A stretch of 64,000 nucleotides of DNA from Pseudomonadota bacterium (GTDB taxonomy: Bacteria; Pseudomonadota; Gammaproteobacteria; Pseudomonadales; Pseudohongiellaceae): NCBI GenBank assembly GCA_027621405.1, contig JAQCBT010000005.1:1-64000 (forward strand), in the 5' to 3' direction. Made by a program: the position numbers and the translations under genes. Positions 1 to 64,000 of this stretch are shown here, piece by piece. Each line of letters begins with the position of its first letter. The stretch's first letter is position 1. The notes beneath the pieces are model-generated. The model was not told where the DNA came from, made no database searches, and was given only the letters and a program-made list of their open reading frames with translations.

Positions 1-45
1 CCTATATAAACGGCTCGCAATGAGTCGAAAAGAACTTGAGAATAC

Positions 46-133
46 GGTGAGGTGTCCGAGAGGCCGAAGGAGCACGCCTGGAAAGTGTGTATGTCGAAAG
101 GCATCGAGGGTTCGAATCCCTCCCTCACCGCCA
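46..133 (+). tRNA. tRNA-Ser (anticodon GGA)
   Basis: Cloverleaf with acceptor stem GGTGAGG/CCTCACC, discriminator G and an encoded CCA end. The anticodon arm is CACGC-CTGGAAA-GTGTG, giving anticodon GGA, which reads UCC/UCU serine codons. The long variable arm (TGTATGTCGAAAGGCATCG region) is typical of class II tRNA-Ser. The T-arm GAGGGTTCGAATCCCTC is canonical. A TATATA at 3-8 could be its -10 element, but the -35 lies outside the window. A perfect terminator hairpin follows directly. Confidence 0.97.
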
Positions 134-174
134 ATAAATGAAAAAGGGCCCCAACGGGGCCCTTTTTCATTTAT
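134..174 (+). terminator. Perfect 19-bp bidirectional terminator after tRNA-Ser
   Basis: Two perfectly complementary 19-nt arms (134-152 and 156-174) flank the loop AAC. A GGGGCCC core is followed by TTTTT, and the mirror A-run gives a T-run on the other strand, so it can terminate from both sides. It starts right after the tRNA CCA. Confidence 0.9.
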
Positions 175-216
175 CGGTGACGGGAACGAGATGAGAACCC
201 TGCGGTTCGAAAGGCG

Positions 217-347
217 CGGGCCGGAATCGCTCCCGGCGATTCTCTGCACGCCTACTTCCTTGTAGGCGAGTGCAGACAGCGCAGGGCGCTGCCCGGGCCG
301 GAATCGCTCCCGGCGATTCTTTGCACGCCTACATCCGTGTAGGCGAG
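217..347. repeat. Two-unit REP-like element (54-nt direct repeats)
   Basis: Units 217-270 and 294-347 differ at only a few positions. Each carries two hairpins: GAATCG-ctcccgg-CGATTC and CGCCTAC-N6-GTAGGCG. The 23-nt spacer holds a third hairpin, CAGCGC-agg-GCGCTG. The non-coding position, the palindromic units and the paired arrangement resemble REP/BIME elements. No transposase lies nearby. From about 350 to 585 I see no gene; a short open frame over the repeat reads repeat-derived codons and has no ribosome-binding site. Confidence 0.7.
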
Positions 348-585
348 GGTGAAGAACTTGCGTCAACGCAAATTCTGAATCAATCCCGACCGGCCTTCTT
401 GCACAATCTAGCAACAGATTCTCGAACCCTGAGTGCCAGCCAGCAGGCAGCTTTAGCGCGAATTAGCGGCGGGAATTCCACCCCCAAATCCCATCCATCT
501 ACCGCAGCACAAAACAAGCTGGTGCCAACCGCCATCACTAAATAGTATCCTCACCAGGAGCTCCAAGAAGCATTCCGGGGGAAAG

Positions 586-2481
586 ATGAAAACAACAAGC
601 TATCAAACAATCCTCATCACCTTAGCCTGTCTGGCAGCACCAATAGCCCTGGCCCAGGATTGGCCCAGCTATGGTGGGGACAATGGCTCCAGCAAATACT
701 CGCCACTCGATCAGATCGACGCCGGCAACGTGGCCCAGCTACGACAGGCGTGGAGTTGGGACAGTGTCGACAACGAAACCGTCGCGGCTAATATTGCCGC
801 CGGCAATGCCAGGACGGTTCCCGCAGACTACAAGGCGACGCCAATCGTCGTCGACGGCAAGATGTATGTTTCCACATCTTTCGGCCGAGTTGTCGCACTC
901 GATGCAGCAAGCGGTGAACAGTTATGGGCTTTTGACACACGCGCATGGGAAATGGAGGGGCGTCCCAATAATCTGGGCTTTAACACCAGGGGAGTGGCCT
1001 ACTTTGAGCGCGGAGGAAAACAGAGAATCTTTTACGCGACCTACGATTCCTATCTCTGGTCGCTCGATGCCGAGACTGGCCAGCCGGATTCGTCTTTCGG
1101 TGATGCTGGCAGAGTTGATCTAACACTCGGTCTTGGGAGAACGTTTGAGAGAAGCCTGTATGGCGTGGTCTCTCCGCCTCTCGTGACGAACGGGGTGGTT
1201 GTGGTGAATTCCACGGTACACGACGCCCCCGGTTCAATCGAAATGCCACCCGGCCATGTGCGAGCATTTAATCCGGATTCAGGCGAGATGGAGTGGATAT
1301 TCCATACCATACCTCAGGCAGGGGAATTCGGTAATGAGACCTGGGAAGATGGATCCTGGGAATACACGGGTAACACCAATTCCTGGACTATCATGAGCGC
1401 CGACGATGAACTTGGAATCGTGTATATACCGATAGGTACGCCAACCAACGATTGGTATGGTGGCAGGCGCCTCGGCGACAACCTGTTTGCGGAAAGCCTT
1501 GTGGCCCTGCGCGCAAGCACCGGGGAACGACTCTGGCATTTCCAGGCGGTGCACCATGGGCTATGGGATTACGATTTTCCGGCGGCACCAACTATCCTGG
1601 ATATCACTGTTGAGGGCCGCCCCATCCAGGCCGTGGCAGCGATATCAAAGCAGGGATTCACCTATGTGTTTGACCGGGTTACTGGCGAGCCTGTATGGCC
1701 AATTGAGGAGCGTGAGGTTCCTCCCAGCTCGGTTCCCGGCGAGGTAGCTTCCGTCACTCAGCCATTTCCGACCAAACCGGCGGCCTTCGAGCCTCAGGGA
1801 ATCACCGACGAAACCTTGATCGATTTTACCCCCGAGCTGCGTCAGGAAGCGCTGCAGATCATCGAGCAATATGACTATGGGCCCCTGTTCACACCGCCGT
1901 CCCTGCGGGGAACTATCCAGTTCCCCGGTTGGGCCGGGGGCGGGGAGTGGCATGGCGCGGCCTTCGATCCGGAGACTGGCCTGTATTACATACCCTCAGC
2001 TTCCCAGCCAATCGTGGTGCAGCTGCGGGAAGCGCGCCGCGAACGCGAAGAAATGGGCTATGTCCGCGGTGGCCCCATGAACGTGGGCGGTCCCCAGGGC
2101 TTGCCGTTGACGAAGCCACCCTACAGCCGAATCACTGCCATCAATCTCAATACCGGCGAGCACGAGTGGATGGTGCCCCATGGCGAAGGGCCGAGGCAGC
2201 AGATCATCGACCTGGGTATCCTGGATCCCGGACCTGTCGGCAGCACAAGTCGCACCGGCCCGGTTCTTACCCGCACCTTGTTGTTCATGGCGCAGCGAGA
2301 CGGCGATAGAAACCTGATACGTGCCTTCGACAAGGCTAATGGCGAAATCATCGCCGAGATTGAGCTGCCATTGCCTCCCGGAGGTACTCCCATGACCTAT
2401 ATGGCGGATGGCAAGCAATACATCTGTATAGCCGTGGGCGGGGGTGCGGACTCTCGCCTGGTGGCCCTGGCATTGCCCTGA
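586..2481 (+). CDS. Secreted PQQ-dependent dehydrogenase (quinoprotein)
   Basis: A 631-residue protein with a Sec signal peptide (hydrophobic 9-22, cleavage after ALA at 23). The mature part begins with the family's entry signature (WPSYGGDNGSSKYSPL), followed by repeated tryptophan-docking blades of a beta-propeller. HHGLWDYDFP at about 323-332 is the hallmark of the quinoprotein glucose dehydrogenase-like family, which oxidises sugars or alcohols in the periplasm using pyrroloquinoline quinone. There is no CxxCH haem motif and no N-terminal membrane domain, so this is a soluble periplasmic form that must pass electrons to a separate carrier. The length fits the family. The substrate cannot be read from the sequence, and no pqq biosynthesis gene is in the window. 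GGGGGAAAG precedes the ATG. It stands alone between non-coding stretches. Confidence 0.88.
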   Translation: MKTTSYQTILITLACLAAPIALAQDWPSYGGDNGSSKYSPLDQIDAGNVAQLRQAWSWDSVDNETVAANIAAGNARTVPADYKATPIVVDGKMYVSTSFGRVVALDAASGEQLWAFDTRAWEMEGRPNNLGFNTRGVAYFERGGKQRIFYATYDSYLWSLDAETGQPDSSFGDAGRVDLTLGLGRTFERSLYGVVSPPLVTNGVVVVNSTVHDAPGSIEMPPGHVRAFNPDSGEMEWIFHTIPQAGEFGNETWEDGSWEYTGNTNSWTIMSADDELGIVYIPIGTPTNDWYGGRRLGDNLFAESLVALRASTGERLWHFQAVHHGLWDYDFPAAPTILDITVEGRPIQAVAAISKQGFTYVFDRVTGEPVWPIEEREVPPSSVPGEVASVTQPFPTKPAAFEPQGITDETLIDFTPELRQEALQIIEQYDYGPLFTPPSLRGTIQFPGWAGGGEWHGAAFDPETGLYYIPSASQPIVVQLREARREREEMGYVRGGPMNVGGPQGLPLTKPPYSRITAINLNTGEHEWMVPHGEGPRQQIIDLGILDPGPVGSTSRTGPVLTRTLLFMAQRDGDRNLIRAFDKANGEIIAEIELPLPPGGTPMTYMADGKQYICIAVGGGADSRLVALALP

Positions 2482-2582
2482 TGCTGCCGGGCCTCGAGCC
2501 TTGATCCCGATCAGGGCCAATTGAAGAGTCGATAAGCAGAGACCGTGCCAGAGCAGGCCGGTCTCGTGTTATCATTAGCACC

Positions 2583-2694
2583 GGTAGCTTTTGTCGGTCC
2601 CCGCGCAATGATAGGTTATAAACCCCGCCAGGCCCGGAAGGGAGCAACGGTAGTAACTGACTCATGTGCCGTGGTGTGGCTGGCAAGGGCTACC
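2583..2694 (+). ncRNA. ffs: 4.5S RNA, signal recognition particle RNA
   Basis: The conserved SRP domain IV core is present: CAGGCCCGGAAGGGAGCAAC, with the GGAA tetraloop and asymmetric A-rich internal loop. The ends GGTAGC and GCTACC pair to close the long hairpin. The RNA binds Ffh and targets nascent membrane proteins to FtsY. A TATCAT at 2570-2575 could be the -10 element. The position just upstream of dnaX matches many gammaproteobacteria. The ends are inferred from pairing and may be off by a few bases. Confidence 0.9.
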
Positions 2695-2807
2695 ACTTAC
2701 AATATGCGCCAGGGCGCAGAACAACCCTACTGGAAATCCCGAGGCCTGGCTTCCGGATTTAGCCAGGCCGGCAGCCCTTGCCGTAGACTTCACTAAGCAA
2801 TGTTGAC

Positions 2808-4637
2808 ATGAGCTATCAAGTACTCGCCCGCAAGTGGCGACCTTCCAATTTCGCCCAGGTAGCCGGTCAAGCTCATGTCCTGAAATCCTTGATCAATGCT
2901 CTCGACAATGAGCGCTTGCATCACGCCTATCTGTTCACTGGCACCCGGGGAGTGGGTAAGACAACCCTGGCCCGCATTCTCGCCAAGTGCCTGAATTGTG
3001 AGACCGGTATCAAGTCAGTACCCTGCGAAGAATGTTCTGCCTGCAAGGAGATCAACGAGGGCCGATTCATCGACCTGATCGAGGTCGATGCAGCATCTCG
3101 CACCAAGGTAGAGGATACCCGGGAGTTGCTCGACAATGTGCAATACACACCATCCCGTGGCCGCTTTAAGGTGTACCTTATAGACGAGGTGCATATGCTC
3201 TCTAACCACAGCTTCAACGCGCTGTTGAAGACCCTGGAGGAGCCACCACCCCATGTGAAATTCCTGCTGGCCACCACGGATCCGCAGAAGTTGCCAATCA
3301 CGATCCTGTCCCGTTGCCTGCAATTCAACCTCAAGAACCTCAGCCCACAGGTCATCGCTGACTATCTGCAGCAGGTATTGACGGCAGAGGGCATCGAGTT
3401 CGACGAAGAAAGCCTGTGGCAGATCGCCGGCGCTGCCAGCGGCAGCATGCGCGATGCCCTGACTCTAGTGGATCAGGCGATCTCCTATTGCCAGGGTGAA
3501 ATCAACCACAAGGGGGTTGTGGAGATGCTCGGTGTACCCGAGCAGCGCCAGGTTCATGCCCTGTTGTCTGCCATGGTGGCTGGGCGAATCAAGGAAGTAT
3601 TATCTCTGGTTGCTGCCATGGCGGAGCACACACCAGACTATGGTCACACCCTGGACAGTCTGCTAGGCACCCTGCATCGCATTGCCATCTCCCAGGTGGT
3701 TCCGGGTAGTATCGATAACAGCTTCGGCGACAAGCAATCGATCGAGGAACTGGCCGGCCGCTTTACAGCAGAGGATATTCAGCTTTTCTATCAGCTCGGA
3801 AGCCGCGGTCGCGCCGAGCTGAGAATGGCTTCCGATATGAAGGCGGCATTCGAGATGCTGCTGATACGCATGATGCTATTCTCACCCTCTATCGTCGGTG
3901 ATGATCTAAGCCCTCTGGGCGATGAAGCGCAGAAGCCGGATGGGCATGCCGATGAACAGGTAAAAAAAAAGCCTGAATTAAACCAAGCTGCGACTGAGAC
4001 GCCGAATGAGCAGGATGCTTCAGTAGCGGCCGAGAAAAACAACGCCAGCGGAAATGGAAAACAGGTTCACGGGGCTAAGCAGAATTCCGAGTCGACACAA
4101 TCCCCACTGGCCAACACCCACGAATTGACTCCCGAAGAGAGTGAGCCGACTGAACTCACAGGAACAAATTCCGCCCCGGAAGAACTGGTTGCAAGCCATA
4201 GCAGTAATGAAGTTGGTGAGAGCAAGTCGGCGACTGTAGCCTTGAGAGAGCTGGATCACAGATCATGGTTGCGAGTGACGCCAGCACTCAGCCTTTCCGG
4301 TATTGCCGCCAACATACTCGCCAACAGCACGGTGTCCGGAGTGGCGGGATCAAGTATTAAGCTGACACTGGATAACGAGCAGAGTGCCGTGTTCAGCGAA
4401 GAGATTGTCCCCAGACTGGAACTGGCCCTGTCAGATTATTTCCAGCAGGCGGTTTCGGTGCAGGTGACGATCGCCAGGGTAGAGACTGAAACCCCGGCCC
4501 AAATGGCGCAACGTTTGAAGAAGGCAGAGCATGAAAGAATGATCGAGGACTTCGAGCAGGATGACAATGTGCGCCAGTTGCTCGACACATTTTCCGCGAC
4601 CATCGCAAAGGACAGTATCACCCCGTTAGAGAACTGA
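2808..4637 (+). CDS. dnaX: DNA polymerase III subunit tau (and probably gamma)
   Basis: A 609-residue clamp-loader ATPase. The N-terminal AAA+ module has Walker A GTRGVGKT at 45-52, a zinc site of four cysteines (C64, C73, C76, C79) and the DEVH Walker B. A low-complexity acidic/Gln/Ser linker (about 365-475) leads to a C-terminal domain that in tau contacts DnaB and the polymerase alpha subunit. An A9 run at 3962-3970 (codons 385-388, VKKK) is followed in the -1 frame by GCC then TGA, so frameshifting or slippage would make a gamma form of about 389 residues. It heads the dnaX-ybaB-recR operon, the standard order. Confidence 0.97.
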
Positions 4638-4642
4638 GGCAT

Positions 4643-4966
4643 TTGATGACAGATTTTAACGAGTTAATGAAACAGGCCAGGCAGATGCAGGAGCAGATGC
4701 AGAAGGCTCAGAAGGACCTCGCCGAACAGATCGTAGAGGGTGAATCAGGCGCAGGACTGGTCAGGATCAGCATGAATGGCAGGCACGATGTTACCCGGGT
4801 AAACCTGGATCCGGTGCTGCTGGAGGAAGACAAAGAGGTGGTGGAAGACCTGATAGCTGCAGCGTTTAACGATGCCGCCAGAAAACTGGAGGACAAGAAC
4901 AAGGAAGCCTTCGGTGCCATGACTGGCGGTTTTAACCTGCCAGAAGGTTTCAAGTTTCCTTTCTAG
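4643..4966 (+). CDS. ybaB: Nucleoid-associated protein YbaB/EbfC
   Basis: A 107-residue YbaB/EbfC family protein (E. coli 109). It starts with the typical helical segment rich in Met/Gln ([19 protein letters not shown]) and ends with the conserved [13 protein letters not shown] region. Family members are dimeric 'tweezer' DNA-binding proteins that associate with the nucleoid. It starts 5 nt after the dnaX stop and precedes recR, the conserved dnaX-ybaB-recR arrangement. Confidence 0.95.
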
Positions 4967-4996
4967 AGCGGCGTCTGCCACCAAGAATTATTCAAG

Positions 4997-5602
4997 ATGA
5001 ACTCCAGCCCGCTAATTGACCAACTTATAGAAGCCTTTCGCTGTCTCCCCGGTGTGGGTCCGAAATCGGCGCAACGTATGGCACTGCACCTGCTTGAGCG
5101 AAACCGCGAAGGCGGGGGCAGGCTGAGCGAGGCCCTGCAAGCGGCCATAGAACACGTCGGTAACTGCAAAGACTGTCGTACCTTTACCGAAGAAGAGTTT
5201 TGCAGGATATGCGCCAGCAAGTCGCGGGATCGCAAGATCTGTTGCGTGGTGGAGTCGCCAGCCGATATCTTCGCCATCGAGCAATCCGGGACTTTTCGTG
5301 GAATCTATTTCGTGCTTATGGGGCACCTGTCTCCCATAGACGGGATTGGTCCGGAGCAACTGGGAATTAATGCGCTACTGAACAAGGTAAGTGAGCAGGA
5401 AATCGAAGAGTTGATAATAGCCTGCAATCCAACGGTTGAAGGGGATGCCACTGCCTACTATATCGCAGAGCAGTTCAAGGACTCACCTGTGATTGTGTCG
5501 CGAATTGCTCACGGAGTGCCAGTTGGTGGTGAGCTGGAATTCGTAGACGGCGGCACTCTGAGCCACGCGTTCATGGGGCGCAAGGTCATGGGAAACAACT
5601 GA
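4997..5602 (+). CDS. recR: Recombination mediator RecR
   Basis: 201 residues, the usual length. A helix-hairpin-helix ([13 protein letters not shown], 17-29) is followed by a C4 zinc finger (C57, C60, C69, C72), a Toprim domain with the VVESPAD motif near 84-90, and a C-terminal Walker-B-like segment. With RecO and RecF it loads RecA on SSB-coated gaps. It is the last gene of the dnaX-ybaB-recR unit; rnd follows after only 4 nt, so they may be cotranscribed. Confidence 0.96.
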
Positions 5603-5606
5603 TTCC

Positions 5607-6773
5607 ATGACAGATCATACCGAGAACACCTGGATTAGTGTCGATTCCCAGCAGGCTTTCGAGTCCTGTTGCGAGCGCTGGGAAAGCGTTTCGGCGTTGG
5701 CGGTGGACACCGAATTCATGCGAACCAACACCTTCTATCCCCGCTTGGGCTTGCTGCAGGTGGCTGATGGTAACGCGGTATACCTCGTGGATCCGCTAGG
5801 AATCGAAGACTGGACCCCGTTTAAATACCTGCTTACCGATCCCAATCGAATTATTGTTATGCATTCGGCTGGGGAAGACCTCACGGTATTCCAGACCACC
5901 TTTGATGAATTACCCAGAAACCTGTTCGATACACAGATTGCCGCCGCTTATCTCGATAAGGGGTTCAGCCTTAGTTACCAGGCGCTGGTAAAGGAGATCA
6001 TGGGGGTTGAGATTCCCAAGGATGAAACCCGGTCGGATTGGCTGCAACGACCTTTGAGCGAATCACAGCAACGCTATGCCGCGCTGGATGTAGAGTACTT
6101 GCTTGAAATCAGGGAGCGTTTGAGCCAAGCCCTGCATTCGCAGAGCATGTACCAGTGGTTCGAGGAGGACAGCCAACAGGTTCTCACCACAGCGATTGCC
6201 CAAGAAGAAAAGTCAAACTGGGAGCACTATTACGAGAAGATTAGCAATGCCTGGCGCCTCAACCAGCGCGAATTGGAGTTATTGCAGCAGCTTTGTTACT
6301 GGCGCGAACTGGAAGCGCGACGGCGTAATAAACCACGTAACTGGATCGCGAAGGATGCCGATTTATTCGAGATCGCCCAGGTATTTGCCGCGGATCAGGA
6401 TCTTGCCTACGAAAACTGGCGATTGGTAAAAGCGGTGAATCAGGGATTCATAAAACACAATGGCGAACGCCTCATTGCAATCTTTCGGCAGCCGATCACG
6501 ACCAGTACTGCCAGTAATACGAGCCTGCCACCACCCTTGCCCCCAAATCAGCGTAACATGCTGAAGAAACTGCGTGAACTTGTTGTAGCGAGAGCCAAGG
6601 AGTTGGGCATAGCACCAGAATTGCTGGCACGAAAACGCTGGATCACGGACTTGCTGCAAAACTTCCTGGCCGGAACAGAAAATACCTGGCCTGAATCCCT
6701 GCGTGGCTGGCGCCAGCAGATACTGGAGCCGGATTTCAGTGCAGTACTGAATGAGCTCTCAAGCAATGGCTGA
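5607..6773 (+). CDS. rnd: Ribonuclease D
   Basis: 388 residues. The DEDDy 3'-5' exonuclease domain shows D34 and E36 in AVDTEF, the HSAGEDL motif with its Asp, and the Y-x3-D motif in YAALDVEYLLEI. An HRDC domain follows (about 210-290), then a C-terminal helical region. The enzyme trims 3' ends of tRNAs and other stable RNAs. The reading frame overlaps the start of ycgN by a few bases, so the two are translationally linked. Confidence 0.95.
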   Translation: MTDHTENTWISVDSQQAFESCCERWESVSALAVDTEFMRTNTFYPRLGLLQVADGNAVYLVDPLGIEDWTPFKYLLTDPNRIIVMHSAGEDLTVFQTTFDELPRNLFDTQIAAAYLDKGFSLSYQALVKEIMGVEIPKDETRSDWLQRPLSESQQRYAALDVEYLLEIRERLSQALHSQSMYQWFEEDSQQVLTTAIAQEEKSNWEHYYEKISNAWRLNQRELELLQQLCYWRELEARRRNKPRNWIAKDADLFEIAQVFAADQDLAYENWRLVKAVNQGFIKHNGERLIAIFRQPITTSTASNTSLPPPLPPNQRNMLKKLRELVVARAKELGIAPELLARKRWITDLLQNFLAGTENTWPESLRGWRQQILEPDFSAVLNELSSNG

Positions 6774-7230
6774 GTCAAATGAAGGTAATCTGCGCGGGAA
6801 GTTTTGGGAGTTGCCACTGGCCGAACTCAACCGCAAGGAGTGGGAAAACCTGTGCGACCACTGCGGGCGCTGTTGCCTGAAGAAGCTGGAAGACGAAGAT
6901 AGCGGAGAGCTGTACTGGACCCGTATCGTCTGCAAGTATCACGATAACGGCAAGGCTGCCTGTAGCTGCTATGCCGAACGCAGTGCAAAAGTGCCGGAAT
7001 GCATGAATGTTGCAGACATGGGGATGGAGACCCTGCACTGGATGCCAGATACCTGCGCCTATCGTCTACGAATGGAAGGCAAGCCGCTCTTCGCCTGGCA
7101 TCCATTGCTGAGTGGTTCCCGTGACGCCATGGAGGAGGCAGGTATCACTATTAAAGGCAAGGTGATAGCAGAAGATCATGTGCATCCGCTGGGGTATGAT
7201 GAACACATCATTCGATGGGTGAAATCATGA
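6766..7230 (+). CDS. ycgN: YcgN family cysteine-cluster protein (UPF0260)
   Basis: About 154 residues. The conserved CDHCGRCCLKK cluster near the N-terminus and later Cys residues (CACSCY, PECM, DTCAYR), together with WHPLLSGS, match the YcgN/UPF0260 family, a putative Fe-S or zinc binding protein of unknown function. The start at 6766 overlaps the rnd stop; an in-frame ATG at 6751 would add five residues and neither has a clear ribosome site. In many pseudomonads a ycgL gene sits between rnd and ycgN; here it is absent. Confidence 0.85.
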   Translation: MAESNEGNLRGKFWELPLAELNRKEWENLCDHCGRCCLKKLEDEDSGELYWTRIVCKYHDNGKAACSCYAERSAKVPECMNVADMGMETLHWMPDTCAYRLRMEGKPLFAWHPLLSGSRDAMEEAGITIKGKVIAEDHVHPLGYDEHIIRWVKS

Positions 7231-7304
7231 TTGCGCGGAGGCCCGAACCGGGGGCGAGGTGCATTGAGTATCAGGACAGACAGATCGCGGCTGGATAAAC
7301 GAGG

Positions 7305-7658
7305 ATGGATGCGGAAACCAATTACTGGCTCATTTGGCTGATCTATTGCCTGGCCTGCGGGGCCTTCTACTGGGTCTTCTGGAAAATGACCCGGATGCCA
7401 CGATCTCCATGGTTGAGTTACAGCCTGCGGGCGTTCATGCTGTCCCTGATGCTGACTCCCTGGTATGCAAATATTGAGGGCAGTACGCTGGCGCCTGCCT
7501 TGATGGTCCTCGCTCTCGACATAATAACCATCGGCACCGGCGCTGCCGCCAGGGCGCTGGTACCCTTGCTGTTTTCTCTCCTGTTGGCGGAGGCCCTGGC
7601 CACCGGTTATTATTTTCTGCAAAGAAAAAGTAAAAAGACTGTAAAAACAGAAAGTTAA
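7305..7658 (+). CDS. Small integral membrane protein, function unknown
   Basis: 117 residues with an N-terminal transmembrane segment (about 7-26), a second hydrophobic stretch (about 43-55) and a long C-terminal hydrophobic region (62-105), ending in a basic tail (RKSKKTVK). It follows rnd-ycgN, a position where a similar small membrane protein occurs in related genomes, by my recollection. No catalytic motif is visible and no function is assigned. Confidence 0.7.
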   Translation: MDAETNYWLIWLIYCLACGAFYWVFWKMTRMPRSPWLSYSLRAFMLSLMLTPWYANIEGSTLAPALMVLALDIITIGTGAAARALVPLLFSLLLAEALATGYYFLQRKSKKTVKTES

Positions 7659-7805
7659 TTTAGTAATTTAAAGTCCCTCACCAATAAAGTAGACTTTCTC
7701 TCCCTTGGAAAACTCCGGGCGACTGCCAGCCTTTGCGTGCGTGGCGCTCGGGAAGTATTTTATTAATTCTTTGTAAAACAATAGCTTAGATAGTAGAGGT
7801 TTGTC

Positions 7806-8477
7806 ATGGGCCATTTCAGTTCGCTAGTTTTTATCATGATACTGGTCGGAGCCGCGGGCGGCGTTATTAACTATTACACCCTGTCTACCAAGCGCGCTTC
7901 TGATTTCAACCTGTTGATTCGCTTCGTGATGCTGGGGATCTTTGTGACATTCCTGGTGCCATTCGTCCTGAGTGTGTTCGGAAGCACCTTGATCGTGGAC
8001 TCGGAGGGCGATCCTGCCAATCTGCTGAACTATGTCGCAATCTGTCTGGCTGTGGCCATTTCTCCCCGATTCTTCATGAGCAATATGTCTGATGATGTGA
8101 TGGCCGAGGCGCGCCTGACCAGCGACAAGGTGGACCTGCTGCAGTACCAGTTGCGTCAGTTGCAGGAGGAATTGCTCCCCCTGATCGACACGGAAACGGA
8201 AGATGATGCCCTGGCCGAGGCGATTCCGGTGGCAGATGCGGCCCCGGAAGAACTGGATAACACCTCATCCAAGGTGCTGAAGACCCTCGGCTGCGGCCGC
8301 TTCATCTATCGTTCCCTGTCCGGGCTGTGCCGGGAAGCCGATACCGATGAGTCCACTATGGTGAAGACCCTGGGTTTCCTCACCCTTAAATCGCTGGCCG
8401 GCAAGGTAGGAGGGCGCAAGGGAGTGCGCTGGTACATCACTGAGCGCGGTCGCCGACTGATCGAGATTGGGGCCTGA
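7806..8477 (+). CDS. Three-TM membrane protein with C-terminal winged-helix, YEATS-associated type (putative)
   Basis: 223 residues. Three N-terminal hydrophobic helices (about 6-26, 37-60, 76-95) are followed by a predicted coiled coil (VDLLQYQLRQLQEEL, about 112-126) and an acidic linker. The C-terminal domain (about 150-223) looks like a winged helix ending in VRWYITERGRRLIEIG. The combination recalls the family annotated as YEATS-associated helix-containing membrane proteins, which comparative genomics linked to signalling and conflict systems. That link is recollection, not a search result. It stands alone with AT-rich upstream DNA. A membrane-bound regulator is a reasonable inference. 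Confidence 0.6.
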   Translation: MGHFSSLVFIMILVGAAGGVINYYTLSTKRASDFNLLIRFVMLGIFVTFLVPFVLSVFGSTLIVDSEGDPANLLNYVAICLAVAISPRFFMSNMSDDVMAEARLTSDKVDLLQYQLRQLQEELLPLIDTETEDDALAEAIPVADAAPEELDNTSSKVLKTLGCGRFIYRSLSGLCREADTDESTMVKTLGFLTLKSLAGKVGGRKGVRWYITERGRRLIEIGA

Positions 8478-8554
8478 TTCCAGCTCCTGGTCGGGCCACA
8501 ACCAGTGCAAAGCAAGCCTTTTAAGGCCTGATCCCGCACACCTCCAATGAATAT

Positions 8555-8573
8555 GGGCAGCAACAGGCTGCCC
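8555..8573 (+). terminator. Possible weak terminator hairpin
   Basis: GGGCAGC-AACAG-GCTGCCC stem-loop, 78 nt after the preceding stop codon, followed by a mixed TATCGTTCTTCCC tail. The U-tract is poor, so termination is uncertain. Confidence 0.45.
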
Positions 8574-8672
8574 GTATCGTTCTTCCCGCTGCTCATGCGG
8601 CTGTATTAATGGCGGCCTGCCTATTAAAATTAATGCTGTTTACCACACTTGAACCAGCAGATTGGGCGCCAG

Positions 8673-9515
8673 ATGAATTTTACAGGTACCGAGGAATACG
8701 TAGTCACCCCTGAATTGCAGCTCGCGGTTAATGCCGCAATCAAGTTGCAGAAACCGCTCCTCATCAAGGGGGAGCCCGGCACGGGCAAGACCATGCTGGC
8801 GGAACAGATAGCCAGCGCCCTGGATGTGCCCCTGATTCAATGGCACATCAAGTCAACCACCAAGGCCCAGCAGGGTCTGTACGAGTACGATGCCGTGTCG
8901 CGACTGCGTGACTCCCAGCTTGGTGATGACAAGGTGCATGACATTTCCAACTACATCCTGAAGGGCAAGATCTGGCAAGCCTTCGAGTCTGATACCCAGA
9001 CCGTGTTGCTAATCGATGAAATCGACAAGGCCGATATCGAATTCCCCAACGACCTGCTCCTGGAGTTGGACAAGATGGAGTTCTATGTCTACGAGACCAA
9101 GCAGCAGATCAAGGCCACTACTCGTCCAATCGTTGTTATCACCAGCAACAATGAAAAGGAGTTACCTGACGCTTTTCTCAGACGCTGTTTCTTTCACTAC
9201 ATTGATTTTCCCGATGCCCAGACCATGGAAAAGATCGTGCAGGTGCACTACCCGAACATCAAAAAGCAGCTCGTAAGCCAGGCCATGGATGTGTTCTTCG
9301 ATGTGCGAAAGATTCCGGGCTTGAAAAAGAAACCCTCGACTTCTGAATTGATCGACTGGCTCAAATTGCTGATGGCTGATGATATTCCAGCCGAAATTCT
9401 GAAAGATCACGACAACAAGAATGCGATTCCGCCGCTCTATGGTGCGCTTCTTAAAAATGAGCAGGACGTACAATTGCTGGAAAAACTAGCATTCATGCAT
9501 AGAGCCAAGCGTTAA
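8673..9515 (+). CDS. MoxR-family AAA+ ATPase (CoxD-like)
   Basis: 280 residues from the ATG at 8673; an in-frame TTG at 8649 would add eight residues. I prefer the ATG because family members begin with (M)xFTGTxxYVxTxEL. Walker A is GEPGTGKT at 33-40 and Walker B is VLLIDEIDKAD. MoxR ATPases work as chaperone-like remodelers with VWA-domain partners, often for metal-cofactor insertion or stress tolerance. The next gene is such a partner and its start codon overlaps this stop (TAATG). Confidence 0.92.
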   Translation: MNFTGTEEYVVTPELQLAVNAAIKLQKPLLIKGEPGTGKTMLAEQIASALDVPLIQWHIKSTTKAQQGLYEYDAVSRLRDSQLGDDKVHDISNYILKGKIWQAFESDTQTVLLIDEIDKADIEFPNDLLLELDKMEFYVYETKQQIKATTRPIVVITSNNEKELPDAFLRRCFFHYIDFPDAQTMEKIVQVHYPNIKKQLVSQAMDVFFDVRKIPGLKKKPSTSELIDWLKLLMADDIPAEILKDHDNKNAIPPLYGALLKNEQDVQLLEKLAFMHRAKR

Positions 9516-10693
9516 TGCTCATCAATTTCTTCATGACCTTGAGGCAGGAACGGCTGCCGGTTTCATTCACCGAGTTGTTCACCCTGCTCGAATGCCTGAA
9601 GCAGAATGTCATATTTGGAAATGTAGACGATTTCTACTTCCTCTCTCGCGCCTGCCTCGTGAAAGATGAAAAGAATTTCGATAAGTTCGACCTGGCATTC
9701 GCTCGCTATTTCGAAAATATCGATTTCATAGATGATCTGTCTCTTTATCAGATTCCCCAGGAGTGGTTGCGCAAACAGTTCGAGTCCATGCTGAGCGATG
9801 AAGAGAAGGCAAAAATCGAGGCGCTCGGTGGCCTCGAGAAGCTGATGGAAGAGTTTCGCAAGCGCATGGACGAGCAGGAGAAGCGTCATCAGGGTGGTAA
9901 CAAGTGGATAGGAACTGGAGGCACTTCGCCCTTCGGTGCCTACGGCTATAACCCCGAAGGTATACGCATAGGTCAGGACGAGAGCCGCAACCAGCGCGCC
10001 GTCAAGGTTTGGGACAAGCGTAATTACCGAGACCTGGATGACTCGGTGGAGATCGGGACCCGCAATATCAAGATGGCCCTGCGCAGACTCAGGAAATTTG
10101 CCAGAACTGGCGCAGAAGAAGAGTTGGACATGGATGACACTATATCTTCAACGGCCCGTAATGCAGGCTTACTGAATATCAAAATGGTCCCGGAACGCCA
10201 CAATGCGGTAAAGGTGCTGCTGTTCTTCGATGTCGGGGGCTCTATGGACCCCCATGTAAAATTGTGTGAGGAGCTTTTTTCCGCTGCGCGCACAGAATTC
10301 AAGCACCTGAAGTACTATTATTTTCATAACTTTCTTTATGAGTCGGTGTGGACCAAGAGCAGGCGCCGCCACGCGGAAACAACTTCTACCTACGACATCC
10401 TGCACCGCTACAGTAAGGACTACAAAATCATCTTCGTCGGAGATGCCACCATGGCTCCCTATGAAATCACCCACGTGGGTGGGAGTATTGAACACTATAA
10501 TGAAGAGGCGGGTGCAGTGTGGATCAGGCGCCTGACTGATGCCTTCGAAAATTTTGTCTGGATCAACCCTACGCCCAAGGACTACTGGCAACACAGCTAT
10601 TCCATAGAGATCGTCAAGGAGCTTGTCGAAGACCGCATGTTTCCTTTGACAGTGAAGGGCCTGGAAGACGCCATGAGCCTGCTTAGCAAGTGA
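9515..10693 (+). CDS. VWA domain-containing protein, CoxE-like
   Basis: 392 residues. The N-terminal helical part begins MLINFFMTLRQERLPVSFTE, as in CoxE/VWA partners of MoxR. A charged, Lys/Glu/Gln-rich middle (about 100-130) precedes a von Willebrand A domain whose MIDAS begins FFDVGGSMDPH, with D239. The usual DxSxS is DxGxS here, as in other members of this group. The start overlaps the MoxR stop by one base, so the two act as a pair. The client is unknown. Confidence 0.9.
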   Translation: MLINFFMTLRQERLPVSFTELFTLLECLKQNVIFGNVDDFYFLSRACLVKDEKNFDKFDLAFARYFENIDFIDDLSLYQIPQEWLRKQFESMLSDEEKAKIEALGGLEKLMEEFRKRMDEQEKRHQGGNKWIGTGGTSPFGAYGYNPEGIRIGQDESRNQRAVKVWDKRNYRDLDDSVEIGTRNIKMALRRLRKFARTGAEEELDMDDTISSTARNAGLLNIKMVPERHNAVKVLLFFDVGGSMDPHVKLCEELFSAARTEFKHLKYYYFHNFLYESVWTKSRRRHAETTSTYDILHRYSKDYKIIFVGDATMAPYEITHVGGSIEHYNEEAGAVWIRRLTDAFENFVWINPTPKDYWQHSYSIEIVKELVEDRMFPLTVKGLEDAMSLLSK

Positions 10694-10703
10694 AGAATAC
10701 TGC

Positions 10704-12338
10704 ATGATAGAACGACTGCCCGAAGAATTAAGACCCGAGAAGTACCATTCACTCACCGACGTCTATGACTATATCGCTCGCGAACATGGCGATCGAGATG
10801 CTTATTATTGTCTCGGCAAGACACTCAAGTACGCTGAAGTCGACAAGCTTGCTACCCGCTTTGCAGCATACCTGCAGCATGAAACCAGGCTCCAGCCTGG
10901 TGACCGAATCGCGATCCAGCTTCCCAACCTGCTGCAGTTTCCCGTGGTGTTGATGGGGGCGGTCAAGGCTGGCCTCATCATAGTGAACACTAATCCGCTC
11001 TATACGGCGCATGAGATGGTTCACCAATTTACCGACTCCGGTGCCAAGGCCATCGTGATCCTCTCTGCGTTCTGCGACAAACTGCAGCAGATCCTACCGC
11101 AGACAGAAATAGAGACCGTGATAGTCACCGAGTTAGGCGACCTCCAGTCTCCGCTAAAGCGAGCATTCCTGAATTTTGCGGCACGCTATATCAAGAAGGC
11201 TGTACCGAATTATCATTTGCCAGCCAGCAAGCGCTTGCAGGATTGCCTGGACAATCAGCTCGAATTCGATGATTCGGCAGGTCGGACAAGGGGCGGAAAC
11301 GATGTGGCGGTCATACTCTACACCGGTGGCACTACTGGTGTGTCGAAAGGGGCAATGCTAAGTCACAGCAACCTGATCGCCAACATGATGCAGTTGCGCT
11401 CACGTTGCCTGTTGATTATCAACGACAGGACTGAGGTGATCGGTGCTCCCTTGCCGCTGTATCACAGCTATGCATTCCTGCTGCACTGCCTGGCGATGCC
11501 CTATGCGGGCAATCTTAATCTGTTGATGCCCAATCCAAGAGACCTGGACAGTGTTATCGGCTTGTTCAGGAAGTTCCGGGTGAGCGGTTTCGTCGGAATC
11601 AACACCCTGTTCCTGGCATTGTTGCGCAACAAGAAATTTGCTGGTGTGGATTTCTCCGGTATGAAATTCTGTGGCGCTGGAGGAATGGCGCTCTCTACCT
11701 CGGTGGCGAAAGAGTGGCGGGAAGTCACGGGCTGCGAAATCTTCGAAGGCTATGGTCTTACGGAGTGTTCGCCGGTCGTATCGGTAAACTTTCCGGGAGA
11801 GGTACGTTATGGCACCGTGGGTCGCCTGGTGCCGGAGACAGAGATCAAGGTAGTGAACGAGGAAAGCGAAGAAGTTCCCATTGGTGAGCATGGCGAGGCC
11901 TGGATTCGGGGCCCACAGGTCATGCTCGGTTATTGGGGAGTAGACGATGTCCAGGGCAGGGGTGTCACTGAAGACGGGTGGTTCAAGACGGGTGATTATG
12001 TAGAGCTCAGCGAAGATGGATTTGTCTCGATCGTCGACCGTAAAAAGGACATGATCCTGGTGTCCGGGTTCAATGTATTTCCCAACGAGATTGAAGACTG
12101 GGTTAACCAGATGCCCGGGGTCGATGAATCGGCGGCCATTGGGGTGCCCGATGAGCGCACCGGAGAGGCGGTCAAACTCTTTTTGGTCTGCTCAGAGCCT
12201 GCACCCGACCAGGATGCTATCATTGCTCATTGTCGGGAGGGATTAACTCCCTACAAGGTACCGCGCAGCATTGTATACGTAGATGAATTGCCGAAATCCA
12301 TTATCGGCAAGGTTATTCGCAGGAAACTGCGCGACTAA
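10704..12338 (+). CDS. fadD: Long-chain fatty acid-CoA ligase (FadD-like AMP-forming ligase)
   Basis: 544 residues (E. coli FadD 561). The AMP-binding P-loop is YTGGTTGVSKGAM (about 208-220), the adenine motif YGLTECSP, the TGD motif GWFKTGDY, and the C-terminal lysine motif PKSIIGKVIRRKL. It activates fatty acids to acyl-CoA via acyl-adenylate. FadD is the closest-looking family by the LGYWG and FNVFPNEIEDW segments, but chain-length specificity is not readable. It lies 10 nt after the VWA gene, so it is probably cotranscribed. Confidence 0.85.
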   Translation: MIERLPEELRPEKYHSLTDVYDYIAREHGDRDAYYCLGKTLKYAEVDKLATRFAAYLQHETRLQPGDRIAIQLPNLLQFPVVLMGAVKAGLIIVNTNPLYTAHEMVHQFTDSGAKAIVILSAFCDKLQQILPQTEIETVIVTELGDLQSPLKRAFLNFAARYIKKAVPNYHLPASKRLQDCLDNQLEFDDSAGRTRGGNDVAVILYTGGTTGVSKGAMLSHSNLIANMMQLRSRCLLIINDRTEVIGAPLPLYHSYAFLLHCLAMPYAGNLNLLMPNPRDLDSVIGLFRKFRVSGFVGINTLFLALLRNKKFAGVDFSGMKFCGAGGMALSTSVAKEWREVTGCEIFEGYGLTECSPVVSVNFPGEVRYGTVGRLVPETEIKVVNEESEEVPIGEHGEAWIRGPQVMLGYWGVDDVQGRGVTEDGWFKTGDYVELSEDGFVSIVDRKKDMILVSGFNVFPNEIEDWVNQMPGVDESAAIGVPDERTGEAVKLFLVCSEPAPDQDAIIAHCREGLTPYKVPRSIVYVDELPKSIIGKVIRRKLRD

Positions 12339-12384
12339 CTCTTCTCGCTGAAATTTTTCTACCCCTTCGGAATACCAGACGACC

Positions 12385-15300
12385 GTGTTGGATCAATTGG
12401 AGTCTGCATTGGCCGAGTGCCAGGTCGCCGACCTGCACCGATTCAGGCGACGCCTGGACCAGGCACGCAGCGCAGGAAACACGCAGAGCCAGCAGTCCAG
12501 GCTCCTTGCCCTGGAAAAGGATATTGAGATTTCCAGGCAGGCCTGCGCCGCGCGTGCGGCGGCGATACCGCAGCAGATCCATTACCCCGAAAACCTGCCT
12601 TTCTCAGCCAAGGCTGACGAGATTGTATCTCTGCTGCAGCAGCACCAGGTGCTGGTTGTGGCTGGCGATACGGGTTCCGGAAAAACAACCCAATTGCCCA
12701 AGATCTGCCTACAGGCCGGCTTTGGCCGCAGAGGGCTGATCGGGCATACCCAGCCCCGGCGACTGGCGGCCAGTTCCGTTGCCAACCGTGTGGCTGAAGA
12801 ACTCGGTGTTAATCTTGGTGAGGGGGTGGGTTATCAGGTTCGTTTCACAGAAAAATTGTCACCTTCTTCGTTCCTGAAGGTAATGACAGATGGCATCCTG
12901 TTGGCAGAGATCCAGCAGGATCGCTTTCTCAACAAGTATGAAGTGCTCATTATCGACGAAGCGCATGAGCGCTCTTTGAATATTGATTTCCTGCTAGGCT
13001 ATCTCAAGCATCTACTGGATCGTCGTAGAGAGCTGAAGCTGGTAATTACGTCGGCCACGATCGATGTAGAGAAGTTTGCGGCGCACTTTGACGATGCGCC
13101 AATCGTCACGGTGTCGGGCCGAACCTATCCGGTAGAAGTGCGTTACCTGCCATTGGATACCCGAATGGAGAACAGGGATAGCGCAGATCCCTTCGCCGAT
13201 GCCATCGTTGATGCGGTCAAGAGTATCCAGTCTACGGACAGGCAACGGGGAAAACTGTCCGGTGATATCCTGGTTTTCCTGCCGACCGAGCGCGACATCA
13301 GGGATACTGCTCAGGTGTTGCGCAAGGAGCGCCTGCAGGACACAGAGATACTGCCGTTGTATGCGCGACTACGGCATTCCGAGCAGGTGAAAATCTTCCA
13401 GTCTCATCGGGGGCGCCGCATCGTGTTGGCGACCAATGTGGCGGAAACCTCGATCACCGTGCCCGGCATCAATTACGTGATTGATACTGGCCTTGCGCGC
13501 ATCAGTCGCTACAGCCTGCAGAACAAGGTTCAGCGCCTTCCCATCGAGGCCGTATCCCAGGCTTCTGCGAATCAACGCAAGGGACGTTGCGGGAGATTAG
13601 CCGATGGCATCTGCATCCGGCTTTATTCTGAACAGGATTTCGAGAGCAGGCCGCTCTACACCGATCCGGAGATCCTGCGCACAAACCTGGCATCGGTCAT
13701 TCTCCGGATGCAGCACCTGAAGCTGGGTGATGTTGCGGAATTTCCATTCCTCGAGGCGCCGGAGAATCGTGCAATCAATGAAGGCTTCAATCTTCTCATC
13801 GAGCTCAATGCCCTCAGTAACAAGCGTGAGTTGACCCGGGCAGGGCGCCAGATGGCAGTGCTGCCAGTCGATCCGCGGTTAGGGCGGATGCTGGTTACCG
13901 CCGATGCCGAACGCTGCCTTAATGAAATCCTGATAATCGTTAGCGCACTCAGCATCCAGGACCCTCGCGAATCCGGTGCAGAAAACAGGCAGCAGGCGAA
14001 GGAACGACAGGAGGAATTTCAGCACCCGGATTCAGACTTCCTCACGCTTGTTAACTTATGGCAAGCGTTCGAGTCGCAACGACAAAACCTGACCCAGGGC
14101 CAGTTACGCAAATACTGTAAGCGTTACCATCTGTCCTTCACAAGAATGCGGGAATGGCGTGAAGTCCATCGCCAGTTACTACTGAGTTGCCAGCAGCTGG
14201 GCCTGCGTCTTAACAGGGAAAAGGCGGATTATGCTGCGGTACATAAAGCGATTATCAGCGGTTCTCTGAACCAGGTTGCCATGCGCTACGAAGGAAAGCT
14301 GTTCCAGGGGAATCGCAACAAGAAATTTACCCTCTTTCCCACTTCCGCGCTGGCAGGCAAGGCCGTCAAATGGATCGTTACCGGTGATCTGATAGAGACT
14401 TCACAGACCTTCGCCACGATGGCCGCGAAGATTCAGCCGGAATGGATCGAAGAGAAGGCTCTGCATCTGGTCAAGCGAGAACACTTTAATCCGCACTGGA
14501 GCAAGAAGCGTCAACAGGCCATGGTGAATGAGAAGGTAAGCCTCTATGGTCTGGCGATTATCGAGAGCAGGGAAGTTGGACTCAATAATATCGACAACAA
14601 GACGGCGCGGGAGTTATTCATTCGTGAGGCGCTGATTCCTGAGGAACTGTCCTACAATCCACCGTTTTTGGTGCATAACAGGGCGCTTCTGGAAGAACTT
14701 GAAAAGCAGGAAGAGAAGATCAGGCGCCCGGAGTATTTTGTCAGTGAACGCGACCTGGTGCGCTTTTATGAAGAGCGCATCCCGGAGCATGTTAATTCTA
14801 CGAACTCCCTGAAAAAATGGCTGCAGAAGTCCGGTGAGCAGGCACAGCAGTCGCTACAGATGTCTGTGGAGAATCTGCTGGATGCAGATCGTGCCGCGGA
14901 TCATAGCCAATCGTTTCCAGATCATGCGCCGCTGAGACAAAACAGGCTTTCGATCGACTATAAATTTGAACCCGGACATCAACGAGATGGTGCAACCGTG
15001 CAGATTCCACTAGCTATCTTGCCGCAGATGACCCAGTCCGATGTGGACTGGGCGGTGCCAGGAATCGTAAAAGAGAAATGCATTGCCTTGCTCAAGGGGC
15101 TGCCCAAATCCCTGCGTAAGAATTTTATACCGGTGAGCGGATTTGTGGATCAGATCCTGCCGCAGATGATTCCGGGAGAAGGCGATCTCATTTCCACATT
15201 GCTCGCTCAGATCAAGCTCATCAAACGTTTACAGATCGAAAGACAGATGTTCCTCGATGTGGAGTTGCCGCAACACCTGCGAATCAAGCTCTCTATACTC

Positions 15301-16278
15301 GATGAGGCCGGTCATGAGGTTGCGCTCGGAGACGATATCGATAGCCTGAAGAAACAGTTGGCAGGAGAGCTGGACAGGGCAGCCTATGAGGAGGTGACTC
15401 CTGCAAGCGGCCTGCATGAGATCGAGGCCACGGGACTTACAGACTGGAGTATCGGTGACTTGCCGCAGCAGCTGGAAATTGGTGATGAGCTGATCCTGAT
15501 ACGCTACCCGGCGTTGGTGGACTGTGACGATTCGGTGAGTGTCAGCCTGTTTGCCGACGCTGATGACGCGAAGGCTTCGCACGCGCAGGGGCTCACCCGC
15601 TTATATATGTTACGAACAGCACAGCAGAGACGTATGCTGCAAAAGCAGATGGCGTCGTTCGAGAAAAAGAATGTGCTGATACTGCCACCAGCTTTGACCC
15701 AGTTGGCCGATGAAGCTGTGGTGAGTTGTTACCGTGGTGCATTCAATGTCGACGCAGAGCAGCCCTGGAATAAGGAGCAGTTCGAGCATTGCCTGAATAG
15801 GGGCAGGCAGGAGCTGTTTGAAGAAGCATCAAGGCTGGAGTCACTGCTAAGCCAGGTGTTGAAGCACAGGTACGAGGTAATCAAGACCCTGGCAGAATTG
15901 AGGAGAGCAGGTCTGCACTATGCCTGTGATGACATAGAAGGGCAATTGCAGGAGCTGTTCAGGGACGGCTTCTTGCAGCACACCCCCCGTATGTGGCTAC
16001 AACAATATCCGCGTTACCTGCAAGCTATTCGCAAGCGCCTGGAGCTGGCTCCGCATCTCGGCCCCAGGGATCAGGCGCATACGGAAGAACTACAGCGCTT
16101 CTGGCAACGCTATCTCGATCTGTGTGATCGAGGGCACATAAGTGCCAGAGAGGAAATTGACTTGCTCAGGTGGATGATTGAAGAATACAGGGTATCGTTG
16201 TTTGCCCAATCTCTCGGCACCCACATCCCGGTTTCTGCCAAACGCCTCCATAAGCATTGGGAGCAGTTACGTGGTTAG
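12385..16278 (+). CDS. hrpA: ATP-dependent RNA helicase HrpA
   Basis: 1297 residues, matching HrpA (about 1300). The GTG start is followed by a helical leader. Walker A is GDTGSGKT at 94-101, the DEAH box is at 191-194, SATI is motif III, and QRKGRCGR is motif VI. Helicase-associated HA2 and OB-fold domains and the long C-terminal DUF3418 region follow. HrpA is a DEAH 3'-5' RNA helicase that rescues stalled or collided ribosomes. The upstream gap is 46 nt. Confidence 0.96.
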   Translation: MLDQLESALAECQVADLHRFRRRLDQARSAGNTQSQQSRLLALEKDIEISRQACAARAAAIPQQIHYPENLPFSAKADEIVSLLQQHQVLVVAGDTGSGKTTQLPKICLQAGFGRRGLIGHTQPRRLAASSVANRVAEELGVNLGEGVGYQVRFTEKLSPSSFLKVMTDGILLAEIQQDRFLNKYEVLIIDEAHERSLNIDFLLGYLKHLLDRRRELKLVITSATIDVEKFAAHFDDAPIVTVSGRTYPVEVRYLPLDTRMENRDSADPFADAIVDAVKSIQSTDRQRGKLSGDILVFLPTERDIRDTAQVLRKERLQDTEILPLYARLRHSEQVKIFQSHRGRRIVLATNVAETSITVPGINYVIDTGLARISRYSLQNKVQRLPIEAVSQASANQRKGRCGRLADGICIRLYSEQDFESRPLYTDPEILRTNLASVILRMQHLKLGDVAEFPFLEAPENRAINEGFNLLIELNALSNKRELTRAGRQMAVLPVDPRLGRMLVTADAERCLNEILIIVSALSIQDPRESGAENRQQAKERQEEFQHPDSDFLTLVNLWQAFESQRQNLTQGQLRKYCKRYHLSFTRMREWREVHRQLLLSCQQLGLRLNREKADYAAVHKAIISGSLNQVAMRYEGKLFQGNRNKKFTLFPTSALAGKAVKWIVTGDLIETSQTFATMAAKIQPEWIEEKALHLVKREHFNPHWSKKRQQAMVNEKVSLYGLAIIESREVGLNNIDNKTARELFIREALIPEELSYNPPFLVHNRALLEELEKQEEKIRRPEYFVSERDLVRFYEERIPEHVNSTNSLKKWLQKSGEQAQQSLQMSVENLLDADRAADHSQSFPDHAPLRQNRLSIDYKFEPGHQRDGATVQIPLAILPQMTQSDVDWAVPGIVKEKCIALLKGLPKSLRKNFIPVSGFVDQILPQMIPGEGDLISTLLAQIKLIKRLQIERQMFLDVELPQHLRIKLSILDEAGHEVALGDDIDSLKKQLAGELDRAAYEEVTPASGLHEIEATGLTDWSIGDLPQQLEIGDELILIRYPALVDCDDSVSVSLFADADDAKASHAQGLTRLYMLRTAQQRRMLQKQMASFEKKNVLILPPALTQLADEAVVSCYRGAFNVDAEQPWNKEQFEHCLNRGRQELFEEASRLESLLSQVLKHRYEVIKTLAELRRAGLHYACDDIEGQLQELFRDGFLQHTPRMWLQQYPRYLQAIRKRLELAPHLGPRDQAHTEELQRFWQRYLDLCDRGHISAREEIDLLRWMIEEYRVSLFAQSLGTHIPVSAKRLHKHWEQLRG

Positions 16279-16354
16279 ACGGTTCCTGTTTGTTCTCCTG
16301 TAACAAAGCAAGGGATTTAGGGTCTAAACCAGCACGAATCGCATTATCGGTGTT

Positions 16355-17074
16355 ATGAAACACAAATTTAATATATTGATCAGTAAGCTCAGTCGCAGTC
16401 TTTGGCATGTAAGCTGTCTGCTGTTGCTGATGCTGCCTCTCGCCAGCCATGCCCAGACACCTGATCCATGGATGCAGGGGAATAAACGGGTTTTCGCCTT
16501 CAATGATTTCTTCGACCGCATACTCGTTCGCCCCATAGCCACGACGTACACCACGTTCGTGCCCCGTTTTGCGCGCCAGGGAATCGGAAACTTCTTCAGT
16601 AACATTAACGACATCAATGTATTTGTGAACGACGTGTTACAGCTGAAGTTCGATGACGCGGTTACCGATTCCGGGCGCTTCCTCGTCAACAGCACCATTG
16701 GTATTGGTGGATTTCTCGATGTGGCCAGTGACCTAGGTCTGCACAAGAACGAGGAAGACTTCGGCCAGACGCTTGGCTTCTGGGGAGTTGGAACCGGCCC
16801 CTATGTGATGCTACCGGTTTTCGGCGCCAGCAATGTCAGGGATGCCTTCGGCCTGACCCTGGACACTCTCTTCAACCCTATCCAGTATCACGACGAGCCC
16901 TCGGTGCGTCTGCCACTGATACTGCTGCAGGAGATCGACACCAGGGCGTCCCTGCTGGCACTGGATGAACTGGTGACCGGTGACCGCTACCTGTTCGTGC
17001 GCGAGGCTTATATTCAACGCCGGCAATATCTCGTAAATGACGGGGAAGTCGATGACGAATTCGGAGCATTCTAA
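16355..17074 (+). CDS. mlaA: MlaA/VacJ family protein, outer-membrane lipid asymmetry
   Basis: 239 residues of the MlaA/VacJ family: NKRVFAFNDFFDRILVRP, then FFSNINDINVFVND and NSTIGIGGFLDVASDLGL, then FGQTLGFWGVGTGPYVMLP. MlaA removes mislocalised phospholipids from the outer leaflet of the outer membrane and passes them to MlaC. The leader (1-33, ending SHA before QTPDP) has no lipobox cysteine, whereas classical MlaA is a lipoprotein, so this one would be released by signal peptidase I. An rssB-like gene follows, as near Pseudomonas vacJ. Confidence 0.9.
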   Translation: MKHKFNILISKLSRSLWHVSCLLLLMLPLASHAQTPDPWMQGNKRVFAFNDFFDRILVRPIATTYTTFVPRFARQGIGNFFSNINDINVFVNDVLQLKFDDAVTDSGRFLVNSTIGIGGFLDVASDLGLHKNEEDFGQTLGFWGVGTGPYVMLPVFGASNVRDAFGLTLDTLFNPIQYHDEPSVRLPLILLQEIDTRASLLALDELVTGDRYLFVREAYIQRRQYLVNDGEVDDEFGAF

Positions 17075-17233
17075 GTTCGTTCGAGAAGCCAATTCGCCAA
17101 AATTGCACTAAACTAGGGATTGCAATACCCCCGAAAAATGCAGGGGTTTGGTGAGTGCCCGGCAAGGAAGCCTGGAAGTGGGTACTTTGAAGTTGGCATA
17201 GACAGGGCTGCTCAATAATCAAGCAGCGCCACC

Positions 17234-18442
17234 GTGATGATTTCCTCCAATCTGGCTGAACCAGCCTCTGTTCAAGCTGCGCGCCTGCTCGTCATCGATG
17301 ACGATCCTGCCGTTCGCCTGAGTATTCGCGGCTTCCTCGAAGACAGTGGTTTCACCGTGCTGGAGGCCGACAGCGGGAAGCAGGGGGTTTCAATCTGCGC
17401 CGAACAGCATCCTGACCTGGTGCTCTGCGATTTGCGCCTCCCGGACCTGGATGGACTGGAAGTGATACGCAGTGTCACGTCAACACACATCAATATTCCT
17501 GTCATCGTTATCTCGGGCCTGGGCGAGGTGCACGATGTCGTACAGGCGCTACGACTCGGTGCGGCAGATTACCTGACCAAACCCATCAAGGATCTGGAAG
17601 TACTGGAGCACTCGATTCGCCGCAGTCTGAACCAGGCTGAGTTGATCGCCCAGAACAAGTCCTATGCCGAACAATTGGAGAATACGAATTTCCAGTTGCG
17701 TCATTCCCTGGATCTCCTCCGTGTCGACCAGCAGGCGGGCCGCTCTGTGCAGACCCAACTGCTTCCTGAAACTCCATTTGTCACAGATCACTTCTGCTGC
17801 CAGCATCGTATAGTTCCTTCACTCTATCTAAGCGGTGATTCAACTGATTACTGGGAAACAGAGGACGGCAGTCTTGTATTCTACGTGGCAGACGTATCCG
17901 GGCATGGGGCATCATCGGCGTTCGTGACAGTATTGTTGAAATATGTTGGCAGGAACACCGCCAGGCAACAGCGCCGAAAATATGGCAGCCTCTCTGCAAA
18001 ATGGCTGCTCAATACAATGAACAGTGAACTGCACCAGGCAAACCTGCAGAAACACGCAACTGCATTCCTGGGCATACTCGATCCTGAAGGCAAGGAGCTC
18101 GAATATGCGGCAGCGGGGCACTACCCGATGCCCGTTCTGAGCATGGGCGGTGAACACAGATTCCTGCAGTGCAGCAGTCTACCTCTGGGCGTGAGGGGGC
18201 AGACAGACTACGAGATTACGCGGATTCAGATCAGGGAAGACTTCAGGATGAACCTGTTCTCCGATGGGGTATTGGAATTGATGGATCATGCTTCCCTGGT
18301 AGAAAAGGAGATTGCCCTGCTGGAGTTGATCGCGGAGGCCGATGGGGATTTCGAGACGATAAAGTCACGACTCAACCTGGAGAATATTTCCAACGCCCCG
18401 GACGATATCGCGCTGCTCACCGTGCAGCGTCGAACATCCTGA
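17234..18442 (+). CDS. rssB: Response regulator with PP2C/SpoIIE-type phosphatase output (RssB-like)
   Basis: 402 residues. The receiver domain (17-135) has acidic pocket D22-D24, phosphoacceptor D66 and the conserved KP lysine in YLTKPIKDL. A coiled-coil linker (about 138-170) leads to a PP2C/SpoIIE phosphatase domain with metal-binding acidic motifs (ADVSGHG, D220; SDGVLEL; APDDIALL). Such proteins dephosphorylate anti-sigma-factor antagonists. The order vacJ then rssB parallels Pseudomonas, where an STAS partner (rssC) follows. No STAS gene is present here, so the partner must be encoded elsewhere. Confidence 0.85.
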   Translation: MMISSNLAEPASVQAARLLVIDDDPAVRLSIRGFLEDSGFTVLEADSGKQGVSICAEQHPDLVLCDLRLPDLDGLEVIRSVTSTHINIPVIVISGLGEVHDVVQALRLGAADYLTKPIKDLEVLEHSIRRSLNQAELIAQNKSYAEQLENTNFQLRHSLDLLRVDQQAGRSVQTQLLPETPFVTDHFCCQHRIVPSLYLSGDSTDYWETEDGSLVFYVADVSGHGASSAFVTVLLKYVGRNTARQQRRKYGSLSAKWLLNTMNSELHQANLQKHATAFLGILDPEGKELEYAAAGHYPMPVLSMGGEHRFLQCSSLPLGVRGQTDYEITRIQIREDFRMNLFSDGVLELMDHASLVEKEIALLELIAEADGDFETIKSRLNLENISNAPDDIALLTVQRRTS

Positions 18443-18451
18443 ACGCCACTG

Positions 18452-18907
18452 CTACTGATTCCGTACTTTCAGCTTCATGCGAATGAAGTCACTGTGCGAG
18501 ACATAGATCAGCTCTGACACCTTGCGGATCAAGTGCTCTTCGTACTTGTCGAGTTCATCATCGGAATACGCCACTCGCCACATGTTCTCGATCAGGCGAA
18601 GTTTTTCATCATAGTCATATTCGTCGTTGATCAATCGGGTGAACTCAAACAATGAGGTAGCCTGGCTGGCCTGTTGTTCCGCCAATTGGTGCATGGCATC
18701 CAGTTCTGTTTCTGGAATGTTGAGGCTGGTCTGGAGCAGGTCCAGGAATTCATCGGTTTCCCTTTGATCGAGTTCGTGATCAGATTTCATGACTTCAATC
18801 AGGAGGGCCGCGCTGGCCAGGTTGGAGCTGGAGGCGCAGATTTCCCCTTTAGAGCCCTCGTTCGATTTCAGCTTCGCTTCGAAATAGGACTTTATGGAAT
18901 TCAACAT
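18452..18907 (-). CDS. TerB-family acidic helical protein
   Basis: 151 residues, all-helical, with two acidic repeats typical of the TerB/DjlA-N fold: LIEVMKSDHELDQRETDEF and NMWRVAYSDDELDKYEEH. TerB domains bind metal ions and occur in tellurite-resistance and unrelated contexts, so tellurite resistance should not be inferred here. It is convergent with the rssB-like gene (9 nt between stops) and shares direction with dusA. Confidence 0.8.
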   Translation of the reverse strand: MLNSIKSYFEAKLKSNEGSKGEICASSSNLASAALLIEVMKSDHELDQRETDEFLDLLQTSLNIPETELDAMHQLAEQQASQATSLFEFTRLINDEYDYDEKLRLIENMWRVAYSDDELDKYEEHLIRKVSELIYVSHSDFIRMKLKVRNQ

Positions 18908-18938
18908 AGGGATATCCGGTTAATAAATTTCAGGTTCC

Positions 18939-19943
18939 TTAGCTGACAAAATTTATCGCATCGCAGAGGACATTGATACCAGCATCTTTGCGGTGGGCGT
19001 GCATGCTCAAGTGGCGCCGAAACTGCTTGCCGCCTTTTTGCCCCTTGAACAGGCCCAGCACGTGTCGGGTCATGTGGTGCAAGGGAGAGCCCTGTGCCAA
19101 TTCTCTTTCCATATACGGAATATAGTCGAGCAGGTATTCGATCCGGGTCTTGCTGCAGGCTTGTTCGCCGAACAGTTCACTGTCTATATTATGCAGGATA
19201 TAGGGGTTCTGATAGGCTTCCCGCCCCATCATGATGCCATCGACATGCTGCAACATGGCCCTGGTTTGCTGCAAGGTAGAGATGCCACCATTGATGACGA
19301 TTTTCAGGTCGGGAAAGCGTTCTTTTACCCTGAATACCCGTTCGTAGTTTAGGGGTGGGATCTCCCGGTTTTCCTTGGGGCTGAGTCCTTCAAGGATCGC
19401 TATCCGGGCATGAATGACAAACAGGTCGCAACCAGCATTGGCCACCGTATCCACGAATCTCATCAGATGCTGCTCCGAGTCCAGGTCATCAACGCCGATT
19501 CGGCATTTGACAGTAACAGGTACTTCAGACACGGCGCCCATGGCTTCTATGCACCGGGCTACCAGCGTTGGGTCAGTCATCAGGCAGGCACCAAACGCCC
19601 CGGACTGCACGCGCGGGCTGGGGCAGCCGACATTGAGATTGATCTCGGCATAGCCTGCCTTGTTGCCCATTTCGGTGGCAGCGGCCAGTTCTTCAGGATT
19701 ACTGCCCCCCAGTTGCAGCGCCACCGGGTGCTCGGCCGGGTCGTAGTGCAGCAGGTAATCTGCGTCCCCGTGCTTCAATGCAGAGCTGGTGACCATCTCT
19801 GTGTACAGCAGGGCACGACGTGTAAACAGCCGCAGGAACATCCGATCATGACGATCAGTCCAGTCCATCATGGGGGCGACGCAGAAAAGATGCTCTGGAG
19901 TAGCAGTCCTGGCCAGCTGGTTGTGTAATGAAGTATGAGGCAT
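18939..19943 (-). CDS. dusA: tRNA-dihydrouridine(20/20a) synthase DusA
   Basis: 334 residues with the Dus TIM-barrel signature: FCVAPMMDWTDRH at the N-terminus, catalytic C107 in NLNVGCPSPRVQSGAFGACL, KCRIGVDD, and INGGI for FMN phosphate binding. The length and the DRHDRMFLRL segment fit DusA, which reduces U20/U20a in tRNA with FMN and NADPH. It is divergent from gltX. Confidence 0.95.
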   Translation of the reverse strand: MPHTSLHNQLARTATPEHLFCVAPMMDWTDRHDRMFLRLFTRRALLYTEMVTSSALKHGDADYLLHYDPAEHPVALQLGGSNPEELAAATEMGNKAGYAEINLNVGCPSPRVQSGAFGACLMTDPTLVARCIEAMGAVSEVPVTVKCRIGVDDLDSEQHLMRFVDTVANAGCDLFVIHARIAILEGLSPKENREIPPLNYERVFRVKERFPDLKIVINGGISTLQQTRAMLQHVDGIMMGREAYQNPYILHNIDSELFGEQACSKTRIEYLLDYIPYMERELAQGSPLHHMTRHVLGLFKGQKGGKQFRRHLSMHAHRKDAGINVLCDAINFVS

Positions 19944-20090
19944 GCAATGTTGGGCTGTTAGTCAGGGTCGTCTCTTTTAGAGGGTGTGTGTTTTTAGCGG
20001 AAGCCAACAGGCGTGTCAAATAACGGGCCCATTGCCCCGCTCAGGCACCTGGCTGCGCCGCTGACCAATGGGAATTACCAGGCATTCGCG

Positions 20091-20096
20091 TATAAT
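20091..20096 (+). promoter_or_regulatory. Candidate -10 box for gltX
   Basis: Perfect TATAAT 41 nt upstream of the chosen gltX ATG. No good -35 is seen at 16-18 nt, so it may depend on an activator or on the sequence just upstream. Confidence 0.45.
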
Positions 20097-20136
20097 CTGC
20101 GCCTTCAATATCCAGCGTCCGGTAAAGACAAGAAGT

Positions 20137-21621
20137 ATGACTGAAGTTAGAACCCGAATCGCTCCGTCCCCAACGGGTGATCCCCATGTAGGAACAGCCT
20201 ATATCGCCCTGTTCAACCGTTGCTTCGCCCATAGCCAGGGTGGAAAATTTATTCTCAGGATCGAGGACACAGATCAGCAGCGCAGCACAGGCAAATCGGA
20301 GCAGGACATCCTGGAATCCCTGCGCTGGTTGGGACTGGATTGGGATGAAGGGCCGGGTCGGGAAGGGGACTGTGGACCCTACCGGCAGAGCGATCGTACC
20401 CACATCTATCGGCAGCATATTGAGGCCCTGCTTGAGGCCGGCCATGCCTTCCATTGTTTCTGCACATCTGAGCGTCTGGATGAATTGCGTAAGCAGCAGA
20501 TGGTCGACAAGCAGCAGCTTGGTTATGACGGTCACTGCCTTGGGCTTACCCAGGAAGAAGTCAGTAATAAACTGGCGTCAGGTATCCCACATGTCATTCG
20601 CATGAAGATCCCTGAACATGGAGAGTGTGAATTCGAGGACCTGTTGCGTGGCACGGTCAGCATCGCCTGGTCACAGGTCGATATGCAGGTACTGATCAAG
20701 TCAGATGGCCTGCCAACCTATCATTTTGCCAATGTCGTGGATGATCACCTGATGGGTATCAGCCACGTTATTCGCGGTGAAGAATGGATTAACTCGGTGC
20801 CGAAGCATGTGCAGCTGTATCGCTCATTTGGCTGGCGGGAACCTGTGTTCTGCCATATGCCTCTGCTGAGGAACCCTGACAAGAGCAAGCTAAGCAAACG
20901 CAAGAATCCTACCAGTATCAACTATTATCGAGACATGGGGTATCTGCCTGAAGCCGTGGTGAATTACCTGGGAATGATGGGTTGGTCAATGCCGTCCGGG
21001 GAAGAGAAGTTTTCCCTGGCGGAAATGGAATCGAGTTTTGACATCAGCCGAGTCTCCCTGGGCGGCCCGATCTTCGACGTGGAGAAGCTGAGTTGGCTGA
21101 ACGGTCGTTATCTTCGGGAAAACCTCAGCGATGGGGAATTCGCGGCGCGCTTCCTGCAGTGGGCCACCGCCGGAGGTCGGCTGGAACGGGTAGTGCCGTT
21201 ACTCAAGGAACGAGTGGAAAGATTTACCGATGTAGTAGGCCTGGGCAGCCTGTTTATAGACGGGGTTATCCAGCTACAGGCTGAGAATTTTAAGCACAAG
21301 CAACTGAATGACGAGACTATGGTGAAGATACTGCAATACACACTGTGGCGCCTCGAGGCTCTGCAGAGCTGGGACAGGGACGCCATCGAGTCCTGCTTTC
21401 AGGAGCTGGCGAGCCAGTTGGAACTCAAGATTCGGGATTTCCTGTTCCCGCTGTTCATAGTCATCAGCGGCAAGGCTGTATCAACATCGGTGATCGAGTC
21501 TGTAGCCATCCTCGGTCTCGACATCTCCCGTGCCCGAATCCGCCACGGCATCGAAGTGCTCGGGGGTGTCTCCAACAAGGCCGCAAAGCGGCTGGAGAGC
21601 GAATTCCAGAAGCTGGGATAA
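20137..21621 (+). CDS. gltX: Glutamate-tRNA ligase
   Basis: 494 residues from the ATG at 20137. A frame-compatible ATG at 20068 would add 23 residues, but these span the -10 box and the protein family begins at TRIAPSPTGDPHVG. The HIGH-type motif lies at about 9-18 and the KMSKS-type motif KLSKR at 251-255. It charges tRNA-Glu in a class I aminoacylation reaction. tRNA-Ala follows with its own promoter. Confidence 0.96.
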   Translation: MTEVRTRIAPSPTGDPHVGTAYIALFNRCFAHSQGGKFILRIEDTDQQRSTGKSEQDILESLRWLGLDWDEGPGREGDCGPYRQSDRTHIYRQHIEALLEAGHAFHCFCTSERLDELRKQQMVDKQQLGYDGHCLGLTQEEVSNKLASGIPHVIRMKIPEHGECEFEDLLRGTVSIAWSQVDMQVLIKSDGLPTYHFANVVDDHLMGISHVIRGEEWINSVPKHVQLYRSFGWREPVFCHMPLLRNPDKSKLSKRKNPTSINYYRDMGYLPEAVVNYLGMMGWSMPSGEEKFSLAEMESSFDISRVSLGGPIFDVEKLSWLNGRYLRENLSDGEFAARFLQWATAGGRLERVVPLLKERVERFTDVVGLGSLFIDGVIQLQAENFKHKQLNDETMVKILQYTLWRLEALQSWDRDAIESCFQELASQLELKIRDFLFPLFIVISGKAVSTSVIESVAILGLDISRARIRHGIEVLGGVSNKAAKRLESEFQKLG

Positions 21622-21634
21622 GCGGGTTTTGAAA

Positions 21635-21663
21635 TTGACAGTGCCGGGGAGTGTGCTTAGAAT
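21635..21663 (+). promoter_or_regulatory. Sigma-70 promoter of tRNA-Ala
   Basis: TTGACA (21635-21640), 17-nt spacer, TAGAAT (21658-21663). The following GCGCAGTCC is a GC-rich discriminator, the type seen at stringently controlled stable-RNA promoters. The tRNA begins about 25 nt after the -10. Confidence 0.8.
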
Positions 21664-21688
21664 GCGCAGTCCTTCGCTCAGCGCATGT

Positions 21689-21764
21689 GGGGCCTTAGCT
21701 CAGCTGGGAGAGCGCAACACTGGCAGTGTTGAGGTCACCGGTTCGATCCCGGTAGGCTCCACCA
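21689..21764 (+). tRNA. tRNA-Ala (anticodon GGC)
   Basis: 76 nt with encoded CCA. Acceptor stem GGGGCCT/AGGCTCC (including a G-T pair), D-arm AGCTCAGCTGGGAGAGC, anticodon arm CAACA-CTGGCAG-TGTTG with anticodon GGC, and T-arm CCGGTTCGATCCCGG. The tRNA-Ala identity pair G3-U70 is present. Confidence 0.97.
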
Positions 21765-21793
21765 ACTTAGCTCGCTTACGCTCGCTAAGTTTA

Positions 21794-22042
21794 GTTCGTT
21801 GATCAACTCCCCTGTGTTGAAAGAACTCTAGCTGGGTCGAATAGACCTTCTGATTCCCAGTGTCCCCGCTAACGCTAGTCTAAAGGACAGCAGTATTCAG
21901 CAGACTCATGGCGCATTAAGAATGTTCGTTAATCAATCCCCCTGTACAAGAAGAACTCTAGCTGGGTCGAATAGACCTTCTGATTTCCAGCAAGCCTGCT
22001 AACACTAGACTGAAGGACGGCAGGATTTCCCAGACTCATGGC
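21794..22042. repeat. Tandem 119-nt structured repeat (two copies, 130-nt period)
   Basis: Copy 1 (21794-21912) and copy 2 (21924-22042) align without a gap and share long identical blocks, including the 30-nt stretch from about 21825 to 21856. Both begin GTTCGTT and end CAGACTCATGGC. Each can fold as nested stems: CTAG with CTAG, CTGG with CCAG, and GTC-GAATA-GAC. A degenerate third copy may lie at about 22060-22134, sharing CCGCTAAC and CAGACTCA. The rest of the tRNA-Ala to gltA gap holds a small AACTTAGC/GCTAAGTT hairpin (21764-21791) and no gene. Confidence 0.8.
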
Positions 22043-22186
22043 TCGCGTTCTGATCGTCAGGCAGCGAATCTATCGAAGACTAATTCCCGCCGCTAACTCG
22101 CGTCGAAGATGGGTGCGAGTCAGACTCAAAAGCCATCAAGAATCTGTTGCTATGTCATAGCGAAGAAAACGCCCTGAAAAAGCAAA

Positions 22187-23464
22187 CTAACCTGGATAAT
22201 CTCTCTTGGTATGACCTTTGTATAGCTGCCGCGGTCTACCAATCTTATAGGGGTTGCTCAACATCTCATGCCAATGAGCAATCCACCCAGGCGTACGTCC
22301 AGTCGCAAAGATCACTGTGAACATCTCGGTAGGAATGCCAATCGCCTTAAGAATGATCCCTGAATAGAAATCCACGTTCGGGAACAGCTTGCGCTCGATG
22401 AAGTATTCATCTTCCAGCGCGATCTTCTCCAGCTTCTTCGCCATGCGCAGAAGTGGGTCGTTCTCAGCACCCAGCTCGTCGAGAACCTCATCACAGATGC
22501 CGCGTATAACAGTCGCCCTTGGGTCATAGTTCTTGTAGACGCGGTGACCAAAACCCATCAGCCGGAAGGGATCATTCTTGTCCTTGGCGCGACCGATGTA
22601 TTCTTCGATGCGGGATTCGTCGCCAATCTCATTCAACATGTCCAGCACGGCCTCGTTGGCGCCACCGTGGGCAGGTCCCCACAATGCGGCGATTCCGGAA
22701 GCGATACAGGCATAAGGATTAGTACCGGTGGAGCCGGCGAGACGAACAGTCGAGGTCGAAGCATTCTGTTCATGATCGGCATGTAGCAGGAACAGTGTAT
22801 CCATCGCCTTGGCCAGGATCGGGCTGACGTTGGGTTCCTCGCAGGGGGTGCCAAACATCATGTGCAGGAAGTTTTCCGCGAAACCCATTTTGTTCTGTGG
22901 GTACATGAAAGGCTGGCCCATGCCGTGTTTGAAGCACATCGCCGCCAGTGTCGGCATCTTGGCGATGACACGGTGGGCGGCCAGCAGGCGATGATCAGCA
23001 TTATCGATGTCCAGGTCGTCGTGGTAGAAGGCAGACAGACCGCCGACTACCGCACACAGCATGGCCATTGGGTGGGCATCGCGGGGGAAGCCCCGGAAGA
23101 ACTGGTGAATCGCCTCGTCGACCATGGTGTGGTAACGAATCGTGTTTTCAAATTTATCGGCTTCCTGCTTGCTGGGAAGTTCACCGTGAAGCAGGAGATA
23201 GCAAGTTTCCAGGAAATTGGATTTTTCAGCTAATTGTTCGATCGGGTAACCGCGATGCAGCAATACGCCGGCGCCACCATCGATGTAAGTTATGTCGGAT
23301 TCGCAGGCAGCGGTGGAGACGAAACCCGGGTCATAGGTAAATACGCCTTGTGCGACCAGTCCTCTAACATCGATGACGTCAGGTCCAGTACTTCCTGAAT
23401 AGACGGGCAACTCAATAGGGCTGTCTTTCCCATCAATACTTAACTGGGCCTTCTTCTCACTCAT
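22187..23464 (-). CDS. gltA: Citrate synthase (type II)
   Basis: 425 residues, matching the hexameric, NADH-sensitive gammaproteobacterial type. Family motifs: [32 protein letters not shown] and [15 protein letters not shown], with the catalytic His and Asp regions intact. It condenses acetyl-CoA and oxaloacetate. GGAG lies 8-9 nt before the ATG. It is divergent from sdhCDAB, the standard arrangement, so the shared intergenic region probably controls both. Confidence 0.97.
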
Positions 23465-23961
23465 AGGTGGCTCCTGCGCAAATTGATTAGTAGCTAATTG
23501 GGAGGGCGGACGCGCCGGGTCTGTTCCCTGTTGGCGCTGATGTCCTGTACAGCAGGCTCTTTGTCCGGTCCGAATCGGGGTGGAGAGAATAGGGAGTAAG
23601 TCCGTGTTTTGTCAAATCTTTGCGCCCTGTTTGAAGCGGGTAATGACGGTCATAAAGCTGTCTTAATTCTGTGTCTGCACGATGCCTGGCTTAACTAGCC
23701 GGGCGCATTTTCAGCAGTTTGTGCTAAACCAAATAGAGGGGTTTTGCGAAATTCCCGACCTATTCTTCAATAGACGACAATGTATTGTCATTTTAGAGCG
23801 TCGAATCTCCGGATTTGTTGGTTTTGAGCAGGCGAAAGTCATATACTTTGCGCCCGTTATAGCCCCAATTTGTGTAATTAATTCAAGCAGTTTGCGAATT
23901 CTCAGGGAACTACGGGAACGGCCTTGATCGCTTGCATGCTAGCTAACGGAAAGAGCGCCAC
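23465..23961. promoter_or_regulatory. gltA-sdhC divergent control region
   Basis: About 500 nt with no supportable gene; an 81-codon frame at 23682-23927 lacks a ribosome site and family features. It must hold the promoters of gltA (minus) and sdhC (plus). Visible dyads are GACAAT-GT-ATTGTC at 23776-23789 and ATGAC-G-GTCAT at 23643-23653, both possible operators. I could not assign a regulator. Confidence 0.55.
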
Positions 23962-24336
23962 GTGAAAGACACCAGACCTGTAAATCTCAACCTGATTCTC
24001 TTCAAGTGGCCGTTGCCCGCGCTTACCTCCATCCTGCACCGCATTTCTGGAGTAGCGCTATTCTTCGGCACGGCTGTACTGTTGTATTTATTACAATTAT
24101 CTCTCGAATCCCAGGCCGGTTTTGATCTGGCCCTGGAAATAGTGGCCTCCACGGTGGGCAAGATCATCCTCTGGCTGATCGTTGCGGCTCTGGCCTATCA
24201 CCTGATCGCCGGTGCCAAACACTTGCTGATGGACATGGGAATCGGAGAAACCAGGGAGGGGGCAAAGACCGGTGCCATCGTGACCCTGGTGTTGTTTGCC
24301 ATCAGCGCGGTTCTGGCGGGGGTGTGGTTATGGTAA
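23962..24336 (+). CDS. sdhC: Succinate dehydrogenase cytochrome b556 subunit
   Basis: 124 residues, GTG start. The N-terminal RPVNLNL and the quinone/haem motif SILHRISGV match SdhC. Three transmembrane helices follow, with the haem-ligand His region (AYHLIAGAKHLLMD). It anchors complex II and reduces ubiquinone. It heads sdhCDAB and overlaps sdhD. Confidence 0.95.
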   Translation: MKDTRPVNLNLILFKWPLPALTSILHRISGVALFFGTAVLLYLLQLSLESQAGFDLALEIVASTVGKIILWLIVAALAYHLIAGAKHLLMDMGIGETREGAKTGAIVTLVLFAISAVLAGVWLW

Positions 24337-24698
24337 CTAACGCGACGAGTTTCAGCCGTTCCGGTCTCACCGACTGGATAATCCAGCGCTTCAGCGCCAT
24401 CGTACTGGGTGCTTATACGCTCTGCATCATGGGCAGCCTGCTGACCACACCCGCTATGACTTACGAGCAGTGGCGCGAATTATTCGATTCCACGGCCATG
24501 GGTATGTTCAGCATGATCACCCTGATCGCCCTCTGTGGGCATGCCTGGATCGGCATGTGGACTGTGGGTACTGACTATCTGACAGCCAGCCACCTGGGCA
24601 AGGGAGCCACTATTATCCGCCTGGGCTACCAGGCAGCGTGTGTACTACTCATTGCAGTTTACCTGCTCTGGGGTATCGAAATTTTTTGGGGTAGCTAG
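24330..24698 (+). CDS. sdhD: Succinate dehydrogenase membrane anchor subunit
   Basis: 122 residues from the ATG at 24330; an upstream in-frame GTG (24324) would add two. Motif DWIIQRFSAIVL is near the N-terminus, three hydrophobic helices are visible, and GHAWIGMWTVGTDYL carries the haem-ligand histidine region. It overlaps the sdhC end by 7 nt and abuts sdhA. Confidence 0.94.
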   Translation: MVTNATSFSRSGLTDWIIQRFSAIVLGAYTLCIMGSLLTTPAMTYEQWRELFDSTAMGMFSMITLIALCGHAWIGMWTVGTDYLTASHLGKGATIIRLGYQAACVLLIAVYLLWGIEIFWGS

Positions 24699-26471
24699 AT
24701 GTCAGGATTCAGGACCATTTCATTCGACGCAGTGATCGTGGGTGGCGGTGGCGCCGGTATGCGAGCGGCTCTGCAACTCGCACAGTCCGGATACAAGACT
24801 GCGGTTGTATCCAAAGTATTTCCAACACGCTCCCACACGGTCTCCGCCCAGGGTGGTATCACCTGCGCGATCGCCAGTGCCGATCCCAACGATGATTGGC
24901 GTTGGCACATGTATGACACCGTGAAGGGCTCGGATTATATCGGTGACCAGGACGCTATCGAATACATGTGCAGTGAGGGACCCCAGACTGTGTTCGAACT
25001 GGAGCACATGGGTTTGCCTTTTTCCCGCACCGAGAATGGTCGCATCTATCAAAGACCTTTTGGTGGGCAGTCCAAGGACTTCGGCAAAGGCGGTCAGGCG
25101 GCACGCACCTGTGCCGCAGCAGACCGCACCGGCCACGCGCTGCTGCATGCCCTCTATCAGGGTAACCTGAAAAACAACACCGTATTCTTCAATGAATGGT
25201 ATGCCGTGGACCTGGTGCGTAATCAGGACGGGGCCATCGTCGGAGTTATATCGATTTGTATCGAAACCGGCGAAGTGGTGTTTATCGAATCCAAGGCTAC
25301 CGTGTTCGCCACCGGTGGCGCGGGTCGCATCTACGCCTCAACCACCAACGCCCTGATCAATACCGGTGACGGTGTTGGTATGGCTCTACGTGCCGGGTAT
25401 CCCATGCAGGACATGGAAATGTGGCAATTCCATCCAACCGGCATCTATGGTGCCGGAACCCTGGTGACCGAAGGTTGTCGGGGCGAGGGTGGATACCTGA
25501 TTAACAAGGATGGTGAACGTTTCATGGAGCGTTACGCGCCCAATGCCAAAGACCTTGCTGGCCGGGATGTGGTAGCCAGGTCCATGGTTCTGGAAATCCT
25601 TGAAGGTCGCGGCTGTGGCGAAAAGGGTGATCACGTCATGCTGAAGCTGGATCACCTGGGGGCTGATGTGCTCAACGCCAAGCTGCCGGGAATACTGGAG
25701 CTGTCGCGAACCTTCGCCCATGTGGATCCGATCAAGGAGCCGATTCCTGTAGTACCGACCTGTCACTACATGATGGGCGGTATTCCAACCAATATTCATG
25801 GTCAGGCCCTGATGCAGAACGGCGCCGGTGAAGACGAGATCATTCCAGGCCTGTTTGCTGTGGGCGAAGTGGCTTGCGTATCCGTCCACGGTGCGAATCG
25901 ACTCGGCGGCAACAGCCTGCTCGACCTGGTGGTATTCGGTCGCTCGGCCGGCAAACACATCGAGGAGATGCTGGGCCAGGGCATCGAGCAGCGTCACGCC
26001 AGCGATACCGACATCGATGAGGCTACCCAACGCCTGAATCGACTGAATGAATCCAGCAGTGGCGAAAGCGTGCCGCAACTGCGTGCGGAGTTGCAAGAGA
26101 TCATGCAGAACCACTTCGGCGTATTCCGCAAGGGTGAATTCATGCAGGAAGGCATTGTCAAACTGCAAGGGATACGCGAGCGGTTACAGAACCTGCATCT
26201 CGAGGACAAGAGCAACACCTTTAATACGGCGCGCATTGAAGCGCTGGAACTGGAAAACCTGTTTGAAGTGGCTGAGGCAACTGCGATCGCTGCTGAAGCG
26301 CGCAACGAGAGTCGAGGCGCGCATGCCCGTGACGATTTTCGCGAACGTGATGATGACAACTGGCTTTGCCACTCATTGTACTTCCCGAAGGACAAGCGAG
26401 TTGGCAAGCGCGGTGTGAACTTCAAACCGAAGACTGTAGACACCTTCGAGCCCAAGGTGAGGACTTATTAG
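24699..26471 (+). CDS. sdhA: Succinate dehydrogenase flavoprotein subunit
   Basis: 590 residues. The FAD-binding motif is [11 protein letters not shown] (15-25), the covalent flavin His is H46 in [10 protein letters not shown], and the substrate-site motifs are [18 protein letters not shown] and [19 protein letters not shown]. It oxidises succinate to fumarate as the catalytic subunit of complex II. It directly follows sdhD with no gap. Confidence 0.97.
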
Positions 26472-26550
26472 TCTGTTCGGCAGCGCATTATATGCAGAGC
26501 CGATTGGATTTATAGAAACGATTTTGATTCAAGATTGTGCCAGGTGACAA

Positions 26551-27258
26551 GTGTTAGTAAGTATTTATCGATATAACCCGGAAACTGATGACAAGCCTCA
26601 CATGCAGGATTTTGAGGTCAAGATTCCTGAGGGTAAGGACATAATGGTCCTTGATGTGCTCGCTCTTGTGAAAGAGCAGGACGCCACAGTGGCCTATCGA
26701 CGTTCATGTCGAGAGGGGGTCTGTGGTTCGGATGGGATGAACATGAACGGTACCAATGGGCTGGCCTGTATTACGGCCATCTCCGAGGTTGGCGGCCCGG
26801 CGAAGAAACTGGTATTGCGACCATTGCCAGGTTTGCCCGTGATCCGCGACCTGGTCGTCGACATGTCAATTTTTTACAAGCAGTTCGAGAAAGTTCAGCC
26901 ATACCTGATCAACAACGAACCGCCACCGGCAATCGAGAGGCTGCAGTCTCCGGAGGATCGAGCGAAGCTGGACGGGCTCTACGAATGCATCCTCTGCGCC
27001 TGCTGTAGTACCAGCTGCCCCTCATTCTGGTGGAATCCAGACAAGTTCATCGGTCCAGCAGGCTTGTTGCAGGCTTATCGCTTTCTGGCTGACAGTCGCG
27101 ATACAGCGACCGCCGAGAGGCTTGGCAACCTGGACGATCCATTCAGCGTTTTTCGTTGTCGCGGCATCATGAACTGTGTTGCCGTCTGCCCCAAAGGCCT
27201 TAATCCAACCAGGGCTATCGGTCACATCCGAAGCATGCTTATTTCCCAGGGTACATAA
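26551..27258 (+). CDS. sdhB: Succinate dehydrogenase iron-sulfur subunit
   Basis: 235 residues, GTG start. The [2Fe-2S] ligands are in CREGVCGSDGMN-MNGTNGLAC, and the [4Fe-4S] and [3Fe-4S] ligands are in CILCACCSTSCP and CRGIMNCVAVCPKGLNP. It relays electrons from SdhA to quinone. The gap from sdhA is 79 nt, and sucA follows 58 nt downstream. Confidence 0.96.
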   Translation: MLVSIYRYNPETDDKPHMQDFEVKIPEGKDIMVLDVLALVKEQDATVAYRRSCREGVCGSDGMNMNGTNGLACITAISEVGGPAKKLVLRPLPGLPVIRDLVVDMSIFYKQFEKVQPYLINNEPPPAIERLQSPEDRAKLDGLYECILCACCSTSCPSFWWNPDKFIGPAGLLQAYRFLADSRDTATAERLGNLDDPFSVFRCRGIMNCVAVCPKGLNPTRAIGHIRSMLISQGT

Positions 27259-27316
27259 ATTCATTAGTGCGTTTGGCAACCGCACATAGTAGCGGTAGCT
27301 CGCAAAGGATAATGCT

Positions 27317-30148
27317 ATGCACGACAGTATGATGGAGGCAATGTGGAGTACCGGCCACCTATCCGGAAGCAATGCCGAATATGTCGAAGAGTTATATGAA
27401 AGCTATCTGGCGGATCCAGATTCTGTTCCTCTGCAGTGGCGAAATTTTTTCGACACACTTCCTTCTGCCAATGGCAATAAGGGCGGAGATGTTTCTCATG
27501 CAGCCATCAGGAGAGACTTCAAGACTTTAAGCAAGGTCAGTCGCTTTGCGCCCGTTCTCAGTAACGAGGCAGTCGTAAACTCTGAGCACGAAAGCAAGCA
27601 GGTGCAAGTCCTGCAGCTAATCAGTTCCTATCGGGTCCGCGGACACCAGAAGGCCCAGCTCGATCCTCTCGGTATTATGCACCGTGAGCGAGTACCCGAT
27701 CTGGAGCTGGAATTCCATGATCTTTCCCCAATCGATTATTCGACGATCTTCCAGACTGGCTCGCTGTTCATCAGCAAGGACAAGGCCACCCTGCGTGAGA
27801 TAACGGATACCCTGGAGCGCATCTACTGCAGTTCCGTGGGTTACGAATTCATGCACATCGTTAACCTGGAAGAGAAGCAGTGGATTCAGAAGCGTATCGA
27901 GAGCACCGATGGCTTCCCAACCTATGGCGATGACGTGAAGCGCCACCTGCTGGAGCGCTTGACGGCTGCCGAGGGTCTGGAAAAGCACCTGGATTCCAAG
28001 TACCCCGGCACCAAGCGTTTCGGCCTGGAGGGTGGTGAAAGCCTTATTCCTGCCCTGGATGAGCTCGTGCAACGCTCAGGCAAGTATGGCGCCAAGGAAA
28101 TAGTCCTGGGGATGGCTCACCGGGGCCGCCTCAACGTGTTGGTCAATATCCTTGGTAAGAACCCGGCCGACCTGTTCGATGAGTTTGAAGGCAAGGCGGT
28201 ATACCGCAGCTCCGGTGACGTTAAATATCACCAGGGTTTCTCGTCCAATATCATGACCGCCGGTGGGGAATTGCACATGGCGATGGCGTTTAATCCGTCT
28301 CACCTGGAGATTGTTGCTCCAGTAGTTGAGGGCTCGGTGCGCGCTCGCCAATCGCGACGCAAGGATCTGGACGGTAATCTGGTAGTCCCGATTATCTGTC
28401 ATGGCGATGCCGCCTTCGCTGGCCAGGGCGTTGTCATGGAAACGTTCCAGATGTCCCAGACCAGGGCTTTCAAGACTGGTGGCACCGTGCACATAATCGT
28501 GAACAACCAGGTTGGCTTCACAACTTCCCGTCAGGACGACGCCCGTTCCACGGAATACTGCACTGATGTCGCACGTATGGTGCAGGCGCCAATCTTCCAT
28601 GTAAATGCGGATGACCCGGAAGCCGTGCTGTTTGTGACACAATTGGCCCTGGATTTCCGCTATGAATTCAAGAAAGACGTGGTGATTGACCTGGTCTGCT
28701 ATCGACGCCGGGGTCACAACGAGACGGACGAACCTTCAGCAACCCAGCCGCTGATGTATGCCAAGATAAAGCAGCATCCTTCCACCCGTGCACTGTATGC
28801 AGAGAAGCTGGCGGCAGAAGGCCTGGTAACAATGGCCTACGCCGAACAGATGAATGCCGGTTACAGGAATGCCCTGGACAAGGGTAATCACGTGGTTAAG
28901 AGCCTAGTGAAAGAGCCTTCGATCGAGTTGTTCGTCGATTGGAGTCCCTATCTGGGTCACGACTGGAGTCCCCATTACAACACATCGATTCCTCTGAAGA
29001 ATCTGCAGGCGCTGGCGAAGAAGCTGGTAGATCTGCCGAAGGACCTGAGCGTACAGCGCCAGGTACAGAAGGTATACAGCGACCGTGCTGCAATGGCCGC
29101 GGGCGAATCACCGGTTGACTGGGGTTTTGCCGAGACACTGGCCTACGCCAGTGTTATCACCAGTGGCAATTCCGTTCGTATTACCGGCCAGGATGTTGGA
29201 CGTGGCACCTTTTCTCATCGTCACGCTGTCATCTATGACCAGAGGACGAACGAGGATTATATTCCACTGCAGAAGATCGCTCCGGATCAGAGCAAGTTCT
29301 CGATCTACGACTCGCTGTTGTCAGAAGAAGCCGTATTGGCCTTTGAATATGGCTATGCCACCACGACCCCTAACGCATTGGTCATCTGGGAAGCGCAGTT
29401 CGGCGATTTTGCCAATTCTGCCCAGGTGGTAATCGATCAGTTCATCACCAGTGGTGAGCACAAGTGGCAGCGGCTGTGTGGCCTGACCTTGCTCCTGCCC
29501 CATGGTTACGAAGGGCAGGGTCCGGAACATTCGTCCGCCCGACTCGAACGTTTCCTGCAGCTGTGTGCCGAGCACAATATCCAGGTGTGCCTGCCTACGA
29601 CCTCGGCTCAGGTGTTCCACATGCTGCGCAAACAGGTGTTGTGCCCGCTGCGTAAACCGCTGGTGGTCATGTCGCCGAAGAGTCTGCTGCGACACAAGGA
29701 GACAGTTTCCAGCCTTGAGGAACTCGCCGAAGGCTCTTTCCGTGTGGTCATCGATGAAACAGATGAGATCGACAAGGAGAAGGTGCGCAAGGTAATCATC
29801 TGTGCCGGGAAGGTTTACTACGACCTGCGCAGTGAACGACGCACACGTGGCCTGAACGATATTGCAATCATCCGCCTGGAGCAGTTGTATCCGTTCCCGC
29901 AGGATGATTTCGAGCAGTGCATGCTGCAGTACAAGAACGTGGAAGAAATTATCTGGTGCCAGGAAGAGCCGATGAACCAGGGCGCCTGGTACTCGAGCCA
30001 GCACCATATGCGAAGGACTATTGCTGAACACTTCCCGAATATCTGGCTTGGTTATGCAGGAAGGGAAGCTTCTGCTGCAGCAGCGGCTGGTTATCCAGCC
30101 CTGCACATCAGCCAACAGCGGCAATTTATCGATGAGGCATTGAGCTAG
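27317..30148 (+). CDS. sucA: 2-oxoglutarate dehydrogenase E1
   Basis: 943 residues (E. coli 933). The N-terminus has the family's SGSNAEYVEELYESYLADP. The ThDP site shows GDAAFAGQGVV and IIVNNQVGFTTS, with substrate histidines in the GMAHRGRLNVL region. It decarboxylates 2-oxoglutarate and succinylates the lipoyl group of SucB. The order sdhB-sucA-sucB-lpdA-sucC-sucD forms one TCA block. Confidence 0.97.
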   Translation: MHDSMMEAMWSTGHLSGSNAEYVEELYESYLADPDSVPLQWRNFFDTLPSANGNKGGDVSHAAIRRDFKTLSKVSRFAPVLSNEAVVNSEHESKQVQVLQLISSYRVRGHQKAQLDPLGIMHRERVPDLELEFHDLSPIDYSTIFQTGSLFISKDKATLREITDTLERIYCSSVGYEFMHIVNLEEKQWIQKRIESTDGFPTYGDDVKRHLLERLTAAEGLEKHLDSKYPGTKRFGLEGGESLIPALDELVQRSGKYGAKEIVLGMAHRGRLNVLVNILGKNPADLFDEFEGKAVYRSSGDVKYHQGFSSNIMTAGGELHMAMAFNPSHLEIVAPVVEGSVRARQSRRKDLDGNLVVPIICHGDAAFAGQGVVMETFQMSQTRAFKTGGTVHIIVNNQVGFTTSRQDDARSTEYCTDVARMVQAPIFHVNADDPEAVLFVTQLALDFRYEFKKDVVIDLVCYRRRGHNETDEPSATQPLMYAKIKQHPSTRALYAEKLAAEGLVTMAYAEQMNAGYRNALDKGNHVVKSLVKEPSIELFVDWSPYLGHDWSPHYNTSIPLKNLQALAKKLVDLPKDLSVQRQVQKVYSDRAAMAAGESPVDWGFAETLAYASVITSGNSVRITGQDVGRGTFSHRHAVIYDQRTNEDYIPLQKIAPDQSKFSIYDSLLSEEAVLAFEYGYATTTPNALVIWEAQFGDFANSAQVVIDQFITSGEHKWQRLCGLTLLLPHGYEGQGPEHSSARLERFLQLCAEHNIQVCLPTTSAQVFHMLRKQVLCPLRKPLVVMSPKSLLRHKETVSSLEELAEGSFRVVIDETDEIDKEKVRKVIICAGKVYYDLRSERRTRGLNDIAIIRLEQLYPFPQDDFEQCMLQYKNVEEIIWCQEEPMNQGAWYSSQHHMRRTIAEHFPNIWLGYAGREASAAAAAGYPALHISQQRQFIDEALS

Positions 30149-30229
30149 CTCGTCGGGAAAATTGAGAAAGATAACTTAAAAAAATAAGAGGGCAACGAGC
30201 CCGCTTGCGCTAATCAAGTAGGATCAGTC

Positions 30230-31447
30230 ATGACAATTGAAATCAAGGCGCCAACGCTACCAGAGTCAGTCCCGGATGGCACGATCGCTACCTGGTACAA
30301 GAAAGTAGGTGAGAGCGTTTCCCGAGATGAATTACTGGTGGATATCGAGACCGACAAGGTGGTCATCGAAGTGGTTTCACCTAACGATGGTGTATTAAAG
30401 GAAATACTCAAGGACTCCGGCGATACCATTGTCAGCAATGAATCGATTGGCGTCATCGAAGCCGGCGCCTCGGCACCGGCACCAGAGCCCGCCGCCGAGG
30501 CAACGGCTGCTGCGGCACCTGCCACCAGCTCGGCTTCCCAGTCAGCGAGCGAGGAAGCGGCAATGCTCAGCCCGGCCGCCCGCAAGCTTGCGGAAGAGAA
30601 CAATGTGGATATCGACTCCGTGCACGGTTCCGGCAAGGATGGACGTATAACCAAGGAAGATATCATCAAGCATCTGGAAACCCCGGCTGTGAGCCCGGCA
30701 CCGGTGGCGGCGCCCGAATTGAGCCTGACAGCCAGTGCGAGTGGTCGCATCGAAGAGCGGGTTCCCATGAGTCGACTGCGAGCCAAGGTTGCCGAACGAC
30801 TGCTTGAAGCGACCCAGACCACAGCCATGCTGACTACCTTCAACGAGGTGAACATGGAACCGGTCATGACTATTCGTAATCGGTATAAAGATGAGTTTGA
30901 GAAGGCTCACGATGGGGTTCGACTCGGCTTCATGTCTTTCTTCGTGCGCGCATCCATCGAGGCGTTGAAACGTTTCCCTGCGGTCAATGCATCTATCGAC
31001 GGTGGTGACATCGTCTACCACGGATACCAGGATATCGGCGTTGCGGTATCTTCTCCCCGTGGGCTTGTGGTTCCTGTGCTACGCAATGCAGACAATATGG
31101 GACTGGCCCAGATCGAGAAAGAAATTCGTGGATTCGGAGAAAAAGCCAGAGACGGCAAGCTCGCGATTGAAGAAATGACAGGTGGCACCTTTACTATCTC
31201 GAATGGCGGAGTCTTCGGATCTCTGCTTTCAACTCCTATTCTCAATCCACCTCAGACAGCGATTCTGGGAATGCACAAGATTCAGGATCGCCCCATGGCG
31301 GTGGATGGCGAGGTCAAGGTGCTGCCCATGATGTACCTTGCTCTGTCATACGACCATCGCATGATCGATGGCAAGGAAGCCGTGCAATTCCTGGTAACAA
31401 TCAAGGAGTTATTGGAAGATCCCACGCGACTCATTCTGGAAATCTGA
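30230..31447 (+). CDS. sucB: 2-oxoglutarate dehydrogenase E2 (dihydrolipoyl succinyltransferase)
   Basis: 405 residues. One lipoyl domain (lysine K43 in ETDKVVIEV) is followed by an Ala/Pro-rich linker (about 82-105), a peripheral subunit-binding domain (about 109-146, [11 protein letters not shown]) and a catalytic acyltransferase domain ending in [10 protein letters not shown]. It transfers the succinyl group to CoA. The gap after sucA is 81 nt. Confidence 0.97.
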
Positions 31448-31472
31448 TATTTCCACAGCAAAGGCGACTTAA

Positions 31473-32927
<1,455 letters not shown>

Positions 32928-32986
32928 CACGCAATAACTGGCGCTGAGAATCAAACAATAAAAAGTTCTACCCAAACGGAGCATTC

Positions 32987-34156
32987 ATGAATTTACACGA
33001 ATACCAGGCAAAGCAGTTGTTTGCCGAGTATGGCCTGCCAGTGTCAAAGGGCATGGCCGTCGACACGCCGGAAGCTGCCGCGGCCGCTACCACTGAGATA
33101 GGTGGCAATAAATGGGTGGTGAAAGCCCAGGTACATGCCGGGGGCAGGGGCAAGGCCGGTGGCGTGAAACTCGTTGACTCGGCTGCCGAGGCGGAAGAGT
33201 TTGCCCGCCAGTGGCTGGGCAAGAACCTGGTGACCTACCAGACCGACGCCAACGGTCAACCGGTGAGCAAGATTCTCGTGGAATCCTGCACGGATATCGC
33301 GCAAGAGCTTTATCTCGGCGCCGTAGTAGATCGAGCCACCCGACGCATCGTCTTCATGGCCTCCGTTGAAGGCGGTGTGGAGATCGAGAAGGTTGCCGCC
33401 GAAACGCCGGAAAAAATTCTCAAGGCAACGATCGATCCATTGACTGGTCCGCAGCCTTACCAGGGCAGGGATCTGGCATTCCGTCTCGGTCTCGAAGGAG
33501 ACCAGATCAAGCAGTTCACGAAACTGTTCCTGGGTCTGGCTAAACTGTTTGAGGATCTGGACCTGTCCCTGCTCGAGATCAACCCGCTGGTGATTACGGA
33601 AGCAGGCAACCTGCATTGCCTGGATGGCAAGATCAATATCGACGGTAATGCACTCTATCGTCAGCCCAGGCTGCAGGCCATGCATGATCCCAGTCAGGAT
33701 GATGAGCGAGAGGCCCAGGCCGCACAGTGGGAACTGAACTACGTGGCGCTAGATGGCAATATCGGATGCATGGTGAATGGCGCAGGCCTGGCCATGGGTA
33801 CCATGGACATCGTGCAGCTGTTCGGAGGTTCTCCAGCCAACTTCCTCGACGTGGGAGGCGGCGCAACCAAGGAGCGGGTCAGCGAAGCCTTCAAGATAAT
33901 CCTCTCTGACGAAAACGTGAAGGCGGTTCTGGTCAACATCTTTGGCGGAATCGTGCGTTGTGACCTGATTGCCGAAGGAGTGATCGGTGCGGTGGAAGAA
34001 GTGGGGGTCGAAGTACCTGTGGTAGTCAGGTTGGAAGGAAACAATGCCGAACTCGGCCGCGAAGTGCTGAGCAAGAGCGGCCTGAATATTATTGCGGCTG
34101 ACTCCCTGTCAGATGCGGCAGAAAAAGTAGTTGCTGCAGCGGGAGGTAGCAAATGA
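32987..34156 (+). CDS. sucC: Succinyl-CoA ligase beta subunit
   Basis: 389 residues. ATP-grasp fold with N-terminal [38 protein letters not shown] and [11 protein letters not shown], then the C-terminal FGGIVRCD domain. With SucD it makes succinate and ATP/GTP from succinyl-CoA. It overlaps sucD by 4 nt (ATGA). Confidence 0.97.
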
Positions 34157-35025
34157 GTATTCTTATCGACAAGAACACCAAAGTCATTTGCCAGGGTCTC
34201 ACTGGCTCACAGGGTACTTTCCACACCGAGCAGGCTATCGAATACGGCACCAGGATGGTGGGTGGCGTGACACCGGGCAAGGGTGGCCAGGTGCATCTGG
34301 GCCTGCCTGTATTCAATACCGTCGCCGAAGCGATGGAGAAGACAGAAGCGGATGCTTCTGTTATTTATGTGCCCGCACCATTCTGCAAGGACTCGATCCT
34401 CGAGGCGGTAGATGCCGGAGTCAAGCTGGTGGTCTGTATCACCGAAGGCATTCCCACCCTGGACATGCTGGTCGCCAAGGAAAAATGCGACCAGGCCGGT
34501 GTGCGCCTCATCGGTCCTAACTGTCCCGGAGTTATCACCCCGGGCGAATGCAAGATCGGCATCATGCCAGGGCATATTCACCTGCCGGGCAAGGTAGGTA
34601 TCGTGTCCCGTTCTGGTACCCTGACCTATGAGGCCGTGAAGCAATCGACCGATCATGGTTTCGGTCAATCGTCCTGTGTCGGCATAGGTGGCGATCCTAT
34701 TCCTGGCTCCAACTTCATCGACATCCTGGGCATGTTTGAGAAAGACCCGGCCACTGAAGCCATCGTCATGATTGGCGAAATTGGTGGTACCGCTGAAGAA
34801 GAAGCCGCAGCATTCATCAAGGCCAACGTGAGCAAGCCTGTTGTGGCATACATCGCGGGAGTTACCGCGCCACCGGGCAAGCGCATGGGGCATGCCGGCG
34901 CGATCATCTCCGGTGGCAAGGGTACGGCAGACGAGAAATTTGCGGCCCTCAATGATGCGGGGGTCAAGACCGTTCGCAGCCTTGCAGATATTGGCGCCGG
35001 GCTGAGTGAAATAACCGGCTGGTAG
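34153..35025 (+). CDS. sucD: Succinyl-CoA ligase alpha subunit
   Basis: 290 residues. CoA-binding Rossmann fold at the N-terminus ([16 protein letters not shown]), and the active-site His H247 in [15 protein letters not shown], which is phosphorylated during catalysis. It ends the TCA operon. Its stop codon lies inside the left arm of the terminator. Confidence 0.97.
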
Positions 35026-35056
35026 CCTTCGCTACCAGCCACTTTTTTCTTCTTTT
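35017..35056 (+). terminator. Terminator of the sdh-suc operon
   Basis: GGCTGGTAGC-CTTC-GCTACCAGCC, a perfect 10-bp stem, followed by TTTTTTCTTCTTTTT. The left arm contains the last codon and TAG stop of sucD. Confidence 0.92.
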
Positions 35057-35492
35057 TCCTTTCCTTTACTTGCACTTCTAAAGAACCTTTTGTCTATCTG
35101 AATTTATCAGACAAAAGGTTCTATCTACGCGATATGTTGTGATACGCTTAGCCGCGAATTCAGCTTAACGCGCTGAATTTCAGGGAGTATTTGGCTATGT
35201 TTTTACTTGATGCAAGTGATACACAGTCAGGTCGAATCTGGGGTTACCAAGCTTCTCAAATATTTCCAAATTGAGTAGTTTGGTAACCCTTGTTCGGCAA
35301 TATTTCAGGGAAAACTGTCCTTATTGAGGGAGTAGAATACTCATGGAATCCTCAGACAGTTTGATAGGGAAGGAAGGAAGAATAATATAGAAGTTTTCCG
35401 AGTCTAATTTGTTATCTGACTTGATAAAGGGAAACCTGATAATAAACCCCGCGAATTAGACCCGCATTCAACTAAATAAAATAGGATGGCAC
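35057..35492. promoter_or_regulatory. Leader of the TonB operon with three inverted repeats
   Basis: No gene is supportable. Three dyads are seen: AGAACCTTTTGTCT with its complement (35082-35095 / 35109-35122, perfect 14 bp); AATTCAGC/GCTGAATT (35157-35164 / 35172-35179); and GGGTTACCAA/TTGGTAACCC (35241-35250 / 35280-35289), the last enclosing CTCAA/TTGAG. The segment is AT-rich and no clear sigma-70 promoter was resolved. The dyads could be operators or structured leader RNA. Confidence 0.5.
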
Positions 35493-36296
35493 ATGAAAAA
35501 CCGTCGCATTAACCGATTGAGCATGCCTGCTCTGGTGATTCTGATGTCCGGCCTCTTCGGTACTGCGCAGGCGCAGGACATACTGGTCGACAGCAGCATT
35601 CTGGACAAGGCAATGGATGTCCTCGGTGAGAAATATTCGGAGTCTCGTGAAGTGCAGGTGGAAATTACCCGCCTCGCAAGTGAAGCGAGTTCTACATTCG
35701 AAGAATTCAAACGCGCAAATGACAACCTGGAATCCCTGCTGGTACTTAACGCCGGCTACCGTCGTCAGATCGCAGCCCAGGAAGAGCAGATAGCTACCCT
35801 GGACGAATCGATTGCTTCCGTTGAGGAAGTGACACGTGAGATTCCCTTATTGATGGAAAAAATGCTGAGTGGCCTGGAGCAGTTTGTGGCTCTGGATTTC
35901 CCATTCCGTAATGAAGAGCGTCAGGCGCGACTGCAGTTCGCTCGCGACGCGATCGATAACCCCGATGTGTCCATCGCTGAAAAATTCCGCCAGGTACTGG
36001 TGATGTACCAGACCGAAGCCGCCTTTGGCCGCACTAACGAGAGTTATCCTGACACCATCGAGATAGGTGGTGTAGAGCGTGATGTGAACGTTGTACGTAT
36101 TGGTCGTGTGGCCCTGATGTACCAGACCACAGATCGCCAGGTCACCGGTGCATGGGATAACAACGCGCGCCAGTGGGTTGAGTTACCTGCGTCAGAATAC
36201 CGCCAGGAAGTACAACAAGCTAACCGGGTCGTACAGAGCCTGGATGCGCCCGATATTCTCTTCTTGCCAGTTCACGCTCCGGAGGCAGCACGATAA
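35493..36296 (+). CDS. DUF3450 periplasmic coiled-coil protein of the TonB operon
   Basis: 267 residues. Sec signal peptide (1-28, ending AQA before QDI). A long coiled coil (about 50-115, rich in Glu/Gln/Arg) precedes a compact C-terminal domain with YQTEAAFGRTNESYPDTIE and RVALMYQTTDR, the DUF3450 pattern. It is the first gene of the six-gene TonB system; its last base is the first base of the next start. A periplasmic accessory role in the motor is inferred from context. Confidence 0.85.
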   Translation: MKNRRINRLSMPALVILMSGLFGTAQAQDILVDSSILDKAMDVLGEKYSESREVQVEITRLASEASSTFEEFKRANDNLESLLVLNAGYRRQIAAQEEQIATLDESIASVEEVTREIPLLMEKMLSGLEQFVALDFPFRNEERQARLQFARDAIDNPDVSIAEKFRQVLVMYQTEAAFGRTNESYPDTIEIGGVERDVNVVRIGRVALMYQTTDRQVTGAWDNNARQWVELPASEYRQEVQQANRVVQSLDAPDILFLPVHAPEAAR

Positions 36297-37684
36297 TGAA
36301 AGCTCTAAAGATACTTGGCGGACTTTCCGCAGCCTCTTTATTCCTTATTTGTTCTTCCCAGCTTTCAGCACAGGCGACATCCCTGGCTGACTTGCTGGAT
36401 GCCGTTGAAAACGACCGGGTGCGGGAGTCTGCCGATTACAGGGAACGCCTGCAGGAGTTCGAACAGAACGCCGCCCGCCAGCAACAAATTCTGGATACAA
36501 CCAACAATCGCATCACCGAGCAGGAAGATCTGCAGGTGCAGTTGAGTGACCAGTTCGAAGCAAATGAATTGATCATCGCTGACAAGCGCGAGGTTTTGCG
36601 TAACCGACGTGGTGACCTGAACGAACTCTTCGGAACCCTGCAGGGGGTGGCCGGTGATTTCCTGAGTAATTTCCAGGATTCACTGATCAGCGCCCAGTAC
36701 CCGGGCCGAAGTGCCGAGTTGGAAAGAATCATCGACCGTGCGGGCAGCACCATCGAGCAGCTCAACATCTCCGAGATGGAGCGCTTCTGGTACTTCATGC
36801 ACCAGGAAGTAACCGAGTCTGGCCGCGTTGTCACTTATAACGGTGATATCGCACTGCCCAGCGGTGATACTGCTAACCGCACCATCACCCGAATCGGAGC
36901 CTTCAATGCGATTTCCGATGGCGAATACCTCAGCTACACTGGCGCCGTTGGTCATCTGCAGGTTCTGCCTCGCCAGCCATCTGCCGATGTGCTTGGTTCG
37001 GCTCGTGAACTGCAATCAGCCTCATCCGGCCTGGTACGAGTGGGTATCGACCCCACCGGTGGTGTAGGTGGACAGGTAATGGCTAACCTGGTGAACTTCC
37101 CCAGTGCCCAGGAGCAGGTTGAAGCGAACGCTGGCGTGATTGGTTTCATCATCATCGGCGTCGGTGTGGTAGGTATTCTGCTTGGCTTCTACCGCTTGCT
37201 GATGCTGACCCTGGTTTCCATCAAGGTACGTTCGCAGCTCAAGAGCGACAAGCCAGCCAAGAACAACCCACTGGGTCGTGTATTGCTGGTAGCCGAATCC
37301 AACCCATCCGCGGATACAGAAACCCTGGAGTTGAAACTGGGCGAGGCGATCCTGAAGGAAACGCCGTCCCTGGAAAGCATGCTGACACTGATCAAGATGA
37401 TCGCCACCATCGCACCGCTGGGCGGTCTGTTGGGTACGGTGACTGGTATGATCCAGGTGTTCCAGCAGATCACGGTTTACGGTGCTGGTGACCCGACCAT
37501 CATGGCCGGCGGTATCTCACAGGCACTTATGACTACGGTACTGGGTATTGTGGTGGCGATTCCTACCATCTTTATGCACACCGTGGTGAAGAGCCGCAGC
37601 GACAATATCATCCATATCCTGGAAGAGCAGGCTACTGGCATGATTGCACAGAAAGCGGAACGTTCCGCAGGCAGTCGAGCCTAA
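36296..37684 (+). CDS. Long MotA/TolQ/ExbB proton-channel protein with periplasmic domain
   Basis: 462 residues. Signal-like N-terminus (1-26), then a large periplasmic region with a coiled coil (about 40-110). Transmembrane segments are at about 281-302, 365-388 and 400-430. The proton-channel core contains IATIAPLGGLLGTVTGMIQVF and GGISQALMTTVLGIVVAIPTI, the TolQ/ExbB signature. It is far longer than ordinary ExbB (about 240) owing to the N-terminal extension, a known feature of this operon type. It pairs with the short ExbB and ExbD downstream. Confidence 0.88.
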   Translation: MKALKILGGLSAASLFLICSSQLSAQATSLADLLDAVENDRVRESADYRERLQEFEQNAARQQQILDTTNNRITEQEDLQVQLSDQFEANELIIADKREVLRNRRGDLNELFGTLQGVAGDFLSNFQDSLISAQYPGRSAELERIIDRAGSTIEQLNISEMERFWYFMHQEVTESGRVVTYNGDIALPSGDTANRTITRIGAFNAISDGEYLSYTGAVGHLQVLPRQPSADVLGSARELQSASSGLVRVGIDPTGGVGGQVMANLVNFPSAQEQVEANAGVIGFIIIGVGVVGILLGFYRLLMLTLVSIKVRSQLKSDKPAKNNPLGRVLLVAESNPSADTETLELKLGEAILKETPSLESMLTLIKMIATIAPLGGLLGTVTGMIQVFQQITVYGAGDPTIMAGGISQALMTTVLGIVVAIPTIFMHTVVKSRSDNIIHILEEQATGMIAQKAERSAGSRA

Positions 37685-37699
37685 GTAGGGAGAGATAAG

Positions 37700-38230
37700 A
37701 TGCCTCTGTTTCTTTTAGACATTCTCGATGCCATCGAGGCCTTCATGAATCGAGGTGGACCCGTGTTGACAATCATCATGGGGCTGCTCTTGATCAAGTG
37801 GTCACTGGTCTTCGAGCGGGTCTGGTATATCAATACCACCCACAGAAAGAACGTCAAGAACACACTGGCGGAATGGAATGCGCGCACAGACAAGTCATCC
37901 TGGAGCGCGCACCAGATCCGCACCATGATGATTTCCAAGATTTCACTGGATGTTAAGAACACCATGCCGATCATTGAGGTACTGGTCACGATCTGCCCGC
38001 TACTGGGCCTGATCGGGACGGTAACCGGAATGATCGAGGTGTTCTTCGTCATGTCATTCAGTGGCGGCGGTGATGCGAAATCCATGGCCGGTGGTGTATC
38101 TAAAGCCACGATTCCTACCATGGCAGGCATGGTGGGGGCTATTTCCGGCATCTTCGCGTTCAATTATCTGAAAGCCAATATCGATCGGGATCTGGAACTA
38201 CTGGAAGATCACCTTCCCATCAACCAGTAA
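37700..38230 (+). CDS. exbB: ExbB-type proton channel subunit
   Basis: 176 residues with three hydrophobic helices and the channel motif TICPLLGLIGTVTGMIEVF, followed by GGVSKATIPTMAGMVGAIS. It forms the ring of the Ton motor around ExbD and converts proton flow into force on TonB. It starts 15 nt after the long ExbB-like gene. Confidence 0.92.
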   Translation: MPLFLLDILDAIEAFMNRGGPVLTIIMGLLLIKWSLVFERVWYINTTHRKNVKNTLAEWNARTDKSSWSAHQIRTMMISKISLDVKNTMPIIEVLVTICPLLGLIGTVTGMIEVFFVMSFSGGGDAKSMAGGVSKATIPTMAGMVGAISGIFAFNYLKANIDRDLELLEDHLPINQ

Positions 38231-38256
38231 GTCAGATTCGGATTCAAGGTTAATTT

Positions 38257-38664
38257 ATGAAATCAGGTTTAATGAAACAAAGAGACCAGGAAGAAGCCGG
38301 TGAGATTGACCTCACACCGATGCTTGATGTGGTCTTTATTCTGCTTATCTTCTTTATCGTAACTTCGGTCTTTGTGACTGAAGCCGGTATCGATGTCAGC
38401 AAGCCGGAGGCATCCACTGCCAGTGATACTTCCGGCGACTTGATCCTGATCGCGGTAGGTCCAGGTGGTGACATCTGGATCGATGGCGATCAGATCGATC
38501 CACGCTTTATTCGTTCTCGATTCGAACTGCGTCTCGCCGATGCGCCCAATTCTGCGGTGATTATCCAGGCTGACCAGAATGCGAATAACGAGCAGGTGAT
38601 GATGATCCTTGCTGCGGCAAGGGAAGCCAACATAGAAGACGTGAGAATATCTGCGGAGGGTTAA
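38257..38664 (+). CDS. exbD: ExbD-type proton channel subunit
   Basis: 135 residues. One transmembrane helix, with the essential Asp at D24 in IDLTPMLDVVFILLIFFIV. The C-terminal periplasmic domain has IQADQNANNEQVM. It couples proton movement through ExbB to TonB. Confidence 0.92.
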   Translation: MKSGLMKQRDQEEAGEIDLTPMLDVVFILLIFFIVTSVFVTEAGIDVSKPEASTASDTSGDLILIAVGPGGDIWIDGDQIDPRFIRSRFELRLADAPNSAVIIQADQNANNEQVMMILAAAREANIEDVRISAEG

Positions 38665-38665
38665 C

Positions 38666-39280
38666 ATGATCGTAGTCAGATGGGCAGTATCAATGACGAT
38701 GGCCGTAGTTATTACACTAGGGCTGTTCTATTTCATGCAGGCACTGATTGCTACGGGTGAACGCTTCGACCAGCGGGTCAACGTTGTACGCATCGTTGAC
38801 GCCACCATGCCGGAGATCGAACTCGAGGTTATCGAGGAGATCGACAAGCCAGAGATGATCGAGGAAGTGGTTCAGGACACGCCTGACACCCCGGATCGAC
38901 AGATCAACCTGGATTCCGGGCCTGCGCTGAACATCGAGCGCGCCAGCATTGAAGTGGACACAAGCCTGGACATCAGCAATGCGGGAATTTCCGCAACCGA
39001 CGGTGACTATCTGCCACTGGTGGCTATTGCACCCCAGTACCCAACCCGGGCCGCCCAACGCGGAATCCAGGGGTGGTGCCTTGTGTCATTTACGGTGGAC
39101 GGCATGGGCAATGTGGTCGAGGACACGATCGTTGTTGTCGATGCAGAACCCCAGAATATTTTCGACCGTTCATCCATCAACGCAGCAGCACGATTCAAAT
39201 TTCAACCTCGGGTGGTTGATGGCCAGGGTGTAGACGTTCCAGGCGTTCAATACCTGTTCCGCTATCAGCTGGAAGAGTAA
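38666..39280 (+). CDS. tonB: TonB energy-transducing protein
   Basis: 204 residues. One N-terminal transmembrane helix (about 8-30), an acidic/proline-containing periplasmic linker (Glu/Asp-rich, 50-85), and a C-terminal TonB domain (about 118-204: YPTRAAQRGIQGWCLVSFTV, ARFKFQP). It contacts TonB boxes of outer-membrane receptors. The linker is short and acidic, unlike the Pro-Lys linker of E. coli TonB. Confidence 0.92.
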   Translation: MIVVRWAVSMTMAVVITLGLFYFMQALIATGERFDQRVNVVRIVDATMPEIELEVIEEIDKPEMIEEVVQDTPDTPDRQINLDSGPALNIERASIEVDTSLDISNAGISATDGDYLPLVAIAPQYPTRAAQRGIQGWCLVSFTVDGMGNVVEDTIVVVDAEPQNIFDRSSINAAARFKFQPRVVDGQGVDVPGVQYLFRYQLEE

Positions 39281-39307
39281 GGATTATCTAGGGGTCTGAA
39301 TAGAATT

Positions 39308-40669
39308 ATGAAAAAACTTAACAAACTGTCACTGGCTTTTTTGATCGGTTTGATTGCGAGTCCAATCCTGCCGCTCCAGATTGTCTACGCTGGAGAAGAC
39401 CAGAGAGCACCACCAGAGGCGCGTACAGCAGGCACACTCAGTGAGCAGGTCATGCGCGTGCTGAGTGAGGTGCAGGAGTTGATGGCGCCGGAAGATGAGT
39501 CAGAAGAACCTGATTACGAAGCGGCCAAGATTGAATTGGACGAGCTGCGTGAGCGTCGCTGGGAGAGAATGAATGACTTCGAGAAGTCGAGCACGCTCAA
39601 TTTCTACACCAATTACTATCTCGTGAATGAGGACTTCGCTGGAGCCATCCGTACTTTCGAGGAAATCCTTTCCATCGAAGAGCTGCGAATGGATCAGCGA
39701 CTGCGTACTCTGCGATCACTGGGACAGTTGTATGCAGCAGAGGAAGATTGGCAACGTTCCCTGGACAATTTCCAGGAGTGGCGAAACCTGTCGGAGACTG
39801 AAGACACTATCGTCTACAAGAGCATGGCTTACGCCTATTACCAATTGGAGCAATTCGATCAGGCCCTGCCATTTTGGCTGGACTACATGAATCTGTCACT
39901 TGAGACAGGTGAAGAACTGGGCAGGGACGATTACCAGTTCCTCAATGGCGTCTATTTTGTACTTGAAGATTTCGAGAGTGCGCTTGAGTTGACCAAGACC
40001 ATGATCGTCAAGTTCAACAACAAGACCGACTGGCTTAACCTGAATGCAGTCTACGCCAGCCTCGATAACGAGTCCCGGCGAGTACAGTCGCTGAACCTCG
40101 CCTATATCGGTGGTCATGTAGATGATGAGAATCGCTACCTGAACCTGGGTCAATCTCTGGCAGGTATGGAGATTCCTCTCACCGGTGTGAAAATTCTCGA
40201 GGAAGGACTTCAGTCCGAGATTATCGAGCCGAATGAAGACAACCTCACTATCGCTGCACAGGCCTATCTACTTGGGTCAGCCTATCAGGACGCCCTGGGC
40301 CACGCGCTACGCGTTGCGGAGCTATCCGACAGCGGCGATGGCTGGGATACAGTGGGCTATATTCATTACGTATCCACCAATTATGAAGAGGCAGCCGAGG
40401 CATTTCGCAATGCCCTCGACAAGGGTAACCTGAGCAATCGTTCAGATACTCTGCTGTTCCTCGCTCGAGCACTGCTGGAACTGGATGACTTCGATGGCGC
40501 TCGCCAGGCTGCGACCCAGGCCGCAGATGCGGGTGATGAGCGGGGTCGCTCTTCAGCGCAGCAATACCTGACTCTGGTAAACAGCACGGAGCAGCGCTAT
40601 AACGTCATCGAGCAACGCAAGCAGGAAGCGATAGACTTCTATGAGCCCTATCCTTCGCTGATCGACTAG
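39308..40669 (+). CDS. TPR-repeat lipid-free periplasmic protein of the TonB operon
   Basis: 453 residues with a signal peptide (1-28, before GED) and at least six tetratricopeptide-like helical repeats (about 60-440), such as FAGAIRTFEEIL, WQRSLDNFQEW and YEEAAEAFRNALDKG. It is the last gene of the DUF3450-ExbB-ExbB-ExbD-TonB-TPR set. The repeats suggest a scaffold for the motor or receptors; no enzyme motif is seen. Confidence 0.85.
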   Translation: MKKLNKLSLAFLIGLIASPILPLQIVYAGEDQRAPPEARTAGTLSEQVMRVLSEVQELMAPEDESEEPDYEAAKIELDELRERRWERMNDFEKSSTLNFYTNYYLVNEDFAGAIRTFEEILSIEELRMDQRLRTLRSLGQLYAAEEDWQRSLDNFQEWRNLSETEDTIVYKSMAYAYYQLEQFDQALPFWLDYMNLSLETGEELGRDDYQFLNGVYFVLEDFESALELTKTMIVKFNNKTDWLNLNAVYASLDNESRRVQSLNLAYIGGHVDDENRYLNLGQSLAGMEIPLTGVKILEEGLQSEIIEPNEDNLTIAAQAYLLGSAYQDALGHALRVAELSDSGDGWDTVGYIHYVSTNYEEAAEAFRNALDKGNLSNRSDTLLFLARALLELDDFDGARQAATQAADAGDERGRSSAQQYLTLVNSTEQRYNVIEQRKQEAIDFYEPYPSLID

Positions 40670-40712
40670 CAAGACATACCGGGCGCCGTGCAGGGCTGTT
40701 GTCCCTGAAGCG

Positions 40713-40740
40713 CTTGAAATTCGGGGAGAAATCCCCATCT
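40713..40740 (+). promoter_or_regulatory. Sigma-32 heat-shock promoter of htpG
   Basis: CTTGAAA (40713-40719), 13-nt spacer, CCCCATCT (40733-40740), essentially the sigma-32 consensus. htpG, a classical heat-shock gene, begins 122 nt downstream. The start site, about 7 nt later, would lie in the left arm of the terminator at 40743-40776. Confidence 0.88.
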
Positions 40741-40742
40741 AG

Positions 40743-40776
40743 AAACCCGAGTACTGAAAAGTACTCGGGTTTTTTT
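40743..40776 (+). terminator. Terminator of the TonB operon
   Basis: Perfect 13-bp stem AAACCCGAGTACT / AGTACTCGGGTTT with a GAAA loop and a T7 tract. It sits directly after the heat-shock promoter. Confidence 0.92.
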
Positions 40777-40862
40777 ATGGGCACTCAACAAGCATGCCCG
40801 GGCCCGCTGGTCCTATGACCAGGGCTTGCAACGAACACCATTGAAACATCGAGGATTGGGGA

Positions 40863-42788
40863 ATGACCACCGATACACAAGCCGAAACCCTGGGGTTTCA
40901 GACGGAAGCAAAGCAACTGCTTCACCTGATGATCCACTCGCTGTACTCCAACAAGGAGATATTCCTGCGCGAGCTGATATCCAACGCATCCGACGCCGCC
41001 GATAAGCTGAGATTCGAAGCCCTTTCTAATGGCGATCTGCTGGCGGATGACGCTGAACTGCAGGTGCGGGTGGATTTCGATAGCGATAACAAGACGATAT
41101 CCATATCCGATAACGGCATAGGCATGACCCGGGAAGAGGTCATTTCGAACCTGGGCACGATTGCAAAATCGGGTACTGCCCAGTTCCTGGAATCCCTGAC
41201 CGGGGACCAGAAGAAAGACTCGCAGCTGATCGGCCAATTTGGGGTCGGATTCTATTCCGCATTTATTGTTGCCGATGAGGTTGAGGTGCTGACCCGCAAG
41301 GCGGGCACGGGACCGACCGAGGCGACTCTCTGGAAGTCAAAAGGTGAGTCTGAATACACAGTTGAAGCCGCAGAGAAAGCGGATCGGGGCACCACAGTAA
41401 CCCTGCACCTGAAGCAGGATGAAGCCGACTTTGCCGATGGTTTTCGCCTGCGCAGCATCGTCAAGCGCTATGCCGACCATCTCTCGATTCCGGTTCTGAT
41501 GGAGAAGCATGACTTCGGATCACCGAAGGATGGTGAAGGGGAGGATGAATCTGCCGAAGCAAAGGCACCAGAGTACGAGGCAGTCAATGCGGCAAAGGCA
41601 CTATGGACCCGCAGCCGCAGCGATGTCACCGATGATGAATACAAGGAATTCTACAAGCACATTAGCCATGACTTCGACGATCCAATGGACTGGAGTCATA
41701 ACAAGGTGGAGGGCAAACTGGAGTACACCAGCCTGTTGTATATCCCGGGCAGGGCACCCTTCGACCTGTGGAATCGCGATGCGGCCAGAGGGCTGAAGCT
41801 TTACGTGCAGCGCGTGTTCATCATGGATGACGCCGAGCAATTCCTGCCACTCTATCTTCGCTTCATGAAGGGTGTAGTGGACTCCAATGATATCTCCCTG
41901 AATGTGTCTCGTGAGATCTTGCAGAAAGATCCTGCGGTCGACTCTATGCGTAGCGCCCTGACCAAGCGCGCACTGGATATGCTTGCCAAGCTGCGGAAGA
42001 AAGACAAGGAGAAGTACCAGGAGTTCTGGAACCAGTTTGGACAGGTATTGAAGGAAGGACCGGCAGAAGACTACGCCAACAGGGAAAAGATCGCTCAGCT
42101 GTTGCAATTCGCGACTACGAAATCAGAAGTCGATGCCCAGGACCAGGGGCTGGATGACTACATCGCTCGTATGCAGCCCGAGCAGGAAAAAATTTACTAT
42201 CTCGTAGCGGAGTCCTTGAAGGCAGCGCGCAACAATCCGCATCTGGAGATCTTCAAGAAGAAGGGCATCGAAGTCATTCTGATGGTGGATCGGATCGATG
42301 AGTGGCTCATGGGCCATCTTAATGAATACGAGGGTAAACAGTTTCAGGATATTTCCCGTGGAGAACTCGATCTTGGCAAGCTGGAAGACCAGGACGAGAA
42401 GAAGCAGCAGGAAGAATCCGAGAAGGCCCTTGAAGGCCTGGCCGAGCGCATCAAGAAGACTCTGGGCGAGCGGGTGAATGAGGTTCGCATAACCCACCGT
42501 CTTACTGATTCACCTGCCTGTCTTGCCATCGATGAACATGCCATGGGAGCGCAGATGCGCAAGATCATGCAGGCGTCAGGCCAGGCAGTACCCGAGGTGA
42601 AGCCGCATTTCGAGATCAACCCCTTGCATCCGCTCATCGAGCGCATGGACAAGGAGCAGAACGAAGAGATGTTCGAAGACCTGGTGGAAATACTGTTCGG
42701 CCAGGCGAGCCTCGCCGACAGTGGCCAGCTGGACGATCCCGGTGGATTCTCCGCCCGCCTGAACAAGGTTTTATTGCAGGTAGGATAG
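40863..42788 (+). CDS. htpG: Molecular chaperone HtpG (Hsp90)
   Basis: 641 residues. GHKL ATPase motifs: [29 protein letters not shown] and [11 protein letters not shown]. The middle domain has the catalytic-loop [13 protein letters not shown], and the C-terminal dimerisation domain closes the chain. It assists client folding under stress. The start ATG follows TTGGGGA. The consensus sigma-32 promoter supports heat-shock control. Confidence 0.97.
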
Positions 42789-42855
42789 GGCAGTCTGAAA
42801 TACTCGTTTAAGTATGTAGCTGGCGGCAGTGAATGCTAGTTATAAGCAGCACCAG

Positions 42856-42885
42856 AAAGCCCGGAAATGCCGGGCTTTTCTTTTT
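42856..42885 (+). terminator. Terminator of htpG
   Basis: AAAGCCCGG-AAATG-CCGGGCTTT stem followed by TCTTTTT, 68 nt after the htpG stop. Confidence 0.85.
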
Positions 42886-42895
42886 GTCCTTGACA

Positions 42896-42942
42896 GAAAA
42901 TAGGGACAGATTTTTTTAAAAAATAAATCTGTCCCTATTTTC
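42896..42942. repeat. REP-like 18-bp inverted repeat
   Basis: Two perfectly complementary 18-nt arms containing the core ATAGGGACAGATTT and its mirror, around an 11-nt AT loop. There is no T-tract on either side, so it is not a plain terminator. The core matches, by my recollection, a dispersed gammaproteobacterial repeat next to RAYT (REP-associated tyrosine transposase) genes. It lies between the convergent htpG and argS genes. Confidence 0.7.
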
Positions 42943-42955
42943 TTGCTGGGCTTTC

Positions 42956-44692
42956 TTACATCTGTTCCAGGGTTTCGATACCTAATAGACCCAGGCCAGT
43001 ATGCAGGGTTTCGGCGGTCAAGTTGCACAGCGCCAATCGAGAATTCATGGTCTCTTCATCTGCCTTGAGAATCGGGCAGGCCTCGTAGAAGCGCATGAAC
43101 AGGCCAGACAGTTCATAGAGATAATTGCACAGCTGGTTTGGATAACAGTCACGGGCAACTGCTTCCAGTACTTCCGGCAATTGCAGGGTCTTGAGCATGA
43201 GCGCACGCTCTTCTTCGGCGCCGATCTGTACGATGTGATTAATTGTCGCATTGTCCGGTGCCTTGCGGAGTATGCTGCGTATGCGGGCGTAGGCGTAGAG
43301 GAGATAGGGCGCCGTGTTGCCTTCGAAAGACAGCATCGTCGACCAGTCAAATACATAGTCGCTGGTGCGGTTCTTGGAGAGGTCTGCATATTTGACCGCC
43401 GCAATACCGACTCGTTGTGCAACTAACTGGCGTTCTTCCTCGCTGAGTGCCGGATTCTTCTCCGATACGATGGCGTGCGCCCGGCGTACACCTTCATCCA
43501 GCAGGTCAATGAGCTTGACGATGTCTCCCGAGCGAGTCTTGAACGGTCGACCATCTTTTCCCATCATCGTGCCATAAGCGATGTGTTCGAGCGAAATACC
43601 GTTGTCAGCAAAACCGGCGGCACGAGCAACTGCAAACACCTGCTGGAAGTGCAAGGACTGTCTTGCGTCAACCACATAGAGAGATCTATCAACCTTGTCT
43701 TTTACTCGCAGACGGACTGCCGCCAGATCGGTTGTTGAGTAGAGAAACCCGCCATCGGATTTTTCTACTATTAAAGGCAGCGGGTCACCTTCTTTGCCTT
43801 TGAATTCATCCAGGAAAACACACCTGGCACCTTCGGACTCGGTGAGCAGGTTCTTCGCCTCCAGTTCCGCGATTACCCTGGGCAGGTCGTCGTTGTACCG
43901 GCTTTCGGCATCGAGGTCATCTCTGCTCAAGGATACCCCCAGCTTGTCATACAGGGCTTCGCAATGCTTGAGAGATTCATCGATGAAACGCTCCCAGGCG
44001 GCCAAAAATTCCGGGTCTCCACTCTGCAGCTTGACTACGCACTTGCGTGCCGTATCGGCAAAAGCCGGATCGCTATCGAATCGGTCTTTCGCCGCACGAT
44101 AAAAATCTTCCAGGTCGGAGAGGCCTGCGTTTAATGCGGATTCGTCAGCCGACAGCTCCTGCATATAGGCGATCAGCATGCCGAACTGCGTTCCCCAGTC
44201 GCCGACGTGATTCTGTCGCACAACCTGGTGGCCGAGTCTCTCGAGAATACGTACAAGGCTATCACCGATGATGGTGCCCCGCAGGTGCCCTACGTGCATC
44301 TCTTTGGCAAGGTTTGGAGAAGAATAGTCCACGACGATCTTCTCGGGGGACATCGTCTTTGCAACCAGTAACTCGGGATCACTGATGGCGGCGTTGGCGG
44401 CATCCAGCAGGGCAGACGGGGAGAGGTGGATATTGATGAATCCCGGACCGGCAATTTCTATCTTGTCGATGAGCGCATCCCCCTCACAATCGATATGCTC
44501 AATGACACGACCTGCCAACTCCCTCGGATTGGCTTTTTGTTGCTTGGCAATGGCCATCACGCCATTGGCCTGGTAGTCACCGAATTCAGGCTTGGACGCG
44601 GTGATGACATTGGCATTGCTGTCTTCGAGGCCCGTGGCCTGGTTAATCGCCGCGGCGACAACATTGCTGAGGTGCTGTTTGATGGAACTCAT
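42956..44692 (-). CDS. argS: Arginine-tRNA ligase
   Basis: 578 residues from the ATG at 44692 (E. coli 577). An in-frame upstream ATG would add 22 residues (to 44758), but the family starts at this segment. The HIGH-type motif is SSPNLAKEMHVGHLRGT; the usual KMSK is replaced by GKDGRPFKTRSGD, as in bacterial ArgRS. The conserved DALR anticodon-binding domain is at the C-terminus. It is convergent with htpG and divergent from rluC. Confidence 0.96.
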   Translation of the reverse strand: MSSIKQHLSNVVAAAINQATGLEDSNANVITASKPEFGDYQANGVMAIAKQQKANPRELAGRVIEHIDCEGDALIDKIEIAGPGFINIHLSPSALLDAANAAISDPELLVAKTMSPEKIVVDYSSPNLAKEMHVGHLRGTIIGDSLVRILERLGHQVVRQNHVGDWGTQFGMLIAYMQELSADESALNAGLSDLEDFYRAAKDRFDSDPAFADTARKCVVKLQSGDPEFLAAWERFIDESLKHCEALYDKLGVSLSRDDLDAESRYNDDLPRVIAELEAKNLLTESEGARCVFLDEFKGKEGDPLPLIVEKSDGGFLYSTTDLAAVRLRVKDKVDRSLYVVDARQSLHFQQVFAVARAAGFADNGISLEHIAYGTMMGKDGRPFKTRSGDIVKLIDLLDEGVRRAHAIVSEKNPALSEEERQLVAQRVGIAAVKYADLSKNRTSDYVFDWSTMLSFEGNTAPYLLYAYARIRSILRKAPDNATINHIVQIGAEEERALMLKTLQLPEVLEAVARDCYPNQLCNYLYELSGLFMRFYEACPILKADEETMNSRLALCNLTAETLHTGLGLLGIETLEQM

Positions 44693-44851
44693 TCTGGGTG
44701 CTTTGTCCGGTCGATTAGGTGAGGCTGGCGCCTGAAAAAGGATGGGATTGTACACCATTCGAAGGCCCCGTATTGAGGTAGAATAGCGCCGCCGGCCTCG
44801 CCCCGGGGGCAGGCCAGAGAATCTATTAATAAGCCACAGCAGTCAGACCCC

Positions 44852-45802
44852 TTGAGTACTCAACACCAGGTTCAACTCATTCGTATCGAAGCCGCCCAGA
44901 AGGGGCAACGGGTCGACAACTTCCTCATGCGAGTCCTGAAAGGCGTGCCAAGATCCCACGTATACCGGGTTATTCGCCGGGGCGAGGTGCGGGTGAACAA
45001 GAAGCGCTGCAAGCCGGAGACCCGGCTGGAGATTGGCGACCTGGTGCGGGTACCGCCCTTTATTGGTAGCGACCAGACACAGATTCCCAGACCCAGTCCC
45101 GGTCTGGCGCAACTGCTGAGGGACAGTGTGCTGTTCGAGGATGAGCAGTTACTCATCATCAATAAACCGGCGGGGATTGCCGTACACGGCGGTTCCGGGA
45201 TTCGTCTGGGCCTGATTGAGGCTGTGCGCCAGGTCTCCGATGAGTGGGCCAGGGCAGAGCTGGCACATCGCCTGGACAGGGATACTTCTGGCTGTATCGT
45301 ACTCTGCAAAAATATGAGTTATTTAAAGGAAATACAGCAGCAACTTAAGGCGAAAACTGTGCACAAGCACTACCTCGCCCTGGTGCATGGACACTGGCCA
45401 AAACACCTGCGGGAAATCGATGCACCCCTGCAGAAAAACACCCTCAGCTCAGGCGAGCGCATGGTCAGGGTAGACCCTGCCGGCAAGGCTTCCCGCACCA
45501 GCTTCAGGGTGCTGGAGCATCTGCCAGGCGTGAGCCTGGTTGAGGCAATGCCCGCAACCGGCCGCACCCACCAGATTCGAGTGCATTGTGAGTATGCCGG
45601 GCACCCCATAGTCGGCGATCCGAAATACGGTGACGATCGCAGCAAGTCAGGCCTGGGCAGCTATCCTGGGGTTAATAAGCTGTGCCTGCATGCCTGGAAA
45701 ATCAGTTTTTCACGGCAGGGCGGCGGTGGTCTCGTGCATGCACAGGCCGATCCACCGGAGAACCTGCAAAACCTGCTGTTGCAATTGCGAAAAAACGATT
45801 AA
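44852..45802 (+). CDS. rluC: 23S rRNA pseudouridine(955/2504/2580) synthase
   Basis: 316 residues, TTG start. The N-terminal S4 RNA-binding domain (about 10-70) is followed by the pseudouridine synthase domain with catalytic Asp D142 in HRLDRDTSG. The length and LRNxLxR-like features fit RluC. It modifies U955, U2504 and U2580 of 23S rRNA. It lies upstream of the yceD-rpmF-plsX-fab cluster, as in E. coli. Confidence 0.93.
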   Translation: MSTQHQVQLIRIEAAQKGQRVDNFLMRVLKGVPRSHVYRVIRRGEVRVNKKRCKPETRLEIGDLVRVPPFIGSDQTQIPRPSPGLAQLLRDSVLFEDEQLLIINKPAGIAVHGGSGIRLGLIEAVRQVSDEWARAELAHRLDRDTSGCIVLCKNMSYLKEIQQQLKAKTVHKHYLALVHGHWPKHLREIDAPLQKNTLSSGERMVRVDPAGKASRTSFRVLEHLPGVSLVEAMPATGRTHQIRVHCEYAGHPIVGDPKYGDDRSKSGLGSYPGVNKLCLHAWKISFSRQGGGGLVHAQADPPENLQNLLLQLRKND

Positions 45803-45854
45803 AAAACAGCAGCCTATGTGGACGGAAATAATCCTTTTCCGGGGTATTTTGGCT

Positions 45855-45883
45855 TTGACAGGAACGGCTCAGGGCCCTAGAAT
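45855..45883 (+). promoter_or_regulatory. Sigma-70 promoter of yceD-rpmF-plsX
   Basis: TTGACA (45855-45860), 17-nt spacer, TAGAAT (45878-45883). The expected start lies 2-4 nt before the yceD ATG, so the yceD mRNA would be almost leaderless. Confidence 0.8.
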
Positions 45884-45892
45884 TGCGCGCCT

Positions 45893-46432
45893 ATGTCCGG
45901 GGGCCAGATACCAGCCTATGTAGATGCCAGAAAGGCATTTGTGCAGGAAACCGAGCTTCAGGGCGCAGTAGACCTTGAGCGATTACCCAGATTTGCCGCA
46001 ACTCTGGCCAGCGACGAAGCAGATGTCGCGGTCAGTCTCCGCTTTGCCAAGGCAGATAACGGACAACGGACCATAAGCGGCCACTTGCGGGTCGCCACGG
46101 AAGTGAGCTGTCAGCGCTGCCTGGAGCCGATGCCGGTGGCATGGGAAGATGATATCGCCCTGGTGCTGCTTGAAGATGAGTCCCTGGCAACCCGCCTGGA
46201 GCCTGAATGGGATCCCTGGGTGTGGACGGAGCCGAAGCTCATGCTGGCAGAACTGGTAGAAGAGCAGTTATTGCTTTCAATGCCAGTGGTCAGCTATCAC
46301 ACTGACCAGGAATGTGCCGATAAGCTGGGTTACGTTCCCGCCGCCGATACCGGCAGCGAAGCGCCAAAAGCGCAGAAAGAGAGCCCGTTCGCGGTGCTGA
46401 AAGCACTAAAGAAGAACGACTCAAACGATTGA
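45893..46432 (+). CDS. yceD: 23S rRNA accumulation protein YceD (DUF177)
   Basis: 179 residues. The DUF177 signature with VSCQRCLEPM is present and the C-terminus ends SPFAVLKALKK, as in E. coli YceD. The N-terminal GGQIPAYVDARKAF aligns with the family start, supporting this ATG. It precedes rpmF, the conserved position. It is believed to aid 23S rRNA accumulation. Confidence 0.93.
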   Translation: MSGGQIPAYVDARKAFVQETELQGAVDLERLPRFAATLASDEADVAVSLRFAKADNGQRTISGHLRVATEVSCQRCLEPMPVAWEDDIALVLLEDESLATRLEPEWDPWVWTEPKLMLAELVEEQLLLSMPVVSYHTDQECADKLGYVPAADTGSEAPKAQKESPFAVLKALKKNDSND

Positions 46433-46472
46433 TTTTATTTAATACTTATTAGATTTACCCCGGAGAAATCCC

Positions 46473-46652
46473 ATGGCTGTGCAAAAAAGCAAAGTGACGC
46501 GATCCAAGCGAAACATGCGTCGTGCCCACGACTCGCTGTCGGGTCCAACCTTGTCTACCGACAAGACCACTGGCGAAGTGCATCGTCGTCATCACGTAAC
46601 CGCTGATGGCTTCTACAAAGGCAAGAAAGTACTCGATCGCGGCGACGACTAA
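46473..46652 (+). CDS. rpmF: 50S ribosomal protein L32
   Basis: 59 residues beginning [20 protein letters not shown], which is L32 by identity. Basic residues dominate. The ATG follows CGGAG with proper spacing. It lies 40 nt after yceD, and the TAA is followed immediately by the plsX start. Confidence 0.97.
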
Positions 46653-47675
46653 TTGGCTGCCCTCAAGCGCATAGCTATTGATGCTATGGGCGGCGAAGGC
46701 GGGGTTGAAACCACCGTCCCTGCATCTCTGCAGGCGCTTCAGCAAAACCCGGATTTACACCTTATTCTGGTAGGGGACGAGCAGCGGCTCCAACCCTGCC
46801 TGCACTCGGCTGCCGTCGAGCTACGCTCGCGGTTCAGCGTTGTGCACAGTGCCAAAACCATTACCGACCTCGATAATCCAAGGGACGTGCTGCGTAGCAG
46901 TCGCGATTCATCCCTGTTCCTGGCAACCGAGCTGGTGCAGAAGGGAGAGGTAGAGGCGATGGTGAGTGCCGGAAACACAGGTGCCATGTTGATGGCGGGT
47001 CGCCACTTACTCAAGACCATTCCGGGTATCCAGAAGCCGGCCATCGTGGCCACAATTCCCGGGGCGCGGCAGCAGAGCTACCTGCTGGACGTGGGTGCCA
47101 ATCTCCAGTGCGATGCCCAGCAATTGTTTGAATTTGCGGTGATGGGCTCGGTGCTGGCGGAAAGCCTGGCCGGGCACAGTTGTACCGTGGGGCTGCTGAA
47201 TATCGGCGAGGAACAGTACAAGGGCACAGAAGAAGTGCGGGCCGCGGCCGATATGCTTGAGGCCTGCGAGGAACTGCATTACATCGGTTTCGTCGAAGCG
47301 AACGCCCTGTTCGAAGGGTTGGCTGATGTGGTGGTGTGCGATGGCTTCGTGGGCAATGTCACTATCAAGTCCAGCGCCGGGGTAGCTAACGTGATTAAGA
47401 ACCTGCTCGCGGCCCAGGTAGAGGAGAGTCTGTTGACCCGCTTATCGGGGCTTTCTTCCACATCGATCCTGTCGCGCCTGACGGAACAGATCAACCCCCA
47501 GCGCTTTAACGGAGCCAGTCTTCTGGGATTGCAGGGATCCATGGTAAAAAGCCATGGCAATGCCACCACAGAGGGCTTCTTTTACGCCATTCAGCAGGCG
47601 GTGCGTGAAGTGGAGCATGCAGTGCCTCAATTGATCGCAGAACGGGTTGCGGCGATCATGGCGGCGAATAACTAA
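46653..47675 (+). CDS. plsX: Phosphate acyltransferase PlsX
   Basis: 340 residues, TTG start immediately after the rpmF TAA. Motifs: RIAIDAMGGEGG, SAGNTGAMLM and CDGFVGNV. It makes acyl-phosphate from acyl-ACP for phospholipid synthesis and is coupled to rpmF by position. fabD follows after 128 nt. Confidence 0.94.
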   Translation: MAALKRIAIDAMGGEGGVETTVPASLQALQQNPDLHLILVGDEQRLQPCLHSAAVELRSRFSVVHSAKTITDLDNPRDVLRSSRDSSLFLATELVQKGEVEAMVSAGNTGAMLMAGRHLLKTIPGIQKPAIVATIPGARQQSYLLDVGANLQCDAQQLFEFAVMGSVLAESLAGHSCTVGLLNIGEEQYKGTEEVRAAADMLEACEELHYIGFVEANALFEGLADVVVCDGFVGNVTIKSSAGVANVIKNLLAAQVEESLLTRLSGLSSTSILSRLTEQINPQRFNGASLLGLQGSMVKSHGNATTEGFFYAIQQAVREVEHAVPQLIAERVAAIMAANN

Positions 47676-47803
47676 CAAGCGCACTGGCTTGCGCGATCTC
47701 ATTGCAGGGAACATCCACATTGTCAGCGTCAGGCGGACAGGGTAGGACAGGACAAAAAGCAAGCCAGTTAAGCGCTGAGAGAACAGAGAGAGAAACTCAG
47801 GTC

Positions 47804-48742
47804 ATGCAAAAATTTGGTTTCGTGTTCCCCGGGCAGGGTTCACAAAAACTCGGCATGTTGTCAGAGCTGGCAGCCTCCCATGCCATAGTAGAGAAAACCT
47901 TCCAGGAAGCATCCGATGCGTTGGGAATGGATCTGTGGGAAGTCACCCAACATGACGTTGGCAATACCCTGGACCAGACCGCTGTAACCCAGCCGGTGCT
48001 GCTTACCGCATCCACCGCTATCACCAGGGTTTGGCAGGAACTCGGGGGCAGCGCACCGGCGATCGTCGCCGGGCACAGCCTCGGGGAGTACTCGGCCCTG
48101 GTGTGTGCCGGTGCCATGGATTTCAGCGACGCAGTCAAGGCAGTCAACCAGCGTGGCAATTTCATGCAGGCGGCTGTGCAGGAAGGGGCAGGCAAGATGG
48201 CAGCCATCGTGGGACTGGAGAATTACCAGATCGATGAGATTTGTGATGAAGCCGAGTCTGTGGGAATCGTCTCTGCCGCCAACATCAATTCCCCAGGACA
48301 GGTCGTGATCGCTGGCGAGGCGAAGGCTGTGGATCGCGCTATCGAGCTCTGCAAGGAGGCCGGTGCCAAGCGCGCCTTGCCCTTGAATGTCAGTGTGCCA
48401 TCCCACTGTGCCCTGATGCGCCCCGCTGCAGACCGATTGCTTGAAGTACTGGACGGTATGACTATCAATAAGCCCGCTATTCCGGTAGTGCAAAATGTTA
48501 ACGCCGAAATCACTTCCGACCCGGAACAAATAAAGAAAAACCTGATCAAACAGCTCTATGCACCCGTGCTCTGGGTAGATTGCGTCAAGGTGATCCATAA
48601 GTCCGGCGTCAATCGGCTGGTTGAATGCGGTCCAGGCAAGGTGCTGTGCGGGCTCATAAAACGCATCGAACCCGAGATCGTGTGCTTCGGATCGGAAGAC
48701 CCCGCCAGCCTCGAAAGCGCAAGCGCGGAAATGCATAACTAG
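47804..48742 (+). CDS. fabD: Malonyl-CoA:ACP transacylase
   Basis: 312 residues from the ATG at 47804; the longer open frame upstream reads non-conserved sequence. Family start FVFPGQGSQKLGML. The catalytic Ser is S92 in AGHSLGEYSAL, and the partner His is in VPSHCALM. It loads malonyl groups onto ACP. Confidence 0.96.
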   Translation: MQKFGFVFPGQGSQKLGMLSELAASHAIVEKTFQEASDALGMDLWEVTQHDVGNTLDQTAVTQPVLLTASTAITRVWQELGGSAPAIVAGHSLGEYSALVCAGAMDFSDAVKAVNQRGNFMQAAVQEGAGKMAAIVGLENYQIDEICDEAESVGIVSAANINSPGQVVIAGEAKAVDRAIELCKEAGAKRALPLNVSVPSHCALMRPAADRLLEVLDGMTINKPAIPVVQNVNAEITSDPEQIKKNLIKQLYAPVLWVDCVKVIHKSGVNRLVECGPGKVLCGLIKRIEPEIVCFGSEDPASLESASAEMHN

Positions 48743-48778
48743 GCGTCAACGGCGCTGGAACTTTACAAGGAATAAATA

Positions 48779-49522
48779 ATGAATGAAGAGGCGACAATCG
48801 CCCTGGTGACCGGTGCCAGCCGTGGGATCGGCCGAGCCATCGCAGAGGAACTGGCCCGGCAAGGCATGACCGTCCTGGGAACGGCTACAACCGAAGCGGG
48901 TGCCGAAGCTATTAGCCAGTATCTGAAAGATCAAAACCTGTCGGGAAAAGGCTATGCTGCAAACGTCGCCGAAGACTCGTCCGTGGCAGAATTGCTTGCG
49001 GCCATCGAGGCCGAGTATGGCGCCCCCACGGTGCTGGTAAACAATGCCGGCATTACCCGTGACAACCTGTTGATGCGCATGAAGCCCGATGAGTGGAATG
49101 ACGTAATCAACACCAACCTGACTTCGATTTACCGCCTGTGCAAGGCCTGCGTTAAAGGCATGACCAAGGCGCGGCGGGGACGCATCATCAATATCAGTTC
49201 AGTTGTCGGGTCCTCCGGAAACGGAGGCCAGACCAATTATTCAGCTTCCAAGGCCGGCATCGAAGGCTTCACTCGGTCGCTCGCCAAGGAAATTGGTTCC
49301 CGCGGCATCACGGTTAACGCCGTGGCGCCGGGCTTCATTGAGACAGACATGACCCGGGATCTTACCGAGCAACAGACCGCTGCACTGCTGTCCCAGATTC
49401 CACTCGGTCGTCTGGGGCAACCGGAAGAGATTGCTGCCGCCGTGGGTTTCCTTGCATCCGAGCAGGGCGCCTACATCACGGGTGAAACCCTGCATGTTAA
49501 CGGCGGCATGTATATGGGCTAG
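48779..49522 (+). CDS. fabG: 3-oxoacyl-ACP reductase
   Basis: 247-residue short-chain dehydrogenase. NADPH motif TGASRGIGRAIA, catalytic Y154 and K158 in YSASKAG. It reduces 3-oxoacyl-ACP. It lies between fabD and acpP. Confidence 0.96.
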   Translation: MNEEATIALVTGASRGIGRAIAEELARQGMTVLGTATTEAGAEAISQYLKDQNLSGKGYAANVAEDSSVAELLAAIEAEYGAPTVLVNNAGITRDNLLMRMKPDEWNDVINTNLTSIYRLCKACVKGMTKARRGRIINISSVVGSSGNGGQTNYSASKAGIEGFTRSLAKEIGSRGITVNAVAPGFIETDMTRDLTEQQTAALLSQIPLGRLGQPEEIAAAVGFLASEQGAYITGETLHVNGGMYMG

Positions 49523-49640
49523 ATCTGGCAAGTCAGATCAGCATTCAACAGCATTGGGCAAGGCTCGTGACCAGTGGAATTTGCAATAAACCCTTGTCAC
49601 TGTTCAATTTTTGCTCAATGAGGAAATTTTATTTTAGGCA

Positions 49641-49668
49641 TTACATCCACAGCAAATAGAGGTAAAAT
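49641..49668 (+). promoter_or_regulatory. Sigma-70 promoter of acpP
   Basis: TTACAT (49641-49646), 16-nt spacer, TAAAAT (49663-49668), about 100 nt upstream of acpP in an AT-rich 246-nt gap. A dedicated promoter for the abundant ACP is expected. Confidence 0.6.
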
Positions 49669-49768
49669 CGCGTCCTGATTTGCATGCTTGCGCCTTAAAA
49701 TCGCAGCAATCACAGAGAGGCTAAGCGATAAAGCCTTTAGATACAAAGAGTTAGGAGCTAATTAGATT

Positions 49769-50002
49769 ATGAGTAGCATTGAAGAGCGCGTTAAGAAAAT
49801 TGTCTGCGAACAACTTGGCGTGAAGGAAGAGGAGGTAAAACCTTCTGCTTCATTTGTAGAAGATTTAGGCGCTGATTCACTAGATACTGTCGAATTGGTA
49901 ATGGCTCTGGAAGAGGAATTCGAAACCGAAATCCCTGACGAAGAAGCCGAAAAGATTACCACCGTCCAGCTCGCTATCGACTACATCAATTCAAACCTGT
50001 AA
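49769..50002 (+). CDS. acpP: Acyl carrier protein
   Basis: 77 residues, highly acidic, with the phosphopantetheine Ser S37 in [15 protein letters not shown]. It carries growing acyl chains. The ATG follows TTAGGAGCTAA. Confidence 0.98.
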
Positions 50003-50024
50003 GACATCCCCAATGAATTCCCGT

Positions 50025-50056
50025 AAAGCTACTCTGGAGTACTCTGGAGTAGCTTT
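50025..50056 (+). other. Stem-loop between acpP and fabF
   Basis: AAAGCTACTC / GAGTAGCTTT, 10 bp, with an internal GAGTACTC palindrome in the loop. No T-tract follows directly, but GGGGGTTTTT lies about 14 nt later. It may lower read-through into fabF or stabilise acpP mRNA. Confidence 0.55.
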
Positions 50057-50097
50057 CGTCTATTGGGGGTTTTTAATCCAGTGTTGGAGAGATCGCA

Positions 50098-51339
50098 GTG
50101 AGTGAAAGAAGGATAGTCGTAACAGGGCTGGGGATGTTGACCCCGGTTGGCAATGATGTCATTACTTCCTGGGATGCTGTCTGCAATGGCAGGAGCGGGA
50201 TCAGACCTATAAGCAATATTGATGTCAGTGAGTTTTCCACCCGTTTCGGTGGATTCCTGAAAGACTTCGATTGCGACCAGTACATTGAAAAGAAGGATGC
50301 CAGGCGCATGGACGTGTTCATGCACTACGGTATCGCAGCCGGTGTGCAGGCTTTCGATGATTCAGGCCTGGCAGATTCAGGTTTCGTACCTGAGCGCTTC
50401 GGTGTTGCAATCGGCTCCGGCATCGGTGGCATAACATCCATCGAGGACAATGCGGTGCTGGTACGAGAATCCGGTCCGCGCAAGATTTCTCCCTTCTTCG
50501 TTCCCGGTTCCATCATCAACATGATAGCCGGTAACCTTTCGATTCGGTTTGGCCTCAAGGGCCCAAACATCGCCGTAGTCACTGCCTGCACCACGGGCAC
50601 CCACAACATAGGTCTCGCGGCTAATATGATCAGCAATGATCAGGCCGATATCATGCTGGTGGGAGGAGCCGAGATGGCGACCTCGCCGGTAGGTCTGGGT
50701 GGTTTCTGTGCGGCTCGTGCACTTTCCACCCGCAATGACGACCCGGAACGCGCCAGTCGACCCTGGGACAGGGACCGTGATGGCTTTGTGCTCAGTGATG
50801 GTGCCGGAGTCATGGTGCTGGAAGAATTGGAACACGCGAAGAAGCGGGGCGCCACTATCTATGCCGAGCTCTGTGGCTTTGGCATGAGCGGGGATGCCTA
50901 CCACATGACCTCACCGTCAGTCGGTGGAGAAGGTGCGGCATCCTGTATGCGTAATGCCCTCAAGCATGCGCAGATGGATATCAGGGATATCGATTACATC
51001 AATGCCCACGGTACGTCGACCATTGCCGGGGATGTTGCTGAAACTCAGGCCATCAAGTCAGTCTTTGGCGACCACGCCCATGAACTGTGTGTTAGCTCCA
51101 GCAAGTCCATGATCGGGCATCTTCTGGGTGCGTCTGGCGCAGCTGAGGCGATAATTTCCGTCCTGACCCTGCGCGATCAGATAATTCCGCCAACCATCAA
51201 CCTGGACAATCCAGACGAGGAATGTGATCTTGATTACGTACCTAATACGGCACGTGAGCAGGAAGTGAATGCTGTGCTCAGCAATTCATTTGGATTCGGC
51301 GGTACCAACGGCAGCCTGATCTTCCGTCGCTACAGTTAA
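50098..51339 (+). CDS. fabF: 3-oxoacyl-ACP synthase II
   Basis: 413 residues, GTG start. Catalytic triad C164, H304 and H341 (in [16 protein letters not shown] and [10 protein letters not shown]). It elongates acyl-ACP. In E. coli and Pseudomonas pabC follows; here it is missing and mltG comes next. Confidence 0.96.
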
Positions 51340-51384
51340 TAACTCCCTCCCGGTTCTCACCGGAAATCCATAGACTCCTTCGGT

Positions 51385-51406
51385 GTGGGTGCGCTTCGGC
51401 ACCCAC
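51385..51406 (+). other. Strong stem-loop between fabF and mltG
   Basis: GTGGGTGC-GCTTCG-GCACCCAC, an 8-bp stem with a TTCG-containing loop, but no T-tract. It fills part of the gap where pabC sits in relatives. Confidence 0.6.
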
Positions 51407-51459
51407 GACCGCCTATCATGCTAGACTTCCGGCTTCGACAATCTGCCGGTCAGGTCTTT

Positions 51460-52506
51460 ATGAATTTCGGGCGACTTCTGCTCACAAATTGGCGACGCCG
51501 AATAGCGCTGTTTGTCGCTGTCGCGTTGCTGCTGGCTATAGCCTTGCTTCTGGTTTTAAGGGCGGCGCTGTTTGGCCCTAACGAGAATCTGGAGAGCCCG
51601 GTTGTCTATGAGGTCAGGGCGGGCAGTTCCCTGACCCGGGTCAGCAATGAACTGGAAGAGTTAGGTTATATAGGCAACGGCCTGCTGCTAAGACTCTATG
51701 CGCAGTACCGGGGCCAGGCTAATGCCATCCGTAGTGGTGAATATTCCATAGAGCCGGAAATGAGCGCAGTTGATATCCTGGAACTGCTGGTCTCCGGTGA
51801 AAGTATTCAGTACCGGGTAACTCTGGTAGAAGGCTGGACCTTCGCCCAGGCGCTGGCCGAGATACGTTCGCTGGATACCGTCAGGCATACCCTGGACAGC
51901 CTGGGGCGGGCGGAAATTGCGGCGGCTCTCTCTGTCCCGAATACCGATCCGGAGGGAATGCTGCATCCCGATACCTACTTCTTTACCCGAAATACACCGG
52001 ATATAGAAATATTGCGCCGGGCCAGGCAGCGCCAGGAAACGTTGCTGCAGCAGGCATGGGGCAATCGGCTGGGTGCCTTGCCCTATGAAACTCCCTATGA
52101 AGCATTGATCATGGCGTCAATCATCGAGAAGGAATCCGGTGTGGCCAGTGAGCGTGGAGAGATTGCCGGGGTCTTCGTGCGCCGCCTGGAGCGTGGAATG
52201 CGTTTGCAGTCGGACCCCACGGTAATCTACGGGCTTGGGAATGAATACAATGGTAATCTCACCCGTGAGCACCTCAACACAACTACTCAATACAATACCT
52301 ATCGCATCAATGGTTTGCCGCCAACGCCCATCGCCTTGCCAGGAGAAGCATCTTTGATTGCAGCACTCAATCCCAGGCAATCTGACGCGCTGTATTTTGT
52401 AGCTACCGGTGACGGTGGGCATTATTTTTCCTCAACCCTGGAAGAGCATAACGCGGCCGTCGAGCGTTTTCAGATTCAACCAAGCCAAACCACCGGGACC
52501 CAATAA
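51460..52506 (+). CDS. mltG: Endolytic transglycosylase MltG
   Basis: 348 residues from the ATG at 51460, preceded by AGGTCTTT. An earlier ATG at 51418 and a GTG at 51385 have poorer ribosome sites. One N-terminal transmembrane helix (about 15-34) is followed by a LysM-like segment and the YceG catalytic domain with its key Glu in ASIIEKESGV, plus LQSDPTVIYGLG and PPTPIALPGEASL. It cleaves nascent peptidoglycan strands. Its stop overlaps the tmk start region. Confidence 0.92.
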   Translation: MNFGRLLLTNWRRRIALFVAVALLLAIALLLVLRAALFGPNENLESPVVYEVRAGSSLTRVSNELEELGYIGNGLLLRLYAQYRGQANAIRSGEYSIEPEMSAVDILELLVSGESIQYRVTLVEGWTFAQALAEIRSLDTVRHTLDSLGRAEIAAALSVPNTDPEGMLHPDTYFFTRNTPDIEILRRARQRQETLLQQAWGNRLGALPYETPYEALIMASIIEKESGVASERGEIAGVFVRRLERGMRLQSDPTVIYGLGNEYNGNLTREHLNTTTQYNTYRINGLPPTPIALPGEASLIAALNPRQSDALYFVATGDGGHYFSSTLEEHNAAVERFQIQPSQTTGTQ

Positions 52507-53141
52507 TGCAAAAGGGAATTTTTATAACAATTGAAGGCGGTGAAGGCGTAGGCAAGAGCACGAACATAGACGCGGCAAGATCTTTCCTGCAAGAGAACCG
52601 GATCGACTTTATCCAGACAAGAGAGCCAGGTGGCACTCTTTTAGCAGAGAAGGTGAGAGCCTTGTTGCTGGAGGATCATGGCGAAGACTTCGATACCACA
52701 GCTGAATTGCTGCTTATGTTTGCCGCCAGGGCGCAACACCTGAATACGCTCATCAAACCTGCACTCGATCGTGGCACCTGGATTCTTTGTGATCGCTTTA
52801 CCGATGCAACCTACGCCTACCAGGGTGGCGGCCGGCAGCTGGATACGAAGCTCATCGCGCAACTGGAAACCCTGGTTCAACATGACCTCCGACCAGACCT
52901 GACGATCATTCTTGACCTGGATCCTGCGGCTGGTATCGAGCGTGCCCGACAACGTGGCGAACTGGATCGCTTCGAGCAGGAACAGTTGGCTTTTTTCCAG
53001 AGAGTGCGCGCGAGCTACCTGGAGATCGCGGAAAGAGAGCCGCAACGCTGCGCAGTCATCGATGCATCACGGAGCGTGGAAGATGTCAGTGCATCGCTGC
53101 AAACAATCCTGAAAGAGAGACTGAAGAGATTCTTGCCATGA
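52506..53141 (+). CDS. tmk: Thymidylate kinase
   Basis: 211 residues. P-loop GGEGVGKS at 11-18, DRFTDATYAYQGGGR lid region, and TREPGGT. It phosphorylates dTMP. It shares bases with the mltG stop and the holB start. Confidence 0.96.
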   Translation: MQKGIFITIEGGEGVGKSTNIDAARSFLQENRIDFIQTREPGGTLLAEKVRALLLEDHGEDFDTTAELLLMFAARAQHLNTLIKPALDRGTWILCDRFTDATYAYQGGGRQLDTKLIAQLETLVQHDLRPDLTIILDLDPAAGIERARQRGELDRFEQEQLAFFQRVRASYLEIAEREPQRCAVIDASRSVEDVSASLQTILKERLKRFLP

Positions 53142-54187
53142 CGGATAGCGCCGTGCTGGAACAATCGGTACCGCTTCCCTGGCAGGAAAACCAGTGGCAA
53201 CGCCTGCTCGGGCAGGAGCAGGCTGGCAAGCTGGCTCATGCCTACTTGCTGGCTGGACCGCCAGGTCTGGGCAAGCTCATTTTCGCAAGGCGATTCGCCC
53301 GCTATCTGTTGTGTTCAGACAAGCAGAAGGGGCAGCCCTGTGGTTCCTGTCAAAATTGCTCGCTCGCCAAACAGGGTCATCCAGACCTGTTGATGATCGG
53401 CCCCCAGGAAGGGTCGCGGGATGTGAAGATTGCCCAGATCAGGGAGCTGGCAGAATTCATTCGGCTCACCAGTCATGCCGGCGGTGCCCGCACTGTCATC
53501 GTGGATCACGCCCACGCCATGAATAGCAGCTCTGCTAACGCCTTGCTCAAGTCGCTGGAAGAGCCCACCGCCCAGACCTACCTTTTTTTGATTAGCGATG
53601 CACCTGGCACCCTGTTGCCGACGATTCGCAGTCGCTGCCAACGAGTACAATTCATAACACCGGCACTGGAAGACGCTGCAGTATGGTTAAGGCAACAACT
53701 GGTTAGCGGAACCGAAGAAGATGAGGTGAGCCTGCTGGCCGCAGCCGGGAACCGTCCCCTGTATGCGCTGGAGTTAGCCCATAGTGGAAATCTTGAAGTG
53801 CAGCAAGAATTCCAGCGCAAGGTCTGTCATTTGCTGCTGGGCAAGGAGTCCATTCCTGCCCTCGTAAGCCTGGCGGGCAAGCTCGGAGAGAAAGCCGCCG
53901 TTGGGTATTTGTCCCAGATATCTACTATATTAATTAAATACCTGTTGGAAGAAAGACCGATAGCGGAGGGCAACAGCGCCGTGGTTGCGCTGGCCCAACA
54001 GCTCCAGTCTGCCACCGGGCCGCAGGGTGATTCGTTGAAGGCGAAGCTGGCGAGCCTGCTGGAATTCTACGAGTTGGCCCAGCAAGCGCAGCAACAGCTT
54101 GGTAGCAGCAGTAATCCGAATGCCCAGCTGATCATTGAGTCCCTGTTGTGGCGCTGGCGCCAGCTCCCCCTGGGATTGGCACCCTAG
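53138..54187 (+). CDS. holB: DNA polymerase III subunit delta prime
   Basis: 349 residues. Clamp-loader fold with a degenerate P-loop (GPPGLGKLIF), zinc cysteines C59, C68, C71 and C74, and the SRC motif in RSRCQRVQF. It completes the clamp loader with DnaX. It overlaps tmk by 4 nt. Confidence 0.93.
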   Translation: MTDSAVLEQSVPLPWQENQWQRLLGQEQAGKLAHAYLLAGPPGLGKLIFARRFARYLLCSDKQKGQPCGSCQNCSLAKQGHPDLLMIGPQEGSRDVKIAQIRELAEFIRLTSHAGGARTVIVDHAHAMNSSSANALLKSLEEPTAQTYLFLISDAPGTLLPTIRSRCQRVQFITPALEDAAVWLRQQLVSGTEEDEVSLLAAAGNRPLYALELAHSGNLEVQQEFQRKVCHLLLGKESIPALVSLAGKLGEKAAVGYLSQISTILIKYLLEERPIAEGNSAVVALAQQLQSATGPQGDSLKAKLASLLEFYELAQQAQQQLGSSSNPNAQLIIESLLWRWRQLPLGLAP

Positions 54188-54234
54188 CAACTTTCTGCAG
54201 GCGATTCTCGGGCGAAGCAGGGCATGGAGGCTCT

Positions 54235-54570
54235 ATGGCTGGTCACGGCGTATTGTCGCTGACAATCAAGGATGAAGCGGTACTCTACGCCGCCTATATG
54301 CCCTATTTGAAGAGCGGCGGCCTGTTCATTCCTACTAATAAGATCTATGAGATCGGCAGTGAAGTCTTCATGTTGCTGAGGTTGCTCGAGGACCCGGAAA
54401 AACTGCCAGTGGCCGGCAAGGTGGTGTGGGTGACTCCGCCCCGTGCCCAGGGAACCCGGGTGCGAGGGGTAGGAATCCAGTTCAATGACCCCGAAGGCGC
54501 CATGAAGGCGCGCATCGAGAATCTGCTGGCCGGGCAACTGGGCTCCGGCAAAGCCAACCACACCATGTAA
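54235..54570 (+). CDS. pilZ: PilZ domain protein
   Basis: 111 residues from the ATG at 54235, with GGAGG 5 nt upstream; a longer frame from 54148 lies inside holB. It starts LSLTIKDEAVLYAAYMPYLK and ends in a PilZ barrel (RVRGVGIQF). It lacks the N-terminal RxxxR c-di-GMP motif, as does the type IV pilus PilZ. It follows holB as in Pseudomonas; tatD, next there, is absent. Confidence 0.92.
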   Translation: MAGHGVLSLTIKDEAVLYAAYMPYLKSGGLFIPTNKIYEIGSEVFMLLRLLEDPEKLPVAGKVVWVTPPRAQGTRVRGVGIQFNDPEGAMKARIENLLAGQLGSGKANHTM

Positions 54571-54905
54571 GCCCGGATCTGCTTCGGGTTTCGAAAACAG
54601 CCGAATAGCCGCTACCACCCATCCAAGCGCTGCTCCGATTAGCCTGGCTTTCTCCCGGCCAAAAAAAATGCCTGAAGTCGGGGCAGACTTCAGGCAAATA
54701 CCATTAGGAGTAACACATAAAGGAATATTCGAAACCCGGAGGTCTCTATGAAGCAATTTCTAAGACGGGTTCAAAGGATTGCCTCAGTAATCTAAGTAAA
54801 GTACAGATTTTGGGGAATGCCAGTATTTTTACAAAGAGCCTGTATATTCTGGATCATTAGTAAATCCTTAAGAAATAATTAATAGCTAAAACAATTAGAT
54901 AGTAA
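54571..54905. other. Intergenic region with minus-strand terminator and a 15-codon ORF
   Basis: No family-supported gene. It holds a terminator of minus-strand transcripts (54661-54695) and a plus-strand 15-codon frame at 54748-54795, with GGAGG 7 nt before the ATG. The rest is AT-rich. Confidence 0.6.
54661..54695 (-). terminator. Terminator on the minus strand (for the FAD oxidoreductase)
   Basis: GCCTGAAGTC / GACTTCAGGC, perfect 10-bp stem with a 6-nt loop. On the minus strand it is followed by ATTTTTTTT. It lies 211 nt beyond the stop of the minus-strand gene at 54906. Confidence 0.8.
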
Positions 54906-56054
54906 TCAAACTGAATTCAAAACCTTCTCGGCCAGCGCCAGGCTGGAGGTCAATCCAGGGGACTCGATGCCGAACAGGTGATACATGCCGGGCTGCCCGT
55001 GCTGAGTAGGGCCGGCAATCTCGAAATCTGCAGCCGACTGCCCGGGACCCGACAACTTGGGCCGGATGCCGGCGTAGGCGGGTTGCAGGCGGGACTCCTC
55101 TATAGCAGGGAAATAGCTGCGTATAGCCGTCGCATACCCGGCAGCCTTGCTGGCATCCACGCCGTAATCCAGGGTCTCCACGTACCGGGAATCCGGCCCG
55201 AATCGAAGCTGACCAGCCAGGTCCTGGGTGCTGTGAATACCCAGGCCCCGCAGATTGGGCTCCGGCGTGGGATAGATGAGATGCTTGAAGGGGTTGTGGC
55301 CACTGTAGCTGAAGTAGTCCCCCTTGCAGGGATACAGCGCTGGAATATGGCACGGCTCCAGATCCGGGCAGCGGCTGGCCATGTCCTGTGCCTGTAGTCC
55401 ACAGGCATTGATGAAAAGGTCGCTGCTAAAGTGAAATTTGCTCGATCCCTGCGCCAGCCCGTTCGCTTCGCTGACTACCTCGAGGCCCTGTGCTGAGGCG
55501 TGGACAGACGTTATACGGGTATTTGGTGCAAACACCATGCCCCGATCCTGGGATAATTGCAGCAATCGTTCCATATAAGCATGGCTGTCCAGGATGCCAG
55601 TTGAGGGAGAGAGCAGGGCGTGGCGGGCTCGCAGGGCGGGCTCTTCCCTCAGCAGTTTCTGTTCATCCCACCATTGCAGGTCGGTGACGCCATTGGCAGT
55701 GGCATTTGCCGCAAGTTTCTCGAGTTCTTCAACACCTAAATCATTTGAAATTATCAACTTGCCTGGTTTTTTGTAGGTAATGTCGTAGGTGTCACAGAAT
55801 TCGTAGAGCAGGGCCTTGCCGCGGACGCAGCAGTGCGCCTTGAGACTGCCGGGCCGGTAGTAGATGCCGGCATGGATGACCTCGCTGTGGCGGCTGCTGA
55901 TGTGCTGCCCGATGCGGTTCTCCTGTTCCACAAGCAGGATGTGTTCTGGCTTGAAACGGCCACTGCTGGTGAAGGCGTGGGCGATGGCGAGCCCAATAAC
56001 CCCGGCGCCGGCGATGGTAACTTCAAATCTGTCCAATGCTCGCTCCTGTCGCAT
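54906..56054 (-). CDS. FAD-dependent oxidoreductase, L-2-hydroxyglutarate oxidase-like
   Basis: 382 residues, DAO-type flavoprotein. FAD motif GAGVIGLAIAHAF near 16-28, then SSRHSEVIHAGIYYRPGSLKA, the signature of L-2-hydroxyglutarate oxidase/dehydrogenase. LYPCKGDYFSYSG and LGIHSTQDLAG follow. The likely reaction is oxidation of L-2-hydroxyglutarate to 2-oxoglutarate, but other 2-hydroxyacids cannot be excluded. It reads toward pilZ and is followed by a terminator. Confidence 0.8.
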   Translation of the reverse strand: MRQERALDRFEVTIAGAGVIGLAIAHAFTSSGRFKPEHILLVEQENRIGQHISSRHSEVIHAGIYYRPGSLKAHCCVRGKALLYEFCDTYDITYKKPGKLIISNDLGVEELEKLAANATANGVTDLQWWDEQKLLREEPALRARHALLSPSTGILDSHAYMERLLQLSQDRGMVFAPNTRITSVHASAQGLEVVSEANGLAQGSSKFHFSSDLFINACGLQAQDMASRCPDLEPCHIPALYPCKGDYFSYSGHNPFKHLIYPTPEPNLRGLGIHSTQDLAGQLRFGPDSRYVETLDYGVDASKAAGYATAIRSYFPAIEESRLQPAYAGIRPKLSGPGQSAADFEIAGPTQHGQPGMYHLFGIESPGLTSSLALAEKVLNSV

Positions 56055-56190
56055 AACTAACCGTATCCCGGCCAGGTCCGTGCCCGCTATCGATCTGCAC
56101 TGTGGTATATAAGCCTCTGAAATAAATAGGGTATTTCCAGGCTTCCCGGTAAGACTGGAGTGCGCCCGGGATGCAGCGTGATTTCCCTGG

Positions 56191-56817
56191 TCACCGGCTG
56201 CCGACGATGTTGCGGAAAGTGAGGTTGATCCGGGGCCCAGTTATGGATTTTTGCTTAGGTATCTGATGCAACCATTTGTTCTGTATACCTTTATCCATAA
56301 TTAACAAGCTGCCGTGGGGAAGCTCGATGCGGCATTTTTCGATGGTCTTGTCGTGCCTGTGTTTCATCTGAAAACTGCGAACAGCGCCCAGGCTGACGGA
56401 GGCGATCACCGGGTCCCGGCCCAGCTCGGCTTCATCGTCGGCGTGCCATGCCACGCTATCCTGGCCATCCCGGTACAGGTTGAGTAGCACGGAATTGAAC
56501 TGCAGTCCCGAGAGTGCCTGCACCCGGTCCCGGATACGCTGCACCGGATCGATCCAGGGCTCAGGCTCCAGGCGCATGCCGGAGTAGCCGTACAGGGAGC
56601 CGGCGTCTCCCATCCAGCACTGCAGGCGCGGAACCGGGATCTCGCGGCCGGCGATCCACAGGCTGTCCTGGCGCCACGGTATTTCCGCAAGCAAGGTTCG
56701 CATGAGATCTGTGGCTTCCGTCGGGTTAAACGCCTGGGGTTGCAGACGCAATTGGCCTGCGCCTAGATGAATGGTCTCCAGCTCGTGAGGATTGTCCTGA
56801 AAAAGTGGTGCTTGCAT
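56191..56817 (-). CDS. alkB: AlkB-like 2OG-Fe(II) dioxygenase
   Basis: 208 residues from the ATG at 56817; an upstream in-frame start at 56877 would add 20. Fe ligands H125-x-D127 and H184, with 2-oxoglutarate Arg R196 and R202 in RINLTFR. PRLQCWMGD, LYGYSG and FNSVLLNLYRDG match the ALKBH2/3-like branch, which removes alkyl groups from DNA or RNA bases. It is divergent from gor. Confidence 0.88.
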   Translation of the reverse strand: MQAPLFQDNPHELETIHLGAGQLRLQPQAFNPTEATDLMRTLLAEIPWRQDSLWIAGREIPVPRLQCWMGDAGSLYGYSGMRLEPEPWIDPVQRIRDRVQALSGLQFNSVLLNLYRDGQDSVAWHADDEAELGRDPVIASVSLGAVRSFQMKHRHDKTIEKCRIELPHGSLLIMDKGIQNKWLHQIPKQKSITGPRINLTFRNIVGSR

Positions 56818-56912
56818 CGTCAACTTATAATCGGAAACTGGGTCAGGCCGTGGGGCTAGGGCATAATGCCCCTGCATTTGGACAATAGCAGTCAGTAGAA
56901 GGATACCTTAGG

Positions 56913-58283
56913 TTGAGTGAATATCAGTACGACCTGTTCGTGATAGGAGCAGGATCAGGCGGGGTGCGGGCATGCCGTATCGCGGCGTCCCTGGGCGCAA
57001 GAGTGGCTGTGGCTGAGGAGCGTTATTTCGGCGGTACCTGCGTCAATGTGGGCTGCGTGCCCAAGAAGCTCTACAGCTATGCTGCGCATTATCGCGATGA
57101 CATCGAGGACAGCGCGGGCTACGGCTGGTCACTAGCCGCCGACACCGCTGTAAGGCAGTTCAACTGGAAGATATTAAAAGACAATAAAGATAAAGAGATC
57201 AATAGATTAAAGGGTATTTATAAATCGATACTTGATAATAACAGGGTGACTGTGTTCGAGGATCGGGCCAGGCTGGTGGATGCCCATACGGTGGCAGTTG
57301 GCGGGAATACCTACACGGCACGCTACATCCTGCTCGCCGTGGGTGGCTGGCCCTGGATCCCGGACTATCCGGGTAGTGAACTGGCCATGGATTCCAACGA
57401 TGTCTTCGAGATGGAGGAGCTTCCACAGTCCATCGTCGTGGTCGGTGGCGGCTATATCGCAGTGGAATTCGCCAGTATTTTCGCCCGTCTCGGCACCGAA
57501 ACCACCCTGGTGTATCGCGGTGAGCAGCTACTCCGAGGCTTCGATTCCGATGTCAGGCAGTTCATCGGCACCGAGATTGGCAAGCATATGCGCCTGGTAT
57601 TGCGCGACGATGTAGTGGAATTAAAGCGTAATAACAATGGCTTAAAGGTAATTCTTAAGAGCGGTAGTGAGATTGAATGCAGTAAACTCCTGTCCGCCAC
57701 AGGCAGGCGCCCGCTTACGGCCGATCTGGGCCTGGAGAACGTCAATGTCGCGCTCTCTGACAATGGTGCCATCGTGGTTGACGATGAGTTTCAGACCACG
57801 GAGCCCGGTATCTATGCGGTTGGCGATGTGATCGACCGGGTCGCCTTGACCCCGGTAGCCCTGGCCGAGGCCCAGATCGTTGCCAGAAAGCTCTTCGATA
57901 ATGCTTCCAAGGCTATGAATTACAAGAATATTCCCACTGCAGTGTTCTGTCATCCCAACATCGCGACCTGTGGCATCAGCGAGGACGAGGCCCTGGCTGA
58001 AGGCCTGGAGGTAGATATCTACAGCGCCAGGGTGAAGCAGCTCAAGCATACCTTGAGCGGCCGTGACGAATTCAGCTTCATCAAGCTCGTCGTGGACAAG
58101 GCTACAGACAGGGTGCTAGGCGCACACCTGGTGGCGCCAGATGCTGGTGAATTGATGCAAGGCATCGCCGTGGCCATGAACGCAGGTGCCACCAAGGCTG
58201 ACTTCGATTCCACAATTGGCATTCATCCGACCCTGGCTGAAGAGTTTGTGACCATGCGCGAGAAACGCAAGAGCCATGAATGA
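56913..58283 (+). CDS. gor: Glutathione-disulfide reductase
   Basis: 456 residues, TTG start. FAD motif GAGSGGVRACR, redox disulfide C43/C48 in GGTCVNVGCVPKK, NADPH motif GGGYIAVEFASIF, and the C-terminal GIHPTLAEEFVTM. It keeps glutathione reduced. The active-site set and length fit Gor rather than lipoamide or mercuric reductase. Confidence 0.94.
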   Translation: MSEYQYDLFVIGAGSGGVRACRIAASLGARVAVAEERYFGGTCVNVGCVPKKLYSYAAHYRDDIEDSAGYGWSLAADTAVRQFNWKILKDNKDKEINRLKGIYKSILDNNRVTVFEDRARLVDAHTVAVGGNTYTARYILLAVGGWPWIPDYPGSELAMDSNDVFEMEELPQSIVVVGGGYIAVEFASIFARLGTETTLVYRGEQLLRGFDSDVRQFIGTEIGKHMRLVLRDDVVELKRNNNGLKVILKSGSEIECSKLLSATGRRPLTADLGLENVNVALSDNGAIVVDDEFQTTEPGIYAVGDVIDRVALTPVALAEAQIVARKLFDNASKAMNYKNIPTAVFCHPNIATCGISEDEALAEGLEVDIYSARVKQLKHTLSGRDEFSFIKLVVDKATDRVLGAHLVAPDAGELMQGIAVAMNAGATKADFDSTIGIHPTLAEEFVTMREKRKSHE

Positions 58284-58308
58284 CCGTAGCCTTAGGCGTG
58301 AACCATTC

Positions 58309-58722
58309 TCACAAAGTTAGATTAACTGATTGAATTGGCAATAAATAGCTGCAAAGCGCCATGACATCAGATATACCACTATTTCCGGTAATAAAGATTA
58401 CCGGAAATAATATATGGCCATAGTATTCCAGCAGGAAGCGGCACAGGTCCAGCGACGATACGATAGTCACGACCTCTTCGCCCTTGGTGAGCAATGGGTG
58501 GTGCACCTTGTTCTTCAAGTAGTTTAAGGCAATTTCTAGCGGGTCAGTGTTGGACGCTGTTCGCAGCAGTTTGTGGCCAGAGATTTCCCAAGCTATTGTG
58601 GTGCGAGGATTTCCATCGCCTGCGAGGAAATCGATCACATCCATAGCACTTATCCCGGAGCAGACTTCAATGTCCAGAAAGACCAGTAGCCCCTGCCTGC
58701 TCGAGCCAGGCTGCCCATGCCT
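58309..58722 (-). pseudogene. Relic of a response-regulator receiver domain
   Basis: The open frame extends upstream of its only ATG (58644) to 58722 with no start codon there. It reads GLLVFLDIEVCSGISAMDVI, a receiver phosphoacceptor-like segment, then NPRTTIAWEISGHKLLRTA, and later FPVIFITGNSGISDV, like FixJ-type receivers. The N-terminal acidic pocket is absent, and another frame upstream continues AWAAWLEQAG, suggesting a frameshift. A perfect 13-bp hairpin (58380-58409, AAAG loop) lies inside the frame. I judge it a decayed gene, not a functional one. The gap 58723-59005 shows nothing else. Confidence 0.45.
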
Positions 58723-59005
58723 TCACATTTGAGTATCGACTGCAATTAATCTTGTTTTATAACAAGAGGATATCTGTCTATCCTAATTCAATATATTAAT
58801 AAATAAGCAAGCAATCATACATACGAAATCCCCGAATATGGCTGGTGAGCACAGTCAGGACGTGCAATCGGGACTGGTGCGCTCCCCGGATACCGTATAT
58901 AGCGAAACAGTCCAATGCCTTGATTTCTAGCGCTTCTATACTTGTTATCAGGGAAGCCCTTGGCAACCTTCAGCACACCACGATCACCCTAGACGGCCCA
59001 GGCCT

Positions 59006-60127
59006 ATGCGCGATTTGACAGATGTTTCCAGTCTGGCTAATGCCAACGACGGCAGGCTTAAAAGCCTGCTCAAGATCACCAATGCTGCGTTATTCCTGAT
59101 GATCAGTGTCTTTATCATTCAAAGACAGACTACTCTGGGGTTGGCGCAACCGCCCTGGCCCGCCATCCTTGCACTCTTGCTCACCGGGGCGAACCTGGCC
59201 TATGTGCGTCTCGGTGGTCCTCCCAATCGCTGCGCCTGGATGTCTATCCTGATCCTGTTGCTGGGACTGGGCCTTTCCGGTTGGAATAATGGGGCCTATT
59301 CCGGGCCAACGGTGTTGATGAGCCCCCTGCTGCCGATCCTGGCCACCCTTCTGATCGGCTCCAGCGCGGGCTGGCTGGTGGCGGCTCTCACGGCCTTCCT
59401 GCTGTCCGTGCTCTACGTGGCCCAGGCCAATGACCTGGTCAATACTAATATTTAATCTGAAGAATCACTTCTAACTGTAAGATATTTAGCTATTTTATGA
59501 ATTGTACTTGTGAGTTCATTAGTGGTCTGGGAGTTTTCTCGCATGAAGCGGGAGATGTTGCGAATCAATCAAATGCAGGCAGTCACAGATCATCTCACGG
59601 GGCTGCATAACCGGCGCTATTTCGAGGCCGCCCTGCGACGGGAGCTGGCTCGAGCCCAGCGTAGCGAGAGCTGGTTGTCCTTAATCATCGCCGACGTTGA
59701 CTATTTCAAGCGCTAAAACGACAGTAATGGTCACCAGGCCGGTGATCGCTGCCTGGTGGAAGTCGCGGAGGTGTTTCGGGAGGCTGTCAGGCGCCCCTCC
59801 GATGTGGTGAGTCGATTCGGAGGGGAAGAGTTCGTGCTGCTGCTACCAGATACAGACCGCAATGGCGCCTGCAAGGTCGCACAGTCAATCCGGCAGCTTC
59901 TGAAGCAGCGGGCACTGCCCTATGCTCCCGGCGGCCGCCACACGGTTACCCTCACCCTTGGCGTCGCGACCGTAGGTGGTGGTCAGGTGGTTAGTGGCGA
60001 TCAACTGCTGGGAGAGGCCGACCAGGCCCTGTACCGGGGCAAGGAGTCAGGCCGGGATCGAGTGGAAGCTGTGCTGCTGAATCCAGATCAAGGCGTCCAT
60101 AACAATGTAATTCCCTTTTCAGCCTAG
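59006..60127 (+). pseudogene. Diguanylate cyclase (membrane sensor plus GGDEF) with three in-frame stops
   Basis: One reading frame holds a multi-helix membrane domain (59006-59452), then stops TAA (59453) and TGA (59498), then a GGDEF domain with DHLTGLHNRRYFE and DVDYFK, a third stop TAA (59714) where the family has Tyr (FKRYND), and then NGHQAGD, the active site RFGGEEF and an inhibitory RxxD (RPSD) five residues before it. No indel is needed. All three stops interrupt an otherwise intact gene, so it is inactive unless read through or restarted internally. Confidence 0.85.
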
Positions 60128-60328
60128 CCCTCTCCCACTGAATCGATGACCAGGCTTCGATGGTCGCGCTCAGCACTCTTAAAGCTTGGCCGCGCACAAC
60201 CGACAAATCTAGTACCGTAATCCGATTCTACCTGCCTTTATGGGGCTGCCAAGGGCTATGAAATCGCCTTGTAAGCTCAGTTCTCTCAGAAATAATATAC
60301 AGTGATAACATAGCCATATATTCAATAA

Positions 60329-61534
60329 GTGATGTCAGCTCTTAAATCTCCAGTCCCCTTTTTCGATACCCTCGAAGAGATGCCGAATCCCTTCAAGAAT
60401 CCGGTTACGGATTTGGCGCACCTGCTGTCCGATGCTCCGGACGATGCCCTCTCCGACTACCAACATGCCAGCGAATTCATTTACAGCTACCGTGGCAGCC
60501 CGGACACCTTCAGTACCTACCGGCGGGAGATCGAGCACTTCCTCCACTGGTGTTGGCTAGTAGCGAAAAAGTCGCTAAAACAGATTGTTAGGGAAGACAT
60601 TGAAGAGTATGTCGAGTTCACCCGGCAGCCACCGGCCCAGTGGATCGGTCGCAAGAACGTACCTCGCTATCTCGATCGCAGCGGCGAGCGCAGCCCTAAC
60701 CCCGAGTGGCGCCCATATATCGGCGGCGAAGGGGAATTCGTGGCTTCCCAGGCCGCTATACAGTCCCTGTTCAGCGTGCTCAGCAGCTTCTTCAACTTTC
60801 TCATCCAGGAAAACCAGCTGTCGGCGAATCCGGTGGCCCAGATGCGGCAGAAGAGCAAGTTCATCCGCAAACACCAGGCCCAGAACAAGATCCGCCGCCT
60901 CTCGCCCCTGCAATGGGAATTCGTGGTGGATGCGGCAGAAAACCTGGCCCGGGAGCAGCCCCAGGTCCATGAGCGCACCCTGTTTATCATCAATGCCCTG
61001 TTCGCCATGTACCTGCGAATCTCTGAACTGGTGGAAACCCCCCGCTGGCAGCCACAGATGGGCCACTTTCAACTGGACCAGGAAGGCAACTGGTGGTTCC
61101 AGACCGTAGGTAAAGGCAACAAGGAGCGGGAAATCTCTGTCAGCGACGCCATGCTTGAGTCCCTCAAGCGTTATAGGAAGTCCCGGGAACTACCGGCCCT
61201 GCCCAGTCCCGGAGAGGCCTCGCCCCTCATCCACAAGACCCGTGGTAAGGGCGGGATAAGCAGTACTCGCCAGATTCGTGGCATCGTGCAGACCTGTTTC
61301 GACAAGGCTGCCGATGCCATGCGCCGTGAGGGCTTCGTGGAAGAGGCAGAACGCCTGGCCGACGCCACCGTGCACTGGTTGCGGCATACCGGAATCTCTG
61401 AGGATGTGAAGCACAGGCCGCGGGAACATGTGCGGGATGATGCCGGTCATGGTTCCAGTGCCATTACCGACCGCTATATCGACGTGGAGCGCGCCGAACG
61501 TCACGCCAGCGCCCGTAACAAGCGAATCCGCTAG
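60329..61534 (+). CDS. Tyrosine recombinase/integrase
   Basis: 401 residues (GTG at 60329; ATG three bases later). SAM-like N-terminal core-binding domain (about 45-190, with YRREIEHFLHWCW). Catalytic residues: R230 in YLRISEL, Lys in GKGNKER, H349-x-x-R352 in HWLRHTG, H374 and the Tyr nucleophile Y383 in ITDRYIDV. It is longer than XerC/D (about 300) by an N-terminal extension and an insert. No att-like direct repeats or tRNA lie beside it. It follows decayed genes, fitting a relic of a mobile region, but it may be resident. Confidence 0.85.
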   Translation: MMSALKSPVPFFDTLEEMPNPFKNPVTDLAHLLSDAPDDALSDYQHASEFIYSYRGSPDTFSTYRREIEHFLHWCWLVAKKSLKQIVREDIEEYVEFTRQPPAQWIGRKNVPRYLDRSGERSPNPEWRPYIGGEGEFVASQAAIQSLFSVLSSFFNFLIQENQLSANPVAQMRQKSKFIRKHQAQNKIRRLSPLQWEFVVDAAENLAREQPQVHERTLFIINALFAMYLRISELVETPRWQPQMGHFQLDQEGNWWFQTVGKGNKEREISVSDAMLESLKRYRKSRELPALPSPGEASPLIHKTRGKGGISSTRQIRGIVQTCFDKAADAMRREGFVEEAERLADATVHWLRHTGISEDVKHRPREHVRDDAGHGSSAITDRYIDVERAERHASARNKRIR

Positions 61535-61699
61535 ACTTGAAGAAACAGGACATAAACCGGATATTTTAGCTCGTGGAAAGTTGCAGAATGTGACTAGTCC
61601 TGACTCTGGATATGGCATAGTCTCTGCGATTGACGTACATTCTTCGTGAAGCACGCTTACGAGCAGCAGATTCAAATAGCACATTCTGAATGGTGGAAA

Positions 61700-63913
61700 A
61701 TGGGAAACAGTAGAATCGGAAGCACTCTCCTCCAGCGAATTCGACACACTGCATTGGCTGGCCTGTTGGCTACTTCCTTCGGCGTAGTTGCGCAGGAAGA
61801 CCCCTCTCAACTCAACATCGTTCTCGACATCGAGGCACTCTACCAGCCGGTGGCCTCGCAACCGGTGCATGGTGAGACTGCCATCGAGCTGCTCCGCGAG
61901 CTGCAAACCAAGCATTATTCCTCCATCGAAATCGATGACAACTTTTCCTCCATCGTCTTCGACAACTATCTAGATGCCCTGGACGGTTCCCACTATTACT
62001 TCCTGAAGGAAGACGTGGATGCCCTCAGCGCTTATCGCTACACCCTGGATGACACGCTCAAGCAAGGCAGCGTGGAACCTGGATTCGAGATCTACAACAC
62101 TTACTACAAGCGCGTGCTCGAGCGCCTTATCTACGCCATCAACAGAGTAGAAAATGATATCCCCAACATGGATTTCACCATTGAGGAATATATCGATATC
62201 GATCGCGAGGATGATCCCTACGCGGCCAGCGTGGATGAACTGGATGAGATCTGGCGCAAGCGCATCAAGAACAGCGTGCTCAGCCTGAAGCTGGCCGGAG
62301 ATGATGAGGCACAGATCCAGGAGAAGCTCAGTGATCGCTACCGAAACCAGCTCAGCCAGGTGCTGAAGACCAACGACCGGGACATATTCCAGATATATCT
62401 TTCCACGGTAGCCAAGGCGGTCGACCCCCACACCGATTACTACTCCCCTCGCGACTCGGAAAACTTCAACATGCAGCTTTCCCTGTCACTGCAGGGTATC
62501 GGTGCGCAACTCACCACAGAAGACGAGTACACCAAGATCGTTGAACTGATCAAGGGTGGACCCGCCGAGCGCAGCGGCAACCTGCAGGAAGGTGATCGCA
62601 TTATTGGTATTGGTCAGGGTGTGGACGGAGATATTCAGGATGTCGTTGGCATGCGACTCGATGACGTGGTAGCGCAGATTCGCGGCGAGAAAGACACCGT
62701 TGTGCGCCTCAACATCATTCCAGCAGATGCCATCAGTGAAACCAGTGCTACGATAGTGAGCCTCACTCGTGATACGGTGAAGCTGGAAGACCAGTCTGCG
62801 AAGAGCGAAGTGCTCGAGTTAGGCTACAACAATCGCGACTACAAGATCGGGGTAATCCACCTCCCCACTTTCTACTTCGATTTCGAGGCAGCCTCCCGTG
62901 GCGAGGAAGATTACAAGAGTTCTACTCGTGATGTGCGCGCACTGCTGGAAGAATTGAAAGAACAGGAAGTAGACGCCGTGGTCATGGACCTGCGTAACAA
63001 CGGCGGAGGCAGTCTCAGCGAAGCCAATCAGCTTGTAGGCCTGTTCATCGAAACCGGAGCCACGGTGCAGATACGTTACTCAGGCATCCGTAACGGCTTT
63101 ACCCGATCATTCGGCGATAATGATCCCGAAGTTGCCTACACGGGTCCGCTGGCGGTGCTGGTTAATAGAACCAGTGCTTCGGCTTCGGAAATTTTTGCCG
63201 GTGCAATCCAGGATTACCAGCGCGGAATCGTGTTGGGTGGGCAAACCTTCGGCAAGGGCACGGTGCAGGAAATTATTCCCATGGACTATGGTCAGGTGAA
63301 GGTTACCCGCTCCAAGTTCTATCGTATTTCCGGTGCCAGCACCCAACACCGTGGCGTGATACCGGATATCGAATTTCCGGACCTCTATGACGCTTATGAA
63401 GATATCGGCGAGAGCAGCCTCGACGGCGCCCTCCCCTGGGACACCGTGCGTCCGGTTGAATACCGACCCTATCATTCAGTGAAGGCTATGTTGCCAGAGC
63501 TTCGCGCGCGCTTTGAAGCACGCGCAGAAGAATCACCTGACTTTATATACCTGCTCGACCAGATCGAGCGCACCAGGCAATACCGTGAGAGGGAGCAGTT
63601 GTCCCTCAATCAGGAAGCGGTAAAAGCCGAACGTGAACGCACTCGTCGCGAAGAGTTCGATGCCGAGAATATGCGGCGCTTGCTAAAAGGCCTGCCATTG
63701 CGTGAATGGGTGGATGAAGACGCTGAAGAAGATGCAGTCGAGGTAGCAGCGAATGACGATACTACGACTCCGGAAACCGATGAATCCGAGCCGCAAGAGG
63801 AAATCGAAGAAGACGATCCCCTGCTGCTGGAAAGCGGCCGCATTCTGGCTGACTTCATCGCTCTAAGCGAGAATCGTCTCAGCGCCGTAGACCGACTCCC
63901 TACCCCTCGCTAG
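61700..63913 (+). CDS. prc: Carboxy-terminal processing protease (Prc/Tsp family, S41)
   Basis: 737 residues from the ATG at 61700, which gives a signal peptide (hydrophobic to about 30, ending VVA before QED); a GTG at 61646 would add 18 residues. A helical N-terminal domain is followed by a PDZ domain (about 220-310, QGIGAQL) and a catalytic core with S494 in TSASASE and K519 in FGKGTV. A DUF3340-type C-terminal extension ends in an acidic stretch. It degrades C-terminally tagged periplasmic proteins. Confidence 0.93.
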   Translation: MGNSRIGSTLLQRIRHTALAGLLATSFGVVAQEDPSQLNIVLDIEALYQPVASQPVHGETAIELLRELQTKHYSSIEIDDNFSSIVFDNYLDALDGSHYYFLKEDVDALSAYRYTLDDTLKQGSVEPGFEIYNTYYKRVLERLIYAINRVENDIPNMDFTIEEYIDIDREDDPYAASVDELDEIWRKRIKNSVLSLKLAGDDEAQIQEKLSDRYRNQLSQVLKTNDRDIFQIYLSTVAKAVDPHTDYYSPRDSENFNMQLSLSLQGIGAQLTTEDEYTKIVELIKGGPAERSGNLQEGDRIIGIGQGVDGDIQDVVGMRLDDVVAQIRGEKDTVVRLNIIPADAISETSATIVSLTRDTVKLEDQSAKSEVLELGYNNRDYKIGVIHLPTFYFDFEAASRGEEDYKSSTRDVRALLEELKEQEVDAVVMDLRNNGGGSLSEANQLVGLFIETGATVQIRYSGIRNGFTRSFGDNDPEVAYTGPLAVLVNRTSASASEIFAGAIQDYQRGIVLGGQTFGKGTVQEIIPMDYGQVKVTRSKFYRISGASTQHRGVIPDIEFPDLYDAYEDIGESSLDGALPWDTVRPVEYRPYHSVKAMLPELRARFEARAEESPDFIYLLDQIERTRQYREREQLSLNQEAVKAERERTRREEFDAENMRRLLKGLPLREWVDEDAEEDAVEVAANDDTTTPETDESEPQEEIEEDDPLLLESGRILADFIALSENRLSAVDRLPTPR

Positions 63914-63927
63914 TCCCTTTTCGACCT

Positions 63928-63957
63928 AAAAAAATGGCCCTCCGGGTGGAGGGCCAT
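63928..63957 (-). terminator. Terminator for a minus-strand gene beyond the window
   Basis: ATGGCCCTCC-GGGT-GGAGGGCCAT, 10-bp stem. On the minus strand it is followed by TTTTTT; on the plus strand it is not, so it serves an incoming minus-strand gene, and perhaps the plus-strand protease weakly. Confidence 0.7.
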
Positions 63958-64000
63958 AACAGAGCGGGGTCGAGCTCTTAGGAGGACTCAATCAATTTGA

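Follow-up and report, generated by a model that had tools for sequence, protein, structure and literature searches.

Escherichia coli tyrT carries tandem 178-bp units, all of which repeat the tRNA 3' end, and its transcription ends with Rho. REP/BIME-type repeats are short, multi-copy and intergenic, and they are sometimes tandem. To our knowledge, the way in which transcription ends at bacterial tRNA genes devoid of an intrinsic terminator has been worked out in detail in few cases. RtT RNA is described as released from a tRNA operon transcript in E. coli (PMC4986893) and as related to dispersed BIME repeats (PMC2965389). E. coli 3'ETS-leuZ is presented as a sponge of RyhB and RybB (PMC8383071). 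Tycheposons, like tRNA-borne genomic islands, have att repeats made of tRNA ends (PMC10872708), and displaced tRNA fragments marking island ends are a known pattern (PMC4383910).

The locus studied here lies in a stretch of 64,000 nucleotides, hereafter the window. On the plus strand, a frame at 20068-21621 adjoins a sigma-70-like promoter site (21635-21663, 11 of 12 consensus positions) and a tRNA-Ala (GGC) gene with encoded CCA (21689-21764), and a convergent frame is called on the minus strand at 22187-23464. We take the two frames to be gltX and, putatively, gltA (citrate synthase). A sequence-only reading of this DNA had placed repeats downstream of a tRNA-Ala promoter and in the gltA 3' region on the other strand, and both placements agree with the promoter-like site and with the end of gltA at 22187. 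The spacer between tRNA-Ala and gltA, which holds the repeats, measures 422 nt. The median is 143.5 nt in 62 other tRNA-Ala loci, a sample in which at least three loci represent one contig entered twice, and only Halomonas and Salinicola have spacers longer than 422 nt.

Alignment confirmed the two ungapped 119-nt copies that had been reported. The first (21794-21912, plus strand) and the second (21924-22042, plus strand) are identical at 97 of 119 positions with a period of 130 nt, and each consists of part of an element copy described below together with spacer. They share an identical 35-nt core (21821-21855, partner 21951-21985, plus strand; permutation p 0.004), and a 30-nt piece of it matches twice in the window at up to three mismatches, which none of 100 shuffles did. 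In blastn searches the 119-nt unit had no match at E 0.01 in 136 other genomes of the bacterial family, the repeat region had none at E 0.001 in 83 other genomes of the genus, and the best match of copy 2 in its own genome, after copy 1, reached only E 0.7. A phage or plasmid origin of the 119-nt unit was rejected, blastn having returned nothing at E 1e-5 from 50,697 phage and 72,556 plasmid records, and one exact 20-nt core piece was without match in genome and viral collections; these phage, plasmid and 20-nt searches cover the 119-nt unit, not the wider element family. We also rejected a protein-coding repeat, as each of the six frames contains a stop in at least one copy and codon differences are mostly non-synonymous. 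A peptide from a 36-codon minus-strand frame of copy 2, read by eye, was discarded as well, the frame being broken in copy 1.

Such a pair might have arisen by neutral tandem duplication of untranscribed spacer DNA and been kept by chance. The 22 mismatches between the copies include 15 transitions, there is no coding signal, and the excess of the spacer over the median is about the amount that two duplications would add. Against this stand the 35-nt run spared between the copies and, as described below, the recurrence of the same element behind other tRNAs, in other species and at the same place in the relatives G007 and G008, and we regard neutral duplication as quite improbable.

The sequence-only reading had offered a tRNA-transcript tail as one of several explanations, and this is the one our data support best. 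Trailers of tRNA genes align over about 86 nt, starting at the first base after CCA, with a conserved block, GNATCTSTTGCTRG, near +55 to +58 after CCA. The pattern GAATCTSTTGCTRG, allowing one mismatch, occurs 25 times in the genome from which the window comes (its own genome) and its reversed control not once; all four exact matches there have a tRNA no more than 300 nt away. Across 150 tRNA trailers from five genomes we counted 37 same-strand and 13 opposite-strand motif matches (at least 11 of 14 letters), the 37 including the Leu(TAA) array twice, with the Cys trailer extending into that array. Nine of the 37 start 54-57 nt after CCA, five of them in the own genome, three in G056 and one in G007; since the motif was read from own-genome trailers, only the four in relatives are independent. 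By itself the motif is unspecific: G029 has 19 pattern matches against one for the control, yet zero element copies. The tRNA-Ala trailer reaches 10 of 14 letters by the motif alone, under the cut of 11. When whole trailers were considered, six in the own genome, that of tRNA-Ala included, open with the element, which begins at the first base past CCA or beside it; four of these six lie in tandem arrays by the duplication test described below. In several species the element starts within 2 nt of that base, on the tRNA strand, behind eight tRNAs as distinguished by anticodon. The element typically begins at CCA+1, prevails on the tRNA strand, forms tandem copies and is spread among tRNAs. The reported locus is very probably one of a family of tRNA-trailer elements. 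This element is apparently undescribed; a full-text literature search, largely of sources other than subscription journals, returned no recognised description of such an element.

The reported repeats are three decayed tandem copies of the ~86-nt element. A search model of the family (R1) placed copy 1 at 21765-21851 on the plus strand (16.6 bits, E 0.016 in the window) and copy 2 at 21895-21981 on the same strand (8.3 bits, E 1.8, alone not significant), both outside its training set. Copy 1 starts at CCA+1 (R1, covariance model), and copy 2 follows exactly 130 nt later. The degenerate third repeat corresponds to copy 3 (22083-22169, plus strand), which scored 59.2 bits but was in the training set. 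A fourth copy in the window, on the minus strand at 392-476 behind tRNA-Ser (46-133), resembles copy 3 (0 of 500 shuffles) and was in the training set too. A leave-out profile of 23 copies, zero of them from the window, was scored against 2000 dinucleotide shuffles. Copy 1 obtained 7.9 bits (0 of 2000 shuffles as good), with model positions 4-80 at trailer positions 4-81 and hence in register with CCA+1; copy 2 obtained 8.5 bits over model positions 43-79 only (2 of 2000), and the tRNA-Ser copy 18.5 bits (0 of 2000). With 25.5 bits (0 of 2000), the third copy of the sequence-only reading proved real, its direct alignment being marginal: 11 of 1000 shuffles equalled it against copy 1 and 183 of 1000 against copy 2. 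A ten-trailer profile built without the own tRNA-Ala also finds copy 3 (22090-22165; E 3.9e-4 in 294 kb) and the opposite-strand tRNA-Ser region at 405-466 (locus L216; E 0.015).

Run with strict filters, the R1 search of 136 genomes from the bacterial family was positive in 20, all in one of 8 genera, with 96 matches at E 0.01. The remaining 116 genomes had no match, and 16 of the 20 positive ones had contributed no training sequence. At the level of sequence, these 96 copies bear out the earlier suggestion of a family; the structured character that was also suggested is not supported for the reported copies, as set out below. For 15 of the 19 own-genome matches a tRNA is no more than 350 nt away: 11 matches are on its strand and downstream of it, three are downstream but on the other strand, and one is upstream of tRNA-Lys. 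The remaining four lie away from any intact tRNA on their contig. This near-tRNA share is partly built in because the training sequences came largely from tRNA flanks. A cleaner sample is given by 22 loci fetched from the 16 non-training genomes, drawn from their best-scoring places. An intact tRNA is present at 11 of these. At seven the element is downstream on the same strand, four times no more than 2 nt from CCA; at two it is downstream but on the opposite strand, and at two it is upstream. At nine loci the element starts with a tRNA 3' remnant, five detected by blastn and four, ends of 12-14 nt, by eye; neither an intact tRNA nor a tRNA 3' remnant is found at the other two. Most examined copies away from an intact tRNA thus follow a tRNA 3' fragment, and in part this bears out another suggestion of the earlier reading, that of a mobile-element remnant.

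Between gltX, tRNA-Ala and gltA, the element was found in three species (the own genome, G007 and G008) among 74 loci searched, of which some are one contig entered twice and some have no spacer. The own genome has three copies there; G007 has two, one of 59.0 bits that was in training and a weak one of 22.9 bits, and G008 has two outside training, of 41.8 bits and, weak and partial, 18.2 bits. A match at this place in locus L151 (E 0.54) was left uncounted. Local alignment in the relatives' 63 tRNA-Ala spacers gave three candidates that beat 200 shuffles and were equalled by 8, 12 and 2 of 2000; we did not accept them because they are too weak for the number of tests, and the same alignment missed the G007 and G008 copies later found by the model. 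We considered and disfavour a tail of the gltA mRNA, since the element lies on the tRNA strand and, by reading, a terminator-like hairpin stands on the gltA side of G007 and G008. Other tRNAs differ between species: Arg(TCT) has the element in the own genome and lacks it in G056, and Leu(CAG), which carries it on the tRNA strand in G056, is without it in the own genome.

The tRNA remnants raise the main rival explanation, in which the element serves integrative elements with tRNA targets as recombination site or end sequence, and the arrays are decayed att remnants. Successive integrations would then leave the element behind intact tRNAs and likewise behind tRNA 3' ends that had been displaced. 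Island-like stretches of G083 (L392), G007 (L394) and G074 (L395), chosen because they hold element copies, do contain arrays of 3' pieces of tRNA-Phe interspersed with ordinary genes, and copies without an intact tRNA nearby often come after such a piece. The fragments start in the anticodon arm at nt 30-33, nearly always at 31, and either run to 74-76 or stop at 56-61. Five of them lie within 20 kb of G083, all on one strand; G007 has several, also on one strand, and the two in G074 share the orientation of tRNA-Phe. A tRNA-Pro(GGG) 5' half (nt 1-37) of the own genome stops in the anticodon loop, and an element copy follows directly (contig 32, bases 56-179, and the end of contig 49); this arrangement apparently sits immediately before the intact tRNA-Pro of a neighbouring contig. 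Such remnants have the look of integration or duplication events recurring at tRNA genes. The genes around the copies fit integration less well. Pfam scans of 49 submitted ORFs, which are part of the ORFs of these regions and include at least two genes submitted twice, revealed no phage integrase and only Mutator-like and IS481-like transposases beside ordinary genes. Eight different tRNAs are more targets than would be expected of one integrase. At tRNA-Ala itself, the next gene is gltA, with neither island nor integrase, and the 422-nt spacer bears no trace of a tRNA end: within 21765-22186 the last 40 nt of tRNA-Ala score 17, which 881 of 1000 shuffles equal, and 183 of 1000 shuffles match as well as the whole tRNA-Ala. 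We consider an integration origin possible, if on the doubtful side. Rather unlikely in our view is a related scenario in which tRNA 3' halves cut at the anticodon arm recur together with the trailer as one unit, in a manner that loosely recalls tRNA-derived short interspersed elements; this unit would seed tandem arrays and islands of ordinary genes, and the genus-specific trailer would set transcript ends.

We observed that tandem arrangement behind tRNA genes extends beyond tRNA-Ala. A tandem duplication lies within 700 nt downstream of seven of the 34 tRNA genes in the own genome (scores 19 to 42), forming six loci: Ser(GGA), Ala, Cys-Leu(TAA), Leu(TAG), Arg(CCT) and Lys. The best score among 138 control pieces, which were mostly coding, was 14; in a fairer control of 17 ORF-free gaps of the window, only two gaps exceed 10 (42 and 36), and both bear tRNAs. 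The arrays at Ala, Leu(TAA), Leu(TAG) and Arg(CCT) consist of the element, with a period of 130 at Ala and of 97, 119 and 155 at the other three, and those at Ser(GGA) and Lys consist of another unit. Repeats within 300 nt upstream (score at least 16) were found at three of the 34 tRNAs, namely Met, Leu(GAG) and Leu(TAA). At the same score, the downstream test was positive for 0 of 24 tRNAs in G056, 6 of 34 in G074 and 8 of 34 in G029; period-20 arrays at Val and Cys of G007, likely unmasked runs of N, were left uncounted. Arrays are not tied to the element, as G056 with 20 copies has none and G029 with no copy has arrays.

Several of these repeats are of other sequence. The sole other direct repeat of at least 40 nt in the window adjoins its other tRNA gene, tRNA-Ser: a 57-nt tandem pair (214-270 and 291-347, 93% identical, period 77) behind the tRNA-Ser terminator. 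This unit is dispersed in the own genome, on contigs 15, 16 and 26, the last behind tRNA-Lys, with weaker matches in relatives. At tRNA-Arg(CCT) of G029 a period-149 tandem repeat spans about 600 nt, and its units contain, by reading, the tRNA 3' end, an array that resembles the arrangement known from E. coli tyrT. Upstream of a tRNA-Met of the own genome (L171, contig 51) lies a 103-nt direct repeat with 85% identity and a period of 127.

The nested stems of the sequence-only reading (CTAG/CTAG, CTGG/CCAG and GTC/GAC) are not supported, reaching -4.7 and -5.5 kcal/mol in the two copies compared with optima of -27.8 and -22.0 kcal/mol, and their preservation is no evidence of pairing because most stem letters fall in stretches that are identical between the copies. 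Neither strand of either 119-nt copy folds better than shuffles (z-scores of -0.23 and +1.47 on the plus strand, 0.64 and 1.68 on the minus strand), and the two-copy consensus fold is not below column shuffles, 170 of 300 being as low on the plus strand and 276 of 300 on the minus strand. An automatic consensus fold of 25 family copies predicted zero pairs, and no palindromic core was found in the element. One 4-bp hairpin, chosen by eye at alignment columns 41-44/49-52, is paired in 70.5% of 95 cells, with a covariation of 0.315; shuffles gave 0.236, 11 of 500 being as high, and slid versions of the helix gave 0.015-0.193. The search for homologues and covariation among relatives thus yielded homologues, the copies counted above, and weak family-wide support for this single hairpin. 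Rfam at gathering score reported nothing besides tRNA and SRP RNA in the window, the latter a bacterial small SRP RNA (2592-2688, plus strand, 71.9 bits), and nothing besides tRNA in the other scanned loci. At E up to 10, 21760-22200 gave only two chance-level snoRNA matches. The earlier statement that the repeats match no recognised family agrees with this absence of Rfam families at threshold. RtT (RF00391) was rejected as an identity of the element: its gathering score of 45 bits was not reached, and RF00391 was absent from 21760-22200 at E up to 10, from the window at gathering score and from 100-600 at E up to 1.

The lack of a Rfam match at threshold, and of a stable conserved fold beyond the weak 4-bp hairpin, weighs against the possibility that the excised trailer acts as a small RNA or sponge in the manner of E. 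coli 3'ETS-leuZ, with tandem copies raising the dose. A short conserved block with tandem copies would suit such a role, as would the three element copies behind the own Cys-Leu(TAA) pair, by gene content the counterpart of the E. coli case. We consider a small RNA unlikely, and the link to 3'ETS-leuZ may serve as a lead only.

Reading the element as the 3' trailer of the tRNA transcript, we propose that its C-rich and G-poor start would permit transcription termination and 3'-end trimming that depend on a factor. The simplest factor route would be loading of Rho on unstructured C-over-G RNA behind a stable-RNA gene; tandem copies could supply more landing and stop sites, as in E. coli tyrT. 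We suggest a factor, and Rho most simply, because of the composition of the first 30 nt together with the usual lack of an intrinsic terminator. Over these 30 nt, 11 element trailers average 35% C and 14% G, compared with 26/16 (n=83) and 24/21 (n=35) in others, and since the 11 are related, their compositions are not 11 independent observations. The scan called an intrinsic terminator within 120 nt in one of 11 element trailers and in 35 of 113 others, a difference in the expected direction that is not significant (Fisher p 0.17), 78 of the 113 likewise having none by the scan. This table omits 26 of the 150 tRNAs, which are not last in their cluster or are too near a contig end. At tRNA-Ala, the trailer scan found no intrinsic terminator (a G+C-rich stem followed by a T run) within 120 nt, and an intrinsic-terminator scan of 21500-22400 gave one site, in copy 2, the shuffle mean being 0.9. 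A hairpin on the plus strand at 21764-21791 starts at the last CCA base, has an 8-bp outer stem (-10.8 kcal/mol, z -2.34; 4 of 200 shuffles equally low) and is followed by a short T-rich stretch. Without intrinsic-terminator status in the scan, this predicted hairpin might possibly be a weak terminator or a 3' stop.

Several observations speak against this explanation, the occurrence of tandem arrays without the element being one. Copies away from tRNAs, on the opposite strand or upstream of tRNA-Lys are not needed by a pure terminator, and Rho sites have no strict consensus, so that the conserved block of the element argues against a Rho site. We propose a role in termination tentatively and judge it somewhat less than an even prospect. 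The reading as a tRNA-trailer element, with termination included, appears to us the best explanation overall and has a nearly even chance of being correct as a whole. The trailer would moreover be an exchangeable module, as suggested by tRNAs that carry it in one species but lack it in another; duplication or displacement of a tRNA 3' end would take the trailer along.

A second type of trailer was noticed behind intrinsic terminators. It is hairpin-rich and, by reading, lies between TTCGA and GAATC of tRNA T-loop-like sequence. We saw it at the own tRNA-Phe (L331, 1345-1466, minus strand) and Lys and at Arg(ACG), Arg(TCG), Arg(TCT) and Phe of relatives. The trailer of the own tRNA-Phe has a sub-threshold RF00391 match (26.2 bits, E 0.19), and this second type may be a distant relative of RtT.

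A trailer that is common to many tRNAs and recognisable by sequence provides a defined object for 3'-end mapping, and its gain and loss between related species lets one ask how tRNA trailers are swapped. Compared with REP/BIME repeats, the element sits mostly at tRNA 3' ends rather than in the spacers of genes at large, and it has no palindromic core. Like tRNA-borne islands and tycheposons, it is associated with displaced 3' pieces of tRNAs that point the same way and are spaced by ordinary genes; in contrast to these, no tyrosine recombinase is among the scanned ORFs, the repeat extends about 86 nt past the tRNA, and the element also occurs at intact tRNAs without an island. 3'ETS-leuZ of E. 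coli glyW-cysT-leuZ is likewise a tRNA trailer and has a separate function, whereas the element described here is common to many tRNAs. Closest in arrangement are the tyrT repeats and RtT RNA (RF00391), which like our element are repeated sequence directly behind tRNA genes with dispersed relatives. The tyrT units carry the tRNA 3' end, while the units at tRNA-Ala hold no recognisable one, as judged by the shuffles above. Our data suggest that repeats following tRNA genes, as at E. coli tyrT, also came about in a different lineage, with unrelated sequence.
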